A DNA stretch of 64,000 bases from Nitrospinaceae bacterium (GTDB lineage Bacteria > Nitrospinota > Nitrospinia > Nitrospinales > Nitrospinaceae). Both the position numbers and the translations under genes were made by a program. The stretch is taken from the NCBI GenBank assembly GCA_028278405.1, contig JANQEK010000007.1, positions 62,001 to 126,000 on the forward strand, written 5' to 3'. The notes beneath the pieces were generated by a model. That model saw nothing but the letters and a program-made list of their open reading frames with translations. It did no database searches and was not told where the DNA came from. Shown here piece by piece: positions 1 through 64,000 of this stretch (position 1 is its first letter; each line of letters begins with the position of its first letter).

Positions 1-2
1 TG

Positions 3-305
3 TGTTCGTTCCTGCTGGTTCAAAATGACTGGACCTATTTTTATTTCACCAAAAAGAGCGATGCAGGGGGACTCCGTTGGCGTCCCGAATGGGACACGCA
101 ACTGGGGCAAGCCCTGGGATCGTACCAGAAGACGTCCAATGGAATCCATTCCCGTGAGTTCTCAAAGGGGAAAGTGCTGGTCAACCCCGGTAACAAAGCC
201 ATCTCTGTCCAGCTTTCCGGACAGTATAAGGATTGGAAAGGAAACCGGATAGGAAGCTCCGTTAAGATGCCAGCTTTTTCGGGGATTCTTTTGTTGAAAG
301 GTTAA
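3..305 (+). CDS. C-terminal end of a glycoside-hydrolase-like protein (5' end outside window)
   Basis: An open frame runs from the window edge (frame 3) to a TAA at 303-305 and gives about 100 residues with no start codon needed. The C-terminal pattern, an RxFxxGKVLVNPGN stretch followed by about 30 residues and then PAFSGILLL, resembles the closing beta-sandwich of putative glycoside-hydrolase-like (GHL15-type) proteins, where an NGLVLVNP...LPAYSGVIL pattern is usual. The family call is from memory of that pattern and is moderate. The overlapping +1 frame gives no sensible protein. It lies just upstream of glycan biosynthesis genes on the same strand, which fits a role in polysaccharide turnover. 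Confidence 0.55.
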   Translation, partial: CSFLLVQNDWTYFYFTKKSDAGGLRWRPEWDTQLGQALGSYQKTSNGIHSREFSKGKVLVNPGNKAISVQLSGQYKDWKGNRIGSSVKMPAFSGILLLKG

Positions 306-399
306 ATAGAAGAAAGCTGAATTTGTTTTACTTTTCAAATGACCCGGTTTCACCCTGCAGGATTAGAACTTTTTGGGTTCTCTCAATTATTTTTAAGCT

Positions 400-1563
400 T
401 TGATTACTATATCCGAAGTATCAAATGATGCGGATCTTCAATCCTTGCAGGGGGATTGGAACGCCTTACTGGAAAAAATTCCCGATGAAAACCCGTTCCT
501 TTCCTTCGAATGGGTCTCCAACTACCGCAAATCCCTGAGCCAGGGGAAACTCTTCGTATTAACGGCGCAGCAGAACGGAAACATCTGCTGTATTGCTCCC
601 TTGTGTATCACTCAGCGGAATTTTCTGGGTTTAAATATTCGAGTGGCCTCGTTTATTACCACACAGCAAACTAATACAGATCGAGTAAACTTCATCAATA
701 ATTTATTTGGAATTGATAAGCGCTTGGGATGGTCGGATCAGGCGGGTTTTCTATACGACCCGGACGACCCGGAGGCTTTGTATGAAACCATTCGCTATCT
801 AAAGCAGAGCGATCAATGGGACATTCTCGATTTACGGGAGATGAGTTCTGAATCTCTGGTACCGGGTATTCTGGGACAAGAATTTGGAAACAAACATTAT
901 TGGCTGGAAAATCTTGAGAGCACTTTTTCAAAAAAAGTGCTCATGCCTCATGGATTTGAAGATTTCAAAAACAGCCTGAAGCGCAAAATTAAAAAAAATA
1001 TCAATCTCTATGCCAACCGGCTGGAAAAACTGGGAGGTGTGGTGACCCGGCATTTCCAGGAGGAAGGTCAAATCTCCCGCTTGTTTCCCAAGCTGGCGGA
1101 GCTGGAGCACAAAGGCCGGAAAGGCGCTGAACAGAGCGGTATTCTGGTCCAGACAAAGAACCGGGAATTCCATGAGGCATTTGCCGGGGAATGGGGCCAA
1201 AGGGGTCGATCCCATATTTTTACTCTGGAGCGGGACCAGGAAATTTTGTCCTATACGTTTCTTTTCCAGGGAAAAAACGAGGTCTATGTGTACAGCACGG
1301 CTTTCAATCCGGAATACAGGGATTGTTCTCCAGGGTTTAATATCGTGATCGAGTCTATGAAAATTCTTGCCGCCCAGGGTTTTCAAACCTTTAATTTGGG
1401 TCGGGGGGATGGATTGATTATTCGCTCGCTGTCAAACGATCGACAACTCAGGACTTGGACCCAGATAATAAAAAAAACGTTCCTCAACCGGTTTCTGTAT
1501 TTTGTAGAGTTCCGATTGCGTCCAAAAATGAAAATTCTGTTTTCCAAAATTAAAGGCCGTTAA
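400..1563 (+). CDS. GNAT-fold acyltransferase, CelD/BioF2-like (Acetyltransf_6)
   Basis: The protein has 387 residues and no signal peptide. Near the N-terminus it has the NPFLSFEWVSNY segment typical of CelD/BcsL-type cellulose or exopolysaccharide acyltransferases. Residues about 185-350 contain the second GNAT half, with a basic KRKIKKNINLY helix and a C-terminal NPEYRDCSPGFNIVIESMK - FNLGRGD pattern matching the BioF2-like acetyltransferase domain. Such proteins usually transfer an acyl or amino-acyl group to a surface sugar or lipid. The frame is closed by a stop at 394-396, so the only early start is TTG at 400. No clear ribosome binding site precedes it, so the start is uncertain. The neighbouring glycan genes support a role in decorating a surface polymer. 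Confidence 0.75.
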   Translation: MITISEVSNDADLQSLQGDWNALLEKIPDENPFLSFEWVSNYRKSLSQGKLFVLTAQQNGNICCIAPLCITQRNFLGLNIRVASFITTQQTNTDRVNFINNLFGIDKRLGWSDQAGFLYDPDDPEALYETIRYLKQSDQWDILDLREMSSESLVPGILGQEFGNKHYWLENLESTFSKKVLMPHGFEDFKNSLKRKIKKNINLYANRLEKLGGVVTRHFQEEGQISRLFPKLAELEHKGRKGAEQSGILVQTKNREFHEAFAGEWGQRGRSHIFTLERDQEILSYTFLFQGKNEVYVYSTAFNPEYRDCSPGFNIVIESMKILAAQGFQTFNLGRGDGLIIRSLSNDRQLRTWTQIIKKTFLNRFLYFVEFRLRPKMKILFSKIKGR

Positions 1564-1952
1564 GAAATTTCCATAATAATCAATAGATTATGCTGCTAGC
1601 CATGTACTCCATGTGTCAGGTAAGAATTTCCCTTTGTTGCTTGGTAGATCAATGTACAGAAATGAGAAATTCTTTATATAATTGGGGAACTTATCAAGTC
1701 CGACTGCGAATACTGAAGAAGCCAGGCTAACGAATTTCAAACATACCCTTAGTGGGCTATATATATCTTGCGAACCACCAGAGAAGCTGTATAATAATTC
1801 AAATTTTTACAAATTTGATATCGCTTCCGAGATTTGCCAGGATTGCAAAGGACTCGGATGTTCGGTTGATTTTAGGTTTTGGTTCAACCAAACGGAAACA
1901 GCTTGGGAATATCCTCAGAGAAACCCGTACGATTGTTTGATAGAGAACATTA
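1564..1952. other. Gene-free AT-rich interval
   Basis: About 390 bases between the acyltransferase and the first radical SAM gene. Two short overlapping plus-strand frames exist (1682-2005 and 1752-1940) but neither has a ribosome binding site or a recognisable motif, and the longer one runs into the next gene. I see no convincing hairpin terminator. The stretch presumably holds the promoter of the radical SAM gene. Confidence 0.5.
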
Positions 1953-3242
1953 ATGAACACTGCTCAATCCTTGGCCAAGAAAAAACCCATCCGGATGTCG
2001 GGTAAAACCATCAAGCCCATAAGCCCCTTTGTGTCCAAACTTCACGGTTTGAAACGGGCACTCCTATTGATGAAAAAGTGTGTATTGATGGCATTGCATA
2101 TTTGGGGAGTGACCAAAGGTCGTCCTCCGGGTCCGATTTACGCTCAGATAGGAATTGCCGATCCCTGCAATCATAAATGTGTGATGTGTCCGGATCATCC
2201 TCCGGAAGAAAACGTCAGCCCGACGACGGAAGCCGCTTTTGCCCTTAAGCCCGGTATAATGTCGCTGGAACAGTTCAAGGAGATCATCGACGATTATAAA
2301 AGTATGGATACCTACCGGATCGAACTGGTGGGGCAGGGGGAACCCATGCTCCACAAGCAGATCGTCGAGATGGTGGCCTACGCAAAAACCCGTGGAATGT
2401 TCGTACGCATGGTTTCCAACGGGTCCCGCATTTTTGAAAGGGAGGCGGAAGCCATGGTGGATTACGGCATGGATCATCTGCAAATTTCCCTGAATGCCGG
2501 GAAACCCATGACCTATCCTCTCATCCATGTGACTGAATCTCCGGAAAACTATATCAAGGTAAAAGCCAACCTCCGGTACCTATCGGATTACAAAAAGTCT
2601 AAAGATTCCCAATTGCCCAATCTGCGTCTCAGTTTCGTCATTACCAATAGAAACTGTTTTGAACTGAACGAGATGGTTCAAGCTGTATACGATACCGGTG
2701 CGGATGAGGCTAAATTTGAATATGCAGCGGTGCACGAGGGCACACAGGACTTAAGGTTGACGGAGGAAGAATTTCAGAAAGTGCAAAGCTTGATTCCAGA
2801 GGCAGAAAAACTCGCCGAAAAACTGGGAGTGAAAACGAGTTTGAAATCTTTTGCGGTGTCTGCCCCTCCGTATTTGGTCGAAGAGGTTCAAGGACCTTCG
2901 GTGGTTCCCTGCTATGTCGGCTGGTACTTCGGCCGCGTGATCGGCAATGGCTCCGTACTTCCCTGTTGCCAATGCCCGGAACCGTTAGAGGTTATGGATG
3001 GCCCCGAGCGATATAAAGACCTGTGGAATTCGGCGACCTATAATCGCTTCCGGCAGGTATCCCGGGCACTTCCTGAGAGGAATGATATGTTAAACGCCTG
3101 TGAGTGCGATCAGTGTACAGTGCGACCCAGAAACATTACTCTTCACAACCTTTTGTACCCTTTCAAGAAGATCAAGGGTGTCAAGAAGGACATGCTTTAT
3201 AAATTTAAAGATTTGTTTAATTCGCGTTTGACCCGGTTTTAA
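1953..3242 (+). CDS. Radical SAM/SPASM protein
   Basis: The 429-residue protein carries the radical SAM [4Fe-4S] motif CX3CX2C as PCNHKCVMCPDH near residue 70, followed by the GQGEPMLHK glycine motif that contacts S-adenosylmethionine. The C-terminal third has a SPASM-like auxiliary cluster region: CYVGWYFGRVIGNGSVLPCCQCPE, then CECDQC near the end. Radical SAM/SPASM proteins in glycan clusters are commonly unassigned enzymes acting on sugars, lipids or peptides; substrate cannot be read from sequence. A basic, hydrophobic N-terminal segment of about 45 residues precedes the barrel. ATG at 1953 was chosen; an in-frame ATG at 1995 is also possible because neither has a good ribosome binding site. 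A second radical SAM gene follows after an 88-base gap. Confidence 0.85.
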   Translation: MNTAQSLAKKKPIRMSGKTIKPISPFVSKLHGLKRALLLMKKCVLMALHIWGVTKGRPPGPIYAQIGIADPCNHKCVMCPDHPPEENVSPTTEAAFALKPGIMSLEQFKEIIDDYKSMDTYRIELVGQGEPMLHKQIVEMVAYAKTRGMFVRMVSNGSRIFEREAEAMVDYGMDHLQISLNAGKPMTYPLIHVTESPENYIKVKANLRYLSDYKKSKDSQLPNLRLSFVITNRNCFELNEMVQAVYDTGADEAKFEYAAVHEGTQDLRLTEEEFQKVQSLIPEAEKLAEKLGVKTSLKSFAVSAPPYLVEEVQGPSVVPCYVGWYFGRVIGNGSVLPCCQCPEPLEVMDGPERYKDLWNSATYNRFRQVSRALPERNDMLNACECDQCTVRPRNITLHNLLYPFKKIKGVKKDMLYKFKDLFNSRLTRF

Positions 3243-3330
3243 AGAATATTCAAGAAAAATGTTTTTGGATTTCATGAATAAAATCAACTTTCCCGGTGCC
3301 AACGGCCTCCGGTTTTCCTAAGGTTACAGC

Positions 3331-4473
3331 ATGTTATTTGCAGACTGGAAACAACATTTCGAAACGGGTAACAAGGGCGTTATCGGTAAAAATATAGCAG
3401 CGCTAAAAAGGTTTACTCAAAAAGCCCGGGATTTTTTGGCCAGGCCCAACCACAGCAGCCAGCGGATCATCAGCAAGGTTCTCAGCGCAGCCTCTCAGCG
3501 GATGGGGAATCCCAAGGCTTACGGTCATCCGGCTCATCTCACTATGGAGATCAGTTCGGCTTGTCAATTGAGATGCCCGCTTTGCCCGATCGGTAACGAC
3601 TCGCTGACTCGAAAGCCCCAATCCATGTCTATGGAAACCTACAAAACGGTGGTCGATAATATTGGAGACTACCTGTACCACATCAATTTGAACGGTATGG
3701 GCGAACCTACCCTGAACAAGCATATCGAGGAAATGATTGTTTATGCCAAAAAGAAAGATATTTATGTGGACCTGTACACTAATTTCCAGCTTCAGGATCA
3801 GAAGATGATCGAAGGGTTGATCACTTCCAAACTGGATGCCGTTTTAATAGCCGTGGATGGAGCCACTAAAGAGTCGTATGAGCATTACCGGGTGGGAGGA
3901 GAATTCGAAGTGATTCTGGAAAACATTCGATTCCTGGTCGAGGCCCGAAAACGACTCCAGTCCAAAACCCCAGAGATCAATATCCAGTTTATCAATTTTG
4001 ATTACAATCATTCGGAATTGACTCAGATGAAAGAATTGGTTCGCTCCCTCGGGGCGGACAACCTGTATGTAAAAAGACCTTTCCTTTTTTGGGGCTCGGA
4101 TGATAAGGAAAAGGACCACAATTACATTCCCAAGCAGGAAGAAAACAATCTAAGCCTATATCAGGCCGACGACAGCGGTGATGTGTCCTGGGTGGGAACC
4201 CAAAAAAAGATGTGTGAACTGCTTTGGTCCTCGGCAGTGGTTCTTGCAGATGGGTCCATCTCGCCATGTTGTTTCGACTATGATGGGAAAGTCGTTTTTG
4301 GTAATGTGAACGAAACCCCCTTCCGGAAAATCTGGAATAATTCAAAATATCAAAGATTTCGAAGGCAAAATAAGAAAGATTGGAAATCCATTCCTCTATG
4401 TCATGATGACTTTGAAGGGGGATGCCCCAATATGTTCATGCAACCCGAAGACTGGCTCATCAAGTTCAATTAG
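3331..4473 (+). CDS. Radical SAM/SPASM protein
   Basis: The 380-residue protein has the radical SAM motif SACQLRCPLCPIGND (CX3CX2C) at about residue 75, then NLNGMGEPTLNK, the SAM-contacting glycine motif. The C-terminal SPASM region is seen as CELLWSSAVVLADGSISPCCFDYDG and a later Cys pair (LCHDDFEGGCPN), which would hold at least one auxiliary Fe-S cluster. It resembles the preceding radical SAM protein in layout but not closely in sequence. Both lie in a glycan operon with an acyltransferase, an O-antigen ligase and glycosyltransferases, so action on a surface-glycan or lipid-carrier substrate is a reasonable inference; nothing in the sequence names the substrate. Confidence 0.85.
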   Translation: MLFADWKQHFETGNKGVIGKNIAALKRFTQKARDFLARPNHSSQRIISKVLSAASQRMGNPKAYGHPAHLTMEISSACQLRCPLCPIGNDSLTRKPQSMSMETYKTVVDNIGDYLYHINLNGMGEPTLNKHIEEMIVYAKKKDIYVDLYTNFQLQDQKMIEGLITSKLDAVLIAVDGATKESYEHYRVGGEFEVILENIRFLVEARKRLQSKTPEINIQFINFDYNHSELTQMKELVRSLGADNLYVKRPFLFWGSDDKEKDHNYIPKQEENNLSLYQADDSGDVSWVGTQKKMCELLWSSAVVLADGSISPCCFDYDGKVVFGNVNETPFRKIWNNSKYQRFRRQNKKDWKSIPLCHDDFEGGCPNMFMQPEDWLIKFN

Positions 4474-4569
4474 GGTAAAATTGCATGGAGGTTTTCCGGT
4501 TCCTGCCCGTGTGAGGAGTTTATCTCACGCGGTCTTGGCATTTATCACAGTCATATTGGGATAAGCCCG

Positions 4570-6045
4570 TTGATTAACCAGCAGAAAAATTACATCCTTC
4601 CGATTGTTGTTGTAACCCTATCCGCCCTTTTACTGTCCACCCTAATCTTAGTGTTTGGCCCCAAAAAAGGTTTTATCCTTGTTGCAGGATTGTTCATTGT
4701 CTATTTTATTTTCAGGGACCCTAGAATTGGTCTCGCGCTGACCATAATCGCAATCCTCAACTTTGGCGTTAAGGGGAAATTTGCTGTCGGCGCAGAGGGC
4801 TTATTCTTGAGTGTCTCGAAAGTTTTAGGGTTCCTTACCGCTGTGTCGTGGTTATTTCATCATTTAACCCAGAGAAAAAAACTCGTATTCACTCGTACCA
4901 TGTGGTTCGGTTTGGGTTTCATATTAATTTCTCTTGCGTCCGTTGTGGTGGCTCCGGATAAAAAGTGGGCTTTAATCGATGTTTCCAAGCTTATCGTTGA
5001 TTACATTCTGTTTTTTTTAATTGTTCAGTTACTTTCGACCACCAATCAGGTGAAGGCTTTTGTCCTGGTTTTGCTTCTCACAGGCTTTATTGCCTCCAGT
5101 GCTGCTATTGTGCAGGTTAAATTTCCTGCATTTCAAATGACGGGGGAAGAGGCAATCATGAAGTTTGGGCACAGTGAAGGAGGGATCAAAGATACGGATG
5201 GATTAAAATCCGGAAGTTTTGTGCGCCCGACGGGAACCCTGGGCCATCCTAACTGGCTTTCTGTATTTTTGGTCACCCTGTTACCGCTGACTTTATACTG
5301 CACAAAATCCCCTGATTTTAAAAAGTTCAGATATTTTTGTTTCTTGGTATTGTTATTTCAGTTGATTGCCATTCTTTTAACACATGATCGACAGGGATTT
5401 CTGGGAGTCGTGTTTGTTTTAGGATTGTCCCTCTGGTTTCGCATGATACCTGTGACGGCCCCAATGATCGTTTCTATTTGTCTGGTTCTTTTCATTGCAC
5501 CATTTATTCTTCCTGCGACATATCTGGAGAGAGTGTTTTCCATCAATAACTTTAAAAAGAGTGCAACTCTTACAACACGCTGGGATTTTTTAATGGCGGG
5601 TTTGGATATGTTCTCAAAAAATCCAATTATCGGGGTGGGCGCTGGAAATTATGGAATTGTTTTTATGAGGGATTATTCTCACACCGAAACCCATGAAATG
5701 ATAAGTTTACTCCAAGCCAATGATTCCACGATGAGCGACCATTCCCAGGCAGCGCATAATATGTATGTGGAAGTTTCAAGTGAGACAGGAATTTTTGGGA
5801 TTACCATATTCTTGACTTTTCTGTTTGGCGCTGCGAGGAGTATGTACAAGTTACAACAGAGGGCTAATCTTCAAGAGTTGAAATTGCTTCCTACAGCGTT
5901 CATGATTTCAATCCTTGGGTTTGGGTTCATGGGTATATTCCAACACGCGCAGCTTCAAAAAGTCTGGTGGATTGTTATCGCACTATCCGTTGCTTTTTAT
6001 CATTTAACCCAACAGCAAAGTAAGTTGACTTCCGAAACAGCGTGA
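4570..6045 (+). CDS. O-antigen ligase / polymerase family membrane protein (Wzy/WaaL-like)
   Basis: The 491-residue polytopic inner-membrane protein has about 10-12 hydrophobic segments. The family signature is visible: RPTGTLGHPNWLSVFL in the middle, then a large periplasmic loop with NPIIGVGAGNYG and HSQAAHNMYVEVSSETGIFG, the Wzy_C/O-antigen ligase pattern with conserved Arg and His. These proteins polymerise undecaprenyl-linked repeats or ligate glycan to lipid A core in the periplasm. The start is TTG at 4570 (LINQQKNYILPIVVV), directly before the first membrane helix; there is no upstream ATG. Its stop overlaps the next gene's GTG by four bases, so the two are translationally coupled. 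Confidence 0.85.
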   Translation: MINQQKNYILPIVVVTLSALLLSTLILVFGPKKGFILVAGLFIVYFIFRDPRIGLALTIIAILNFGVKGKFAVGAEGLFLSVSKVLGFLTAVSWLFHHLTQRKKLVFTRTMWFGLGFILISLASVVVAPDKKWALIDVSKLIVDYILFFLIVQLLSTTNQVKAFVLVLLLTGFIASSAAIVQVKFPAFQMTGEEAIMKFGHSEGGIKDTDGLKSGSFVRPTGTLGHPNWLSVFLVTLLPLTLYCTKSPDFKKFRYFCFLVLLFQLIAILLTHDRQGFLGVVFVLGLSLWFRMIPVTAPMIVSICLVLFIAPFILPATYLERVFSINNFKKSATLTTRWDFLMAGLDMFSKNPIIGVGAGNYGIVFMRDYSHTETHEMISLLQANDSTMSDHSQAAHNMYVEVSSETGIFGITIFLTFLFGAARSMYKLQQRANLQELKLLPTAFMISILGFGFMGIFQHAQLQKVWWIVIALSVAFYHLTQQQSKLTSETA

Positions 6046-7193
6046 GAGTCTTAGTTGTAAAAAGCAATTACGCGAGAATTGGAGGTCCAGAAACCCTGCT
6101 CGCGTCGATTCTAAATCGAGTCGATCCCAATGAACTTGATCTCACCTTTCTGGCTTTATCTCATGATGCTCAAAAACCCTTACCTTTCCTGGACAGTCAG
6201 TCCTTTGAGGAACAGCCTGAAAAATTTCAATTGATTCTTTGGAAAGGCCTCACCTCTCTTCCCCGGGGCATCTTTTTGTTCCTGAAGGTGGTTAAAAAAA
6301 GCAGGCCGCAGGTAATTTATACTCATGACATGCGGGCCAACATGGTCGCATTTTTTGCCAGTTTTTTTACCTCGATTCCCTGGGTGGCCCATGTCCATGG
6401 CTGGCTCGGGAAAACGGCTATTCTAAAGACCCGCATCTTTGAATGGATCGATCAAAAACTGGTGCGCCGGGCGCAACGGGTTTTAGTGGGCTCCGAATAT
6501 CTCAAGACTCAAATGCGGGAGATCTATGGGCTTTCCCAGGTTGATGTGGTGCCCAACTTTGTGGATTGGGATGCCATTCAGAAAATCTCCACCCCGGATA
6601 TCCACGAAAAATCTCCTTTCCCCGGCTTCAGGGGTTTAGTGATTGGAACCGCCAGCCGGCTTCACCCCGGTAAGGGGATTGATACACTGATTCAGGCCTT
6701 TGCCCGCTTGACACAAACCATTCCCGATGTCCGGTGCCTGGTTGTGGGAGAAGGCTCGGAAAAAGCAAGATTGCAGCAATTAGCTCGAGATTTGAAGATC
6801 GAGGACCGGGTTGTATTAACCGGTTATGTCGAAGACGTCTTCACCTATCTTCAATCGTTTCATATTTATGTTTTGGCTTCCCTTCAGGAAAGCCTGCCGG
6901 TCTCTCTTCTGGAGGCGCTGGCGTTGGGGAAACCTGCTGTTGGAACGGATGTCGGCGATGTGGGACGAGTTTTGGATTTTGGAAAAAAGCACCTTCTGGT
7001 TCCACCTGGAGATACTGACCAGTTGTGCCAGGCGTTGATTCGTCTGTGTCAGAGTCCTGAATTAAGGGAATCTCTGGGCCGGGAGGGGAGCGAGGTCATC
7101 AAACGGAACTATTCCATTTCAGCGGCGATCGAAAAAATCAAGCTTGTCCTTGGGAAAATTGGGAATCGGGAGTATGAAAATGGAGAAAGTTAA
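6042..7193 (+). CDS. Glycosyltransferase family 4
   Basis: The 383-residue GT-B fold enzyme starts GTG at 6042 inside the stop of the O-antigen ligase gene. The N-terminal domain opens with GGPETLLASIL, the C-terminal nucleotide-sugar domain with TASRLHPGKGIDTLIQAF, VVGEGSEKARL, VVLTGYVEDV and ESLPVSLLEALALGKP; the last is the EX7E donor-binding motif of retaining GT4 enzymes. It acts at the cytoplasmic face of the membrane on a lipid-linked or surface-glycan precursor; donor and acceptor cannot be told. The next gene is convergent and overlaps this stop by four bases. Confidence 0.88.
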   Translation: MRVLVVKSNYARIGGPETLLASILNRVDPNELDLTFLALSHDAQKPLPFLDSQSFEEQPEKFQLILWKGLTSLPRGIFLFLKVVKKSRPQVIYTHDMRANMVAFFASFFTSIPWVAHVHGWLGKTAILKTRIFEWIDQKLVRRAQRVLVGSEYLKTQMREIYGLSQVDVVPNFVDWDAIQKISTPDIHEKSPFPGFRGLVIGTASRLHPGKGIDTLIQAFARLTQTIPDVRCLVVGEGSEKARLQQLARDLKIEDRVVLTGYVEDVFTYLQSFHIYVLASLQESLPVSLLEALALGKPAVGTDVGDVGRVLDFGKKHLLVPPGDTDQLCQALIRLCQSPELRESLGREGSEVIKRNYSISAAIEKIKLVLGKIGNREYENGES

Positions 7194-8380
7194 GCTTCGG
7201 TCAGGGAGCCTCTCTGCTTTTGCCCGACGGGATTTGCAATGGCTTTTTCGTAAACATCCATCAGCTGCTTGAACTGCATGGCAGGATCAAAGCGTTCTTT
7301 AACTTCCCGTCTGCCTCCTTCTCCCAGCTTTTTGGCAAGTTCCGGATCGTTCCATAGAGTGGATATTTTTTCTGCCAAGTCATTCACATTATTCATTTCA
7401 AACAACAATCCAGACACGCCATCCTTTACAGTACTTTGAAGTGCGCCAAACCTGGAAACGACAACCGGAATGCCGTGGCTCATTGCCTCGGCGGCAACCA
7501 GTCCAAACGTTTCAAACCAGATGCTGGGAACCACCACCATCCTTGCTCCCCGGTAGAATTTAGATAACTCCTCTTTTCCATGAATCATGACGCATTCAGC
7601 CGAATCCCCGTTTCGAATAGCCGGGTGCGTCGGGGAATCTCCTGCAAGTTTTACGGGGACTTTTGCTATACGGGCAGCTTCCAGAAGAAGCTCAACCCCT
7701 TTTTCGGGAACAAACCGTCCTGCGAACGCCACATAGTCTCCCTGGGTCGGGTCTCCGGATTCCTCCGGAAGTTCAACCGAACAGGGATTCACACTGACCC
7801 GCTCCGGATCGATACCCGCTTCGTTCACGAGCCACTGCTTTGGAAAATCAGACAGCACAATGAACTGCGAAATATTATCAAGGAATAAACGGTTGGTTCT
7901 CGCAACCCAATTGCGAAGTCCATACGCCAGGCTTTCGAAAATATGGCCTCGGCAGTTTTTAATGACAGCCCACCATTCCTTGCCGTCTTTACAACGAAGA
8001 CACAAGCGCCCTCTATGAAAATGTGTTACAACCGGACAGGTCATTCGATAATCGTAGCACGTGATCACGGCAGGGATTCCCTTTTCGACACATCGCTTCA
8101 ATATCCATGGAGAAATAAGCGGATACAGCTCGTGAGCGTGAACCACATCCGGCCTGACCGCTTCCAGTTTTCGGTCGAAGTCCTTCAGCGCACTTTTGGA
8201 GTAGAGTCCTGAGAAAAATGCCTGGGCTTTGCCTATCAGGTTGGGCGGTAAATCACGGCTGTTCCTGAAGAATTCTTCGACCTGCAATCCACCTTCACGC
8301 GAGATCCGAATGGTTTCATCCCAGGCATTGTCCGCACCTCCAATTCCCCGATGCCGGTTATATGCGTGCAGGATTTTCAT
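7190..8380 (-). CDS. Glycosyltransferase family 4
   Basis: The 396-residue GT-B protein starts MKILHAYNRHRGIGGADNAW, a standard GT4 N-terminus. The acceptor domain has VVHAHELYPLISPW and a Cys-containing segment (TCPVVTHFHRGRLCLRC) seen in many GT4 enzymes. The donor domain has VAFAGRFVPEKGVELLLEA, VVPSIWFETFGLVAAEAM (EX7E) and GIPVVVSRFG. It is the last gene of a minus-strand run made of nucleotidyltransferase, 4,6-dehydratase and this gene, so transfer of a deoxy-sugar made by that pair is an attractive inference. It is convergent with the other GT4 gene and overlaps it by four bases, so the two operons meet without a terminator. Confidence 0.88.
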   Translation of the reverse strand: MKILHAYNRHRGIGGADNAWDETIRISREGGLQVEEFFRNSRDLPPNLIGKAQAFFSGLYSKSALKDFDRKLEAVRPDVVHAHELYPLISPWILKRCVEKGIPAVITCYDYRMTCPVVTHFHRGRLCLRCKDGKEWWAVIKNCRGHIFESLAYGLRNWVARTNRLFLDNISQFIVLSDFPKQWLVNEAGIDPERVSVNPCSVELPEESGDPTQGDYVAFAGRFVPEKGVELLLEAARIAKVPVKLAGDSPTHPAIRNGDSAECVMIHGKEELSKFYRGARMVVVPSIWFETFGLVAAEAMSHGIPVVVSRFGALQSTVKDGVSGLLFEMNNVNDLAEKISTLWNDPELAKKLGEGGRREVKERFDPAMQFKQLMDVYEKAIANPVGQKQRGSLTEA

Positions 8381-8407
8381 ATAAAACAGTATTCCCCGGA
8401 AAATTGG

Positions 8408-9373
8408 TTAGCAGTTTTCGCGGTACCAGCTGTAAGTTTCCTGGAGACGGTCGGAAAGTGTTGCGGCGGGCTCCCATCCCAGGACCTCGCGGGCCATGGT
8501 GGAAGAGAGGTATTGGTGCAGGATTTCGCCGTGCGCATTGTTTTGCACATCAGGTTTGAGATCTTCCCTTCCCGCAACCTTGAGGATTTTTTGCGTCAAC
8601 TCCAATACGGAAACCGGTTCTCCCGTCCCAAAGTTAAAGGCCTTGCCATGGATGGAGCTATCGTCCATATGTTCGGCCAACATCATATAGGCGCGGGCAA
8701 TATCCAGGACGTAAACATAATCGCGCATGGGCGAACCGTCACTACGGATGATCGGGTTCTGATTTTTCATAATGGACTGCATGGTTCCCGGAATGATGCG
8801 GTTGAAATTCATATCTCCCGGACCGAACAAGTTGCCGCAGCGGGTAACGCACACTGGAGTTCCGTAAGTGTTGTGGTAAGCCAGTGCAATGAGATCTGCA
8901 CAACTTTTTGAAACATCATATGGATGACTCCCTTGCAGGGCAAAGCTTTCATCATATGGGAGAGTATCGTGATTTCCATAAGCCTTATCGCTGGAGGCGA
9001 CGATAACCCGGGAGACCAGTTTGTTATGCCTGCAGGCTTCCATCACAATCCAGGTTCCCTTGATATTGGCTTCAAAAGTAGAGAGGGGATTGCGGTTGGC
9101 TGCGCCGACTATCGCCTGAGCTGCCAGGTGAAACACCGTGTCGATTTCATACTCGTTAATCGCTCTTTCGACCGTTTCATAATCTTCAACTCGTCCGCGG
9201 ACCACGCTGATTTTTTTATCCGTGCCTTGGGCAAAGAAGGGCGCCTCAGGTATTAGGTCACGCACCAGTCCTACCACCTCCGCCTTATGGCGGATCAGCT
9301 CAGAAGTCAGCCACCAGCCCAGAAACCCGGTACAGCCTGTTACCAGAACCTTACGCCCCTCCCAGAAAGACAT
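8408..9373 (-). CDS. rfbG: NAD-dependent sugar 4,6-dehydratase, CDP-glucose 4,6-dehydratase-like
   Basis: An extended short-chain dehydrogenase of 321 residues. The NAD-binding VLVTGCTGFLGWWL glycine motif lies at the N-terminus, with FHLAAQAIVG, ASSDKAYG and the catalytic YDVSK (Tyr-x-x-x-Lys) following; RCGNLFGPGDMNFNRIIPG matches CDP-glucose 4,6-dehydratases rather than UDP-sugar epimerases. The ATG at 9373 is preferred over the in-frame GTG at 9379 because AAGGAG lies eight bases upstream and its A overlaps the TGA of the upstream gene. It would convert CDP-glucose to CDP-4-keto-6-deoxyglucose. No C-3 dehydrase gene follows, so the final sugar is unknown. Confidence 0.75.
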   Translation of the reverse strand: MSFWEGRKVLVTGCTGFLGWWLTSELIRHKAEVVGLVRDLIPEAPFFAQGTDKKISVVRGRVEDYETVERAINEYEIDTVFHLAAQAIVGAANRNPLSTFEANIKGTWIVMEACRHNKLVSRVIVASSDKAYGNHDTLPYDESFALQGSHPYDVSKSCADLIALAYHNTYGTPVCVTRCGNLFGPGDMNFNRIIPGTMQSIMKNQNPIIRSDGSPMRDYVYVLDIARAYMMLAEHMDDSSIHGKAFNFGTGEPVSVLELTQKILKVAGREDLKPDVQNNAHGEILHQYLSSTMAREVLGWEPAATLSDRLQETYSWYRENC

Positions 9374-10077
9374 CAGCACTTCTCCTTTACAAGCCAGGGC
9401 AACGAGCCGTCTCTCATTAATTCTTCAAATTCGAGGATATCTTTATAGTTGTCCGCTGATTTGAAAAATCCGTCATGACGATAGGTATAGGCCAGGCCTT
9501 TTTCAATCAGGTGCGGGAACACTTCCTTTTCCAGGTTCTCCCCCTGCCAGTGATCGAACACTTTCTTGTCAAATACGATAAACCCGGCATTGATCCAGGT
9601 TCCCTTGATGCGAGGCTTTTCACGGAACTTGATGACCTTGCCGTCCTCATCGACATCCAGGACACCATAAGGACTGTACATCGGTACAGAGGTGATAGTG
9701 CCGAGTCCCTGATGACTCTTGTGGAATGCATTCAACTGGTCCAGGGGAACATCGCACAGTCCATCCGCATACGTCACCATGAAGGTGTCTCCAACCAGGT
9801 CTTTGCAGGCCAACACACGGCCACCGGTGTCCGTTTCCTCTCCGGTATCGACGATATCTATTTTTGCCCCGAGGTCTTTTTTATAAAAATAATCATCGAG
9901 CTCTGCATGGCGGTATCCTGCCGCCAGAATAAATTCGTTAAACCCCTGGGTGATGAAACTCTTGATGACCTGGGCCACAATCGGAGAACCCCCGAGAGGA
10001 AGCATCGGTTTTGGAAGATACTCGGTAAAAGGGAAGGCTCGAATTCCCTTACCTCCACTCAAAATAACAACTTTCAT
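9373..10077 (-). CDS. rfbF: Sugar-1-phosphate nucleotidyltransferase, glucose-1-phosphate cytidylyltransferase-like
   Basis: A 234-residue nucleotidyltransferase. The signature VVILSGGKGIRAFP - LPKPMLPLGG is the G-G-x-G-x-R nucleotide site followed by the sugar-phosphate Lys-Pro. Residues GRVLACKDLVGDTFMVTYADGLCDV, FREKP and WINAGFIVFD match glucose-1-phosphate cytidylyltransferases, as does the closing SADNYKDILEFEELMRDG. It is about 20 residues shorter than typical RfbF. A ribosome binding site (AGGGGA) sits before the ATG. Its stop codon overlaps the start of the dehydratase gene by one base, so the pair is coupled and likely makes CDP-4-keto-6-deoxyglucose in the cytoplasm. Cytidylyl rather than thymidylyl specificity is an inference. 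Confidence 0.75.
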   Translation of the reverse strand: MKVVILSGGKGIRAFPFTEYLPKPMLPLGGSPIVAQVIKSFITQGFNEFILAAGYRHAELDDYFYKKDLGAKIDIVDTGEETDTGGRVLACKDLVGDTFMVTYADGLCDVPLDQLNAFHKSHQGLGTITSVPMYSPYGVLDVDEDGKVIKFREKPRIKGTWINAGFIVFDKKVFDHWQGENLEKEVFPHLIEKGLAYTYRHDGFFKSADNYKDILEFEELMRDGSLPWLVKEKC

Positions 10078-10470
10078 TTTTTCCCCTGAAGTTCGTTTGT
10101 AGGAAGAAACAGTTTTGTCTGCGCAACAGGACTTGATGCTCAGAGTAAACCCGGTTTCACTTTCCGGTGATAGAGCAAGACCTCACAGATACCCTGATCG
10201 GGCTTGTTTGACCTATCTAAATGAAATTAATAGACAATATCTATAAATAATAACTTAAAACAGGCTTAAAAAAAACAGGAACATACATAAAAAGTGGTCC
10301 TTGCAGAAAACTAACCGGTAACTTGTTTGAAGGAAAATAAAAAGCGTGTTCACTGAATTACATATTAAGTAAGAGTATCAAGCTCACGTGGTATTATTTC
10401 TGAGTTTATATGCTACTTTCTTAATCCAAGTTATCTTTCCTCAATTTTCATACCACCTGATAAAAGTGAA
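10078..10470. other. Gene-free AT-rich interval upstream of the nucleotidyltransferase operon
   Basis: About 390 bases without a plausible gene. The minus-strand sugar operon must start here, and AT-rich runs around 10205-10340 could hold the promoter, but I cannot pick a clear -35/-10 pair. No repeat or RNA gene was recognised. Confidence 0.4.
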
Positions 10471-10505
10471 AATGGCGACCTCCCTAATAAAGGGGGGTCG
10501 CCATT
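10471..10505 (-). terminator. Intrinsic terminator downstream of tRNA-Arg(TCT)
   Basis: A ten-base perfect inverted repeat (AATGGCGACC / GGTCGCCATT) extends through a further four pairs to a 14-pair stem with a seven-base loop. On the minus strand it is followed by TTTTCACTTTTA. It sits 27 bases after the tRNA in the right direction. Confidence 0.8.
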
Positions 10506-10531
10506 AGAATTTTGGGCTTAAAGGCCCTATC

Positions 10532-10608
10532 TGGCACGCCTGGCACGACTCGAACGTGCGACCTGCGGATTAGAAGTCCGCTGCTCTATCCAGCTGAGCT
10601 ACAGGCGC
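10532..10608 (-). tRNA. tRNA-Arg (anticodon TCT)
   Basis: Read on the minus strand, a 77-base cloverleaf starts GCGCCTGTAGCTCAGC, has anticodon loop CTTCTAA (TCT), T-loop GTTCGAGTC and ends with an encoded CCA. The acceptor stem pairs over seven positions, the first as a G-U. It decodes AGA. Confidence 0.95.
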
Positions 10609-10994
10609 ATGGAATTTTATTGATTTTCAGTCGAGGTAAATGGACTTGGGTTCTCTGCTGACTTCCTGCATCCAATATACCAGAAATTACTCTCCTCGCA
10701 ATTTCAGATATTCTCCCCTGCCAGTTCGTGGGGATTAAGAGAGTTAATTATGAAACACAATTATCAGAATTGAAACACTCCACCCCGCCTGGACATCAGG
10801 AGTCGGATAAGAACACGGGTTTAACCCGGTGTTTCTCGATAATGATTTTGGCCCTTAAATTGCATGATCTTACATGAGGAAATACCGCTATCTTCGGCAT
10901 GGCGAATTGAGATCAAAATATTTTGGAAATGATCAAAAAGGACAATCCACAAGTCCAGTAACCCGGAAAGAAGAACCACTTCCATTGGATTTAC
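10609..10994. other. Gene-free interval between tRNA-Arg and the PAS gene
   Basis: About 385 bases with no supported gene. There is an imperfect hairpin around 10815-10838 (AACACGGG / CCCGGTGTT with a bulge) without a following T-run. The interval should hold the divergent promoters of the tRNA and the PAS gene, but none is clear. Confidence 0.4.
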
Positions 10995-12416
10995 ATGCAA
11001 TTCGATAATACACAGGTCTATTTGCTGGTTATGGCGGGTGCAACTTTTGTCTCCCTTGTTGCTTTGTTGCTGAACGCATGGCAGAAAAGCAAGAGCACCC
11101 GAAAAAAACTTGAAGATGAGATAGAACGTCGTAAGGAAGTTGAAAGGGACTTGATCCGTACCCGGGAAATGTCCAAAACCGGAAACTGGGTGCTCGAATT
11201 ATCAGACAAGAGCATGCAATGTTCGGATGAGGTCAGTCGGTTGCTGGATTGCTGGCCGAAAAGCAAGAACGTAACTTTTCAAAAATTTTTGAAATCCGTT
11301 CATCCGGATGATCGCAGTTTTGTAAAAAAAGAAATCAAAAAAGCCTTAAATCGAGGAGCGGCTTTCAATCTCACCCATCGCATTGTGCGTCGAGACGGCT
11401 CTGTTAAAACAATAAAACAACGTTCGGAAGTTTATCTGGATTCCAAGGGGAAGCCCTCTCAGATCGTGGGAACCCTTCAAGATGTTACCGATCAGAAAGC
11501 AGCGGAAAATCTGGCGGCTCGTTTAGGCCGCATTTTGGACAGGTCATTTAATGAAGTGTATACCTTTGATGCGGAGACCTTCGAGTTTATCAAAGTCAAT
11601 CTAGCGGCCCGGCTCAACCTTTGTTATAGCAAAGAAGAACTAAGTAAAATGACTCCAAAGGATATACTACCGGAGTTTGCATGGAATCAAGTTAAGAAAC
11701 TGATTGCTTCATTGAGGCGAGGGGTTGAATCGGTTACTGCCTTTGAGGCGGTTCATGAACGCAAAAATGGAACGACTTATCCTGTTGATATTCGCCTTCA
11801 ACTTTCAAGAGTTGAATCACGCCCCCAATTTGTTGCCATTGTTCAAGATATAACCGACCGTAAGAAAGTGAAGAACTTTTTCAATAAAGTTTACCATGAT
11901 CTTGAAAAACAGGTTCAGGAGCGCACTTCAAGTTTAACGAAATCAAACAGGGATCTTCAAATTGAAATAGACGAACAGAAAAAAGCGCTTGAAGTTCTTG
12001 AGACCAGTGAGAGACGCCTGATCGAGATCATGAATAATGTGGTTGATGGAATTATTACTATCGATGAAGAAGGAACGATTCATTCCTTTAATCGTGGAGC
12101 AGAACATTTATTCGGTTTTAAAACTGAAGAAGTCCTTGGGCAAAACGTTGATATTCTGGCAGCTGACGCAGATGGCGTTCAAAGGGATAATTATTTAAAA
12201 GAACTTCTGCAATCGAAAATATCCGCTGCACTGGGGTTACGTCGTGTGGTATCAGTCAGGAAAAAAGATGGCACGGTTTTTTCTGCGGAACTGGCTGTTA
12301 ATGAAACCGTAATTGGCAATCAATGCATGTTTACCGGTCTTATACGAGATCTTACCGAAAAAATGGAAACCGAACAGGAGCTGATACAGATTCTCAAGCC
12401 CCTGACGACGTCTTGA
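10995..12416 (+). CDS. Membrane-anchored three-PAS protein without an output domain
   Basis: The 473-residue protein has one membrane helix at about residues 7-28, a short charged coiled coil, then three PAS/PAC units: about 50-165 (PAC motif ending GTLQDVTDQK), 175-290 (ending VAIVQDITDRK) and 340-460 (ending TGLIRDLTEKM), with a coiled coil of about 45 residues between the second and third. Such arrays normally feed a histidine kinase, GGDEF or chemotaxis domain, yet the frame ends 12 residues after the last PAC, and no HisKA, HATPase or GGDEF motif follows in any frame before the next gene. It is therefore either a truncated sensor or a PAS adaptor. ATG at 10995 lacks a strong ribosome binding site. 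Confidence 0.8.
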   Translation: MQFDNTQVYLLVMAGATFVSLVALLLNAWQKSKSTRKKLEDEIERRKEVERDLIRTREMSKTGNWVLELSDKSMQCSDEVSRLLDCWPKSKNVTFQKFLKSVHPDDRSFVKKEIKKALNRGAAFNLTHRIVRRDGSVKTIKQRSEVYLDSKGKPSQIVGTLQDVTDQKAAENLAARLGRILDRSFNEVYTFDAETFEFIKVNLAARLNLCYSKEELSKMTPKDILPEFAWNQVKKLIASLRRGVESVTAFEAVHERKNGTTYPVDIRLQLSRVESRPQFVAIVQDITDRKKVKNFFNKVYHDLEKQVQERTSSLTKSNRDLQIEIDEQKKALEVLETSERRLIEIMNNVVDGIITIDEEGTIHSFNRGAEHLFGFKTEEVLGQNVDILAADADGVQRDNYLKELLQSKISAALGLRRVVSVRKKDGTVFSAELAVNETVIGNQCMFTGLIRDLTEKMETEQELIQILKPLTTS

Positions 12417-12560
12417 ATCGCCGTAAATAAGTCCACTGATTCCCAAAGACAGCAAAGCGTTTATGAGAATCTACTAGATTCCTCCGTCGGGCCAATCCTG
12501 ATGGGTTTTAAAAGACTTGCCGTTACCGGTTCCCAGGGTTGGCCCAACGATGGCCCTTTT

Positions 12561-12767
12561 TCAAGTCTTATTCAATCCGCAGGTGTCGATCTTAAACAAG
12601 CTGTATAGCGGACACCAGCCAATTAGCCCTGTGAGAAGAGGCACCAGTGCGACGACGTAGAGAACGATTCCCCAGGTTCCGCCTGCAACAAAACCAGCGA
12701 GAATCAACAGCAGTCCGAGGATGATGCGAAAAGCACGGTCCAAACCACCTTCATTACGGGTAAACAT
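12561..12767 (-). CDS. DUF2892 (YgaP-like transmembrane) protein
   Basis: A 68-residue inner-membrane protein with the N-terminal NEGGLDRAFRIILGLLLI and a second helix ending LLTGLIGWCPLYSLF, the pattern of the DUF2892 family, which is the membrane part of the rhodanese YgaP. The conserved Cys in GWCPLY is present. There is no rhodanese domain here. A good ribosome binding site (AAGGAGG) precedes the ATG by seven bases. Function of stand-alone DUF2892 proteins is not established; a sulfur or redox link is only suggested by YgaP. Confidence 0.85.
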   Translation of the reverse strand: MFTRNEGGLDRAFRIILGLLLILAGFVAGGTWGIVLYVVALVPLLTGLIGWCPLYSLFKIDTCGLNKT

Positions 12768-13015
12768 GATGAGCCTCCTTTTTATTAAAAAACAGGTTAA
12801 TAAAAAGTACTGCTACAATTAAGATGCGGATGTTCGTGCGAGGATTCGCTGTTTGTAATTTTTGCTTAAAAGGTGGGACTCAGTGTCGCCTGTGGTCTTG
12901 AGGAATTCAGACGAAGCCGCCAATTTTGAAACCGGTTCTCAAATTTGCGATCTTAAGCAAAAGATGAGGGACTGGGTTGAACAGGAAGGATTGGAGTTGA
13001 AAGCGGTTTTTAATG

Positions 13016-13489
13016 CTAATGGCCACCGGGACCATGAACATGTCCTTGCTCCAGTTCCTCTTTTGTTGCCTCTCGGATTTCAACCACTTCAACATCGAAG
13101 TGAAGTGTCTGACCGGCCAACGGGTGATTGCCGTCGACTTGTACTTTGTCGCCCTCGAGACTGGTAACGGTGAAGATTCGATTGTCTCCATTAACATCGG
13201 CGGAAAACTGCATGCCTGCCTGAATTTCGATATCCTTTGGAAAATTAGAACGCTCGATATCCATTTTCAGCCCCGGAATAAATTCTCCATAGCCTTCTGC
13301 CGGAGAAACTGTGACTTCTTTTTTATCTCCAATGGCCATGCCTTCCAGGGCATTTTCCAGTCCGGGGACAATCTGCTTGTTCCCATGAAGATATGCAAAC
13401 GGTTTATCGGGGGCAGACTTGTCAAGCTCCTGTCCATCGGCATTGGTCAATGTGTAACTTAACGAAACTACGGCGTCTTTTTTTACCAT
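13016..13489 (-). CDS. slyD: FKBP-type peptidyl-prolyl isomerase, SlyD-like
   Basis: A 157-residue cytoplasmic protein with the FKBP core split by an insert-in-flap domain: it starts MVKKDAVVSLSYTLTNADG, has FAYLHGNKQIVPGLENALEGM and SPAEGYGEF, and closes with HPLAGQTLHFDVEVVEI. This is the SlyD class of prolyl isomerase/chaperone; the His-rich end (GHVHGPGGH) suggests a weak Ni/Zn site as in SlyD. The frame stays open upstream, but ATG at 13489 is chosen because GGAGAG lies about eight bases before it and the family begins there. Confidence 0.9.
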   Translation of the reverse strand: MVKKDAVVSLSYTLTNADGQELDKSAPDKPFAYLHGNKQIVPGLENALEGMAIGDKKEVTVSPAEGYGEFIPGLKMDIERSNFPKDIEIQAGMQFSADVNGDNRIFTVTSLEGDKVQVDGNHPLAGQTLHFDVEVVEIREATKEELEQGHVHGPGGH

Positions 13490-13643
13490 GTGTGCACTCT
13501 CCAAGAGAAAAAGTATGTTAGACACCACCTTATAAGGAAATAATCGAAAAATCAAATATTGTTGGGGAAAGCATGGATTCCAACTTCCGGAATTTCTCTC
13601 TTCAAGACACTTCGAAATCAACCGTCACAGATATAGGTCCGCG

Positions 13644-14513
13644 TTATTGAACGGTTTTCATCCATGTGACAGCTTCATCCACATACTCTGGGAAAGGTGC
13701 TTTCCCTACTTTACTCCGATGCCCATGCCCCGGAAACACCCATTCAACCTTTTTATATGCTTTCAATTTTTCAACAGATTGAATCTGTACATCCCAGGAA
13801 TACCAACAAGCGTTACGGAAGGAGCCGAACCGGTTTGCCTTTGGAAACCAGGAAAAATGATCTCCGGTGAAAAGATATTTGTTATCCCACAATAGCACTT
13901 GGTGTCCACGCGTGTGTCCGGGAGTGAATATAATATTTCCTGGACCGATTTTGAAATCGTCTTCGCCTTCCAGAATAATCTCGGCGTCTTTCGTAGAGCC
14001 GGCATCCAAACGATGAATGATTCGCTTGGAATGAAAATGCCGGGCATAATCGCGCGAATCTGCCACATCATCTTGATGAGTCAGAAAAATAGTATCAATG
14101 CCTCCCATTGCCTCAAACGCAGTCACAAGATGTTTCGAAAACCGTGGAGAGTCCACCAGCCAATTTCCGGTTGAATGCTGAATAAAGTAGCTATCCGCTC
14201 CGAAGGAGTCGCGGGCATTGAATCCATTGATATGTATTCCGGGAGCCAATTCCAATGGAAAGGATTGTTTGGCGTCATTCAAATCTGTTTTTTGATGGGT
14301 ACCGATTGAAGCGGTGGGGCAGGCGAGCAGGGCTCGTTGCGCCTGCAGCTTTTCCGGTTCTGTCTCCGGTTGCTGGTACACATACGAGTATTCTCCAGTT
14401 TCTCCGAATACTGAAGGTGCAAACCTTCGACAGGCTCCACAGTCAATACAGGTGGAATCGACAAAGAAGTTGCCTTCAACATTCTCTTTTAATTGAAGTG
14501 ATGACTTGGCCAT
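13644..14513 (-). CDS. Ferredoxin - metallo-beta-lactamase-fold fusion
   Basis: In this 289-residue protein, residues 1-75 form a single [4Fe-4S] ferredoxin unit with CIDCGACRRFAP and a fourth Cys in LLACPTASIG. Residues about 90-280 are an MBL-fold hydrolase: FLTHQDDVADS replaces the usual HxHxDH, with FTPGHTRGHQ, LFTGDHFSW and a closing FPGHGHRSK supplying the other metal ligands. Ferredoxin-MBL proteins of this layout are known, for example in cyanobacteria, but I know of no assigned substrate. The missing second His in the first motif suggests a mono-iron or altered di-metal centre. A redox link between the cluster and the hydrolase site is an inference. Confidence 0.8.
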   Translation of the reverse strand: MAKSSLQLKENVEGNFFVDSTCIDCGACRRFAPSVFGETGEYSYVYQQPETEPEKLQAQRALLACPTASIGTHQKTDLNDAKQSFPLELAPGIHINGFNARDSFGADSYFIQHSTGNWLVDSPRFSKHLVTAFEAMGGIDTIFLTHQDDVADSRDYARHFHSKRIIHRLDAGSTKDAEIILEGEDDFKIGPGNIIFTPGHTRGHQVLLWDNKYLFTGDHFSWFPKANRFGSFRNACWYSWDVQIQSVEKLKAYKKVEWVFPGHGHRSKVGKAPFPEYVDEAVTWMKTVQ

Positions 14514-14694
14514 ATGCCGTTCCTAAAGTAAAAATTGAGTTTTATATGTGTTTAGATGTTGGTTCACTATTGATAGATTCATACGAACTTCGGTGAATCG
14601 GTGCAAGACCAAAACAGGACCCTAACGTTCTAAATTAAATGGCCTAATTCAATTTCTTTGACTTCAAGATCCGATCCTCATGAAGGAATAACAA

Positions 14695-15672
14695 TTGTGC
14701 TACCATAAAGAAGTCCGACGACCGATAGACCCAACCCAACAATTTCTCAAGGCTCCCTTGATCCGCTCATCCAAATATCTAAAGCGTGTTTTACTAACAA
14801 TTCTTATTCTATTGATATCGGTTTTTTCTGCTCATGCCGACGAAGAAACATTGAGCGACGACCAGGCACGCCAGCAGTGTTTCCAGGGGAAGGCTATTTA
14901 TTGCCTTGCCTTGGGTATTAAAGAGGAAAAGGCGGGTCACCAGGAGCGGGCTTTGGAACTGTATCGCACCGCATGCAAAAAGCATCCTACCCCCGGGCAC
15001 CTCCGCGCCTGCACCCCGCTGTTGAGTCTGGCCAGGAAAATGAGTCGCCTAAAAGAAGAAGTGAAACCTCTACATGATCGTTGTCGCGGAGGAGACGATA
15101 TCACCTGTTTTTATCTGGGAAAAGAATATTTAAAAATGGCTGATATGGAGCGAGCCGATCGATACTTGGAAAGCCTATGCAATATGGGATTCCGTCCACC
15201 CGATCCCGCTGATTATGGTCCCTGTTATCATCTGGCGAAAGGTTATGAGCAGTCGGGACAGTGGTACGAGGCGCGGGAATTGTTCCAGTTCGATTGCAAA
15301 AACCATTCAGAGAACGGGAAACCCAGCTGCACGGCGCTAAAGGAGTTAGCAAAGATGGAAAAAGTTCATCGGGAGTTGGCGCAAAAGGGAATCCGGGGAT
15401 CTGATCCGGTCGAGGGCATACTGTTCTTTGTGGTTTTTATCAGTCTCTTGAATGTATGGATCTGGTTTAAAGGAGGAAAGCGGGGCCTGAAATACCTGTT
15501 CTGGGTGGCGCCGCTGGTGGTCTGGGGCTCGGTCTTGACCTGGGTGTACTGGCCTGATAAACCGAAGTTTCCCGCCAGCCAATGGGCGGTGGTTTACTTT
15601 GCACTTCTACAAGTATCCGGGATGGCGATATTCGCCTTTCGCAAGCTTCAGAGGATGCATATTTCTCGCTGA
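14695..15672 (+). CDS. Cys-rich Sel1-like repeat protein with C-terminal membrane helices
   Basis: A 325-residue protein of unassigned function. An N-terminal hydrophobic segment ending FSAHADEE looks like a signal peptide. About 170 residues of tetratricopeptide/Sel1-type repeats follow, each with a Cys pair spaced as in Helicobacter cysteine-rich proteins (CFQGKAIYCLALG, CRGGDDITCFYLG, YGPCYHLAKGYEQSG). Three hydrophobic helices close the protein, so the repeats probably face the periplasm with paired Cys in disulfides. TTG at 14695 has GAAGGA seven bases upstream; TTG at 14758 would start right at the signal peptide and is the alternative. The next gene, a TPR-SUMF1 protein, is 68 bases away on the same strand. 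Confidence 0.65.
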   Translation: MCYHKEVRRPIDPTQQFLKAPLIRSSKYLKRVLLTILILLISVFSAHADEETLSDDQARQQCFQGKAIYCLALGIKEEKAGHQERALELYRTACKKHPTPGHLRACTPLLSLARKMSRLKEEVKPLHDRCRGGDDITCFYLGKEYLKMADMERADRYLESLCNMGFRPPDPADYGPCYHLAKGYEQSGQWYEARELFQFDCKNHSENGKPSCTALKELAKMEKVHRELAQKGIRGSDPVEGILFFVVFISLLNVWIWFKGGKRGLKYLFWVAPLVVWGSVLTWVYWPDKPKFPASQWAVVYFALLQVSGMAIFAFRKLQRMHISR

Positions 15673-15740
15673 TTTAAGTCGATTTTTAATATGGATTCCG
15701 GCATAGTTAGGGATATTTTCTGAGCAAAGGACCCCGATCT

Positions 15741-17060
15741 ATGAAGAGCATTTTTTCGTTTTGGATTTTAACAATAGGCCTGACCACGATCCTTTCCGGG
15801 ATTGCCCTGGGAGAGGATGTCGATCTCCTAAAATCCGGCCAAAAGGCTTTTAGTGAAGGAAAGTATAAGAAAGCGGAGCAGTTCTTCAGCCAGGCGGTGG
15901 CCCGAGAACCGGACAACCATAAAGCGCTTCGTGCCTTGGCCGAAACAAAAATTAAATTAAAAAAGTTTAAAGAGGCGGAGTCCCTTGTCGACCGTATTCT
16001 GAAAATGCCCGTTGTCAAAGGGCGAAACGTGAGGGTTTATATCGAAGGGGACCCGAATCCCCACGAGGCGGAACTGGTGGATGAAACAGTAATGGTGCTG
16101 GATAACACTCCGCAGAAAAAAGAGGAATCTCAGTCTTTTATCCGCGGGGATGTGGGGAAACAGATTCCACACTACCGGGTCTATATGATGAAAACCGGCA
16201 AAATGAAATTGCTTCCAAAAAGCAAAACCCGGATCCAGTATAAAGGGATACCGACCGCAACGCGGGATTTGGCGTTGGCCTTAAAAACTGAGATTCAGAA
16301 AGCTCTCATTTCCACCCAGCATCAGAAGTCCGACGAGGAGATGGTATCGATTGCGGCCGGTTGTTTCCAAATGGGAAGTGAGAAAGGAAATCCCGACGAA
16401 CGACCGGTTCATAAAGTCTGCATTTCAGCTTTTCAAATGGGTAAATATGAAGTGCGTCAGAAAAATTTCCAGGCAGTGATGTCAGCCAACCCTTCCCAAA
16501 ATGTGGGTGCCGAATTGCCAGTCGACAGCCTGACTTGGGATGAAGCCAGCGATTATTGCAAAAAGATCGGGATGCGTCTGCCGACGGAAGCGGAGTGGGA
16601 ATATGCCGCGCGCGCCGGAACCACCACTCCCTTCTACTGGGGAACCACGATTTCCGGAAAAGAAGCCAACTTCTGTGACAACACCTGCGAATTGAATATC
16701 CGGGAACCCCGCGTCTCCGACGGATTCAAACACACCGCGCCCGTGGGATCGTTTCCGCCTAATGCTTTCGGCCTGTACGACATGTCGGGAAATGTCAGCG
16801 AATGGGTTCAGGATTGGATGGGCGCCGAGAAAAATTATTATCAGATCAGCCCCGAAAAAGATCCACCGGGACCCCGTTCGGATTTGCAGGCGTGTATGCG
16901 AGTGAATTGCATCGGATCGCAAGCCATCACCAACAAAGTATATCGGGGAGGGGCCTGGAACCAGCACGCGGGAGAACTGCGGTCCGCCAACCGCCGCGAC
17001 TCGCACTTTCAACTACGGCCCGAAGGTACCGGCTTCCGTTGCGCCAAATCCATTCAGTAA
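15741..17060 (+). CDS. Secreted TPR - SUMF1/FGE-domain protein
   Basis: This 439-residue protein has a signal peptide (about 1-25, cut near ALGED). Residues about 30-105 form TPR helices (GQKAFSEGKYKKAEQFFSQAV). A spacer of about 90 residues leads to a formylglycine-generating-enzyme-like (SUMF1, C-type-lectin-like) domain from about 195 to the end: MVSIAAGCFQMGSEKGNPDERP, YEVRQKNFQ, MRLPTEAEWEYAARAG, GLYDMSGNVSEWVQDW, YRGGAW and a terminal GTGFRCAK. SUMF1 domains in bacteria include sulfatase-activating enzymes, but most periplasmic ones are uncharacterised or structural. No sulfatase is nearby. A strong bidirectional terminator follows. Confidence 0.85.
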   Translation: MKSIFSFWILTIGLTTILSGIALGEDVDLLKSGQKAFSEGKYKKAEQFFSQAVAREPDNHKALRALAETKIKLKKFKEAESLVDRILKMPVVKGRNVRVYIEGDPNPHEAELVDETVMVLDNTPQKKEESQSFIRGDVGKQIPHYRVYMMKTGKMKLLPKSKTRIQYKGIPTATRDLALALKTEIQKALISTQHQKSDEEMVSIAAGCFQMGSEKGNPDERPVHKVCISAFQMGKYEVRQKNFQAVMSANPSQNVGAELPVDSLTWDEASDYCKKIGMRLPTEAEWEYAARAGTTTPFYWGTTISGKEANFCDNTCELNIREPRVSDGFKHTAPVGSFPPNAFGLYDMSGNVSEWVQDWMGAEKNYYQISPEKDPPGPRSDLQACMRVNCIGSQAITNKVYRGGAWNQHAGELRSANRRDSHFQLRPEGTGFRCAKSIQ

Positions 17061-17071
17061 CCGGTAAAAAT

Positions 17072-17106
17072 AAAAAAGGATCAGGGAATGCTCCCTGATC
17101 CTTTTT
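17072..17106. terminator. Bidirectional intrinsic terminator
   Basis: An 11-pair stem AGGATCAGGGA / TCCCTGATCCT with a short loop is flanked by A-run and T-run, so it can serve both the plus-strand SUMF1 gene and the convergent FKBP gene. Confidence 0.9.
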
Positions 17107-17130
17107 CAGTTGTTTTAAAACCGGAGCGGG

Positions 17131-17640
17131 TCAGTTGATACTCACCAGCTTGATGTCGAAAATCAGAGTCTTGCCGGCCAGGATGTGATTGGCGTCTAAC
17201 ACCGATTTATCACCCTTCACTTCCTTCACCAGTACCATATTGCCCTGCGGATCCCTTAAAGGTGTACCGGCCTTGACTCCGGGTGGCAGGTTTTTGGTGG
17301 GCACTTCGAATACCAGTTCGTCATTGTAAGGCCCATAGGCGTCTTTGGATGGAATGGACACGGTTTTTGATTCGCCGACTTTCATTCCTTTAACAGCTTG
17401 ATTCATTCCAGGAATGATGTTTTTCTCACCGAGCGTGAATTTCAACGGTTCCCTGTTTTCCGATGTGTCAAAGACTTCCTGATTTTCAAGCTTACCCGTG
17501 TAATGGATGGAAACCTTATCGCCATACTTTGCTGCGCGGTCTTCCGCAATCGCCGGCAGAGCCCAAGCCAGCAAAGCACAAACAAAAAATCCGCAAATAA
17601 GTAAAAAGGGCACTGGTACCCGTTTCAAATTCCTGATCAT
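17131..17640 (-). CDS. Periplasmic FKBP-type peptidyl-prolyl isomerase
   Basis: A 169-residue protein with an N-terminal membrane/signal segment (VPFLLICGFFVCALLAWALP, cleaved or anchored) followed by an FKBP domain with SlyD-like features: VSIHYTGKLENQEVFDTSENREP, IIPGMNQAVKGMKVGES, DAYGPYN and a closing HILAGKTLIFDIKLVSI. It would assist folding of exported proteins. It is a second FKBP in this window, distinct from the cytoplasmic SlyD-like one by its export signal. AGGTGA precedes the ATG at a good distance. Confidence 0.9.
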   Translation of the reverse strand: MIRNLKRVPVPFLLICGFFVCALLAWALPAIAEDRAAKYGDKVSIHYTGKLENQEVFDTSENREPLKFTLGEKNIIPGMNQAVKGMKVGESKTVSIPSKDAYGPYNDELVFEVPTKNLPPGVKAGTPLRDPQGNMVLVKEVKGDKSVLDANHILAGKTLIFDIKLVSIN

Positions 17641-17895
17641 AGTTTCACCTGAAAAAAGTAATAAAATGGAATGATTTTAGCTGCGAGAAATGAAATTTTG
17701 ACAGGAATCCGCGGAATGGAACCGAAACCAATAGGTCGGCGGGGTAGTGCCAAAAGGGCATCTCCATTGACATAAACTACTTTGCTCAGCTTACACCAAA
17801 ACCGTCGGAACACAAACAATTGTTGGTAAATCGTTGAAATCAGTGAAAGTAGTTAGAGGGCAAAAATGCCGAAACACCGACTTGATGAATAGCGT

Positions 17896-18480
17896 TTAGT
17901 GCGAATTGGTGCCGGCAGAGATGCGATCCATCACCGCAAACAAAACGCCGCTCAGGACGAAAGCCATGTGAATGGTTACCTTCCACAGGAACATGGTGGA
18001 TTTGGCTGCGGTGAGATCCGTCGGGATCTCCATAAACGTTTTCAAAAGGTCGATGGCGGAGATCGCAACGATCGCGCCGATGACTTTTAATTTGAGACCG
18101 CTGAAATCTACTTTGCCCATCCAGTCGGGGCGGTCCTTGTGCTCGGCGACATCGATCTTGGAAACAAAGATTTCATAACCTGAGAAAACGATCATCAGCA
18201 GAAGCGATCCGACCAACGCCATATCGACCAGGGCCAATATGCCAATAATCACGGTATGTTCGGAAGCGGTGGTGACGTGGATCGTCAAGTGGTAGAGCTC
18301 CTGAGAGAATTTGACAAAGAGCAGACCGATACTGATCACCAGTCCCAGATAAAACGGCGCCAACAACCACCGGCTGTTGAAAATAGAGGTTTCCATGGTG
18401 TTTTCGATAGTTTCCAGTATGGCTTCACTGGTACTTTCGCTTTTTTTGGAGGTGTTGGGTCGTTTATGGGGTCGAGTCAT
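17896..18480 (-). CDS. YqhA / UPF0114 family membrane protein
   Basis: A 194-residue protein with four hydrophobic segments: APFYLGLVISIGLLFV, IGILALVDMALVGSLLLMIVF, KVIGAIVAISAIDLLK and TIHMAFVLSGVLFAVMDR. Between them sits GYEIFVSKID and DWMGKVDFSGLKLK, the signature of the UPF0114 (YqhA) family. The N-terminal 35 residues are a polar extension. Function of the family is not established. The gene stands alone, with about 255 bases on either side lacking genes. Confidence 0.85.
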   Translation of the reverse strand: MTRPHKRPNTSKKSESTSEAILETIENTMETSIFNSRWLLAPFYLGLVISIGLLFVKFSQELYHLTIHVTTASEHTVIIGILALVDMALVGSLLLMIVFSGYEIFVSKIDVAEHKDRPDWMGKVDFSGLKLKVIGAIVAISAIDLLKTFMEIPTDLTAAKSTMFLWKVTIHMAFVLSGVLFAVMDRISAGTNSH

Positions 18481-18765
18481 CGATTTCTCTTGGTCAAAGT
18501 TTGAATAGGAGTTGTTTAATTAGGGTAAAGGCTGGATTGAAAATATCAAACTAAAAAAAGACCGTGCAGGCGTGTTATAAGCCTTTGTTTTTAATGGCTA
18601 AAACGATATCGTGTCTGAAGCAATTAAGGTTGGGAAATTTGAATATGCTGGAATATGGTTGCCCCAATCTGGTCTTTATATATATAAGGCAATTTCCAAA
18701 ATGACAAATGCCCCTCTCCATATCTTCGGGTTTGACTTAAAAACCTATTGAGAAAAGGAGATTCC

Positions 18766-19446
18766 ATGAAACGACTGATTTTATTGATTTTCATCGCGCT
18801 GGTATTTTTTTCAACACCCGCTCAGGCTGAGGATACAGATATCAAGATATTACCTTGCTGCGTGGAGGGTGCGTACATTTCGGGTAACATCGGTGTAACG
18901 TTTCTTCCGGATAGTGAGTTTGAATTTTTCGGGGCAGAGGTTGCTCAATCCAGTCATGACCCGGGTTTCAATATCGGCGGTGCCGTTGGGTATGATTTCG
19001 GCAATATCAGGGCTGAATTTGAAGTCACATTTCGAACGGCGCAATGGGATGAATTTGCAGCCGGACCAACAGTACCCGGTTGCCCCTGCACCGGACCAGA
19101 CGATGATCATTTTTCAGCAACAAGTTTTATGGTAAACGGGTTTTATGATTTTAATATTGAAAACTCTCGTGTCGTTCCATATTTGGGTACAGGTCTTGGG
19201 GGAGCCAATGTTCGATTGGATGGAAACGATACAGGTCTAACAGTAGTAGATACCGATTTTGTTTTTGCATATCAGTTTATGGGTGGAGTTGGTTTTGAGG
19301 TTACCCCCTCAACGACCTTGACACTGGGTTATCGCTATTTTGCTACGACGAATCCCAATTTTGATATTTTTCTTGCTCCTGGGTCAGAAATTCAGGTTAC
19401 CATTGATGCCCATGAAATAGTTGCTGGCGCTCGGTTTACATTTTAA
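18766..19446 (+). CDS. Outer-membrane beta-barrel protein
   Basis: A 226-residue protein with a signal peptide (MKRLILLIFIALVFFSTPAQAED). The mature part alternates hydrophobic and polar residues, with AYISGNIGVTFLPD, GGAVGYDFGNIRAEFEVTFR, VPYLGTGLGGANV, MGGVGFEVTPSTTLTLGYRYF and a C-terminal HEIVAGARFTF ending in Phe, the standard BAM signal. This is the small OmpA-/OmpW-like porin-family barrel of eight strands; ligand unknown. ATG at 18766 is chosen over GTG-type upstream codons because AAGGAG stands five bases before it. A possible promoter (TTGCCC, 16 bases, TATATA) lies at about 18661-18688. Confidence 0.88.
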   Translation: MKRLILLIFIALVFFSTPAQAEDTDIKILPCCVEGAYISGNIGVTFLPDSEFEFFGAEVAQSSHDPGFNIGGAVGYDFGNIRAEFEVTFRTAQWDEFAAGPTVPGCPCTGPDDDHFSATSFMVNGFYDFNIENSRVVPYLGTGLGGANVRLDGNDTGLTVVDTDFVFAYQFMGGVGFEVTPSTTLTLGYRYFATTNPNFDIFLAPGSEIQVTIDAHEIVAGARFTF

Positions 19447-19513
19447 TCCGATCTGGTTTTAACTATATAGAGGAGAGCCTAAAATAGTTCATTTAAAATG
19501 TTGTCCATAAAAT

Positions 19514-19543
19514 AACGGCTTAGAGTTTTGGCTCTAAGCCGTT
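19514..19543. terminator. Bidirectional intrinsic terminator
   Basis: A 12-pair perfect stem AACGGCTTAGAG / CTCTAAGCCGTT with a six-base loop, with A/T-rich flanks on both sides. It lies between the plus-strand barrel gene and the minus-strand tRNA-Pro and can end both transcripts. Confidence 0.9.
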
Positions 19544-19551
19544 TATTTAAA

Positions 19552-19629
<78 letters not shown>

Positions 19630-19656
19630 TTTTTTAATTATTATATGCGATGTGTC

Positions 19657-20394
19657 TCAATGCTGTGAATGGAGTTGAGAAATTTTCTTTCTCTGTTCTT
19701 CCGTCAACAACTTGAGAAGATCGATCTTGGCATCCACCATCCCGTGAATTTTTTTCGATTTGATTTCTGAAATCCGGTCGGCGATCGCACGCATTTCCGA
19801 TTCCTTCACTTCGCCGGAATGCACCATCTGGTCCAGTTCCATGTGAGCAATTGCATGTTGCGCTTTCAGCATAATTCTCTCTTTGGCGAAATCGAATTTT
19901 AATTCCTTGATCCGTTTGATTTGTGCATCGGTCAACCCCAAAGTACCGGCGAATTTCAACACATGACGAAACGGATCCTTGCCGTGTCCGCTATGACCCC
20001 GGTGGTGTCCACCGCCGTGACCGTATCGTCTATAACCGTGCTTTCCATATCCAGATTTTTCGTGGCTGCCTTCTTTTTTTCCATAGCCGTGTTTTGAACC
20101 GTGGCTGTATCCCTTACTATATCCATGCTTGGAGCCGGAGCCTTCGGATTTGCTATGCGGACTTTTGCCGTGTGGGTTAACTTTTGCTCCATGCGGAGAG
20201 CCGTGACTGTAACTTTTACTTTTGCTTCCCTCAGATTTGGGTGCTTCGACCACTTCAGGCATTTTAGGAGTAACGGGTAGCTGGGCAAGATGCTCGTGAT
20301 GCGCCTGTGCGAGGTCTGGGACCGTCACCAGAGCTAACGGAAAAATGAAAATAAGAAGTAAACCTCGAAGGGAAGGGTTGATTGTCGTGCGCAT
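19657..20394 (-). CDS. Secreted His-rich Spy/CpxP-like protein
   Basis: The 245-residue protein has a signal peptide (to about residue 31, DLAQAHHEH). Residues about 55-140 are a low-complexity stretch of Gly, His, Ser, Lys and Tyr (for example SKHGYGKKEGSHEKSGYGKHG) that could bind metal. The C-terminal 100 residues are helical: LGLTDAQIKRIKELKFDFAKERIML, HMELDQMVHSG and LLKLLTEEQRKKISQL, the LTxxQ pattern of Spy/CpxP/ZraP-type periplasmic chaperones. A role in envelope or metal stress is likely by family, not shown. AAGGAG lies seven bases before the ATG. The His-rich insert is longer than in usual family members. Confidence 0.8.
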   Translation of the reverse strand: MRTTINPSLRGLLLIFIFPLALVTVPDLAQAHHEHLAQLPVTPKMPEVVEAPKSEGSKSKSYSHGSPHGAKVNPHGKSPHSKSEGSGSKHGYSKGYSHGSKHGYGKKEGSHEKSGYGKHGYRRYGHGGGHHRGHSGHGKDPFRHVLKFAGTLGLTDAQIKRIKELKFDFAKERIMLKAQHAIAHMELDQMVHSGEVKESEMRAIADRISEIKSKKIHGMVDAKIDLLKLLTEEQRKKISQLHSQH

Positions 20395-20480
20395 GGCGGT
20401 CTCCTTTCAAACATCGATGACGCGGTTGTGGTCCGGGCCGGACGAAGGTGTTCGCTCCCGCTTCATCAAAGAAAAAAATA

Positions 20481-20557
<77 letters not shown>

Positions 20558-20569
20558 ATATTAAAAATA

Positions 20570-20646
20570 TGGGGTGAGCGACGGGATTTGAACCCGCGAC
20601 CACTGGAGCCACAATCCAGTGCTCTACCAGCTGAGCTACGCCCACC
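20570..20646 (-). tRNA. tRNA-His (anticodon GTG)
   Basis: A minus-strand cloverleaf with the extra 5' G (position -1) opposite C73, acceptor GTGGGCG paired with CGCTCAC, anticodon loop TTGTGGC (GTG) and encoded CCA. It is 12 bases upstream of tRNA-Arg(TCG) and probably shares its transcript. Confidence 0.95.
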
Positions 20647-20830
20647 ATGAATATGATTTGAGTGTCCGATATTTTGAACAGTTACGCAGTTTAAACTATC
20701 CGTCCCGCTTTTGTAAAAAGAAATTTCAAAAACGTGTCGATAGCAGGTGGGGCGCTCAAATTATTGATTCTAAAGAAAAATTGTTCAATCGCTCCGCTTT
20801 CCCGGGAACCTCGGGCCGGAGGATGGTGTA

Positions 20831-21277
20831 CTATTTGATGACCCGCAGATGACTGCGATCCCGCTTGGGTTTGTCAGACTTGCCGGAGCCGGTGACCGAT
20901 CTCAGCGATTGCTTCACCGGGGTCTCGCCGGACGGTGTACCGCCCTCCGGATTGCCCCAGTCAATATCCTCCGGAATGCTGGCTTCCCAGACCTGACCCT
21001 TTTGTGAATCCGGTTCGTATATGGCCCACACGGAGGTGAAGGGAATAACACATTTGTGCGGACGACCGCCGAAAGAAAGCGAACCGTAAATTCCGTCTTC
21101 CAGCACATCGATGGGTCTTCGGAAGTTCAGGCTGATGACCAGGTTCAACATGGGATTGGTCTTGTGCGCTTTAGGCACCTCGACGTCCGGCTGGCGGGCA
21201 TCCAGGCACACCATCGCATCCCCCTTGCTCAGCATTTCATTCAGAAAATCCTGCTTATCCTTGTTGTCCTGAGTCAT
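20831..21277 (-). CDS. sspB: ClpXP specificity-enhancing factor SspB
   Basis: A 148-residue protein with the SspB fold: NPMLNLVISLNFRRPIDVLEDGIYGSLSFGG, then HKCVIPFTSVWAIYEP. A disordered Gly/Lys-rich linker follows, ending in RSHLRVIK. The end matches the ClpX-binding tail of E. coli SspB, which finishes in LRVVK, so both substrate-binding domain and ClpX-tethering tail are present. SspB delivers ssrA-tagged proteins from stalled ribosomes to ClpXP. It is divergent from the MBL gene; a small inverted repeat (CTACCA/TGGTAG, about 21287-21303) lies in the shared promoter region. Confidence 0.88.
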   Translation of the reverse strand: MTQDNKDKQDFLNEMLSKGDAMVCLDARQPDVEVPKAHKTNPMLNLVISLNFRRPIDVLEDGIYGSLSFGGRPHKCVIPFTSVWAIYEPDSQKGQVWEASIPEDIDWGNPEGGTPSGETPVKQSLRSVTGSGKSDKPKRDRSHLRVIK

Positions 21278-21379
21278 GTCGTTAAACTACCATAATTTGG
21301 TAGCCACTTAAAGTCATTCAATGGTAACATGCCTTAATTGATCAAATTTAACGAAGATATAGAAAGGAGACGGCTGGCA

Positions 21380-22243
21380 ATGCGGTTTTTCAAATTTTTG
21401 TGCGTGGGAATTTTGGTGTGGATGAACAGTGCGGCGTTGGCGCAGGAAGCGAAACTGACCGAAGCTCTCCCGAATATTTATTGTATGGTCGATACCACCG
21501 GCAATGGCGCCAATGCGACCTTCATCACGACTAAAGAGGGAGTCATCGTCATTGATACCCGCGGAAACAATAGTGAAGCCGGGGAGGTGCTCAAAGCCAT
21601 CCGTAAAGTGACCGACCAGCCGGTGGTCTATGTCGTCAACAGCCACTTCCACAATGAAAATATTTCCGGTAACGGCGTTTTCAAATCCGCACGCACCATC
21701 ATCGCCCAGAAACGGGCGCTGGCAATGACGGTTCTCGAAGCCGCGCGGGAAAAACGAAAAGTTACCCCAGCCAACCTGGCCTTTGATAAAAAGCTCGAAT
21801 TGAAGCTGGGCAAATATCACCTCAAGCTGATTCATCCCGGTCCGGCGCACACCGATGGCGATCTGTACATTTATGTTCCAAAATGGCGGATCATTTTCAC
21901 TGGCGGTATGGTGTACAACGGCATCATTCCATTTTTGGGCGACAGTAATATTGAATCGTGGATCGATGCGCTTCGCGAAATGGAGGACCTCGACGCCGAG
22001 GTGATTGTTCCCGGCCACGGCTCTGTCGGCGGCAAACCGCTCGTTACCCAGATGAAACATTACCTCATGGAACTCAAGCGCTTCGTCAACGATGCGCTGG
22101 ACGACCAGAAGAACCTCCCGGAAACCATAGAAATCGTTAAAGCCAAATTGAAAATGAAATACTCCGGTTGGAAACACTTCGACCGCGTTGACGAAAACGT
22201 TGTCCGCGCCTACGTCGAATACAGCGCCAAACGCGGGACATAA
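21380..22243 (+). CDS. Secreted metallo-beta-lactamase-fold protein with altered metal motif
   Basis: A 287-residue protein with a signal peptide (cleaved near ALAQE). The MBL fold is clear: GANATFITTKEGVIVIDT, VVYVVNSHFHNENISGNGVF (His89, His91), HPGPAHTDGDLYIY, IFTGGMVYNG and IVPGHGSVGG. The first motif reads HFHNEN where active enzymes have HxHxDH, so the Asp and third His are replaced by Glu and Asn, and the FTGD aspartate is Gly. It resembles the periplasmic quinoprotein-relay/class B-like MBL group; metal binding and activity may be weakened or changed. ATG at 21380 is preferred over the upstream TTG at 21338 because of AAGGAG upstream and the signal peptide. Confidence 0.8.
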   Translation: MRFFKFLCVGILVWMNSAALAQEAKLTEALPNIYCMVDTTGNGANATFITTKEGVIVIDTRGNNSEAGEVLKAIRKVTDQPVVYVVNSHFHNENISGNGVFKSARTIIAQKRALAMTVLEAAREKRKVTPANLAFDKKLELKLGKYHLKLIHPGPAHTDGDLYIYVPKWRIIFTGGMVYNGIIPFLGDSNIESWIDALREMEDLDAEVIVPGHGSVGGKPLVTQMKHYLMELKRFVNDALDDQKNLPETIEIVKAKLKMKYSGWKHFDRVDENVVRAYVEYSAKRGT

Positions 22244-22248
22244 AAAAA

Positions 22249-22274
22249 TCCCCCATCCCATGCGGGATGAGGGA
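22249..22274. terminator. Hairpin terminator between convergent genes
   Basis: A stem TCCC-CATCCC / GGGATG-GGGA with one mismatch and a four-base loop, preceded by an A-run (T-run on the minus strand). It separates the MBL gene from ilvB and most clearly ends the minus-strand transcript. Confidence 0.75.
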
Positions 22275-22300
22275 ATTAATTCTTTTCTGTTTAAACTTTC

Positions 22301-24094
22301 CTACGGTTCGATCCCTTTTTCTTTCCAGTACTCGCGCAGGGTGCTGGTCTGGTCAAGAATAGTATCGAGATAGGTATGACCGCCAGGGATCATCGGGATA
22401 ACATGCCCGTGGCTCTGATCGTTGTATGGATACTTGACATCGAGAACGTAGGGTCCCTTGTGCTTTATCATGCGTTTCAGCGCCGGTACGACTTCTTCCG
22501 GCTTGCTGATGGTTTCACCCTTGACGCCGAACGCATCGGCGATCTCCGCAAAATCCGCGTCGCCGATGAAAGTATGCCCGCGCAGAGATTTGTAGAATCG
22601 ATCTTCCCACTGTGCCACCATTCCAAGGTGGGCGTTGTTGAGTACGATATTCTTGACGGGAATGTTTTCGATCTTCAACGTCTGCAGTTCCTGGATGTTC
22701 ATCAGGAATGACCCGTCGCCGTCGATGTTGATGACCTGCCGGTCGGGATACGCCACTTGCGCGCCCATGGCGGCGGGCAGGCCGAAGCCCATCGACCCCA
22801 ATCCGGACGAGCACAACCACGAACGCGGGGTATGAAAGCGCCAGAACTGCGCTGCCCACATCTGATGCTGGCCGACACCAACGGAGACGATGCAATCCTT
22901 ATCCGCCAATTTTTGCGCTTCGACAACAACGTGTTGAGGCACGATAGCTTTTTCGTCCAACTGATAATCCAGAGGAAATTCCTTTTTCCAGCCGTTGATC
23001 TGCTTGACCCACGGTCCGATATCTTTTTTCGGTTCGACAGCGTCGTTCAACATTTTGAGCGCCGGTTTAAGATCGCCCTGAATCGGCACGTCCACCACAA
23101 TATTCTTGTTGATCTCTGATGCATCGATATCGATGTGAATGAATTTGGCATTCTTGCAGAATTCTGACAGTTTGCCGGTAACGCGGTCGTCAAACCGAAC
23201 ACCAAGTGCAAGAACCAGGTCGGCATGGTTGATGGCGATATTGGCGTACACCGCGCCATGCATTCCCAGCATGTGCAGAGACAGCGGGTCATCCATCGGA
23301 TAACTGCCCAGTCCCATGACGGTATTGGTGATGGGAATACCGGTCTTCTTGACCAGTTTGCGCAACTCTTCGGACGCACTGGAGGCGATTATGCCGCCGC
23401 CCGCGTAGATGATCGGCCGTTTGGCTTCCTTGATGAAATGGGCGGCTTTTTTGATCTGTTGAGCCGCCGGTTTCAGGTTGGGCTTATAGCCGGGAACATC
23501 GAATCGAACGTTGAAATCCACAATCCCCTCTTGCTGTTGAATATTTTTAGGGATATCGATCAGGACCGGTCCGGGCCGTCCCGTGCTGGCAATATGGAAC
23601 GCTTCGTGGATGATCCGCGGGATATCGTTGATATCCGTAACCAGATAGCTGTGTTTGACCAATGGAAATGTGGCACCAACGACATCCGCTTCCTGAAACG
23701 CGTCACTTCCCATCACAGTAGTCGGGACCTGTCCGGTAATCGCTATCACCGGGATGGAATCCAGTTTGGAATCCGTAATGCCGGTGAGCAGGTTGATGGC
23801 TCCAGGTCCGGAAGTGGCCATACATACTCCGGGGCGGCCGGTGGCGCGTGCATATCCCGCTGCGGCAAAGGCTCCTCCCTGCTCGTGACGGGGGAGCACC
23901 ATCCGGATCTTTTTACTCAGGGTGAGCGCCTGATGGATTTCCATCGAGGTTCCGCCCGGATAACCGAAAAGCACCTCACAGCCTTCGTTTTCAAGGGATT
24001 TGACGATTATTTCCCGGCCCTTCATGGGTTTCTGGGATTTTTTGGCCTTGTCGATACTGACAATATTTTTCGCGGTTGTCTGTTTGGGTGTCAT
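22301..24094 (-). CDS. ilvB: Acetolactate synthase large (catalytic) subunit
   Basis: A 597-residue thiamine-diphosphate enzyme of full length. The N-terminal ThDP domain has VLFGYPGGTSMEIHQAL and RHEQGGAFAAAGYARATGRPG with the catalytic Glu; the middle FAD domain follows; the C-terminal domain has the NIDGDGSFLMNIQELQT ThDP/Mg motif and NNAHLGMVAQWEDRFY. It joins two pyruvates, or pyruvate and 2-ketobutyrate, in valine, leucine and isoleucine synthesis. The regulatory subunit gene (ilvN) and ilvC, which commonly follow, are not next to it. An excellent promoter is placed 37-65 bases upstream, with no attenuator-like leader. Confidence 0.95.
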   Translation of the reverse strand: MTPKQTTAKNIVSIDKAKKSQKPMKGREIIVKSLENEGCEVLFGYPGGTSMEIHQALTLSKKIRMVLPRHEQGGAFAAAGYARATGRPGVCMATSGPGAINLLTGITDSKLDSIPVIAITGQVPTTVMGSDAFQEADVVGATFPLVKHSYLVTDINDIPRIIHEAFHIASTGRPGPVLIDIPKNIQQQEGIVDFNVRFDVPGYKPNLKPAAQQIKKAAHFIKEAKRPIIYAGGGIIASSASEELRKLVKKTGIPITNTVMGLGSYPMDDPLSLHMLGMHGAVYANIAINHADLVLALGVRFDDRVTGKLSEFCKNAKFIHIDIDASEINKNIVVDVPIQGDLKPALKMLNDAVEPKKDIGPWVKQINGWKKEFPLDYQLDEKAIVPQHVVVEAQKLADKDCIVSVGVGQHQMWAAQFWRFHTPRSWLCSSGLGSMGFGLPAAMGAQVAYPDRQVINIDGDGSFLMNIQELQTLKIENIPVKNIVLNNAHLGMVAQWEDRFYKSLRGHTFIGDADFAEIADAFGVKGETISKPEEVVPALKRMIKHKGPYVLDVKYPYNDQSHGHVIPMIPGGHTYLDTILDQTSTLREYWKEKGIEP

Positions 24095-24130
24095 AGTCGT
24101 TAAACTTCTAATTTTTAAGGTGTAAGCCTC

Positions 24131-24159
24131 AACATATCTGAAAAGAAAATTGATGTCAA
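24131..24159 (-). promoter_or_regulatory. Sigma-70-type promoter for ilvB
   Basis: On the minus strand TTGACA (24159-24154), a 17-base spacer and TATGTT (24136-24131). Transcription would begin about 30 bases before the ilvB ATG. Confidence 0.7.
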
Positions 24160-24286
24160 ATCGAAACTATCGTGCAGAAGAACATCAGAATATATAAACA
24201 CAGGAAGAGTTGAATATGCAACTTGTGAGGAATTTTATAGTAGAGAAAGGGCAGAGGGGATAATCAATCAAGCAATGAAAAGGCAA

Positions 24287-24308
24287 GGACGGCCCCGAAG
24301 GACCGTCC
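24287..24308 (-). terminator. Intrinsic terminator after the 24.3 kb lipoprotein gene
   Basis: A nine-pair stem (GGACGGTCC / GGGCCGTCC, one G-U) capped by a TTCG tetraloop, followed on the minus strand by TTGCCTTTTC. It lies 14 bases beyond the lipoprotein stop. Confidence 0.85.
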
Positions 24309-24321
24309 CCAATTTGTCGAA

Positions 24322-25104
24322 CTATTTCTTGTCAATTTTGATGGAGTTCAAAATTTCCTTGAAAGCGTCCTCGGAAACATCCGGGCCCTCTTGAGGTCCG
24401 GACATACCGACCGTGAACATGACTTTGCCGCGGGGCACCAGCCACATGCGGGCCGTTGTCGGGAACTTTTTGCCTCCGGCAGCTATGGTGTATTTGATCT
24501 TGGTATAGGCTCCATCCAGGCCATCCACATTGGCATCCTGGACTTCATCGACATAGGTCAGGTCTGGGTACGCGCGTTTCAGCACTTCCGTGGACATATT
24601 CAAAATATCCTTCGGCGGCATGCCTTCAACAGGCAATTTGACCATAGTCACAGTGACGTTGGGATTGAGAGTGGGATAAGGTTCGGAATACCGGGTGATC
24701 ACGACCAGTGGCGAATTGGGATTTTCCCTGATCGCTTTTTCAAGCTCCTCATCATTCCATTTTGTGGATTGGCTGGCCATTTTGACCATCTCCGGAGACA
24801 TGAATTTCCAATCCATCGGCTTGGTCATTTTAAAACCGGCAGCTGAATGGTGAAATACATTATTTTCACTCTGGGTGGTGCTTGTTTCTTCAGGAGTTCC
24901 CATGTCGCCATCTTGCATGGCCATGGTTTCTTCCGGAATGCTCATATCACCGCTTGTGTCGTCGTTCGTTTCTGTCGGTGCAGCGGCCTGAGTCTCCATC
25001 GGTGCATCCGTAGCGGGAGCATCGGTTTTTACCGTTCCGCTGTTGGATGAACAGGCTGCAAACATCCATGCAGCCAGAAACATGAAAAAGTAAATACGTC
25101 TCAT
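24322..25104 (-). CDS. Lipoprotein of unknown function, PsbP-like C-terminal part
   Basis: A 260-residue protein with lipobox LAAWMFAAC; the lipidated Cys is followed by a Ser. Residues about 20-80 are a low-complexity acidic Thr/Ala/Met/Glu spacer (two related GDMSIPEETMAM / GDMGTPEETSTT repeats). Residues about 85-260 form a compact domain with FKMTKPMDWKFMSPEM, VTMVKLPVEGM, AYTKIKYTI and VMFTVGMSGP. The alternation resembles PsbP/MOG1-like domains, a tentative comparison. AAGGA precedes the ATG. It is followed by a strong terminator and preceded by about 90 bases without a gene, so it is likely a single-gene unit. Confidence 0.6.
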   Translation of the reverse strand: MRRIYFFMFLAAWMFAACSSNSGTVKTDAPATDAPMETQAAAPTETNDDTSGDMSIPEETMAMQDGDMGTPEETSTTQSENNVFHHSAAGFKMTKPMDWKFMSPEMVKMASQSTKWNDEELEKAIRENPNSPLVVITRYSEPYPTLNPNVTVTMVKLPVEGMPPKDILNMSTEVLKRAYPDLTYVDEVQDANVDGLDGAYTKIKYTIAAGGKKFPTTARMWLVPRGKVMFTVGMSGPQEGPDVSEDAFKEILNSIKIDKK

Positions 25105-25196
25105 AATTTTTCCTTTCCCATCATGATGGTTGTAAGTTGTATCATCGAAATTCGTTTTCTGCGGACAGTTTCATAATCCGTCAAGCATGAATAATG

Positions 25197-25736
25197 TTAG
25201 TGACTCAAGCCTTCGCGGTTGCATTGAATTCCTTTGAGAGGCAATGGTTCGAATGTTGCTTTTTGCGGGTCCGCCTTCCATGCCTTATGAACTTGGGTCA
25301 AATTTTTTCTTTTCTCCGTTTTAAAAATGGCCACGATTTCCGGTTGTGGTCTGTTTTCATTCAAACAGTTGCCGCCTGAGAATTGATAACCCGCTGGCAA
25401 AATCTGGGGAGGAAGCGCGGCTATGATTTTCCAGTGCGCGCGGCCTTTCTCATCGTGGTAAAGAAGACGTTCCATCCAGACAATTTTTTTTGATCCGAAG
25501 TTCACTACTTCGATGGCATATTTGTCCTTATCTTCCGGCCCCAGCAGATATCCAATTTCTGTTTCATGCCCTTTAGGCATGGGCGGTGTTTTGAGTCCCA
25601 CATAGATTCGTGTGGAGGACTCCGATGTCACCCCTGTTTTCTTCGAATGTTGCGCTGTCGGACTTTTTGGCATTGTTGAGCAGGACAACAATCCCAGTAG
25701 CATGCAGTACAGGCCAATCCACCGCAGAGTCATCAT
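25197..25736 (-). CDS. Small lipoprotein, function unknown
   Basis: A 179-residue protein with a signal peptide and lipobox (LLGLLSC). The mature part has IYVGLKTPPMPKGHETEIGYLLG, YAIEVVNFGSKKIVWMERLLY and a C-terminal region with two Cys (GGNCLNEN, KGIQCNREG) that could form a disulfide. I do not recognise a family. Two consecutive ATG codons start the gene, with GGAAGA just upstream. The upstream 265 bases hold a 14-base palindrome (GGAGCCGCGGCTCC at 25815-25828) of unknown meaning. Confidence 0.6.
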   Translation of the reverse strand: MMTLRWIGLYCMLLGLLSCSTMPKSPTAQHSKKTGVTSESSTRIYVGLKTPPMPKGHETEIGYLLGPEDKDKYAIEVVNFGSKKIVWMERLLYHDEKGRAHWKIIAALPPQILPAGYQFSGGNCLNENRPQPEIVAIFKTEKRKNLTQVHKAWKADPQKATFEPLPLKGIQCNREGLSH

Positions 25737-26002
25737 GGGATCTTCCGTATTTCAACCGTTCTTTTGTGTTCAGACCTTCCGGTTTCAATGGAAGAAGGTC
25801 CAGGTACCCCTCCTGGAGCCGCGGCTCCGGATCTTGTTGCCGACGCGGTCTTTATAGTTTACTCAGAATTTCAATGTATTTCCAATGAAATATGTGGAAT
25901 GTCTGCTAACTATTGAAATATATGGATTTATTAGCCAAAAATGAAGGGGGTCTCCGTATGGGCGGGCAAAGAGCAGCGATTCGGAGGGAGATGAAAAAAG
26001 AG

Positions 26003-26926
26003 CTACAGGTTCTGGAAGGCTTGGAGCAAAACCCCCTCGCGCAGGCTGTATTCGCTCACGGTCAAGTAGGGGCAATGAAAGGTCCTCATGGTTTCCAGGA
26101 CCAGAGTGGTTCCGGCAATAATCAGGTCTTCGCGTCCCTGCTCCAGTGAGGGAATCTTCAGTCGTTGTTCGAGTGATTTTGATTTCAAATTCTCAAGCAG
26201 GCGTTGAATGTTCTCCTGTAAAAGGACAAGGCCGTGGATTTTCTCCGGATCGTATGGAAATACATTACGATCCATGGCCGCCAGAGTGGTCACAGTGCCT
26301 GCGGTGCCGATCAGTTTTTCCGGCCGCGGGTCGCCCAACCGGAAAAGAACCTGGTCCAATTGTTCTCGGACATGGTTTTTTAAATTTTCATATTCCCCTG
26401 CATCGATCGGGTGCCGGGTAATGAACTGTTCGGTAAGACGCACCACGCCGAGGGAAGTGCCTGCGGATGCCAACACTCGCTTGTCTTGGGAAAAAATATA
26501 CTCGGTGCTTCCACCGCCGATATCAAAGATGAGGGTTTTGCCGGATGAAGGCAGCTTCCAGAATACCCCCTCGACCGTCATCCGGGCTTCTTCCTCCCAT
26601 GGAATGACCTGTACTTCAAGCCCGGTCCTCTCCCGGGCAAGACGTACAAATTCATCACGGTTTGAGGCTTCCCGCACGGCACTGGTCGCTACTACCTGGA
26701 TCGGAATGTCTCCGTACTTTCGGCATTGTTCACGGAATCGTTGTAACACCTCCAGAGTCAATTCCATCCGGTGGGGTAACAATCGCTTCTCGGAGTTGAT
26801 GCCTTCACCCAACCGGCAAATGACACGTTCGGAGTCCAGTTCCCTAAAGTTTCCCTTATCATCCACTTCCATAATAAGAAGCCGGACTGTATTGGAACCG
26901 ATATCGATGGATCCGAATTGTTTCAT
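26003..26926 (-). CDS. ppx: Exopolyphosphatase / GppA family phosphatase
   Basis: A 307-residue protein with the ASKHA-fold phosphate motifs GSIDIGSNTVRLLI near residue 5 and LIFDIGGGSTEYIF near 140, plus GTAGTVTTLAAM near 210. It is the short, single-module form (about 300 residues) without the C-terminal HD-like domain of E. coli Ppx/GppA. It would hydrolyse polyphosphate or pppGpp in the cytoplasm; which one cannot be told. It lies four bases after the lptG-like gene and ends the ORF run lptG-ppx. Confidence 0.9.
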   Translation of the reverse strand: MKQFGSIDIGSNTVRLLIMEVDDKGNFRELDSERVICRLGEGINSEKRLLPHRMELTLEVLQRFREQCRKYGDIPIQVVATSAVREASNRDEFVRLARERTGLEVQVIPWEEEARMTVEGVFWKLPSSGKTLIFDIGGGSTEYIFSQDKRVLASAGTSLGVVRLTEQFITRHPIDAGEYENLKNHVREQLDQVLFRLGDPRPEKLIGTAGTVTTLAAMDRNVFPYDPEKIHGLVLLQENIQRLLENLKSKSLEQRLKIPSLEQGREDLIIAGTTLVLETMRTFHCPYLTVSEYSLREGVLLQAFQNL

Positions 26927-26930
26927 GGGA

Positions 26931-28034
26931 TCAGGTGGGTAACAGCTTTTCGCTGTCCATGGTCAACAACATGTAAAATCCGATGCAGATAAACAAGAGG
27001 CAGGGACCCCAGGCCGCGAGGACCGGCGAGAACACGCCTTTATATCCAAAGGATATTCCCAATGCGTAAAAGAAGGAGAAAATAAATCCGGTCACCAGAC
27101 TTACCCAGACACAGAAAAGCAACCCTCCTTTACGGCTGGATCGGATGGACAAGGGGATGCCGATTAGAGCCAAAACCACGCTGATGAACGGGTAAGATAA
27201 TTTTTGATTGAGATCGACCCAGGTTCGTGTCGAATCCAGGCCTTCCTTATCCTGCTTTTGAATGGCTTGGTACATGTATCGGACGCTCATTTCTTCAGGG
27301 CGTTTTTGGAGTCTTTTAAAGTCGGCTGGTTTTTCAAGCGACGGGATAGCTTTTCTTTCAAAGTATTGGGTGGAGTCTACTCCATCAGATTTAAAGAAGC
27401 GAATGTATCCGTTGAAGAACTCCCATTGCTGTCCGTTCCATACGGCACTCTCGGCATCAATACGGTGGCGGATATCAGGCCGGTGCGGATCGAAGGTGTA
27501 CAGACTGACTCCCTTCATAAGAGTTTTCGCCGGATCGTAATAGTCAATATTCCAAATGGAGCCGTTTCCGGATCGAATCCACAATCGGTCATGCATTTGC
27601 TTGTACTTGCCCGCCCAGCCCTGTACTTTGACATTGAATAGATAGTTCATTTTCTGACTGGTAACGGGGGTTAAAAATTCATTGCAAACGACTAAACCCA
27701 CTGACAGAAAAAATGAGAAACTGATGATGGGTAATGTCAAGCCGGTGACCCCAATACCGCAGGCTTTCATGGCTGTGAATTCATTGTTGCGGGACAAAGT
27801 AGCCAACGTGATAACTGTCGCAATGAGAATCGATTGTGGCGCCATGTAGGACAGAATGAACGGAATTTTAAGAAAATAGTAAATCAGAAAGTCATTGGCA
27901 TCTGCATTCTTGGTGACGAACTCGTCCAGGCGTTCAAAACCATCAATTATAATGAACATTCCCGTCAGGCCTCCAACGGTGAGAATGTAGGTTTTGATGA
28001 ACTGCCCGAGAATGTAACGCTTTAAAATGCTCAT
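26931..28034 (-). CDS. lptG: LPS export permease, LptG/LptF (YjgP/YjgQ) family
   Basis: A 367-residue inner-membrane protein with three N-terminal membrane helices (start MSILKRYILGQFIKTYILTV, then SQSILIATVITLATLSR-like region), a periplasmic beta-jellyroll of about 170 residues and three C-terminal helices ending near FYMLLTM. The MSxLxRYxxxxF opening and FIIIDGFERLDEF favour LptG. With LptF and LptB it extracts LPS from the inner membrane; lptF is not in this window. It is placed 24 bases downstream of the kinase gene amgK-like and 4 bases ahead of ppx, so the three probably form one transcript. Confidence 0.88.
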   Translation of the reverse strand: MSILKRYILGQFIKTYILTVGGLTGMFIIIDGFERLDEFVTKNADANDFLIYYFLKIPFILSYMAPQSILIATVITLATLSRNNEFTAMKACGIGVTGLTLPIISFSFFLSVGLVVCNEFLTPVTSQKMNYLFNVKVQGWAGKYKQMHDRLWIRSGNGSIWNIDYYDPAKTLMKGVSLYTFDPHRPDIRHRIDAESAVWNGQQWEFFNGYIRFFKSDGVDSTQYFERKAIPSLEKPADFKRLQKRPEEMSVRYMYQAIQKQDKEGLDSTRTWVDLNQKLSYPFISVVLALIGIPLSIRSSRKGGLLFCVWVSLVTGFIFSFFYALGISFGYKGVFSPVLAAWGPCLLFICIGFYMLLTMDSEKLLPT

Positions 28035-28058
28035 AAAAAGGTTTTTGGAATATGGGTT

Positions 28059-29120
28059 CTACAATTCAGGGATCGCTTCCGATAAAACAGTGTGCAACGA
28101 TTTTAGTTCTGTGCGTCGTGTGAATGCCTGGCGCACATATTCAAGCGTGGGTGCAATATACCTCATATAGCGATCGTTATTTTTAATTTTTTTCTGATAT
28201 CCAAAGGTGCCGATCGCTTTCAGGTTTCTTTGAATCGACATCAGATCAAATATCCGGATAAATTCTTCCCGGTCAATGGGGTCATTTCCCAGCTCCTGTT
28301 TTTTTTGAATGAACGCATCTATCAGCTCCCACAGCAGGGAATCGGGAAGAGTGAGATAGGAGTCGCGAAGCAGCGACGCCAGGTCGTATTGGCTGGGTCC
28401 CATGCGCGCGTCCTGAAAATCCAGGAGAACCAATTCGTTGTTGTGAACCATCAGGTTGCGGCTGTGGTAATCTCGATGCGTGAACCAGGGAGTTTGCCTG
28501 GCGAGCAGGGTGCACAGATCGGTTAGTTGTTTGCGGAGTTCTTTCCGGGTCGCAGCCTTCAGGCAGTTTTGCTGGGTGCCTTCGATAAAATGCTCCAGCA
28601 TGAAATCCATTTCCCACATCAATTTTTCCACGTCAAACTTTAAATGATATGCGGGGCAGTCCGGTCCGATCGTACGCGTGGCATCGGCTTGCAGGGTTGC
28701 GAGCAAATGTACGGCCTTCAGGTACCAGCTCTTCAGCATCTCCGAATCGGCGGAACTCAGGTGGGTTTCCAACGTGAGGTCTCCACAGTCCTGCAACAGC
28801 AAAAGTCCCTCTCCCGCATCGAAATAGAACAACTCCGGTACCGGGAGATTGAGTTCTTTTAGAAATTTCAAAATGCGGATGAAATCGGTTTCACCCTGAA
28901 CGTTGGGCGCCTCCAGTTGCATGAGGATCAGGGTCCGTGGTTCTGATTCGCCTTCCAGGGTTAAGCGATAGTACTGACGGGTTGAAGCATCTCCCTGCAG
29001 GGCAGAGAATTCGACATGGGCCACCGGACGGCCCAATGCCTTCTGCGTTGCTTCTATCAAGTAGCGCTCGTCGAATCGCGGTTTTGCGAATGGATTCCCC
29101 GGCAGGGTATTTTTGGGCAT
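28059..29120 (-). CDS. amgK: APH-fold sugar kinase, AmgK-like (cell-wall amino-sugar kinase)
   Basis: A 353-residue aminoglycoside-phosphotransferase-fold kinase. SALQGDASTRQYYRL is the ATP-loop region, WFTHRDYHSRNLMVHNN the catalytic Brenner motif with Asp and Asn, and LLDFQDARMGPSQYDLASLL the Mg-binding Asp. This closely follows AmgK (N-acetylmuramate/N-acetylglucosamine anomeric kinase), which salvages peptidoglycan sugars together with the uridylyltransferase MurU. No murU lies adjacent. Exact substrate is inferred from family; a general phosphotransferase call is safer. It heads a minus-strand run with lptG and ppx, linking it to envelope genes. Confidence 0.75.
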   Translation of the reverse strand: MPKNTLPGNPFAKPRFDERYLIEATQKALGRPVAHVEFSALQGDASTRQYYRLTLEGESEPRTLILMQLEAPNVQGETDFIRILKFLKELNLPVPELFYFDAGEGLLLLQDCGDLTLETHLSSADSEMLKSWYLKAVHLLATLQADATRTIGPDCPAYHLKFDVEKLMWEMDFMLEHFIEGTQQNCLKAATRKELRKQLTDLCTLLARQTPWFTHRDYHSRNLMVHNNELVLLDFQDARMGPSQYDLASLLRDSYLTLPDSLLWELIDAFIQKKQELGNDPIDREEFIRIFDLMSIQRNLKAIGTFGYQKKIKNNDRYMRYIAPTLEYVRQAFTRRTELKSLHTVLSEAIPEL

Positions 29121-29216
29121 GAAATCCTGAAAAATAAAAATTTGGGAATGATAAATACAAATATTCCAAACAGAGGGCCAACTATTTGTAAGTTATAGTA
29201 TACTACCGCCTCACCT

Positions 29217-29259
29217 CCGGGAGCAAACCCCAGCTGTGGGTTCCCCGGAACGGTTTTTT
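29217..29259 (+). terminator. Hairpin with T-run in a divergent intergenic region
   Basis: A two-part stem (CCGGG/CCCGG and AACCC/GGGTT separated by an asymmetric internal loop) with a seven-base loop, followed by TTTTTT on the plus strand. No plus-strand gene precedes it within 2 kb, so it would end either a short unannotated RNA or antisense transcription. It also lies in the 5' leader of the amgK-like gene on the other strand. Confidence 0.45.
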
Positions 29260-29310
29260 CTTTTGAAAGCAGTCTTTTTTGGAGACAAAAAACAAATCGT
29301 TTCCTTGTTT

Positions 29311-29338
29311 TTGACATCCAAAAGCAGAATTGTATCCG
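29311..29338 (+). promoter_or_regulatory. Probable promoter of the [2Fe-2S] protein gene
   Basis: A consensus TTGACA at 29311-29316, a 16-base spacer and TATCCG at 29333-29338; the start codon is 20 bases further on. The -10 is a weak match. Confidence 0.45.
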
Positions 29339-29357
29339 TGTAATCTGGAGGAGGAGT

Positions 29358-29684
29358 ATGCCAAAACCAACACATCATATTATTGTGTGCACCAATCAAC
29401 GGCCGGCGGGGCACCCCCGGGGTTCCTGTGGAGAAAATCAGGCCAATGAAGTATTTGAAAAACTCAGCATGGGCATCGAACAAAAGATGCTGTTTGGAAA
29501 AGCGTTGATCACCAACGCCGGGTGTATGGGACCGTGCTCTATGGGTCCCGTTGTGGTCGTTTATCCGGAAGGTGTCTGGTATATTAAAGTGAAACCGGAT
29601 GATGTGGAAGAAATTCTGGAATCCCATATCATCGGAGGAAAAAAAGTTGAACGACTGGAGCTCCCGGAAGAAATGTGGGGCTAG
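29358..29684 (+). CDS. Thioredoxin-fold [2Fe-2S] ferredoxin
   Basis: A 108-residue protein starting HHIIVCTNQRPAGHPRGSCGE, with later NAGCMGPCSMGPVVVVYPEG. The four Cys (11, 24, about 56 and 60) and the VVVVYPEGVWY strand match the thioredoxin-like [2Fe-2S] family related to NuoE and Aquifex Fd. It is a stand-alone electron carrier whose partners are not shown. The ribosome binding site is unusually strong (AGGAGGAG, three bases before the ATG), and a probable promoter lies just upstream, so it is a single-gene unit. Confidence 0.9.
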   Translation: MPKPTHHIIVCTNQRPAGHPRGSCGENQANEVFEKLSMGIEQKMLFGKALITNAGCMGPCSMGPVVVVYPEGVWYIKVKPDDVEEILESHIIGGKKVERLELPEEMWG

Positions 29685-29707
29685 TTTTTAAGTCGACGTT
29701 CTATTAC

Positions 29708-30358
29708 TTAAACGGGGTCATCTTGTCCGGGTTGGATGAGACTGGCCCCTTTTTTGTTGGAAGCGGAATCGATATCATTGATCCGCCTTTGCAGAAGTTT
29801 CCATAATTCCTTACGTCCTCTTTGGTTTTTGCTGGAATACGCCACCAGCTCTTGATCCGTATCTTTTAAAAACGCCTGTCGAATTTTTTTGAGTTGCCGG
29901 CTTTGCTCCGCCTGGGTCAGTTTGTCGGCTTTCGTTGCGACCAGAATATAGTCCACTTCATATTGTTCCAGCCATTCCTGCATGTGCAGATCGAGATCAG
30001 TCGGTTTTCTGCGGATATCGACGATCAAAACCACCACCTGCAAATTTTCGCGTTTTGTTAAATATTGCTCTACCAAGCCCTGCCATTTTTTTTGAACGGC
30101 TTTCGGGACTTTGGCGAACCCATAGCCCGGTAGATCGGCGAACACCAGCTCATGGTTGACGTCAAAAAAATTGATCATCTGGGTTTTGCCGGGGGTGGCG
30201 CTGGTCTTGACCAGTTTTTTCCGATTAAGCAGAGAATTGATGAGTGACGATTTGCCGACGTTGGAACGTCCGACAAAGGCAATCTCTGGCAAAATCCCGC
30301 TTGGGTACTGCCGGTTGGATACTGCACTGATCATGAACTCAGCTGAAATGATTTTCAT
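29708..30358 (-). CDS. engB: Ribosome-biogenesis GTP-binding protein EngB (YsxC/YihA)
   Basis: A 216-residue small GTPase. The P-loop is GRSNVGKSS, G2 region TPGKTQ, G3 DLPGYG, G4 TKAD and G5 near VAYSS. These are the usual EngB features, and it has a short Lys-rich, poorly conserved C-terminal tail. It acts in large ribosomal subunit assembly. Its ATG overlaps the TGA of the DUF1015 gene (ATGA), so translation is coupled. Confidence 0.95.
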   Translation of the reverse strand: MKIISAEFMISAVSNRQYPSGILPEIAFVGRSNVGKSSLINSLLNRKKLVKTSATPGKTQMINFFDVNHELVFADLPGYGFAKVPKAVQKKWQGLVEQYLTKRENLQVVVLIVDIRRKPTDLDLHMQEWLEQYEVDYILVATKADKLTQAEQSRQLKKIRQAFLKDTDQELVAYSSKNQRGRKELWKLLQRRINDIDSASNKKGASLIQPGQDDPV

Positions 30359-31647
30359 GGTCGAAACGGGTTGATCACAAGACCCGAAAGCAATTTGGGA
30401 TAAAAGTAAGTGGCTTTTTGCGGCAGCCGGACTCCCCTTTCGGCCAACCGACGGACTTGATCCATACGCGTGGCATTCATAAAAAAGACCAGGTCAAACT
30501 TGCCTGCATCCACATTGGCCATCGACTCCGCAGTGCGCACATTATAAGCGATGTATTGCTGGTGTTCCGGTTTGCGGGTATCGATTTGCAGAAGTTTTTT
30601 CAGAATCAGTGTGTGAAGCTGATACACATCCAGAACTTTGAGCTCGTTGGCATCCTCCTCCATAAAGGGAACAATATTTTCAATATCCTTGAGTTTCAAC
30701 AGTAGGGCTTCGCCGCCACCCAGATATGCACAAAAGGCGATACCGTCTTTGCCTGATTTTTCAAGCAGGGCAGTGAGTTGATCCGCCGTTTTGCCCTTGG
30801 GCAAAGACTCCACATTGAAATAAGGTTCCAGTTGTTTGATGAACTGTTGTCGGTCGAATGGGGACGGACATTTCAACTGACGATGGATCGGGTAAATTGC
30901 CAGCGATTGCGCATCCAAATTGGTTAGAAACATCATCACATGCGCGGAGTCGGGAACTTGTGCGCCGTGTTCCTTGTGATAGGCCAGCGAGGTTTCGTAG
31001 CGGTGATGGCCGTCTGCGATATACACTTTCTTATCCTTGAAACTTCTTGATAAAAACTGAATAGTTTCCGGATCGTCTACCTTCCACATCCGGTGAATTA
31101 CGGAATCGTCATCGATCTCCGCAAGGGGCGGTTGTTCGATGATGGTTGCGAGTTTGCCGTCAATTGTTCCATCAGGATCAGAAAACAAACCGAACACCGG
31201 GCTGAAGTTGGCTCGGCAGGCGCGTATCAATTGCGCCCGGTCCTTCTTGGCCTTGGCGAGGGTGAATTCGTGCGGGCAGATATTACCCTTGTCAAAGTCC
31301 TCCAACCGCACCCGTGCGAAAAAACCGACACGGTTATTGGATTGTCCGTTGAACGTGTATTCCTGACTGTAAGCATAAAACGCCGGTTCCGCGTCTTCCT
31401 TCAAAATACCTTTTGTTTGCCAATCTTTGAAATCCCTGGCCGACCGCGTGTACCGGCTGTTGGAATCATTGTCATCTTCAAATTGCTTTCCCAGGATCAG
31501 CCGAACCACGTTGTGTGGATTACGGGCATACAACTCCTCCTGCATGTTCGGACGGATAACGTCATACGGAGGCGCGATCAATTCAGAAAGCGGGCCGGAT
31601 AGTTTTTCGCTATAACGCAAACCGGAAAAGGGTACGATATCAACCAT
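30355..31647 (-). CDS. DUF1015 family protein
   Basis: A 430-residue cytoplasmic protein. The opening VPFSGLRYSEKLSGPLSELIAPPYDVI, later YTFNGQSNNRVGFFARVRLED, HEFTLAKAKKDR, IADGHHRYETSLAYHKEHG and the terminal GVRLPQKATYFYPKLLSGLVI are all signatures of DUF1015 (SpoIIAG-like / 'HTH-associated' uncharacterised family). The ADGHHRYET motif looks like an active site. Biochemical function is not established; in several genomes it lies near serine or amino-acid metabolism genes, but here it overlaps engB. Confidence 0.9.
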   Translation of the reverse strand: MVDIVPFSGLRYSEKLSGPLSELIAPPYDVIRPNMQEELYARNPHNVVRLILGKQFEDDNDSNSRYTRSARDFKDWQTKGILKEDAEPAFYAYSQEYTFNGQSNNRVGFFARVRLEDFDKGNICPHEFTLAKAKKDRAQLIRACRANFSPVFGLFSDPDGTIDGKLATIIEQPPLAEIDDDSVIHRMWKVDDPETIQFLSRSFKDKKVYIADGHHRYETSLAYHKEHGAQVPDSAHVMMFLTNLDAQSLAIYPIHRQLKCPSPFDRQQFIKQLEPYFNVESLPKGKTADQLTALLEKSGKDGIAFCAYLGGGEALLLKLKDIENIVPFMEEDANELKVLDVYQLHTLILKKLLQIDTRKPEHQQYIAYNVRTAESMANVDAGKFDLVFFMNATRMDQVRRLAERGVRLPQKATYFYPKLLSGLVINPFRP

Positions 31648-31851
31648 TTGCCAATTCTCAGATCATCAGATTAAAGGAATCGAGTGAGTGCAGGAAAAGA
31701 GCGATTTAATGCGCGATTCTCCACCCTCAGACAAAGAAAAATACAATTAGGCCCCACTTCAAAAGGCTTTATACTGATTTATACACTAAGAGAACACTCT
31801 ACCCAAGTCCTATGTTGGGGTTCATTCGGGTTTCGGCCGCAGGTATTTTCT

Positions 31852-34062
31852 ATGAATATATTTTTATTGCAAGCCCTGGTTTTTCTGGCGGCCTTCCTCA
31901 TTTTTCAAGTCGAATTGATCCTTGGAAAGGTCATTCTGCCGGGTTTTGGCGGAGGAAACCTGGTGTGGGGCATATCGGTTGTTTTTTACCAGGCGCTTTT
32001 ATTCCTGGGATACCTTTATATTCATTGGATCAACCGGCATTTTCGATTTCAGTCGGTTCGCAAGTGGCAAATGGTCCTGCTGGTTTTTTCCCTTCTGTTC
32101 CTGCCGCTCAATGTGGATTCCCTGCAGAACCCGACCTATCAATGGTCCCCGGTAGTTGAAATAGTTTGGATGCTGGCCGGAGCTGTGGGAGTGATGTTTC
32201 TGGTCTTGTCCAGCATCTCGGTGTATTCCCAGATTCATTTGACCACGACTTCGCTGAAAGAGAAAGGAAACCCCTATATCCTGTTTGCGGCGTCCAATTT
32301 AGGGGCGTTCGCCGCGTTACTGGGATACCCTCTGATATGGGAGCCTTACTTCACTATTCCCGAGCAGATTCTGTGTTGGGAAATCGGTTACGTTTTAGTC
32401 GTTCTGCTGTTTGGAGTTGTTCAGATTCGAGTTGTTTCGCAACCGGATGAACGGCCTCTGGGAAGTAAAATGTCTTCCTGCTCATCCAGCCAAATATTGA
32501 AATGGTTGTTATTAGCGGCGGCGCCTTCAGCGATGTTTCTGGCCGTTACGAATGAAATCACCATTAATGTTGCACCGGTGCCTTTATTATGGGTGATTCC
32601 CCTGGCGATTTATCTGTTGACTCTGGTATTGAGTTTTAAAAAGCGACCTTTTTGTCCGAAGTTTCTCCAGGATCGGTTTTACCTGTTTCTCAGTCTGGGG
32701 ATCGTGTTGTTTGTATTTAAGGCGACGGGCAACAACCCTGTGGAATATGGAATTCATCTGTTGATTGCTCTGCGTTCCACCCACTATTGGTCAATTATTG
32801 TTATAGAACCGATCATCCTGCTGATTCTGTGTTTTGTTTTTTGTCTGGTATGCCATTACCATCTCAATCTTTCCAAACCGGAGGATCGAGGTCAGTTGAC
32901 CACTTACTACATTGTTCTGTCAGCAGGAGGGTTTGTCGGCGGATTCATCGTTAACTGGATTGTGCCACTGGTGTTCGATGGAACCGTCGAATTGATGATC
33001 TCTATTTTAATCGGTATGGCAGGATTTATATGGGTTAGTCCTTTGCGCAAAAAGGTTTCCCTGCAGGGAGTGATTATCGTTTCGGCTATTTTGGCAGTGC
33101 TTTTGATATGGGTGATTGCCCTCAATCATTTCGGACCGGCAGCAGGGCTGATGATCGCACTGTTCGCAGGAAGCGCTCTCCTGGGGTTGTACTATTCCTT
33201 GAAACAGGATGCGCGGTTGTATGCAGGTTCGCTGGTGGGAATTATTCTGATAGTTCCGTTTCTAGATCAGCTTTCCTCAGAGAACCATGCATTGTATAAA
33301 AAACGGAATTATTATGGGAGTTATACAGTTTTCGAAAAAGGGGGATTCCGTAAAATGAAGCACGGGCCGACTTTGCACGGTGCTCAGTTTCTGGACAAGG
33401 GGCGGCAGCTGGAACCTCTAACTTATTATCATAAGCAGTCGCCTTCCGGTGAAGTTTTAAATCAGCGTTTGGTGCCGGTTTCCAAGGTAGGCCTGGTGGG
33501 TCTGGGGGTGGGGAGCCTTGCCGCTTATGCAAAAGATGGCGATCAATACGATGTTTTTGAACTGGATCCACAGGTAGGAGATATTGCTCAAACGTATTTT
33601 TCCTATCTTCCGGATATCAAGGGCAAACTCCGGATTGTATATGGTGATGCACGCGTGTCCTTACGCAAGGAACCTGATAACTTATATGATGCCTTGTTTA
33701 TCGATGTGTTCAACGGTGGGTCCATTCCCGTCCACCTGATGACAGTAGAGGCCATCCGTGAATACCTCAGGGTTTTGAAGCCTGATGGCATCATGTGTTT
33801 TCATATCACCAACACGTTTCTGGATTTGGGTCCGGTATTGAATTCCAATGCGCGTAAGTTGGGTTTGATGTCTGCCATCAAGTTTTCCGGAGTTTCCAAA
33901 TCTCCGCCAGAAGAAGAAGCCACAACTTGGGTATTGGTGGGGCGTGATTCAGATCGTTTCCGATCACTACTGGCCGATCTCGAATGGGAATCTTTTAAGC
34001 CAAACACCGTACTTCCCTGGACCGACGATTATTCCAGTCTGTGGCCCACCTTTCGCCGGTAA
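31852..34062 (+). CDS. Polytopic membrane protein fused to a spermidine-synthase-like domain
   Basis: About 736 residues from the ATG at 31852. The first two-thirds hold about 12-14 membrane helices, beginning MNIFLLQALVFLAAFLIFQVE, as in 'fused MFS/spermidine synthase' proteins. The last 230 residues are a Rossmann methyltransferase/aminopropyltransferase-like domain: VGLVGLGVGSLAAYA, YDVFELDPQVGDIA, VYGDARVSLR, YDALFIDVFNGGSIPVHL. Substrate is unknown; the pocket acid residues of true spermidine synthases (a D-D pair) are not obvious. The frame is open upstream to a GTG at 31684 but those 56 residues look non-coding. It converges on the cytochrome operon with a nine-base gap. Confidence 0.8.
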   Translation: MNIFLLQALVFLAAFLIFQVELILGKVILPGFGGGNLVWGISVVFYQALLFLGYLYIHWINRHFRFQSVRKWQMVLLVFSLLFLPLNVDSLQNPTYQWSPVVEIVWMLAGAVGVMFLVLSSISVYSQIHLTTTSLKEKGNPYILFAASNLGAFAALLGYPLIWEPYFTIPEQILCWEIGYVLVVLLFGVVQIRVVSQPDERPLGSKMSSCSSSQILKWLLLAAAPSAMFLAVTNEITINVAPVPLLWVIPLAIYLLTLVLSFKKRPFCPKFLQDRFYLFLSLGIVLFVFKATGNNPVEYGIHLLIALRSTHYWSIIVIEPIILLILCFVFCLVCHYHLNLSKPEDRGQLTTYYIVLSAGGFVGGFIVNWIVPLVFDGTVELMISILIGMAGFIWVSPLRKKVSLQGVIIVSAILAVLLIWVIALNHFGPAAGLMIALFAGSALLGLYYSLKQDARLYAGSLVGIILIVPFLDQLSSENHALYKKRNYYGSYTVFEKGGFRKMKHGPTLHGAQFLDKGRQLEPLTYYHKQSPSGEVLNQRLVPVSKVGLVGLGVGSLAAYAKDGDQYDVFELDPQVGDIAQTYFSYLPDIKGKLRIVYGDARVSLRKEPDNLYDALFIDVFNGGSIPVHLMTVEAIREYLRVLKPDGIMCFHITNTFLDLGPVLNSNARKLGLMSAIKFSGVSKSPPEEEATTWVLVGRDSDRFRSLLADLEWESFKPNTVLPWTDDYSSLWPTFRR

Positions 34063-34071
34063 CAAAACCCG

Positions 34072-34512
34072 TTACAAACTCTTGCATTGGCATAGCTCGC
34101 GGATATAGCTCACCAGCGAATGTATGGTGTTCTCATCCAGAGTGTGTTGCCAACTGGGCATGCAGGGAGCGCGACCCACTGCCAACCCGCCTTGCGATAT
34201 GGCGGTGAACAATTGTTCATCGGTGCGGGTTTCCAGATAATCCGCCTTGGTGTGGTCGCGTGGAGGAACGGTCAGGTGAGGGGCGTTGATGCCTTTGCCA
34301 TGACCGTCTATGCCATGACATTGGGCGCAATAAAACTGATAGGTATTGCGGGTTTTGCGGGTAACCGGATGGGTACGAGGAGTTGAAACAGGTGCAGATG
34401 GAGCGGGCTCCGTGGAAGAATACAACGGCTTTTCTTCCTCCGGTTCCCGGTTGCATCCGGCGAATAATCCAATCAAGACAACTCCTCCGATCAAGATCAT
34501 AATTCGGTTCAT
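34072..34512 (-). CDS. Monoheme cytochrome c lipoprotein
   Basis: A 146-residue protein with lipobox LIGLFAGC, a Pro/Ser/Thr-rich spacer of about 30 residues and a class I cytochrome c domain: FYCAQCHGIDGHGKG (heme), then CMPSWQHTLD with the likely Met axial ligand and TIHSLVSYIREL as the final helix. It is anchored in the membrane facing the periplasm. It is the last gene of the four-cytochrome operon and its ATG overlaps the TGA of the diheme gene. It probably carries electrons between periplasmic partners. Confidence 0.92.
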   Translation of the reverse strand: MNRIMILIGGVVLIGLFAGCNREPEEEKPLYSSTEPAPSAPVSTPRTHPVTRKTRNTYQFYCAQCHGIDGHGKGINAPHLTVPPRDHTKADYLETRTDEQLFTAISQGGLAVGRAPCMPSWQHTLDENTIHSLVSYIRELCQCKSL

Positions 34513-35186
34513 TTCTTTTTCGGTTCCTTTTTATGGGACATGATGTATTGGGTCATTTTGCGCAGGGTTTCTTCATCGAATGTGTAAAGCGGCATTCTTC
34601 CCTTAGGGTTGAACTGTTTAGGGTCTTTCAGCCATTGGTAAACCCACTCCGGACGCAGACGATGGCCCGCATCGATCAGCGAAGGCCCGGAGACTCCGCC
34701 CCGCGGTTGGCGGGCGAGATTGTAACTCTGGTGACAAGCAATGCAACTGTAGTCCCGTTCGAATAAAATTTTAACACGTACCCGTGTCCCTTTGGACAAG
34801 GCTGGCAACTCCAACGGCGGAGCATTCTTCAGGATTTTCAGAGACATCAGATAATCGGTCATTTGTTGCGCTTCTTTGGGGCCCAATGTAGGATGAGGGC
34901 CGGTAAATTGCGGTTTGCCCTTTAAAAAGCCCGGATCGCGCGTATGTCCTGCCAGTCGGATGGTCTTAGGTTGTTTCAAATAGTTTGCCAGCCATTTTCT
35001 TTGAAATTTATCGCCGGCAAAAAATAAATCGGGTGCAGATTTTTCGGTCTCACCCACGGAAAACCGGTGGCAGGTGTCACATTGTTTTGCCTTGGCCAGT
35101 TCCGGAGACGCCTCCACTCCAGAACACCAACCTCCGCCAACCATCAGGAAGGATACACTCAAAATAATATTTTTAAGGGTTCTCAT
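34509..35186 (-). CDS. Diheme cytochrome c
   Basis: A 225-residue protein with a signal peptide (MRTLKNIILSVSFLMVGGGW...). It has two CxxCH motifs, AKQCDTCHRFSVG and YSCIACHQSYNLAR, each in a small class I-type cytochrome c module with a trailing helix (MTDYLMSLK; MTQYIMSHK). The second module has GRMPLYTFD, a probable Met ligand; the first lacks an obvious MP motif and may be bis-His or otherwise ligated. It overlaps the 10-heme gene upstream by 14 bases and the monoheme gene downstream by four, so the set is coordinately made. Confidence 0.92.
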   Translation of the reverse strand: MRTLKNIILSVSFLMVGGGWCSGVEASPELAKAKQCDTCHRFSVGETEKSAPDLFFAGDKFQRKWLANYLKQPKTIRLAGHTRDPGFLKGKPQFTGPHPTLGPKEAQQMTDYLMSLKILKNAPPLELPALSKGTRVRVKILFERDYSCIACHQSYNLARQPRGGVSGPSLIDAGHRLRPEWVYQWLKDPKQFNPKGRMPLYTFDEETLRKMTQYIMSHKKEPKKK

Positions 35187-37866
35187 TTTCCAAAAACCCT
35201 TTTTCGGGGAGCGGCTGTGGAGTTTGAGAAGGCTGAGTTACGTTTGGAAGCAGATCAATAAAGAATTTCGGACTTGAACTTTCAGGCATGCTTGGAGGAG
35301 TGGGTGCAGTTGTTTGCTGTTCTTCCGGAGTTTCGCTTGTTGTTTGTTCTCCCAGAATTTCACCGGGTGTAGATTCAGGGATCGACTCCGTACGTTGACT
35401 CTCGAAAAACCGGTGCTGGTTTAGGTCATAATAATAGAGGCTTTCTTTTTTTGTAGGCGGACCGAACCGGTCTTTATTGGCTTGGTGCTTCAAATCGTAA
35501 GGAAACTCATCCCGGATCAGTAAACGCGACTGCCCGGCTCTTCTCAGGTCCAGGTAACGGTAAGCACGGTACCGGTCTGACTTTTTAAGCAGGGATTTGA
35601 TTTCCTTGGATCTCATGAATCGCAGTTTTCCCTTGGGTAAAGGGTTCTGCAGGCTCCAGCCATTACGAGACACCATCTGCTTGATTTGAAATTGCGGGAG
35701 AATACGGTTGGACCGCTTCAATTCTCTCAGGAACGGCTTCCCATCTTCCACATGTTTCAGTGTCGGCTCTCCAAGTCCCGCTGTCAGAGTACTCTCGTGG
35801 CAACTTTCGCAGGGGCGAGCGATGGACCGGATCGTGTGCGGAGTGTGGGGGGTCATCACCCAGCCCGGTTTGCCGTTGGGGCTCAGAGGTACTTTGGCTC
35901 TTAAGATGGGACGGCCGTTTTCACTGGAGAGGTTGGTCAGAAAATATTGATAGCGTGGTTTCACGATTGTGTACCGTTTGCGTTTATTTTTCCCGAGGAT
36001 CAAACTGCTCCAACCTGTTTCAGAAAAGACGTGACTCCAGATGCCCTTCGTCCAGCTTCCTTTCGGACCGTTCGGAGTGGTGATGGCGGAGTTCCAATTC
36101 AACATTCCTGCGGGTTGTTTGATCAAAGCCTTGTTGCTTTCGAATCCCTGTAACCGCTGTTGCAAGGTGGGGTCGGAGATCGACCAATCCCGCCATTGCT
36201 TTAGATTCATTTCATCTTCCCGGATCACATGCATCCCCCATTCGTTGGCGGACCAGCGTGCGTGACAGGCAGAGCATTCGGTGCTTTTCATATGGCCAAG
36301 TATCTGATGGGCGTAAGGGCGTTTCTTCATGAATTTCAAGAGAGGGATCTTGTGTTCCTTGCCTGTGACTTTGGAGTACAGAATCCATTTGCCATCGACC
36401 AGTCGAATATGAGGCTGAAGCTGACCTTGCAGGTCGATCATAACCGTATCCCCGACTTTAATCTTCTTCATCAAGTTGGGATTGAGTTGGTTCTTCTTGA
36501 TCAATTCTTCAGCCCGCGGGTCTTCAGCCCTCAGTTCGATGCCTGTCGGGGCTTTGCTGTTGGTCCCGTGACAGGTTTCACATCGGACCTTGACTGCATC
36601 GTGCTGTGTCGGGTGTTTGGAAGCATCCGCCTTGACTTCATCGGGGCCGTGGCAATCAATACAGTGCATGCCCTTTTCGCGATGGATGTCTGGCAGAAGA
36701 AATTCGTGCGAGCGTCCATACAAAACCGATTGATCCTTTTCGACTTTGATCTGAGCGGTTTTAGGACGGGCCGGTTTGCCGAACAGACCTTCAAATTCGT
36801 TGCCGACACCGTTGTAGTTGTGACAATGTTCGCACTGAACACTGGGGATGGCCACGGTAAATTTGTGTAGCAGCGGATAAGCGCGGCGATTATTCAAAGA
36901 ATTGGAGGCCACACGACGTTTGAACCGGTTGCGTAAATATTTAGGGTCCTCTCTTTGAGCTTTCTGAATGGCGCGGTCGCGGGTCAGGGAGGTTCCCTCG
37001 TTGGTGTAAATCATGTGACAGGAAGCGCAACCCGTGGCTCGGTAATCGCCGGCACGGTGCGGTGACGGCGATTGTACATGGCAACGCAGACATTTCTTCT
37101 GTAAAAAATCATCAACAGGTTTTCCGGGGCTGGTGTAGTTCCAGGGAGGATGACTGTCTGGTTCCTCGCCTTTTTTCTTTTTCGGTTTGGGTTGTTTCAA
37201 GCGAGGTTCACCCCAAGCTTCCCGGGTGATTTCAATGACGCCTCGTGCGGTGGTCATCAATGAGTTTTTTACCTTATCGATTTGCTCTTCGTGGCATTTG
37301 CCACAGTATTTGGGAGCGTGTTTCAAGTCGGAAGGATTGGATACGAGACCCTGATGAGCCTGACGTGCAGTTTTACCTCTGACATTGCCGGCGTGACATT
37401 TAGTGCAGGAAAACCTGTGGTTTTGGCTGATTTCTTCGATACCGCGGTGGCATCTCAGGCATCCCGCTTCCTTGTTGACCAGTTCGATGCGGCCGAAAAC
37501 ATCTTTCAATACGAAATTGGAATTTTTGTAATAACGGTCGACAAAGCCTTCAGAATCATTGTAGGTATTGAACCGCAGTCCGTCCACCGTTGTCCCCGGT
37601 TTTAATATATCCTTGGCTGTTTCACCATCTCTCTTCAGAAAAAAGAAAGGATCCCGGAAATCGGAGGCATCGATCGTTGATTTCTCTCCCTGTGGAGGAA
37701 TATCCACCATGTCTCTTCCGAAATCTCCGGCAACAGGCTCTTTGAGTGTTTCTTCCCCGAAGGACGACGGCCAACCCTCCTGAGCCATGAGCTGGGGGAT
37801 GGCCCACGCCAACACAAGCGTGGCGAGTAGAGTCAGAACCGTTGTTTTTGAAAACAGAAACTTCAT
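35173..37866 (-). CDS. Secreted decaheme cytochrome c
   Basis: An 897-residue exported protein (signal peptide to about MAQE). Ten CxxCH motifs are visible: at about residues 136 (CLRCH), 154 (CTKCH), 188 (CGKCH), then CLRCH, CASCH, CEHCH, CIDCH, CETCH, CSACH and CESCH. The heme pairs are separated by long non-heme stretches, and the last 170 residues have no heme motif and end in a Pro/Thr/Glu-rich tail. Its N-terminal heme block (CLRCHRGIEEIS...) is similar to that of the 12-heme protein upstream, so the two are paralogues. No membrane anchor is seen. Electron transfer in or beyond the periplasm is likely, partners unknown. Confidence 0.92.
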   Translation of the reverse strand: MKFLFSKTTVLTLLATLVLAWAIPQLMAQEGWPSSFGEETLKEPVAGDFGRDMVDIPPQGEKSTIDASDFRDPFFFLKRDGETAKDILKPGTTVDGLRFNTYNDSEGFVDRYYKNSNFVLKDVFGRIELVNKEAGCLRCHRGIEEISQNHRFSCTKCHAGNVRGKTARQAHQGLVSNPSDLKHAPKYCGKCHEEQIDKVKNSLMTTARGVIEITREAWGEPRLKQPKPKKKKGEEPDSHPPWNYTSPGKPVDDFLQKKCLRCHVQSPSPHRAGDYRATGCASCHMIYTNEGTSLTRDRAIQKAQREDPKYLRNRFKRRVASNSLNNRRAYPLLHKFTVAIPSVQCEHCHNYNGVGNEFEGLFGKPARPKTAQIKVEKDQSVLYGRSHEFLLPDIHREKGMHCIDCHGPDEVKADASKHPTQHDAVKVRCETCHGTNSKAPTGIELRAEDPRAEELIKKNQLNPNLMKKIKVGDTVMIDLQGQLQPHIRLVDGKWILYSKVTGKEHKIPLLKFMKKRPYAHQILGHMKSTECSACHARWSANEWGMHVIREDEMNLKQWRDWSISDPTLQQRLQGFESNKALIKQPAGMLNWNSAITTPNGPKGSWTKGIWSHVFSETGWSSLILGKNKRKRYTIVKPRYQYFLTNLSSENGRPILRAKVPLSPNGKPGWVMTPHTPHTIRSIARPCESCHESTLTAGLGEPTLKHVEDGKPFLRELKRSNRILPQFQIKQMVSRNGWSLQNPLPKGKLRFMRSKEIKSLLKKSDRYRAYRYLDLRRAGQSRLLIRDEFPYDLKHQANKDRFGPPTKKESLYYYDLNQHRFFESQRTESIPESTPGEILGEQTTSETPEEQQTTAPTPPSMPESSSPKFFIDLLPNVTQPSQTPQPLPEKGFLENENP

Positions 37867-37873
37867 AAATATG

Positions 37874-39955
37874 TCAGCGCTTGTTTAAAATTTTGTCTCT
37901 GAGCTTGCGATGTTTGATATTGATCGAAAACTTGTAACTCTTTTCCATGTCCTGATAAATTCTGTCGGAATAACGCCAATGACAGGGAATGCAGTTGCCG
38001 ACTTTAAGGATACGGGTGATTTCCTCCTGGTTGAAAGGCCGGGCACCCGGCTGACCGGAACCGGCAATGGCGTGTCCCCTTTGGTTCACTTTGGTTTGAG
38101 GTCCATATCTCGATTTATTCAGGACCCGATTGGTTCGCACCAGTGGATTGAATTGATCGTATCGGCCGGATGAACTTTTTTTGATTCGTAAATCCCCTTC
38201 TCCCATTCCCAGGGTTTTTGGCGATAGATGGCAACTTGCACATGAACGTATTTTTTTGCTCACCGAATGCGGTTGAGTGCCATAGGCCAGGTTGGAGCCC
38301 GAGTAGCCGGCGGGGTTGGTGAATTCCCAATGACGGTATTCTCCCGGAGAAAAGCCTTTGTTGTCAACGACGGGAACTATTTTCTCCTTTTGATCCAAAA
38401 CAGTCAGAGTATGCGAAGGCTGCGCCAGCATGGGAACCACCTTGCCGCGCGGGCCGACCATTAACGCCGGCTCTTCATGCTTTACGGTGAACTGAAAGAG
38501 GTTCCAGTTACTGGAACTTCCCGGTCCGTTACCTTTTCCTGACTTTAGGGTCATATGACATCCCTCGCAACGAGGTACCCATTGCGAATGGCATGCCGTG
38601 CAGGCTAGTTTATCCTTGTGACCGGGTATGTTGTGTCCCCAACCCTGGTCCTTCGCCAGGGGAATGGTACGTGCTTTTCCGGTACGTTTACTGTAAGTAA
38701 TAAATTTCTTTCCCAGTGCTTTGACGTTCGATAATTTTTGTTGCTTGGCCGAAACCGCCATGGCATCGCCCACCTTGTTTTTAAAACCTTTATAGTGGCG
38801 GCTCAACCGAACGGCCGGGTCTTGGGATGTCTTGATTTTTGAAATCCGGGGATACGATGTGCCGTCGCCGTGACAGGATTCGCAACGGATTTCTACCGCC
38901 TGAAATTGCCGGGAATAGATGTTACCGTCTCCCATGATATCAGACTGCGTATGGCAGTCAATGCATTCCATTCCCCGTTCCAGATGAACGTCCATACGGG
39001 GTTGACCGTTCCCCGGAAAAGAAAGTTTTCCCTGACGGTTGCGCTGCGGGAATGGGATCGAAAACTTCTCAGCGGTCATCTGGGACAAAAATGATTTATG
39101 GCATTGCAGGCACAGGTTGCTGGAAGGTAATACCGTCAAACGATGGTAGGCAGGATGCCCCGGCTTGTTTTTTGGAATCATTGGATCGCTACCAAGGTAT
39201 TTTCCCTCCGGGTGATACCTGAAGTGGCAGGCGGCGCATCCCTGGGAGCGGTACTCTCCTTTCGGCGGAGGGGCATCGATATGGCATTGAAAACACCGTT
39301 CTCGCAGGACATGGTCGCCGACGTGGCCGGAGATTTTTTTGCGGAGGCTTTTTTTCCGCGCGGTTTGGTGCTGTTTCAGGTGATAAGGGGTAAAGTAAGG
39401 CAATTCCTCCAGCTGTTTCACGGCGCCACCGGTTTCCGGAATGTTGTTATCCCTATCTTCAACTTTGTAAACTCCGTAGCGCGCTGATTTTCCTGCCTGA
39501 CCTCCCCATTGGTACCTCAGGCCGGTGACGACTCCTGACAGAGTCCCCATCATGGATTTACGAACACGGTCGGCGTGGTTTCGGGTGGCATCCTCATGGC
39601 CGGAATGACATTGGGCTTTTCCGCAGCTGAGGTGAACCACTTTCAATGAAGAGGGATTGCGCTTGCCGGTTCCTGCTTCCGGGTCGTAGATGAGCGTGGC
39701 ATGCGCTTCATTCTTGTCTTCAGAAGCGCCATTACCGCCATGGCAGGAAGTGCATCCCAGTTTGAGAGGGTGCGAACGGCTGATTTCTTCGATTCCTTCA
39801 TGGCACACCAGACATCGTTCCTCAAGTCCGGTAACACCGATCGTGGTCGTTATACCTGTCAGGTTCCCCGCGTATGCGGGAATGCTGGTAAAGAACAGAA
39901 ATAAAAGCACTACGAAACAGGTCAAAGGTTTGAACTTGAGGGGAGCGGACATCAA
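37874..39955 (-). CDS. Secreted dodecaheme cytochrome c (one CX4CH site)
   Basis: A 693-residue exported protein (signal peptide to about AYAGN). Eleven CxxCH motifs are seen (CLVCH at 48, CTSCH at 68, CFQCH, CAACH, CLQCH, CIDCH, CESCH, CTACH, CEGCH, CASCH, CIPCH) plus one expanded CGKAQCH (CX4CH) at 111-117, giving 12 likely hemes. The N-terminal blocks align by eye with the downstream decaheme protein. It opens the tight cytochrome operon: seven bases to the decaheme gene, then overlaps with the diheme and monoheme genes. No outer-membrane porin gene of the MtrB type is nearby, so a classical Mtr conduit is not supported. Confidence 0.92.
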   Translation of the reverse strand: MMSAPLKFKPLTCFVVLLFLFFTSIPAYAGNLTGITTTIGVTGLEERCLVCHEGIEEISRSHPLKLGCTSCHGGNGASEDKNEAHATLIYDPEAGTGKRNPSSLKVVHLSCGKAQCHSGHEDATRNHADRVRKSMMGTLSGVVTGLRYQWGGQAGKSARYGVYKVEDRDNNIPETGGAVKQLEELPYFTPYHLKQHQTARKKSLRKKISGHVGDHVLRERCFQCHIDAPPPKGEYRSQGCAACHFRYHPEGKYLGSDPMIPKNKPGHPAYHRLTVLPSSNLCLQCHKSFLSQMTAEKFSIPFPQRNRQGKLSFPGNGQPRMDVHLERGMECIDCHTQSDIMGDGNIYSRQFQAVEIRCESCHGDGTSYPRISKIKTSQDPAVRLSRHYKGFKNKVGDAMAVSAKQQKLSNVKALGKKFITYSKRTGKARTIPLAKDQGWGHNIPGHKDKLACTACHSQWVPRCEGCHMTLKSGKGNGPGSSSNWNLFQFTVKHEEPALMVGPRGKVVPMLAQPSHTLTVLDQKEKIVPVVDNKGFSPGEYRHWEFTNPAGYSGSNLAYGTQPHSVSKKIRSCASCHLSPKTLGMGEGDLRIKKSSSGRYDQFNPLVRTNRVLNKSRYGPQTKVNQRGHAIAGSGQPGARPFNQEEITRILKVGNCIPCHWRYSDRIYQDMEKSYKFSINIKHRKLRDKILNKR

Positions 39956-40019
39956 AGATTTTTTGAAAAACGCGATTTTATAAAGTGAACGAACGGATTT
40001 CGGGGGACAGGATCAGGAA

Positions 40020-40340
40020 TTAATCGTAAACGACTTCTACATTTTTAAGAAACTCCGTGAGATCGGTGATTGATCTTCGAACGGATTCCTTATCCCTGTT
40101 TTTAGCGGCTTTTTCGATAGCCCGGCCGATGTTGCTAAGATCGTTGAAACCATATCCCCCCCCGGATCCCTTCATAGAATGGCCCAGGACAGCAATCTTA
40201 TCAAAATTGTTTTTTTTCAAAGCCTGTTTAAAAGCGAGCAGATCCTTTTCCCTGTTTTCCAGATAGTCGGGAATCAAATCCTGTAAATCCGAGTCGATAT
40301 GAACCCGAATTTTTTCAGACTGTGAGCTCTGCTGTTTCAT
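40020..40340 (-). CDS. Histidine phosphotransfer (HPt) protein
   Basis: A 106-residue helical protein with the HPt motif VLGHSMKGSGGGYGFNDLSNIG, phosphorylated His54. It is a single-domain relay protein that passes phosphate between a hybrid kinase receiver and a final response regulator. A hybrid histidine kinase lacking its own HPt lies at 52.6-55.2 kb, a possible partner. It sits 64 bases upstream (in transcription order) of the cytochrome operon, on the same strand, but no direct link is shown. Confidence 0.9.
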   Translation of the reverse strand: MKQQSSQSEKIRVHIDSDLQDLIPDYLENREKDLLAFKQALKKNNFDKIAVLGHSMKGSGGGYGFNDLSNIGRAIEKAAKNRDKESVRRSITDLTEFLKNVEVVYD

Positions 40341-40419
40341 AGGCTTAACTTAATGAAGTGTAACATGATTGGATCGTCATTATTAGACGTAAACAGGATA
40401 AGCTTTGAGTCGCAGTGTT

Positions 40420-42486
40420 TCAATCCCGTTTTGACGGCTCGGTTGACTTCTTTGCGCCCGATAAAACTTTCAGGGATCGGGAGGCTACATTGAGGGTTTT
40501 CAAGGATTTTCCAATCGAAGGAACCTCTGATTTTTCAGGGGTGGAAGTGTCCAGTAAAATTTTCCAGGTTTGAGCGTCTCCGGTTAGTGTGAAATCACAG
40601 TCCTGGTTGCTTCCATTCCACAGCATCAAAAGGAGGGTGTTCTTATTCCCAAAGGACATACACTCCAGGCATTGAGCATCAATGAAATCCGGAGTATCAA
40701 AATCCAGGAGTTGTCCATTTGCATGGAACCATTGCCATGAGCCCCGGTTAAATGGAAATTGCTTTCTCAACTGTATGATGAGTCGGTTGAATTCTAGAAA
40801 ACTTTTTTGATCCTTGTTAAGGTTCCAGTCATACCAGTTGATCGGGTTGTCCTGGCAATAGGCGTTGTTGTTGCCCAGTTGCGTACGGCCGATTTCATCT
40901 CCTCCCGAAATCATCGGAGTGCCTGCCGAAAGCAGAAGTGTCGCCAGGAAATTTCTTTTCTGCTGCTGGCGGAAAGATGCCAAGACCGGGTCGTCTGACG
41001 GACCCTCTACGCCGTAACTGCAACTGTCCTGTTCGTTGTGTCCATCCTGATTGTTTTCACCGTTCGCTTCGTTATGTTTATGTTCATAAGTGACCAGATC
41101 CTCGAGTGTGAACCCGTCATGGCTGGTGATATAGTTGACGGTTGAATACAAAGGGCGGCCCTTGGAGCTAAAAAGGTCGGGGCTTCCGGATACCCGTTTC
41201 GCTAATGATCCAGCCTGATTGGGGTCTCCACGCCAGAACTTTCGGATGGTTTGACGGTACTGGTCGTTCCATTCCGACCATCCGTTGGGGAAGTTAGACA
41301 GTTGGTAGCCGTCCGGTCCCAAGTCCCAGGGTTCAGCGATCCATTTCACTCTGGATAGTACCGGATCCTCCCGTATCGACTTGAAGAAAATCCCTTCAGG
41401 TTCAAATGATTCTCGTCCGCGTCCCACCGTAACGGCCAGGTCCAGCCGGAAACCGTCCACATGCATTTCAGAAACCCAGTACCGCAGAACGTCCAGAACC
41501 AACTGCCGAACCTGCGGATGGTGGAGGTTGAGTGTATTCCCGCAGCCGGTAAAGTTGATATTGAGTTCCGGATGATCCGGGTCCGTCCGGTAATACACCG
41601 CGTTGTCGATGCCGCGGAATGAAAGGGTGGGGCCGTGCAGATCGCCTTCAGCCGTGTGATTGAATACCAGGTCGAGAATCACCTCGATCCCGGCGCGATG
41701 AAATGCCTGTACCATGGTTTTGAATTCTGTCAGCGGATTGTCCATATCCCGGCGCGCGAAGCGGATATCCGGGGCGAATAACAGCAGCGGATTGTATCCC
41801 CAATAGTTGGTCAGTCCATTTTTGTGCAGGTGGTATTCATCCGCAATCTGATGGACAGGAAGCAACTCAATAGTGGTAATTCCCAGACGGGTCAGGTGCT
41901 CCAGCACCGGTTCCGAAGCGAGGCCGGTATAAGTGCCGCGCCACTCTTCGGGGATATCAGGATGTTGCTGCGTCATCCCCTTTACATGGGCTTCATAGAG
42001 TATCGTTTCCTCCCACGGGGTTTCCGGGGGATGATCCTCCCCCCAATCGAACGAGGTATCCACAACCTTGGCAAGTGGAGCGTAGGGAGCGTTGTCCTGA
42101 TCGTTTGAAGGTTGATCGTGTTGATCGGAAGCATCCAGAGGAACAGACCGCATGGCTTCATGCCACTGCATGGTGCGTCCCAGTGCTTTGGCGTAAGGAT
42201 CGATCAGTAGTTTTGAAGGATTGAAGCGGTGTCCCTCGGCGGGATGATAAGGTCCATATACCCGGTAACCGTACAGACAACCGGGTTTCAGGTTGGGAAC
42301 GTGCGCGCGCCAGATCGAATCCGCATCTTTGTCCAAAGCAATACGTTGTGATTCCTTGGTAGAAGTAACGCTCTCGAACAGGCAGAGCTCAACCGCGGTG
42401 GCATGCTCGGAAAACAACGAGAAATGAATACCTGTTTCAGTAACCGTCGGGCCAAGCGGGTAAAGCTCTGGTGGGGTTTGCGGCAT
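40420..42486 (-). CDS. glgX: Glycogen debranching enzyme GlgX
   Basis: A 688-residue GH13 enzyme of normal length. An N-terminal CBM48-like domain (ATAVELCLFESV, GYRVYGPYHPAEGHRFNPSKLLIDPYAK) leads to the catalytic barrel: VILDLVFNHTAEG, VDGFRLDLAVTVGR (nucleophile Asp), WIAEPWDLGP (acid/base Glu) and NYITSHDGFTLEDLV (transition-state Asp). It cleaves alpha-1,6 branches of phosphorylase-limit glycogen. No other glycogen genes are adjacent. An AAGGG ribosome binding site precedes the ATG. Confidence 0.95.
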   Translation of the reverse strand: MPQTPPELYPLGPTVTETGIHFSLFSEHATAVELCLFESVTSTKESQRIALDKDADSIWRAHVPNLKPGCLYGYRVYGPYHPAEGHRFNPSKLLIDPYAKALGRTMQWHEAMRSVPLDASDQHDQPSNDQDNAPYAPLAKVVDTSFDWGEDHPPETPWEETILYEAHVKGMTQQHPDIPEEWRGTYTGLASEPVLEHLTRLGITTIELLPVHQIADEYHLHKNGLTNYWGYNPLLLFAPDIRFARRDMDNPLTEFKTMVQAFHRAGIEVILDLVFNHTAEGDLHGPTLSFRGIDNAVYYRTDPDHPELNINFTGCGNTLNLHHPQVRQLVLDVLRYWVSEMHVDGFRLDLAVTVGRGRESFEPEGIFFKSIREDPVLSRVKWIAEPWDLGPDGYQLSNFPNGWSEWNDQYRQTIRKFWRGDPNQAGSLAKRVSGSPDLFSSKGRPLYSTVNYITSHDGFTLEDLVTYEHKHNEANGENNQDGHNEQDSCSYGVEGPSDDPVLASFRQQQKRNFLATLLLSAGTPMISGGDEIGRTQLGNNNAYCQDNPINWYDWNLNKDQKSFLEFNRLIIQLRKQFPFNRGSWQWFHANGQLLDFDTPDFIDAQCLECMSFGNKNTLLLMLWNGSNQDCDFTLTGDAQTWKILLDTSTPEKSEVPSIGKSLKTLNVASRSLKVLSGAKKSTEPSKRD

Positions 42487-42630
42487 GGTTGCCCTTATCA
42501 GGGAGATAGATGCGTCTGGGGCAGAGAAAAGAGGCGAAAGCCCGCTCGGATTGTCTGAAAACTTCGCCTGGCGAAGCTAAACAATTGAGCGTGTTATCGT
42601 GTTTCTATAAAATTTAAAACGGCCCTTGCC

Positions 42631-42659
42631 CGGACGGCGGCGATTCGCCGCCCGACCCG
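42631..42659 (-). terminator. GC-rich hairpin after the 42.7 kb gene
   Basis: A seven-pair GC stem (GGCGGCG/CGCCGCC, three-base loop) with an outer CGG/CCG pairing sits directly after the stop of the minus-strand gene; the T-rich stretch TTTTAAATTTT follows 12 bases later, so it is an imperfect terminator. Confidence 0.45.
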
Positions 42660-43169
42660 TCAATAGACAGGGTTATGAAAATAATACAACGCGTCGTCCC
42701 CCGGCACAATACTGTAATCCGGAAGGCTGGAACAGTGCTCCTGTTTGATTTTCCACTGACTGCCATCTTTATTAAAAACGTAGGTGCAGACACTGTGTTG
42801 TCGTTCGTCGGTGCTGGCAAAGGAGGTCACGCTGATCATTTCATCCACCAGCAGGTAGCCCATATTTTTCCCAATATTACCCGCGAGAACAGTGCGTTTG
42901 TTGTTGCATTTCATCTCATGGAGTTCGGCGATCATCGTTTCATAGTCCTTAATACGATGTTCGGGTAGTACGCGCTTGTCATCAGCGATGATTACAGTAT
43001 CCTTAGCGTAATACTGCATTATTTTTTTCGGGGATTGGCATACTTGTTTGTCTACCTGTTTTAAAAGGTCAGTCAGTGCGTCCATTTCGCCTGCCAGAGA
43101 AGGGTTTGCAGTAAAAGCCAAACTCATCACTACAGCCGAAACAGTCAGGATTCTAGCTATGTTCAACAT
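42660..43169 (-). CDS. Small secreted protein, SnoaL/NTF2-like
   Basis: A 169-residue exported protein (signal peptide MLNIARILTVSAVVMSLAFT..., cut near LAGEM). The mature part, with MQYYAKDTVIIADDKRVLP, YETMIAELHEM, YLLVDEMISVTSF and WKIKQEHCSSLPDY, has the order of helices and strands seen in NTF2-like/SnoaL cone folds that test 'ion and stress' roles in the periplasm. Three or four Cys may pair. ATG at 43169 has GGAGAA upstream; the longer frame to 43298 lacks a signal peptide at its start and is not favoured. Function unknown. Confidence 0.6.
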   Translation of the reverse strand: MLNIARILTVSAVVMSLAFTANPSLAGEMDALTDLLKQVDKQVCQSPKKIMQYYAKDTVIIADDKRVLPEHRIKDYETMIAELHEMKCNNKRTVLAGNIGKNMGYLLVDEMISVTSFASTDERQHSVCTYVFNKDGSQWKIKQEHCSSLPDYSIVPGDDALYYFHNPVY

Positions 43170-43236
43170 GAAACTTCTCCAAATATTCAAAAGATAACAG
43201 TTAAAAGTAATTAAAAATTTTTCAGGCCATTTGTGT

Positions 43237-45438
43237 TTAGGGGAAAGGACCGATGTCCAGAATTTCCGTGTGTTCCCCTTCCGGATCCCATCCGGCACTG
43301 TGGATTCCCGCTCCCGCCAGAGTGGTAATGATTCCCCTGGTGTCGACTTTGCGGATGCTGTTGTTGCCCATGTCGGTTATATACATGTTGCCTTTGGAAT
43401 CAAACGCGATATCCGCCGGCTGTTTGAGCATGGCCTTTGTGGCCGGGCCTCCATCCCCAAAATTACCCTGTATTCCGGGTCGACCGGCAACCGTAACAAT
43501 CGTGCCGTCTTTCTTGATCTTCCGGATATGATGGGTATTGGTTTCGACAATATGCAATTCCCCCGCCGGGTTGAACACCAGGGAGTCGATGGAGCGCAAA
43601 CCGGCCTGTAGGGCTGGTCCGCCGTCTCCGCTGTCCATATGCTTGCCGTTACCGGCGATGGTGGAGATGATCCCTTTGGTGTCAATTTTGCGGATCATAT
43701 TGTTAGCGGCATCGGCTACGTACAGATTACCCGCTTCATCCAGCGTGATGGCCGCTGGGTCACGAAATGCCGCTTTCGTTGCCGGACCACCGTCTCCGAA
43801 GTAATTTGATTCTCCAGTGCCGGCAATGGTCTTGATCTTGCCATTGGGGAGCAGTTTACGAATCTGGTGATTGATCCGGTCTGCCAGATAGACATTCCCT
43901 TTCTTGTCCAGCGCCACATCAGAGAACTGCGAGATTACAGTAATTTCGGATTTTGAAGACGCGCCTGAACCCGAAGCCAGCACAGCTTTCTGGTAGTCCG
44001 CGTCTCCTGTGGTGATGTATTCGTTGATGATACCTTTGGTGTCTATTTTGCGGACCAAACTAACAAACCCGCTGGGGCTGATGAAAAAGATTTCATCTTT
44101 GTGGTTCAGCCGCATACGCATAGGGTACACGGAAGCTTTAAGGGCATGACCCCCATCGCCGATGTTACCTCGAATTCCGGTACCCGCGATGGTGGAGATA
44201 ATGCCTTCGGGACTGATTTGTCGGATGCGATAGTGAGCCTTGTCCGCGATGATAACGTTATCCTTGCTGTCGACATCAATGCCGTGTGGAAATTCCAAAT
44301 GGGCGCCCTGCGACGGGCCGCCGTCGCCCCCAAACTGCTTGACGCCGTTACCGGCCACAGTAGTGACTTTTCTTCCTTTCATGATGAGCTTGCGGATGCG
44401 GTAATGCGACCGGTCGATAACCAGCAGATCTCCATTTTTGTCCAAAGCCACGCTGAAGGGAAAGTGCAGATTGGTTTCCCGCGCCAGCTCCGAGTCGCCG
44501 TTGTAATCCTGCTGGCCGGTGCCCATGATGGTGCGGATCATTCCCTGCTTGTCCACCATACGGATTCGGTTGTTTTGACGATCAGCGATGATGATATTAC
44601 CTTCGTTGTCCACTACAACACCGGTGGGGCCGGCAATGCTGGCACGGTAGGCGGGACCATTGTCTCCGATGTAATAGAATCCGCCATCGCCTGCCACTGT
44701 ACTGATCAGTCCGGAAGAATCGACCTTGCGTATCCGGTTGTTACCCCGATCAGCGATATAAAGATTGTTGTCTTTGTCCAACGCCAGACCGAATGGTTTG
44801 TCGAGTGTGGCCTTCAGGGCCGGCATATTGTCGCCGTGGTAACCGTTGCTTCCTGTTCCAGCAATGGTTTTGATGATTCCCTTGCTGTTTACCACCCGCA
44901 CCCGGTTGTTGGAGCGGTCGGCAATGTACAGATTGTCTTGTTTGTCGATCACTATCCCGGAAGGCAGATTGAGACTAGCCTGAGTCGCCGGGCCGCCATC
45001 ACCGCTGAATCCTCCGGTGCCATTTCCTGCTACGGTGGTAATGATGCCCTTTCTATCTACTTTGCGAACGCGATGGTTCGCACGGTCGGAGATATAAAGG
45101 TTGCCGTGTCTGTCAAAAGCCAGGCCGGCGGGAAGATTCAGTTTCGCCTTCGTTGCGGGCCCGCCGTCTCCGGAATAACCGGAAGCACCAGTGCCGACCA
45201 CGTTGACCAGCATGCCTTTTTTGTCGATATGGCTGATCACGTTGTGGGAGCGGCGGGCAATATAAACATCTCCATTAGGAGCGACCGCCATGCCATCAAC
45301 CAGAGATATGGAAGTCTGAGTAGCTTTGGTTGAACCTTTGGCCCATCCCCAGCCGGGGACCAGCAAAATGCAAATGAGTAAGGAAATTTTAATTTTCACG
45401 GGTGTTGAGAAATATGTGCGCATAGATTTATTCTTCAT
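43237..45438 (-). CDS. Secreted NHL-repeat (double beta-propeller) protein
   Basis: A 733-residue exported protein (signal segment IKISLLICILLVPGWGWAKG). The mature chain is made of about 11-12 NHL repeats of about 55 residues, each with a variant of GDGGPATKAxLxxPxGI followed by DxxGNLYIADxxNxRIRKVD and GIIxTVAGxG. That number suits two six-bladed propellers. The seventh to eighth repeats diverge (a DADYQKAVLASGSGASSKSE segment with no GDGG), which may mark the boundary between propellers. NHL proteins bind proteins or act as scaffolds or lyases; no catalytic site stands out. ATG at 45438 or 45423 is possible. Confidence 0.85.
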   Translation of the reverse strand: MKNKSMRTYFSTPVKIKISLLICILLVPGWGWAKGSTKATQTSISLVDGMAVAPNGDVYIARRSHNVISHIDKKGMLVNVVGTGASGYSGDGGPATKAKLNLPAGLAFDRHGNLYISDRANHRVRKVDRKGIITTVAGNGTGGFSGDGGPATQASLNLPSGIVIDKQDNLYIADRSNNRVRVVNSKGIIKTIAGTGSNGYHGDNMPALKATLDKPFGLALDKDNNLYIADRGNNRIRKVDSSGLISTVAGDGGFYYIGDNGPAYRASIAGPTGVVVDNEGNIIIADRQNNRIRMVDKQGMIRTIMGTGQQDYNGDSELARETNLHFPFSVALDKNGDLLVIDRSHYRIRKLIMKGRKVTTVAGNGVKQFGGDGGPSQGAHLEFPHGIDVDSKDNVIIADKAHYRIRQISPEGIISTIAGTGIRGNIGDGGHALKASVYPMRMRLNHKDEIFFISPSGFVSLVRKIDTKGIINEYITTGDADYQKAVLASGSGASSKSEITVISQFSDVALDKKGNVYLADRINHQIRKLLPNGKIKTIAGTGESNYFGDGGPATKAAFRDPAAITLDEAGNLYVADAANNMIRKIDTKGIISTIAGNGKHMDSGDGGPALQAGLRSIDSLVFNPAGELHIVETNTHHIRKIKKDGTIVTVAGRPGIQGNFGDGGPATKAMLKQPADIAFDSKGNMYITDMGNNSIRKVDTRGIITTLAGAGIHSAGWDPEGEHTEILDIGPFP

Positions 45439-45801
45439 TTGATTAGTGTCAAAAAGATTGAATGTCCTTGAGTAAGCGTCAGCTTACCACTTTTTTGGGG
45501 GCCCTTTGCAACCGTAAATTTCGGTTTTTGCGTCACCCTCAGTTATCCCAGAGTCCCATATCAGTAGATATTTCAAGCCTGGGGAAAAGACCTCTAACTC
45601 TTCAGTTTTAATCGAATTTTTCGAATTATACGGACCCTTGGTCTGATGTCAATGGGTTTTGATGATTTTGGAATTTTGTAATTTCTATGAGAACAATTGC
45701 AAAAATGATATGATGATTCCACTTGAAAACACGCAAATTCCGTGACCGCGGAGGAGAAGAAGGGGGATGGGTCCCCCTCCTCCTGGATTCAGCAGAACGC
45801 T
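45439..45801. other. Gene-free divergent promoter region
   Basis: About 360 bases between the NHL gene (minus) and the B12-radical SAM gene (plus). It must contain promoters for both, but I cannot pick convincing pairs. A weak TCGAA/TTCGA inverted repeat lies near 45612-45630. An in-frame GTG at 45742 could extend the radical SAM protein by 20 residues that look non-conserved. Confidence 0.4.
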
Positions 45802-47619
45802 ATGAAAATATTGCTGTTATTTCCCCCCGACTGGCTTCCGTCGGAGCCTTATTTGAGCTTGCCGGCGTTGACTTCGGTCCTGAGGCCGGCTGGGCATGAG
45901 GTGATCCAGAAGGATATCAACGTCGAGATGTACGACTTGATGTTCAGCGGGAAGTTCCTGCGCCACGTCCAAGGGCGGGTCGGTTTCGAGCTGCGGCACC
46001 TCCAGGTGGTGGCCGATCGCGATGGGCTGAACGAGGAAGAAGCCGCTCTCAAGCAGCAGTTGGAGTCACTCACCGAGGAGCGGTTCACCCGCCTGATCGA
46101 CGACGTGACCGAGGCCAAACGAATTCTGCGAAACGACGATTTTTACGAGATCGACAAACTGGAATGGGCCACTCATTGTCTTCACGAAACCATGGCCGTG
46201 GTTTCGCTCGGTTATTACCCGGCGCAAATCTGTTTTCCCCCGATCGAAACGGACCTGGTCTACAAACCGTTCATGTCGACGGAAATTCTGGAAGCACTGG
46301 ATGATGACCAGATCAACGTATACCGTGACGTCTATAAATTTCTGATAGCCGACCTGATCGAAAAGGAAAAACCGGACGTGGTGGGAATCTCCATCGTCCA
46401 GCAGAAGCAGCTGATTTCTACATTCACCTTCTGCAAGATGATCAAGGAACAGGCTCCCGACACGCACATCACCATAGGCGGCAACATCGTGACGCGCCTG
46501 CGTGACGCCATCAAGGAAAGCAAGGCTTTGTTCGACTTGTTCGATACAGCGGTGTTGTATGAGGGTGAAAGCGCGTTTCTTCAGTTGGTCGATGCCCTGG
46601 GCAAAGGTGAGAAAGATTTGTCAGCGTTGCCCAACCTTATTCATAAAGATTCTTCCGGTGCGATTCAACAAAACAAGGAAGTATTCGCCGAGAATATGGA
46701 CCAGCTGCCGCCGCCGGATTTCGACGGCCTGCCGCTCGAAAAATATTTCGTTCCGAAATTGATCCTGCCGTACCTGGCGACGCGCGGTTGTTACTGGGGC
46801 AAGTGCACCTTCTGTGATCATTTCCAAGGCTATGTCGAGGGTTACCGCACCAAGCAGATTGCGCAGATCACCGAGGAGATCAAATTCCTGCAGGATAAGT
46901 ACGGCAACCGCTATTTTCATTTCACAGACGAGTCGTACCCACCGGCACTGTTCCGCAAGCTGTCGCGTTCATTGATTGATAACAAAATCGATATCGCATG
47001 GACCACCCATATGCGCTTCGAGGAGACCCTGCTCGACGACGAGGTGTGGGACGATGCGGCGAAATCCGGCTGCCGCTACCTGCATTTCGGGTACGAATCC
47101 GGCAACGATCGCGTACTGAAATTAATGGATAAAGCCACAAACCTCGACGCCATCCGCACCAATCTAGCGATGTCAGCGAAGTACGGCATCTGGAACCACA
47201 TCATGGGATTTTTTGGGTTCCCCGGCGAAACGGAGGAGGAGGCGAGCGACAGCAAACAGTTCGTGCACGAAAACCGCCAGAATATCCACTCCCTCGGGTT
47301 CATGACTTTCGTATTGGGCAAGTTCAGCCCAGTGGCGATGGAACCGGAAAAGTACGGTGTGTCCTGTTATAAGAATCCGGAATGGGACCTGGCGCTGGAT
47401 TATTATTTTACGGTCGATGAAGGATTGAGCATCCAGGATGCGATGGAGGTGTTCGAGGAATTCGAGCAGAACCACGACGGCAAGTGGGACCTGCGCACCG
47501 CCGTGCGCGAGTACATCTTTTTATACATCGATCATTTCGGAACCAACGAGCTCACCCAGCTTCACATCCGCCCCGACCAACGTCCCTCCGTCTACAACAA
47601 TCCCGTTGGGATGGTTTGA
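45802..47619 (+). CDS. B12-binding-domain radical SAM protein
   Basis: About 605 residues from ATG 45802. The first 300 residues are a B12-binding Rossmann domain (MKILLLFPPDWLPSEPYLSLP, VVGISIVQQKQL, ITIGGN) with a long helical insertion (about residues 70-190). The radical SAM core follows with TRGCYWGKCTFCDHFQG (CX3CX2C) and FTDESYPP. These enzymes use cobalamin for methylation or other radical chemistry; B12 binding need not be retained, and the DxHxxG motif is not evident here. The gene has visibly higher GC than its flanks, and no B12 riboswitch is seen. The cupin gene converges on it. Confidence 0.85.
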   Translation: MKILLLFPPDWLPSEPYLSLPALTSVLRPAGHEVIQKDINVEMYDLMFSGKFLRHVQGRVGFELRHLQVVADRDGLNEEEAALKQQLESLTEERFTRLIDDVTEAKRILRNDDFYEIDKLEWATHCLHETMAVVSLGYYPAQICFPPIETDLVYKPFMSTEILEALDDDQINVYRDVYKFLIADLIEKEKPDVVGISIVQQKQLISTFTFCKMIKEQAPDTHITIGGNIVTRLRDAIKESKALFDLFDTAVLYEGESAFLQLVDALGKGEKDLSALPNLIHKDSSGAIQQNKEVFAENMDQLPPPDFDGLPLEKYFVPKLILPYLATRGCYWGKCTFCDHFQGYVEGYRTKQIAQITEEIKFLQDKYGNRYFHFTDESYPPALFRKLSRSLIDNKIDIAWTTHMRFEETLLDDEVWDDAAKSGCRYLHFGYESGNDRVLKLMDKATNLDAIRTNLAMSAKYGIWNHIMGFFGFPGETEEEASDSKQFVHENRQNIHSLGFMTFVLGKFSPVAMEPEKYGVSCYKNPEWDLALDYYFTVDEGLSIQDAMEVFEEFEQNHDGKWDLRTAVREYIFLYIDHFGTNELTQLHIRPDQRPSVYNNPVGMV

Positions 47620-47635
47620 TTTCTCTTTCAACGGA

Positions 47636-48037
47636 TTAGTTCTTTACCTCATACAGTACCACCGGTTCCTGTTCGCTGGCGATGTTGCGCGAGACGATGG
47701 CCAGTGCCGGTTCGGTATCGCTCAGGTTGATGGGCTGGTGCGGCACGCCGGGCGGGATGAACAGGAAATCGCCTTTTTCCGTGACCACCGATTCTTTGAG
47801 TCCCTCCCCGAAAAGATTGTCCACTTTACCCTCCAGGATATAGATGCCCGCCTCGAATCCATCGTGATAATGCGGTTCGGCCTTGCCGCCGGGCGGGATG
47901 CGCACCAGCATCATCGACAGGTTCTGTGTTCCGGCTGTGCTCTCTGACAAGCCGGGGAAATAATTGAGGTTACGTTTAGTGGTGAAGTTTTCCTCGGGTC
48001 GCACCCGGACCAGCTTGGTTTGTTTTTTGTGGGACAT
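47636..48037 (-). CDS. Cupin-domain protein
   Basis: A 133-residue protein with one cupin barrel: RIPPGGKAEPHYHDGFEAGIYILEGKV (motif 1, metal ligands His, His and Glu) and GDFLFIPPGVPHQPINL (motif 2, His). Single-domain cupins range from sugar isomerases to dioxygenases or plain binding proteins; substrate is unknown. The ribosome binding site is strong (GGAGGTG, five bases before ATG). It faces the B12-radical SAM gene with a 16-base gap. Confidence 0.88.
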   Translation of the reverse strand: MSHKKQTKLVRVRPEENFTTKRNLNYFPGLSESTAGTQNLSMMLVRIPPGGKAEPHYHDGFEAGIYILEGKVDNLFGEGLKESVVTEKGDFLFIPPGVPHQPINLSDTEPALAIVSRNIASEQEPVVLYEVKN

Positions 48038-48358
48038 GGTGACACCTCCAATCTTTAGTTTAACGCCTTTGCCTTCCTCAATGCCACCATCACCCTTCGA
48101 CAGGCTCAGGGTGACAACTTTCTCGAAGATATTTGTGTAAGGAGTCGGGTAAGGCCCCGACTACCCAACAGAATTCGCCCGTCTCTCTCCTCATACTAAA
48201 GGGTGAGCGAATTCTCACCCGGCCCTCTGTTGTCAGGGGTCGGGCCCTCCCAGTTCCTCCTGTCCGGGGTGGTAACGTCTCGGGCAGGGGGGACATTTTT
48301 TACCCTGAAAGCTCTCTTCTATTAACCAAAACCCTTTGTTTTTCTAGGGCGGGCGAGT
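48038..48358. repeat. Gene-free interval with three hairpin-forming elements
   Basis: Three inverted repeats lie within 131 bases: TCACCCT/AGGGTGA at 48090-48114 with an 11-base loop containing TCGACAGGCTC, AGTCGGG/CCCGACT at 48145-48164, and GGGTGAG/CTCACCC at 48201-48220. The first matches the CTTCGACAGGCTCAGGGTGA element that I remember as a dispersed intergenic repeat in many bacterial genomes. Short open frames here (for example 48090-48296 minus) are by-products of the repeats and not genes. Confidence 0.6.
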
Positions 48359-48387
48359 TTGACCGGGTTTCGGCCCTGTGTTAGAAT
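48359..48387 (+). promoter_or_regulatory. Sigma-70-type promoter of the dapFAB operon
   Basis: TTGACC at 48359-48364, a 17-base spacer ending in TGT (extended -10), and TAGAAT at 48382-48387. Transcription would start near 48394, leaving a leader of about 73 bases before dapF. Confidence 0.8.
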
Positions 48388-48466
48388 CGCCGCACTTGAG
48401 GGAGATGAATCCTATCTCTGGAATCTTCATCTTAATTAAAAGTTAACCCTTTAAAATGGTGTAGTT

Positions 48467-49279
48467 GTGGGTATCCCCTTTACAAAAATGAGCGGTAGCG
48501 GCAACGATTTTGTCATCATCGACAATCGCGAGCCGGTTCTGGACCCGGAGACAAAGCGGGATTTCGTCAAAAAGGTCTGCCAGCTGAAAAGCTCGGTAGG
48601 GGCCGACGGAGTGATTTTTATCGAAAACTCCGAGAAAGCCGCCTACAAGTGGGATTTCTATAATTCCGACGGTTCCTCCGCCGAGATGTGCGGCAACGGC
48701 GGCCGTTGTGTGGCGCGCTACGCTTTTGAGAAAGGCATCGCACCGCAAAACCACTCCTTTGAAACAATTGCCGGTATTATTGAAGCCGAAGTCAATGGGT
48801 CTGTGGTAAAGGTCAAACTGACTCATCCTGAGGATTTACAAAATGATGTGCAGGTAGCGTTTGACGGCCTACAGTATAAAGTGGACAGCATCAATACCGG
48901 CGTTCCGCATGCCATTGTGTTTTCCGAGGATGTCGACGGCGAGGATGTCCAGAAAATCGGGAATGGTATTCGTTACCATTCCGTATTTGCCCCGGCGGGA
49001 ACCAACGTTGACCTGGTAGAAAAGAAAAACGGCAATGCCCTTAAAGTACGCACCTACGAGCGTGGCGTGGAGGGGGAAACCCTCGCCTGCGGTACCGGTG
49101 TGGTAGCTTCCGCCATTATCGCTTCACACAAATTCAAAATCGAATCGCCCGTTAACGTGGAAACGCGCGGCGGTGAAATATTGAAAGTCCATATCGAACC
49201 CGCAAATGGCTCTCTGCCCGAAGTTTATCTCGAAGGGCTTACGAAAATCGCATTTGAGGGTCAACTCGTTGAACTGTAA
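48467..49279 (+). CDS. dapF: Diaminopimelate epimerase
   Basis: A 270-residue enzyme with the two-fold DapF signatures MCGNGGRCVARY and ACGTGVVASA, holding the two catalytic Cys, and the GSGNDFVIID opening. It converts LL- to meso-diaminopimelate for lysine and peptidoglycan. The GTG at 48467 is used; a nearby ATG at 48456 is out of frame. No strong ribosome binding site is seen. First gene of an operon with dapA, dapB, a molybdoenzyme and a SUMF1 lipoprotein. Confidence 0.95.
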   Translation: MGIPFTKMSGSGNDFVIIDNREPVLDPETKRDFVKKVCQLKSSVGADGVIFIENSEKAAYKWDFYNSDGSSAEMCGNGGRCVARYAFEKGIAPQNHSFETIAGIIEAEVNGSVVKVKLTHPEDLQNDVQVAFDGLQYKVDSINTGVPHAIVFSEDVDGEDVQKIGNGIRYHSVFAPAGTNVDLVEKKNGNALKVRTYERGVEGETLACGTGVVASAIIASHKFKIESPVNVETRGGEILKVHIEPANGSLPEVYLEGLTKIAFEGQLVEL

Positions 49280-49299
49280 TCACCTGTTAAAGGACACCC

Positions 49300-50175
49300 A
49301 TGTTTGAAGGATCCCTGGTGGCAATCGTCACTCCGTTTAAGAACGGTCAGGTGGATGAACAGGCGTTCCGCGATCTTCTCCAGTTTCATATTGAAAACGG
49401 TACTAACGGAGTCGTTCCCTGCGGTACCACCGGCGAATCCGCCACGTTGACCAATGCCGAGCACCATCAGGTGATCTCCATTGCGGTGGAGATGTGCAAG
49501 GACAAGATTCCCGTGCTGGCGGGCACCGGTTCGAATTCAACACGGGAGGCGATCGAGCTGACCCAGTTTGCGCAGGAATCAGGTGCCGACGGCGCGTTGT
49601 TGATCACGCCGTACTACAACAAACCGTCCCAGCAGGGGCTGTATGAACATTTCGTGGCGGTGGCCAAGGAAACGGATCTGCCGATTATTCTTTACAATGT
49701 TCCCGGCCGTACGTCGGTCAACATGTTGCCGGAAACGGTGGCGCGTTTGCACAAGGATCAGAAGAATATTGTCGGCATCAAGGAAGCGTCGGGTTCGCTC
49801 GCCCAGATCAGCGAGGTGATCGACCAGTGCGGGGAAGATTTTACATTGCTTTCGGGAGACGATGGTTTGCTGTGGCCGATCCTTGCTGTCGGTGGCAAAG
49901 GCGTGATTTCCGTTTCCGCCAACCTCGTCCCGGAGAAAATGGCGCTGATGTGCAACCGGGCTGCGCATCATGATGTGGATGGTGCTTCGGCTCTGCACTA
50001 TGAGTTGATGGTATTGAACAATGCTATGTTCATTGAAACCAATCCGGTGCCGGTAAAAACGGCTCTGTCGCTGATGGGTAAAATATCCGGCGAACTGCGG
50101 GCGCCTCTGGCCCAGATGTCTGAAGATCATGTCAAACAGTTAAAGACGATTCTCCAGCAGTACGCCTTGATTTAA
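49300..50175 (+). CDS. dapA: 4-hydroxy-tetrahydrodipicolinate synthase
   Basis: A 291-residue class I aldolase-fold enzyme. It has GTTGESATLT at the pyruvate site, VGIKEASGS with the Schiff-base Lys, ILYNVPGRT with the catalytic Tyr, and YYNKPSQQGLYEHF. It condenses pyruvate with aspartate semialdehyde at the entry of the diaminopimelate pathway. Spacing to dapF is 20 bases and to dapB 60 bases, all on one strand. Confidence 0.96.
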   Translation: MFEGSLVAIVTPFKNGQVDEQAFRDLLQFHIENGTNGVVPCGTTGESATLTNAEHHQVISIAVEMCKDKIPVLAGTGSNSTREAIELTQFAQESGADGALLITPYYNKPSQQGLYEHFVAVAKETDLPIILYNVPGRTSVNMLPETVARLHKDQKNIVGIKEASGSLAQISEVIDQCGEDFTLLSGDDGLLWPILAVGGKGVISVSANLVPEKMALMCNRAAHHDVDGASALHYELMVLNNAMFIETNPVPVKTALSLMGKISGELRAPLAQMSEDHVKQLKTILQQYALI

Positions 50176-50235
50176 GCCCTTCCTAATCAGAGTGGTGTCC
50201 ACTAGGCAAAAACATTTGTTCTCCAGGAGGTTGAA

Positions 50236-51045
50236 TTGATCAAAATAGGTGTAGTCGGCGCAGCGGGGCGGATGGGAAAAACCATTGTTTCCTGTATTGA
50301 AGATACCCAGGGCGTGGCGTTATGCTGCGGTACTGAGGTTGCGGGCAATCCCGCCCTGGGACAGGATGTGGGCGAGTTGGCGGGCATTGGAAAGAAAAAT
50401 ATTGCTCTGCATGATAACTTGGCTGAAATGATGCGTACTTGTGATGTGGTGATTGATTTTTCCACTCCCGAGTCCAGCATGCGGACCCTGAAGGCCGCTG
50501 TGGAGCAGAAAAAGTCTGTGGTTTTTGGCACCACTGGATTGTCGGATGCCGAGAAAGCCCAAATACAGGATGCGGCACAATCTATTCGATGTGTGTTTGC
50601 TCCCAATATGAGTATTGGCGTTAACGTATTGTTCAAAGTGGTGGGGGACGTCGCGAAAATATTGGGCGACGCGTATGACGTTGAGATCGTCGAAGCGCAT
50701 CACAAGTTCAAGAAAGATGCTCCCAGCGGTACCGCAGTGCGTTTGTCTGAGGTGGTTGCGGAGGCATTGCACCGCAATTTGAAAGAAGTCGGCGTGTATG
50801 GCCGCAAAGGGTTCAGCGAGGGGCGCGGGCCGAAAGAGATCGGCGTGCATACTTTGCGGGCCGGGGATATTGTCGGTGAGCACCGCGTACTGTTCGGCGG
50901 CATGGGCGAGGCCCTGGAAGTGTTTCACCGGGCACAGAGCCGGGAAACGTTTGCGCGCGGCTCCATTCGTGCCGCCCAATGGGTGGTCGATCAACCGCCG
51001 GGGTTGTATGATATGCAGGACGTTCTGGGTTTGAAGGATAAATAA
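50236..51045 (+). CDS. dapB: 4-hydroxy-tetrahydrodipicolinate reductase
   Basis: A 269-residue NAD(P)H-dependent reductase. The nucleotide motif is GAAGRMGK, the substrate/catalytic loop EAHHKFKKDAPSGTA, and VFAPNMSIGVN the hinge. It starts at TTG with AGGAGG five bases upstream, which decides the start. The stop is one base before the next gene. Confidence 0.96.
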   Translation: MIKIGVVGAAGRMGKTIVSCIEDTQGVALCCGTEVAGNPALGQDVGELAGIGKKNIALHDNLAEMMRTCDVVIDFSTPESSMRTLKAAVEQKKSVVFGTTGLSDAEKAQIQDAAQSIRCVFAPNMSIGVNVLFKVVGDVAKILGDAYDVEIVEAHHKFKKDAPSGTAVRLSEVVAEALHRNLKEVGVYGRKGFSEGRGPKEIGVHTLRAGDIVGEHRVLFGGMGEALEVFHRAQSRETFARGSIRAAQWVVDQPPGLYDMQDVLGLKDK

Positions 51046-51046
51046 A

Positions 51047-51814
51047 ATGTTCGGATTACGATCCAAATTGAATCGCCGTTTGTTTCTAAAGGTGTTTTCA
51101 CTTTCCGCTCTTGCTTCGTTGTGGCCGAAGAAAAGCGCGGGAACAGTTAATTTTCAAAACAACAAGGATATTCCCCCCAATTATATTCAGAACCGGGACG
51201 TACCCGGATTTTACATCCGGAGCGCCAATCCGTTTCTGGGTGTGGATGCGCAGAAATGGGGTCTGGCGGTCACAGGTATGGTGAAGCATAAGCTGGCCCT
51301 GGGATACGAAGACCTGTTTGGGTTTCCTGTTGTGTCTCAAGTATCGCGGCTCAAGTGTGTGGAATGCTGGTCGGCTAAAGCCAAATGGGAAGGATTCCGG
51401 TTCCAGGATCTGGTCGATCGGGTGCAGCCGGATCCCAAGGCGAAATACGTCACTTTTCAATCGGCCGACTCTTATTATGAAAGTTATGCGCTGGAAGAAT
51501 TGCTGAGGCCGCGGGTGCTGATGGTTTTGCGTATGAACGATCAGCCATTGACCAAAGATCATGGATTTCCGCTGCGCTTGATCGCGCCTTTCAAGTACGG
51601 ATACAAAAACATAAAGTACATCACCCGAATCGAGTTTACCGACTCCCGCAAACGCAACTACTGGGCGGACTTCGGCCCCTACTCGGTGGACGGGACCATT
51701 CAACCCGGTATTGACCACCCTCTCGACTATCAGAAGAAGCCCTTGTCGATCAATGGCGGGGAAGTGTTTCACTTTTTCGACCAGCGTCCCGCCTCTTCCA
51801 AACCTCGTCGATGA
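51047..51814 (+). CDS. Tat-exported molybdopterin oxidoreductase, MsrP (YedY)/sulfite-oxidase-like
   Basis: A 255-residue protein. The N-terminus LNRRLFLKVFSLSALASLW is a Tat signal (twin Arg at 10-11 followed by FLK). The mature part is an oxidoreductase molybdopterin-binding domain: VSRLKCVECWSAKAKWEGFRF, where Cys104 would ligate Mo, YVTFQSADSYYESYAL, VMRMNDQPL-like stretch and HGFPLRLIAPFKYGYKNIKYI. This matches MsrP/YedY-type catalytic subunits. The partner membrane cytochrome MsrQ is absent; instead a SUMF1-fold lipoprotein gene overlaps by four bases. It begins one base after dapB, an unexpected operon neighbour. Substrate could be protein methionine sulfoxide, another S- or N-oxide, or something new. 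Confidence 0.85.
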   Translation: MFGLRSKLNRRLFLKVFSLSALASLWPKKSAGTVNFQNNKDIPPNYIQNRDVPGFYIRSANPFLGVDAQKWGLAVTGMVKHKLALGYEDLFGFPVVSQVSRLKCVECWSAKAKWEGFRFQDLVDRVQPDPKAKYVTFQSADSYYESYALEELLRPRVLMVLRMNDQPLTKDHGFPLRLIAPFKYGYKNIKYITRIEFTDSRKRNYWADFGPYSVDGTIQPGIDHPLDYQKKPLSINGGEVFHFFDQRPASSKPRR

Positions 51815-52536
51815 AATGGCGAACCTCCTCCTTATTGGCGTTCTCTCTCTGTTGGCTGGTATCCTGCTCTGAGAGCGGCGTCGAACAGATTTCTGTTCAG
51901 GTTCCTGCGCACGTAAAAGTTCCTGAAGAGATGGTGTACATTCCTGAGGGTAAGTTCAAATACGGTCACGCCGAAGACCCGAAGACGGCTCTCGGCCAAA
52001 AGGTTTTTTTAAAAGCCTACTTGATCGACCGCTATGAACTGCAACGCGGTGAATACAAAAAATTTGATCCGAACTTTGAAATGAGTCCGGGAAAAGAAAA
52101 ATTCCCGGTTACGTGGGTGCCTTTTGCAGCCGCGAAGTCCTATTGTGAATGGGCCGGCAAGCGTCTGCCGACGGAACAGGAATGGGAGAAAGCGGCGCGG
52201 GGACCGGATGGAGGCAAGTGGCCGTGGGGCAGCTATCAGGCGCATCCCAACAACGGATTCTCAGGTTTTATTCCGGAGCCGGTTGACAAACGTAAGGAAT
52301 GGATCAGTCCGTACGGAATTTATGGTATGGGTCACAACGTATGGGAATGGATGGCAGACGATTGGGACTACAACGGGATGCCTGGCGCCGAGAAGGGATT
52401 GTATAAAGTAATCCGGGGCGGATTGTACCAATCCCATTTGAAAATTGACTTTTCACATACTTGGGCGCGCAATTATATGGACCCGACCGCGCGCTACAAC
52501 TTTATCGGCTTTCGATGCGCAAAAGATGTGGATTGA
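51811..52536 (+). CDS. SUMF1-fold lipoprotein
   Basis: A 241-residue protein with a lipobox (CWLVSC) and a complete SUMF1/FGE-like domain: EEMVYIPEGKFKYGHA, YLIDRYELQRGEYKKF, KRLPTEQEWEKAARGPDG, PYGIYGMGHNVWEWMADDW, KVIRGGLYQ and terminal GFRCAKD. It is anchored on the periplasmic side and overlaps the molybdoenzyme gene by four bases (ATGA), so they are made together and likely work together, for example with the SUMF1 fold as docking or scaffold part. Whether it keeps any formylglycine-type activity is unclear. Its stop is 20 bases from the convergent kinase gene. Confidence 0.85.
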   Translation: MKWRTSSLLAFSLCWLVSCSESGVEQISVQVPAHVKVPEEMVYIPEGKFKYGHAEDPKTALGQKVFLKAYLIDRYELQRGEYKKFDPNFEMSPGKEKFPVTWVPFAAAKSYCEWAGKRLPTEQEWEKAARGPDGGKWPWGSYQAHPNNGFSGFIPEPVDKRKEWISPYGIYGMGHNVWEWMADDWDYNGMPGAEKGLYKVIRGGLYQSHLKIDFSHTWARNYMDPTARYNFIGFRCAKDVD

Positions 52537-52556
52537 CTCCATTGCCGTGTCGAGGC

Positions 52557-55151
52557 TTATCCTTCTGACTGGACCTGATCGAGAATGCTTAGAATTTTGT
52601 TCATGTCGTAATTTTTGAGGCAGGTACTCAGGTTATCCGCCAGCTTTTTCCCTTCTTCCCCCGACTCAACAAGTAATGGCAACGATTGTCGAATGCCGGT
52701 AACGTAATTCAATTTTGCGGCTTCCTTGAGCGATTTGTGGATGTCTTTCGGGATATGCACCTGCGAATAGTCCGTGTCGGGCAACGCTTTGGACTCAGCG
52801 CTCTTTTTGGGTGTGTCTGAATAAATGTAATCGATGTTGAGAAGATTTTTGAGGCACTCAAAAACCTGATTGGCTCGAAAGGGTTTAAGGACGACCTCAT
52901 GGGAACCCAGTTTCATGAATTGTTCCCTGTCATGTTGCATGGCTGAAGCGGTGATGGTTACGATTTTGAATTTCTCCTGTCCAAACTCCTCTATTATTTT
53001 AGCAATGGCTTCCCTGCCGTCCATGACAGGCATGCGAATGTCCATAAAGATAATATCCGGCAGGTGTTCGCGTGTTTTGTTCAGAGCAACCAACCCGTTT
53101 TCCGCTTCAAAGACGTTGACCCCGATGTTTTTCAGCAAATGACTCAACACCGTCCGGTTGTCCGCATTATCATCGGCAACCAGGGCTTTGACATGGTGTC
53201 CGTCGGCGATACGAAGGACTTTTTTGATTATTTTCTTCGTCGGTTCCGGTTTTCCTTTCGAAGGAGACAGTTTGAGTGTGAAATAAAAGCAGGACCCTTC
53301 ATCTATTTCTGAAGACACATACAAATCCGAACCCATCAGCAGTACCTGTTTCCGGCAGATAGCCAGGCCCAACCCGGTGCCTCCCTTCTTAATTCCTTCG
53401 GCATCCTGTTTGAAAGGTTCGAAGATGGTCTTTTGCGCTTCTTTCGAAATACCTTTTCCGGTATCTTTCACTTCAAATTTGAATTCGTTATTTTTCCCGG
53501 GAGTGATGCTTAAAGAAACAGTTCCTGAATCGGTAAACTTGACGGCATTCGACAGCAGGTTGGTCAGTACCTGCTTCAATTTTTCTTCATCCCCGTATAC
53601 GTGGTACTGGTCCTCAGGAATATCCGAGGTTTCCAGAATCAATCCCTTTTCCTGGCATTTCAATTTAAAGAGAGTTTTCATGGCCTCGACGATCTGGCTC
53701 ATATTAAAATTCCCCTCGTGGAGCTCCATCCGCCCTGCTTCGATCTTGGATATATCAAGAATGTCGTTAATGATTGCGAGCAGGTTTTTTCCGCTGGAGT
53801 CGATGCGCTCTAGGGCTTTGTGATGTTCCGGTGCTATCGTGGTGTCCCGCCTTAGAATCTGGGAATAACCCATGATGGCGTTCAGAGGAGTGCGGATTTC
53901 ATGACTCATATTTGCGATGAAAGCGGATTTGGCGGAGTTGGCCGAATCTGCTTCGATCTTGGCTTTTTGCAGTTCCATCTCAAAATTTTTACGATCCGTA
54001 ATATTGGTGTCCAGACCGCAAACGGCATAAATATAACCATCAGAATCGCGTAATGGAAATCGGATCGAAATATAGGTTTCGATTTTTCCTTTTACTTCCC
54101 ATTGTTCCTCGAATTCCAATGGCTGGCCGGATTCGAGGACGGTATTGTCCCGACTGGTAAACCGGTCCGCTTGTTCTTTTGGGAAAATTTGGGAGTCTGT
54201 TTTTCCGCGGACCTGTTCGTTGGTGACATCGAACACTCTTTCGAACTGGTGATTGACCAACACATATTGCAGGTCGACATCCTTCATGTAGACGACAGCC
54301 GTGGCATGGTCCAGGATACTCCGCAGGCGCTCTTCACTGTCCCGAAGCGCCGATTCAGATTTTCTTCGAATCTGAATTTCATTTTCCAGGTCATGGGTGC
54401 GCTCACGGACTTTGGCTTCCAGTTCATGGTGAGCCTCCTGGAGCGCAATGTCCCTATCCTGAATCTGGCTCAACATGTCATTGAATTGATTGACAAGCTC
54501 CCCCAGTTCATCCTGGCTGTCGTTGATAGCACGCAAAGCATAGTTTCTCTCCGTGGAAACCCGGTTCGCCAGGTTGGATAGATGGAGAATTGGAGAGGAA
54601 ATGGTCTTTTGTAGTTTGGATGAAAGCAGAAAGGCCCCGAGCAGCGAGATAACCAGTACTATAAATGCAATAATGCCGTACTGCTCAAGCCGCTCATAAA
54701 AGTTTTGAAGATCGGAATGTATGAAAATAGTCCCGACCTTTTTGTTGTTCAGAAGAATCGGCCTGAATATTAGAATTTGTCCCTGTTCAAAATAGTTGCC
54801 CACCGGTCGCGGTTGGGCCGACAGGATAATTTTACTTTTTCGGTCCCGGTAATAGGACGCGAAGATTTGATCATCCTGGGAATACAATGCGGCAGAAATG
54901 ACGCGTGGATCAACTTTCAAGGTTTCCAGGGTTTCCTGGCCGGAAACGGAGTCCTGAAATTTGAGGGAAGCGGTACTATGGGCCCCGATAATATCGGCGA
55001 CACTGGCAAGTTCACGCGCCTCGGTATTGCGGAACGCCAGCAGATCAAACAGACAAAAACCGAGTGCAGCAAGCAACAAGGCCACGCTGGTGGTCAGCAT
55101 GATGATCCGGTTGAGCTTGTCGTGTATGGAAACGTTCTTTAAGAAACTCAT
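52557..55151 (-). CDS. CHASE8-HAMP-PAS hybrid histidine kinase with receiver domain
   Basis: An 864-residue membrane sensor. It has TM1 at about 16-40, a periplasmic CHASE8-like region (about 45-155), TM2 at about 158-178, HAMP to about 235, a coiled coil, PAS (about 275-390), HisKA with [19 protein letters not shown] (phospho-His417), HATPase with [11 protein letters not shown] and [11 protein letters not shown], a receiver with [11 protein letters not shown] (phospho-Asp704), and a C-terminal helical tail of about 100 residues. It lacks an HPt, so phosphate would pass to a separate protein such as that at 40.0 kb. An unusual leader with a tiny ORF and terminator lies 130-300 bases upstream on the same strand. 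Confidence 0.92.
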
Positions 55152-55282
55152 TCCGTTTCAATCTCAGGATTCATTTACAGTGACAATGAAATCCCTCAAA
55201 AGGTGAGCCCTGTTCCGGGTGCTTGATTTGAAGGGTCGTTGGACGCTTTTGCGGGAAAGGACTCAATAATTTAAAAAGTCTT

Positions 55283-55317
55283 CCAAATAAAAAGGGCTCC
55301 ACTTTTCAGTGGAGCCC
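55283..55317 (-). terminator. Intrinsic terminator within the kinase leader
   Basis: A perfect ten-pair stem (GGGCTCCACT/AGTGGAGCCC) closed by GAAA and followed on the minus strand by TTTTTATTT. It would stop transcripts before the kinase gene unless an alternative fold prevents it. Confidence 0.9.
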
Positions 55318-55449
55318 CCCTGAATAAACAGGGAGCTTCCTAGAAAAAGGCTAGCCCTTATCTCCGGAAGCTCCCATTGTACTTGCGTTAGACAATGGAT
55401 CACCTCCTTTCTTCCAGGGGGTGAATCTTAATGCCAAAAGCTCCCCTGG
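55318..55449 (-). promoter_or_regulatory. Structured leader with competing hairpins (attenuator-like)
   Basis: Three hairpins can be drawn on the minus strand. H1 pairs CCAGGGG (55449-55443) with CCCCTGG (55420-55414), just before the ribosome binding site. H2 pairs GGGAGCTTCC (55375-55366, inside the tiny ORF) with GGAAGCTCCC (55340-55331), a perfect ten-pair stem. H3 pairs CTCCCTG (55335-55329) with CAGGGGG (55322-55316) around TTTATT. H3 shares bases with both H2 and the terminator stem, so H3 competes with both. The arrangement suits transcription attenuation coupled to translation of the tiny ORF. The signal and the regulation are inferred. Confidence 0.55.
55351..55395 (-). CDS. Putative 14-residue leader peptide
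   Basis: A TTG-initiated ORF of 14 codons (MSNASTMGASGDKG) ends in TAG. The ribosome binding site before it, AAAGGAGGTGATCC, is complementary to the 16S rRNA 3' end over about 14 bases with seven bases from GGAGG to the TTG, far stronger than any other in this window. The peptide has no run of one amino acid, so it does not resemble amino-acid biosynthesis leaders. Its codons overlap the 5' arm of a perfect hairpin. It could be a real tiny protein or a regulatory ORF. Confidence 0.5.
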   Translation of the reverse strand: MSNASTMGASGDKG

Positions 55450-55641
55450 CGCCTCTGACATCCCATTGAATATATAGATTGACTCACAAATTCTGAAATG
55501 TCAAAAAGGAATTTCCGTATAGGTGTATTTCTTTTTAGAGGGGTCCCGTTACCGATAAAGGAGTTACTGACTTCCAAAGGTTGGGTTTTGGGGAAAGATA
55601 GAAAAATGGGCCGTAGTGGGGAATCTCTTGCGCCTGACTTT

Positions 55642-56121
55642 TTAATAACCCTTCATATGTTGCAGGATTTGTTCGGCTGCCTGGGAGAACAGTTTTTCAT
55701 CAGAACCCCCCATGATGCCGCCCTTAACCCAGGTTTTCACCTGCCACGCTCCCAACGTCCCTTGCTTGCCGATCAAAGCAACTTTGACGTTCAACAAGGC
55801 TTTGGAGCCGTCGTCGATACCAAAAGTAGCCAGACGTTTCAACCGGCTTCCCTCATCAAAGCGGATGATTTTAAATTTCAACTCATACTTGGCTCTTCTC
55901 CGCTCCTCTCCTACAATAAAGAGAGAATCATCCAGCCGTCTCTCCAAAGCCTGGCGAAGTCGGGATCCGGCTTGCCCCAAAGAACTGCTTTTGGAAGTAA
56001 TATCACGCAGATAAACCAGGTTCAGGTCTTTTTCCCACCGTTTATGCGTGACAGTTTGGGTTCCTGTGCAGGCAACCAAGCCTACAGCAAAAATAAAGCC
56101 GGTAACGATCCATTTATTCAT
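55642..56121 (-). CDS. DUF4410-like lipoprotein
   Basis: A 159-residue protein with a signal peptide and lipobox (AVGLVAC). The mature part has VYLRDITSKSSSLGQAG, LRQALERRLDDSLFIVGEERRRAKYELKFKIIRFDEGSRLKRLATFGIDDGSKAL and VKVALIGKQGTLGAWQVK, a pattern that fits DUF4410/CsgG-nucleotide-like lipoproteins built of one alpha/beta domain. Function unknown. It stands alone, 246 bases upstream of the tiny ORF's start and 85 bases downstream of the SUMF1-CcdA gene on the same strand. Confidence 0.65.
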   Translation of the reverse strand: MNKWIVTGFIFAVGLVACTGTQTVTHKRWEKDLNLVYLRDITSKSSSLGQAGSRLRQALERRLDDSLFIVGEERRRAKYELKFKIIRFDEGSRLKRLATFGIDDGSKALLNVKVALIGKQGTLGAWQVKTWVKGGIMGGSDEKLFSQAAEQILQHMKGY

Positions 56122-56206
56122 GGCAAGTCTCTGATATTAAAATTATCAATTGGATTGAGTGGCCCGATTCTACCAGAAAACAATTCCGAATTGCAAAGGG
56201 GGAAAA

Positions 56207-58054
56207 TCAACTGAACCAATGGAGGACTTTTTCCTCGAATCCGCTGAACCAGATTTGCAGTTCGATGGGGATAAGGCTATTAAAATAGGTTAGATATCCC
56301 TCAGCGAGAGCGATCCCGAGACCCACCAGCAAAAGCCCGCTGAACAGGTTGGTGCTATGGAGCAGAATGGTCCGTTGGCCTATTTTGATATCCCAGGCTT
56401 TGCCGCGCAATAGTCGCCAGAACCAGCCGTCTTTACTGAGGTGACTGCACACCGACGCGATCAGAATCAGGGGCGATCCCAATCCAACAGCATAGAAGAA
56501 CAGGAGAGTCATGCCCTGCAGCACGGTTTTATCCGATCCCGCCAAGAGCAGAATTGCCGCTAACACGGGTCCAACGCAGGGAGTCCAGCCCATGGCGAAT
56601 GTAGCTCCAAACAGAAAATATCCAGCCAGGGTCGCGTTTGGGGCGCTTTTGAACGTGGCTCCCGAAAATCCCATGCCGATTAAGGTCATGACACCGAAAA
56701 CAACAATGAGCACACCGCCCCAGTAGGTCAGGGAATCCAGGTAATCGCGTAACAAGCTTCCCATCAGGCTGGCCGATGCCCCCATGATTACGAACAGGGA
56801 TGCCAGTCCGCAAAAAAATGCAAACGAATTGAGGGTCATTCGCCCGCGGCTGGTCTGGGCGGTAATGGCAAAGTAGGCCGGCAGAATGGGTAAAGTGCAG
56901 GGAGATAGAAAACTGAATAGACCGGCTAATAGTGAAATCAAGGACAATACCAGAATTCCGGATTTTGGAAGCTTGGATTCCCCTTCAAAGGGACTGAATG
57001 AAGGGGCGGGTGGGGCCTCGGCTGTCGATCCCGGAGTTCCTGCGGATTCGGAAAATAAATCGCCTCCGGAGGCCGACAGTGTTGAAGAGCTGCTTTGTGC
57101 CTGAGTCGGGAAAGCAGGTGCATCTTTGAATCCCTTCGGCGCTTTATTGCTGACACAGCGGAACCCGACATCCGATGCTCCTTGATCGGGATCGGCATAC
57201 TGGCGGTACCCGGACCGCGCGTACTCCTTCAACACTTTGCCGTAGAACTCACCGGGGAAATGGCCAATATCAGAAACGGATGCTCCCCGGATTACTTTGT
57301 AACCCTGATTGAAATCGTCAAGTTGGAACTTGTTGTCGGGGTAGGGAACATAGTCCCCGTCAATCCACTCCCAGACATTGCCAATCAAATCCTCCACGCC
57401 CTCGGAGGTGGCTCCTTTCGGGAAGGCTCCGACCTTGGTCAGTGAGACTTTGGAGCCAATTTTGTTGGGAAGGTTAGCGCGATCCCGCTCAAACGTATTC
57501 CCCCAAGGGTAGGCATTTCCATGTGTTCCACGCGCGGCCCGCTCCCATTCTTTTTCGGTGGGCAGGCGTTTGTCCGCCCACTGGCAAAAATTGGCGGCGT
57601 CGAACCAGTTCACCCAGACAACAGGGTGATCCCCCAAGCCCTCGGGAAATTGGTTTTTTTGCCAGCCCTTGGGAGGAGAATAATATCCGAGCTTTTCAAT
57701 CATGACTCTGTATTCAGGGTGGGTCGGTAAGTTTTCCAGAAACGCCTGGTAACGGCGATTCGTCACTTCCATCCGGTCTATATAAAATCCCTTGAGAAAT
57801 GGTTTTTGCTCGGGATGAGCATCCCGGTACAGGGGCTTGGGAATGCCCATGGAAGCGCCCAGTCCGGATTCATCGGTCTGATTGGTTCCGAAAACAAATT
57901 GTCCCGCAGGAATAAAAATCATGTCCGCTTCAAGCGGATTGTCCGGTCCGTTAGAATGGGCCCAGGAATACAGAGAAGTTCCGCATATCACAAGAACTCC
58001 CAGGGCCATCAATCTTAAAATTTTCAGCATGGCAGCTTTTGATTGTTTTGACAT
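56207..58054 (-). CDS. SUMF1-CcdA fusion (SUMF1 periplasmic domain plus six-helix thiol-electron transporter)
   Basis: A 615-residue fusion. A signal segment (about 10-32) is followed by a SUMF1/FGE-like domain at about 44-302 (MIFIPAGQFVFGTNQTDESG, KRLPTEKEWERAARGTHG, LIGNVWEWIDGD, KVIRGASV, GFRCVSN). A Ser/Pro-rich linker (about 305-362) leads to a CcdA/DsbD-beta-like unit of six membrane helices, with redox Cys386 in FLSPCTLPILP and Cys493 in GWTPCVGPVL. CcdA moves electrons from cytoplasmic thioredoxin to periplasmic thioredoxin-like proteins. The upstream gene, which overlaps by 31 bases, encodes just such a TlpA-like protein, so the two likely form one reducing pathway with a SUMF1 part outside. 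I know of no characterised protein with this fusion. Confidence 0.85.
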   Translation of the reverse strand: MSKQSKAAMLKILRLMALGVLVICGTSLYSWAHSNGPDNPLEADMIFIPAGQFVFGTNQTDESGLGASMGIPKPLYRDAHPEQKPFLKGFYIDRMEVTNRRYQAFLENLPTHPEYRVMIEKLGYYSPPKGWQKNQFPEGLGDHPVVWVNWFDAANFCQWADKRLPTEKEWERAARGTHGNAYPWGNTFERDRANLPNKIGSKVSLTKVGAFPKGATSEGVEDLIGNVWEWIDGDYVPYPDNKFQLDDFNQGYKVIRGASVSDIGHFPGEFYGKVLKEYARSGYRQYADPDQGASDVGFRCVSNKAPKGFKDAPAFPTQAQSSSSTLSASGGDLFSESAGTPGSTAEAPPAPSFSPFEGESKLPKSGILVLSLISLLAGLFSFLSPCTLPILPAYFAITAQTSRGRMTLNSFAFFCGLASLFVIMGASASLMGSLLRDYLDSLTYWGGVLIVVFGVMTLIGMGFSGATFKSAPNATLAGYFLFGATFAMGWTPCVGPVLAAILLLAGSDKTVLQGMTLLFFYAVGLGSPLILIASVCSHLSKDGWFWRLLRGKAWDIKIGQRTILLHSTNLFSGLLLVGLGIALAEGYLTYFNSLIPIELQIWFSGFEEKVLHWFS

Positions 58055-58653
58055 AGAGAGGACGACGGGGTTTCCATGGATTTATCGATAGGGGTAAGAA
58101 GTTGATCAAAATAAAGCAGGGTTTTGGGTTCCGCCCAGTTTTCCGCTCCGTTGAGAACTCCGATGATTTTACCCTGGGGGTCGATCAAAAATGTTGTGGG
58201 TAAACTGATCACACCAAACTGGTTACTGACTTTCAATTTTGGATCCAGCCCAATCGGAAAGGTAAAGTTTTGTGCTTGAACATAGGGTTTTACTACCTGC
58301 GCCCCGAAGATATCGTTGGAGACGGCGATCATCGCAAAGTTGCGTTCTTTAAATTTCCGATACAGCAATTCCAACGACGGCATTTCCACTTTACAGGGTC
58401 CGCACCAAGTAGCCCAGAAATTGACCAATAAATATTTTCCCTGATAATCGTTCAGAGTTAATTCCCGGCCGTCGAGCGAGGTTAGGGAAAACAGGGGTGC
58501 GTTGACCGGTGAGTCTTCCCCCGCAAAGCATGGAGCGGTCAACATCAGGACCAGAAACCAGACTCCGAAAAAGTTTTTAGGATTCGGCAATACTATAATG
58601 GATGTGCGATTCAGCTGGGTGGGCATGGGGCTACAGAATTCAACGCGATTCAT
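58024..58653 (-). CDS. TlpA/ResA-like periplasmic thioredoxin
   Basis: A 209-residue protein with an N-terminal membrane/signal segment (about 28-44), then a thioredoxin fold: LLVNFWATWCGPCKVEMPSLELL with the WCGPC redox motif (Cys84, Cys87) and VISLPTTFLIDPQGKI with the cis-Pro. This is the TlpA/ResA class that keeps cytochrome c apoproteins or other envelope thiols reduced. It overlaps the SUMF1-CcdA gene, the obvious electron donor. Start is uncertain: ATG at 58653 or 58623, neither with a good ribosome binding site. Confidence 0.9.
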   Translation of the reverse strand: MNRVEFCSPMPTQLNRTSIIVLPNPKNFFGVWFLVLMLTAPCFAGEDSPVNAPLFSLTSLDGRELTLNDYQGKYLLVNFWATWCGPCKVEMPSLELLYRKFKERNFAMIAVSNDIFGAQVVKPYVQAQNFTFPIGLDPKLKVSNQFGVISLPTTFLIDPQGKIIGVLNGAENWAEPKTLLYFDQLLTPIDKSMETPSSSLCQNNQKLPC

Positions 58654-58683
58654 GAAATTTGAACTGCAATTTCATGGGCCGGA

Positions 58684-58914
58684 TTATTCAACCGATTCGA
58701 TGCACCGGACCATTGGAATGGCCTTCTTCAACGCGCGCTCGATACCCATTTTCAGGGTCATGGTAGAACTGGAGCAGGAACTGCAAGAGCCGACCAGGCG
58801 TACTTTAACAATTCCGTCTTCAATATCCACCAACTCGACGTTGCCGCCATCCTGCATGAGTTGTGGACGAATCGTTTCGAGGACTGATTCCACTTCCTCT
58901 TTCATTTCATCCAC
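58684..58914 (-). CDS. NifU C-terminal-domain (Nfu-type) Fe-S scaffold protein
   Basis: A 76-residue protein made of one NifU C-terminal domain: IRPQLMQDGGNVELVDIEDGIVKVRLVGSCSSCSSS, with the CxxC pair that binds a shared [4Fe-4S] cluster. It delivers clusters to target proteins. The GTG at 58914 gives the normal domain length. It is in a run of Fe-S related genes on the minus strand with the downstream TlpA gene 30 bases away. Confidence 0.92.
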   Translation of the reverse strand: MDEMKEEVESVLETIRPQLMQDGGNVELVDIEDGIVKVRLVGSCSSCSSSTMTLKMGIERALKKAIPMVRCIESVE

Positions 58915-58946
58915 CAGATTAAGCCCCTCAATAGGTTGCTAAAAAA

Positions 58947-59207
<261 letters not shown>

Positions 59208-59236
59208 TCAATAAAACAGGGACCCTGTTTTATGAG

Positions 59237-59695
59237 CTATAAATGAACTTTTTCAAATGCCAGGGCTTCAGGATTCCATTCAAAAAATGCCTGATCCCTG
59301 ATTTCCCTATTATACACCGAGATGACCAGGTAGCGGGCATCCGGATAAGTCGGTTCATTGTCGAACAAGGCCATCCGCTTATCTTCCTCGGAAAAATAAG
59401 CATCGTGCTCGGGATGCGAATGATAGAACAATTTGATCACCAGGCCCTGCTCATCCGCCTGCTTCATGATCTTCATCAATTCCCGTGGGTCGATGTAATA
59501 AGCGGTGCGGGCGTCCCGAACATGCGTTTCAGGGTCCTGCTCATGCAACTGATTCTGAATATTCGTGCAACGGAAAATCTGATCTTTTCCCGGATGGTCC
59601 GGCTCGCCGATCACGATTCCGCAACATTCGTAAGGGTACTCCGCCAGAGCGTGTTCCCGCGCTTCCGCTAATTTATCGTCAGCCAAGGAAATCAT
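59237..59695 (-). CDS. M67-family (JAMM/MPN) metallopeptidase
   Basis: A 152-residue protein with a complete JAMM zinc site: YECCGIVIGE supplies the catalytic Glu, and YHSHPEHDAYFSEEDKRM gives H-x-H-x7-S-x2-D. Bacterial members cut C-terminal tails from ubiquitin-like sulfur carriers, freeing the GG end for cysteine or cofactor synthesis. Its position next to Fe-S genes agrees with a sulfur transfer role, but no ThiS/MoaD-like gene is in the run. Confidence 0.92.
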   Translation of the reverse strand: MISLADDKLAEAREHALAEYPYECCGIVIGEPDHPGKDQIFRCTNIQNQLHEQDPETHVRDARTAYYIDPRELMKIMKQADEQGLVIKLFYHSHPEHDAYFSEEDKRMALFDNEPTYPDARYLVISVYNREIRDQAFFEWNPEALAFEKVHL

Positions 59696-59820
59696 TGGAT
59701 TCGGGTCTATTTTGAAACGCGGAGGGCGGGTTTGTCAACGGGTTTCTAAAGATTGTCCGTCCGCCTGAGAGGAGCATCATTCTTTTGTAATACACGGTTT
59801 GTGGAAGTTTAACAAGGGAA

Positions 59821-60120
59821 TCAAACGTGGGTGCGTACCACCAGATTATCCTCCACGGTAATCTGGCAGCCCAGGCGCAGGTTGGGATTTTTCTTGAGGG
59901 CGCGGGCCAGGTTTTTGCTCTCGACCTCGTTGCGTTCCGCCACCTTGCCGGAGACGATTTCCACGCGGCAGGAGGCACACAGGCCCCGACCCCGGCAGTT
60001 TAATATCTTGAAAATATGGGCGTAGATGCCGAGCTTGTTTGCGATGGCCGCTTCCCGAAGATTGGCTCCGGGTTCTACTTTCAAGGTTCGATTGTGGTTT
60101 TCAAAAGTAACTTCTAGCAT
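59821..60120 (-). CDS. Plant/adrenodoxin-type [2Fe-2S] ferredoxin
   Basis: A 99-residue protein with the ferredoxin fold: FENHNRTLKVEPGANLREAAIANKLG, cluster loop CRGRGLCASCRVEI (CX5CX2C) and a fourth Cys in RLGCQITVED. The spacing is that of the 2Fe-2S plant-type ferredoxin, in the subgroup with a short N-terminal strand. ATG at 60120 is preferred since AGGTGGA is directly upstream and the domain starts there. It overlaps the zinc-ribbon gene by seven bases. Confidence 0.9.
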   Translation of the reverse strand: MLEVTFENHNRTLKVEPGANLREAAIANKLGIYAHIFKILNCRGRGLCASCRVEIVSGKVAERNEVESKNLARALKKNPNLRLGCQITVEDNLVVRTHV

Positions 60121-60464
60121 GCTTCCACCTGTACAAAATCGTGTAAAGTTCCTTTCCCCCAATATCCGTGGAATGCGCTCCCCACCGTCGAGCAGACAGT
60201 GGTCATGTGAACGAACTGGGAAATCCCTGTTTCCGTTTTCAGGACGCCCACTTGGGAATAAGGAGGAATTTGACCACCACAGTTGGCGCATTCTACTGAA
60301 TACCGCTCACAGAGGGATAACAGACAGGAAGCACAAAGCACCGGATCGAAGACGTGAATCTCCTGACAGTCGTACTCAACGACCGTGGGGAGTTGCGAAA
60401 CTTCGGTATCGCATTCGGAGCAGTGAACAGTCTGGGAAATTTTCGGAACAACTGTTTGCTTCAT
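60114..60464 (-). CDS. Small zinc-ribbon-like protein, function unknown
   Basis: A 116-residue protein with three Cys pairs: HCSEC, CASCLLSLC and ECANC, arranged as one or two treble-clef/zinc-ribbon knuckles, followed by a hydrophobic region (ISQFVHMTTVCSTVGSAFHGYWG). No family recognised. Starts at ATG 60464 or 60509; no clear ribosome binding site. It overlaps the downstream 2Fe-2S gene by seven bases, so the two are co-translated. Confidence 0.65.
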   Translation of the reverse strand: MKQTVVPKISQTVHCSECDTEVSQLPTVVEYDCQEIHVFDPVLCASCLLSLCERYSVECANCGGQIPPYSQVGVLKTETGISQFVHMTTVCSTVGSAFHGYWGKGTLHDFVQVEAC

Positions 60465-60525
60465 GGTCCGGCGCGTTCGTCTGGAAATGCCCTCTGACAA
60501 AGGGCACATTGTACACCAAGGAGGG

Positions 60526-61572
60526 TCAGTTGATGCAAACTTTTCTCATGCCGTCGAAATTGTCGAGGACCATGCCGGCGCCCTTGACGATACTGAGCAG
60601 GGGCTCGTCGGGAACGAAGGTTTTGAGGTTGGTGCTTTCTTCGATCAGCTTGTCGAGGCCGCGGATCAAGGCGCCGCCGCCGGTGAGGTAGATGCCGTTG
60701 GAGTAGATGTCCGCCGAAAGTTCCGGTGGGGTTTTTTCCAGAGCCCGCATCAACACAGTGATGATGGCGGCAATCGGCTCTCTCATGGCTTCGCGGATTT
60801 CTTCGTCGTTGATGACGATAGAAGTCGGAACTCCGGTTTTGACATTCAACCCGCGCACTTCGGTGGTGAGAGCCGGTTGCACCGGGTAGGCGCTTCCGAT
60901 TTGGATTTTGACCCGCTCGGCTTCAAAAATACCGATATTCAAATGATGCTGTAAGCGCATATACCGCAAAATGGATTCGTCGAGTTCGTCGCCGGCGACC
61001 CGTATGGACTCGCCGTAAGCGATGGCCGATAGAGACGTGACCGCCACGTCCGTGGTTCCACCGCCGATATCGACCACCATGTTGCCTTCCGCTTTATGCA
61101 CCGGGATGCCGACGCCGATTGCAGCGGCCATGGGTTCCTCTACCAGATGAACTTCCCGGACGCCTGCCATGGTGGCTGCGTCGATGACTGCTTTCTTTTC
61201 AACCTGCGTGATACAGGTGGGAATACCCACGACCATTCGGGGTTTGATGAAGCGATAGTGTTTTAAAATTTTCTGGATGAAGTACTTGATCATCGTATTA
61301 GTGATTTCAAAATCAGCGATCACGCCATCCTTCATCGGTCGAATGGTCTTCAACTTATTATGGGTCCGGCCGTACATTTGTTTGGCCTCCAAACCCACGG
61401 CTACCGGATCTCCATACCCGTGACCATTATTACTGCTGACAGCTACAACGGAAGGCTCGTTCAGCACGATTCCCTGGTTTTTGACATAGACCAGCGTATT
61501 GGCGGTGCCCAGATCCATGGCAACATCGGCTACGAAATAATCGGATAGATTTTTGAAAATGCTCTTAACCAT
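60526..61572 (-). CDS. mreB: Rod shape-determining protein MreB
   Basis: A 348-residue actin homologue. DVAMDLGTANTLVYV is the phosphate-1 loop, VVDIGGGTTDVAVTSL phosphate-2, EEPMAAAIGVG connect-1 and YLTGGGALIRGLDKL the adenosine loop. It forms filaments that guide cell-wall synthesis. ATG at 61572 is favoured over GTG 61578 because of GAGAG upstream. mreC and mreD, usually next to it, are absent; the gene overlaps the end of a GAF-domain gene instead by eight bases. Confidence 0.95.
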   Translation of the reverse strand: MVKSIFKNLSDYFVADVAMDLGTANTLVYVKNQGIVLNEPSVVAVSSNNGHGYGDPVAVGLEAKQMYGRTHNKLKTIRPMKDGVIADFEITNTMIKYFIQKILKHYRFIKPRMVVGIPTCITQVEKKAVIDAATMAGVREVHLVEEPMAAAIGVGIPVHKAEGNMVVDIGGGTTDVAVTSLSAIAYGESIRVAGDELDESILRYMRLQHHLNIGIFEAERVKIQIGSAYPVQPALTTEVRGLNVKTGVPTSIVINDEEIREAMREPIAAIITVLMRALEKTPPELSADIYSNGIYLTGGGALIRGLDKLIEESTNLKTFVPDEPLLSIVKGAGMVLDNFDGMRKVCIN

Positions 61573-62986
61573 GGACACTCTCTTCAGAATGAATGGTTCT
61601 GGCCCAGGCGGTTTCGATCAATTCTTTCAAATCGCTGCCGTCAGAGGGGAAGGAAGACAGACCGTACTCAAATTCCAGCTTCATCTGTGTGCCTTCCAAG
61701 TTGAAAGATACTTGCGACAAGGTTTCACGGATTGAATATTCGAGTTCGTGGGTTTCCTGATCGCTGAGATCGGTTATCATCAGAACCAACCCCACATCGG
61801 AATGTTTCATAAATATTTTTGGAGGATCGATCTGATCGGACAATAAAATGATTATCTGGTCCAGGAGAAGGTCGGATTTTTCCTGACTTCTTTGTTTTAA
61901 AACAGCGGGGGCACTTTGAATGCGGATGGACAGGAATGTTACCGGGAGGTTTTCCCGAATAATTTCCCTCTCAAGCGCTTTTTTATGGACGGATAAAAAG
62001 GAGTCAGAAGAAAGGATCTTATTTTCACTCCGGTTTACGATGAATTCGGCTTGTGGCGGCGTATTCTTTTGGTTCATTGAAGAAGCGACAAAGTTCGTCA
62101 TCAGGCTTAATCGATCCATGTCTATTTGCTTCAGGCCGTTGCGTGCGCGGGTGGCACAAACCACTATGCCCAGCATTCTTTTTTCATTGGCGATGGGGGC
62201 GGCCATGACCGAACCAAAGGAGACCGACGGTTCGTCCTCGGAGAAAACAATCCATGGGTGGTTCAGTGTATTGGGAACCAGCATGGGTTGTCCGTTGTCC
62301 AGGCAGGAACCGCAGATTCCGGTTCCGGATTCGACCGTGAGGGGTTTTAATCCCTGGCCCCAGCCTTTACTGTGCGTGATTCGCCCGGTGCCATCGCTTT
62401 CAAACCACACTACAGCGGTGGCGTCGCACTGAATCAGGGAGCGCGGGATATGTAGAAAGCGTTCGCTGAGCGCTTTACGGTGCGGGGAATCATTGAGAAA
62501 GCGGCACCATTTCATCATCTGCTGAAAGTCGGCAGGTTCTCCGTCGATCCAACTGGGGCTTCTTCTTTCAAGACTCAGATACCAGGCCATCTGATCGGCA
62601 AACCCATGGATCAATTTCTGAAGCTTCGGAGTAAAGCTGTAATTTTCTTTTGAGTCGACTACCAGGATGCCTTCCAGTTCACGCCGTACCACGGGGACTA
62701 CCATGAGACCTTTGATGTCTTCCGGTTCGGCGTACCATTCGAGGTGCGAAGGATCGGCTCCCATAAAATCATCAACGAGGGAATCCCTGTGCAATGCCGC
62801 CTGGCCGAGCAAACCTTCTCCGATGGCATACGTTGCATCGGTTTTTAAATGAGAGCTGAGAGTCAGGTGAGAGCGTAACTTTAGTGTGCCCTCCTCAAGA
62901 TTAACTGTGTACAGAGCCGTGGTAAATGCGTCGGCCACATTACTGGTGAGTTCGATCAAATTTGTGAGGGCATTTTTGGAGGACAT
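61565..62986 (-). CDS. GAF-GAF protein with a degenerate GGDEF-like C-terminal domain
   Basis: A 473-residue soluble protein. Two GAF domains are seen at about 1-145 (FTTALYTVNLEEGTLKLRS, IGEGLLGQAAL, GLMVVPVVRRELEGILVVDS) and about 155-305 (VESGTGICGSCLDNGQPML, SFGSVMAAPIANEKRMLGIVV). The last 150 residues, ending YGLSSFPSDGSDLKELIETAWAR, follow the GGDEF fold, but the GGDEF motif itself is replaced by HSDVG, so it should not make c-di-GMP. It is likely a cyclic-nucleotide- or protein-binding switch. Its stop lies inside the start of mreB, suggesting translation coupling with cell-shape control. Confidence 0.85.
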   Translation of the reverse strand: MSSKNALTNLIELTSNVADAFTTALYTVNLEEGTLKLRSHLTLSSHLKTDATYAIGEGLLGQAALHRDSLVDDFMGADPSHLEWYAEPEDIKGLMVVPVVRRELEGILVVDSKENYSFTPKLQKLIHGFADQMAWYLSLERRSPSWIDGEPADFQQMMKWCRFLNDSPHRKALSERFLHIPRSLIQCDATAVVWFESDGTGRITHSKGWGQGLKPLTVESGTGICGSCLDNGQPMLVPNTLNHPWIVFSEDEPSVSFGSVMAAPIANEKRMLGIVVCATRARNGLKQIDMDRLSLMTNFVASSMNQKNTPPQAEFIVNRSENKILSSDSFLSVHKKALEREIIRENLPVTFLSIRIQSAPAVLKQRSQEKSDLLLDQIIILLSDQIDPPKIFMKHSDVGLVLMITDLSDQETHELEYSIRETLSQVSFNLEGTQMKLEFEYGLSSFPSDGSDLKELIETAWARTIHSEESVHG

Positions 62987-63284
62987 AAATTAAAACTTCG
63001 GGCCCGAATTGTTCGTTTAAACAATAAACACCGATCCACTCAAAGTGTGCCCGCTTACGGTGGATTCGCGGAGTTCACCAAAAACCACGGAAGAGTGGCG
63101 TGCCGACTCGACCCAAAAGGGTGGTGAGAACGGATCAGCCCTCCTCTGGATTGTGATTGGAAGAAAAAAGCCTTCTAAAACAAACATTTTAAAGGGTGTT
63201 ACAGCAGGTGTCAATCTTTTTGCAGGCGGTAAAACCCTTTATTTGCTTGAGTTGCGTTAACTATGGGATTAACAATTAAACTCC
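62987..63284. other. Gene-free interval upstream of the tRNA promoter
   Basis: About 300 bases between the GAF gene (minus) and the tRNA promoter (plus). No gene, repeat or hairpin terminator was recognised; short frames here lack support. Confidence 0.4.
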
Positions 63285-63314
63285 TTGACAGGAAAGGGGA
63301 GCGGTTACTATACT
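63285..63314 (+). promoter_or_regulatory. Sigma-70-type promoter for tRNA-Val/tRNA-Asp
   Basis: TTGACA at 63285-63290, 18-base spacer, TATACT at 63309-63314. The tRNA-Val begins 45 bases after the -10. A G/C-rich GGGTTTCCCGACCC discriminator-like region follows. Confidence 0.85.
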
Positions 63315-63359
63315 TCAACCTTCTTTTTGAGGGTTTCCCGACCCGAAAGGAAAAAAAAT

Positions 63360-63435
63360 GGGCTGATAGCTCAGTTGGGAGAGCATCGGCCTTACAAGCC
63401 GAGGGTCACAGGTTCGAGCCCTGTTCAGCCCACCA
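63360..63435 (+). tRNA. tRNA-Val (anticodon TAC)
   Basis: A 76-base cloverleaf: acceptor GGGCTGA/TCAGCCC, D-arm GCTCAGTTGGGAGAGC, anticodon loop CTTACAA (TAC), T-loop GTTCGAGCC, discriminator A and encoded CCA. Confidence 0.97.
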
Positions 63436-63537
63436 TTTTTTCTAAAAAGGGAAAGGGGGAGAGCCGGGTCTACAATCGTTCCTCTTGTCAGGATGGTTCT
63501 CTTCCGGTACACTTCCGATTCCAAATAAAACGACCGC

Positions 63538-63614
<77 letters not shown>

Positions 63615-63626
63615 TTTTTCAAAAAA

Positions 63627-63655
63627 GGCCAGCCGTTACAGGCTGGCATTTTTTA
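63627..63655. terminator. Bidirectional intrinsic terminator
   Basis: A seven-pair GC stem GCCAGCC/GGCTGGC with a six-base loop, an A-run on the left and ATTTTTTATTT on the right. It ends the tRNA transcript and the minus-strand transporter gene. Confidence 0.92.
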
Positions 63656-63677
63656 TTTCATCCTTCGTACACTTTAA

Positions 63678-64000
63678 TCAAGAATTGCTGCTGATTAAAA
63701 ATATGATTCCGGCAGTAGCGAGTCCGATAAGAACCGCGCGCAGGCCTGACCACAGCCAGAAAGTTCCGCTGATCCGTCCCAGAAAAATTCCCAGAAAAAG
63801 AATCGTAAGAAAGGAAAAACCGATGCCGGTTTCCAATGGGCCCAGGGGCATTGCCACTCCGATTTTATCCAGCCACAGTGGCATGATGATAAACAGTGAA
63901 ATCAAAAACGGAGACAGACCATTGACAGCCGCGATCACCCAGGGGGTGATTTGACTGGCTCTGCCGTAGTCGGATTCTTCCAGCGGTGATACCAGCGACT
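63678..64000 (-). CDS. C-terminal part of a VIT1/CCC1-like membrane transporter (5' end outside window)
   Basis: The frame is open from the window edge to a stop at 63678 and gives about 107 residues. It starts SLVSPLEESDYGRASQITPW and then has three membrane helices (VNGLSPFLISLFIIMPLWL, TGIGFSFLTILFLGIFLG and LRAVLIGLATAGIIFLIS). The linker LGRISGTFWLWSGLRAVLIG is close to the last two helices of VIT1/CCC1-family iron/manganese transporters. The family call rests on this one segment, so it is moderate. The ORF-like start at 63938 is internal. Confidence 0.6.
   Translation of the reverse strand, partial: SLVSPLEESDYGRASQITPWVIAAVNGLSPFLISLFIIMPLWLDKIGVAMPLGPLETGIGFSFLTILFLGIFLGRISGTFWLWSGLRAVLIGLATAGIIFLISSNS

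Follow-up and report, generated by a model that had tools for sequence, protein, structure and literature searches.

On the minus strand of the window (the whole 64,000-nucleotide stretch of DNA that was analysed), a compact element precedes the gene of a hybrid kinase with the domain order CHASE8-HAMP-PAS-HisKA-HATPase-receiver. The question raised by this locus is whether the element is a leader controlling the kinase or a gene in its own right. The preliminary description had proposed attenuation of the kinase by a tiny ORF and competing hairpins, with an independent small mRNA as the alternative. The complement of the 16S rRNA tail, the TTG-initiated ORF, the ten-pair hairpin called H2 and the terminator with its GAAA loop and T-run, all of which it had pointed out, are present in the sequence (Table 1).

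Table 1. Features of the element in the window, from 5′ to 3′ on the minus strand
Feature	Sequence or components	Position	Strand	Remark
Whole element		55504-55289	-	Promoter-like pair, P1/pseudoknot, Shine-Dalgarno, ORF with P3 and P4, terminator
Promoter-like pair	TTGACA (55504-55499), 17 nt, CAATCT (55481-55476), then ATATA	55504-55476	-	
Hairpin P1	GATGTCAGAGGC (55462-55451) with GCTTTTGGCATT (55441-55430)	55462-55430	-	
H-type pseudoknot	P1 loop CCAGGGG (55449-55443) with CCCCTGG (55420-55414)	55449-55414	-	Ends 3 nt before the Shine-Dalgarno
Extended Shine-Dalgarno	AAAGGAGGTGATCC	55410-55397	-	Complement of the single-stranded 16S rRNA tail GGATCACCTCCTTT
Hairpin P3	CCATTGT (55398-55392) with ACAATGG (55380-55374)	55398-55374	-	Over the start codon
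Micro-ORF	MSNASTMGASGDKG	55395-55351	-	TTG start, TAG stop, 14 codons
Hairpin P4 (H2)	GGGAGCTTCC (55375-55366) with GGAAGCTCCC (55340-55331)	55375-55331	-	Inner stem from the last ORF codons
Intrinsic terminator	GGGCTCCACT-GAAA-AGTGGAGCCC and T-run	55317-55289	-	10-bp stem, GAAA loop

The extended Shine-Dalgarno (SD) is the only match without a mismatch to its 14 bases in the window, the seven other matches within three mismatches being at chance level, and in the alignment it is nearly invariant across all members. Its duplex with the 16S tail has a computed energy of -26 kcal/mol, compared with -8 to -12 for two ordinary SDs. This complementarity was judged against the universally conserved 16S tail as observed in one genome (L275); the search with a tail pattern matched two of eight genomes, and the window genome's own tail is not among these readings. 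The stretch folds better than shuffled sequences (z -6.1) and the computed exposure of the SD is modest (0.34-0.42 unpaired), a prediction that fits a competition between the fold and the ribosome.

The fold was assessed on an alignment of 27 sequences, where two-sided changes occur in 68 cells (28 ± 4 in shuffles) and a structure slid along the alignment scores much less; given the relatedness of the sequences and the choice of the helices on the same set, these are strong tests, not independent ones. Two-sided changes are seen in 11 of the 12 pairs of P1, and pairing drops to the shuffled level if its arms are exchanged between genera. In the pseudoknot helix 93% of the cells are paired and three of the seven pairs have changed on both sides. 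In P3 the pair 55396-55376, formed by the base preceding the start codon and one in codon 7, is C-G, A-U or U-A in nine, seven and seven sequences respectively, and exchanging the P3 arms between genera brings pairing part of the way down to the shuffled level. P4, which shares the GG at 55375-55374 with P3, has a conserved outer arm and an inner stem that covaries (14.5 for the sequences' own arms, against 10.4 swapped and 10.6 shuffled). The stop codon is near the tip of P4, the TAG of the window sequence lying within its loop, and in local folds of most members it is unpaired there. The best-supported parts of the structure are the 5′ pseudoknot (55462-55414 with P1) and the start-codon hairpin, both of which were missed in the preliminary description. 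Covariation supports P1, the pseudoknot, P3 and the inner part of P4. The preliminary description was right in seeing a real micro-ORF with an extreme SD, and hairpins that a ribosome on the ORF would be expected to disturb.

A GC hairpin followed by a T-run is kept at the terminator position in most relatives; the output of a simple consensus terminator scan did not include the terminator of the window. A fold of the window sequence in which CACCCCC masks the SD was considered and set aside, since it clashes with the pseudoknot and, judged by eye, is not kept beyond the genus. For the Gemmatimonadota relatives described below, sequestration of the SD by GGGCAAGCGATCGCC is predicted only. On the 5′ side a conserved box with the consensus TTGACW is found. 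Of 49 Nitrospinota members, 36 have a TTGAC box upstream, in most cases at 91-101 nt from the SD, with CA at a spacing of 17 nt as its commonest partner. In the window CAATCT is a poor sigma-70 match, and the TTGACA-N17-CAATCT pair is a putative promoter.

By DNA search the element was recovered from 30 of 41 relatives, and a covariance model trained on 27 members recovered it from 50 of 77 Nitrospinota genomes, including 25 of the 31 good ones. The Nitrospinota matches are nearly all within one Nitrospinales-like order and there is nearly always a single copy. Two genomes have two copies each (L310 and L325 in G048, L316 and L324 in G065), possibly through a mixture of strains in the bins.

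The ORF is 14-15 codons long in 28 of 29 members, and 19 in the remaining one owing to a frameshift. Over these members the stop, at one position, is TAA in 18, TGA in six and TAG in five, while frame 2 is closed at codon 1 and frame 1 has scattered stops. Indels within the ORF are nearly all multiples of three. In two further genera ATG or GTG, slightly displaced, replaces TTG, and the downstream frame and stop are kept (for example MLSDSTRGASGVIC), with one frameshift among 20 sequences. Since start, frame and stop appear to be under selection, the micro-ORF is very probably translated.

It might be that the 14-residue peptide is itself the product, and that the extended SD and the hairpins simply secure high or controlled expression of a small protein. 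The conserved start, frame and stop would be accounted for, S-x-S and GAS positions recur among the Nitrospinota peptides, and a dN/dS-like ratio of 0.55 in Nitrospinota, where synonymous changes are thus somewhat favoured, leaves room for a role of the peptide. However, the ratio is 0.73 in Gemmatimonadota and 0.83 in Alphaproteobacteria (in all three the pairs compared are not independent and RNA pairing is a confounding factor), the peptides differ widely from phylum to phylum, and the C-terminal codons vary freely, pairing with equally variable downstream bases. We therefore regard the small-protein explanation as rather unlikely. With the peptide so weakly constrained while start, frame and stop are kept, it seems from these comparisons that being translated counts for more than the peptide that is made.

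A small protein would also be in keeping with the use of the same SD before an ordinary gene in phages. Of the 37 IMG/VR matches, most are one 65-aa phage gene, with other ordinary phage ORFs, which speaks against a viral origin of the element; two contigs have alpha-type copies and are probably host DNA. In marine phage contigs the string of SD and TTG-TCT stands before this ordinary gene. The recurrent gene (STTVFDVLNxKLTELxGSSEDFL...; L326-L362) starts with TTG followed by TCT, behind the same perfect 12-nt SD, and a small GC hairpin precedes it. The core of SD and NTG-UCU may thus in part mark just strong initiation, and because it can be attained as a strong initiation site, its identity alone is no proof of common descent across phyla.

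Relatives in other phyla were sought both with Rfam and with the core. At curated thresholds, only tRNAs in the window reach the cut-off of an Rfam model. At E ≤ 1, the model of the Caulobacter sRNA CC2171 (RF01867) has one match in the window genome, at the element locus (34.4 bits, E 1.7e-5), and in most matching Nitrospinota relatives it falls on the same locus; no Nitrospinota genome reaches its gathering score of 75 bits. Six of 14 control genomes, Caulobacter among them, have a match at E ≤ 1 and one passes the cut-off. Alignment to the model places the core GAAAGGAGGUGAUCC-N-NTG-UCU at the window locus. As this locus is below the curated cut-off, we call the Nitrospinota RNA CC2171-like, a remote relative that is not filed as a member of the family. 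The alphaproteobacterial form is identified by Rfam as CC2171 (24-91 bits), for which the literature naming the family gives no function. Matches to BjrC68 and ctRNA mostly reflect the terminator hairpin and were discarded, and a BcKCsr2 match to one alphaproteobacterial member is weak.

A collection of species-level genomes contains 103 stretches with the core pattern GGAGGTGATCCNTTGTCTAR, where roughly four are expected by our estimate; most belong to Gemmatimonadota, Rhodobiaceae and Nitrospinota, and other phyla contribute singletons. With two mismatches allowed, the core is found in 139 of 297 Gemmatimonadota and 84 of 386 Alphaproteobacteria, nearly always once per genome, whereas the reversed control pattern yields a handful; a few of the matches are chance ones inside ordinary ORFs. 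Matches in Planctomycetota (4 of 148) and Myxococcota (8 of 144) are few, some of them again inside ordinary ORFs. Gemmatimonadota and Alphaproteobacteria share the perfect SD, NTG-UCU, a micro-ORF and a terminator. The Gemmatimonadota examined have ORFs of 11-22 codons, whereas those of Alphaproteobacteria are mostly 20-27 codons long, and each of the three stops is used. RF01867 hits many of the same Gemmatimonadota loci, but weakly (mostly E 5e-4 to 0.02) and at scores that some unrelated loci also attain. Statistically, there is thus weak support for homology between the Gemmatimonadota form and CC2171, and part of the likeness could have arisen by convergence towards a strong initiation site.

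Three further observations concern these sets. In two alphaproteobacterial members (L206 and L209) the micro-ORF extends to 56-58 codons and resembles a signal peptide with a short tail. A hint of stress control comes from large-genome alphas (L248-L255), in which an upstream CTTG...CCCCATNAT resembles a heat-shock sigma promoter. A contig titled Gammaproteobacteria (L112) matches a Gemmatimonadetes contig (L106) almost perfectly in the region of the element and has probably been mis-binned.

The kinship with CC2171 brings in a second explanation, that the element is a conventional trans-acting, base-pairing sRNA of the class of CC2171, in which the ORF and SD are secondary and serve, for example, to protect the RNA through ribosome binding. 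The element is to all appearance a stand-alone structured gene with a terminator, and its relatives are listed as sRNA in Rfam. Its most conserved part is, however, the ribosome-binding site and the ORF frame and not a separate seed, which makes such an sRNA distinctly unlikely.

That leaves the neighbouring genes. The kinase follows the element in the window genome and in two relatives (G001 and G005), but in a genome of the same genus (G006) and in one of the same family (G009) another gene, on the opposite strand, comes next. In other families the neighbours differ and are often on the opposite strand, those in Gemmatimonadota vary too, and among the neighbourhoods of the relatives there is no conserved regulated gene downstream. 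H3 (CTCCCTG/CAGGGGG), which the preliminary description had offered as the switching hairpin, does exist in the window sequence, but by eye in the alignment it can form only in close congeners, and no conserved antiterminator competing with the terminator was found there. Although a short ORF does appear to overlap a hairpin arm, as judged from selection on the ORF and from P4, and although the geometry of H2, H3 and the terminator is suggestive, a leader-peptide attenuator of the kinase is very improbable and was rejected on synteny: the element persists throughout the order and outside it with changing genes downstream, and in most relatives the unit is closed by a terminator of its own. The alternative of an independent small mRNA was right as to form, the element being apparently a stand-alone conserved unit. 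Around the kinase, the gene at 56207-58054 (minus strand) encodes one protein with an FGE-sulfatase domain (43-301) and a DsbD-type transmembrane domain (371-546), with a thioredoxin-like ORF (58024-58653) just upstream of it, and another FGE-like ORF (51811-52536, plus strand) is located beyond the kinase.

Judged from the sequences compared, selection is acting on the structure, the SD and the start, frame and stop of the ORF; docking, translation and output we infer. It would seem somewhat probable that the element is an autonomous RNA gene of about 175 nt, distantly related to CC2171, which recruits the ribosome onto its micro-ORF; we take it as a unit of its own because it has a promoter-like box and a terminator and no conserved gene downstream. 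The 30S subunit would dock between the pseudoknot and P3 through the 14-nt pairing of SD and 16S tail, and would melt P3 so that the start codon is reached. Translation of the 14 codons would then carry the ribosome through the 5′ arm of P4, opening that hairpin, and termination would take place near the P4 loop. The availability of ribosomes, or initiation itself, may in this way set the fold, the lifetime or the trans activity of the RNA, the selected event presumably being the act of translation and not the peptide. If ribosome docking is correct, the element should co-sediment with 30S or 70S in a manner dependent on GGAGGUGAUCC. More tentatively, there may be a multi-phylum class of RNAs, with CC2171 as one branch, that captures ribosomes via the complete 16S tail, drives initiation on a micro-ORF with a nearly irrelevant peptide, and in this way reports or buffers free 30S subunits, as a sensor of ribosome availability or of the 16S 3′ end; we consider this possible but doubtful.

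The comparison connects single-copy RNAs of Nitrospinota and Gemmatimonadota, which escape every Rfam family at its cut-off, with an orphan sRNA family of Alphaproteobacteria, and offers, for a widespread RNA, the testable hypothesis of a ribosome-gated small RNA. What they seem to have in common is ribosome engagement, with a full-tail SD and a micro-ORF that is kept in start, frame and stop and hardly in sequence, and such 'non-coding' RNAs may be mRNAs in form. With CC2171 the Nitrospinota element shares the form of a putative stand-alone RNA with a terminator and the core with its NTG and UCU; it differs in its additional 5′ pseudoknot and in its ORF of 14 codons, shorter than those of most alphas, and it carries a selected micro-ORF whereas Rfam treats CC2171 as a non-coding sRNA.

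In leader-peptide attenuators of the trpL type a tiny ORF lies inside competing hairpins before a terminator, and the rnTrpL of Sinorhizobium, with its peptide peTrpL, is trans-acting and also works as a free RNA. The element has the same layout, but it has no regulated operon downstream, no diagnostic run of codons and an SD matching the full tail. SgrS/SgrT, RNAIII/hld and SR1/SR1P are dual-function sRNAs, likewise small independent RNAs with a translated short ORF; there the peptide is conserved, whereas here start, frame and stop are kept and the peptide seems to drift. The nearest parallel to the initiation site itself comes from Staphylococcus aureus, where cryo-EM indicates that extended SD-aSD helices are structurally possible (PMC13009471). 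Pairing beyond the canonical SD towards the start codon, non-AUG starts and small ORFs are common to both, but in S. aureus two extra pairs are formed in ordinary mRNAs, while the element is a dedicated RNA that matches the tail in full.
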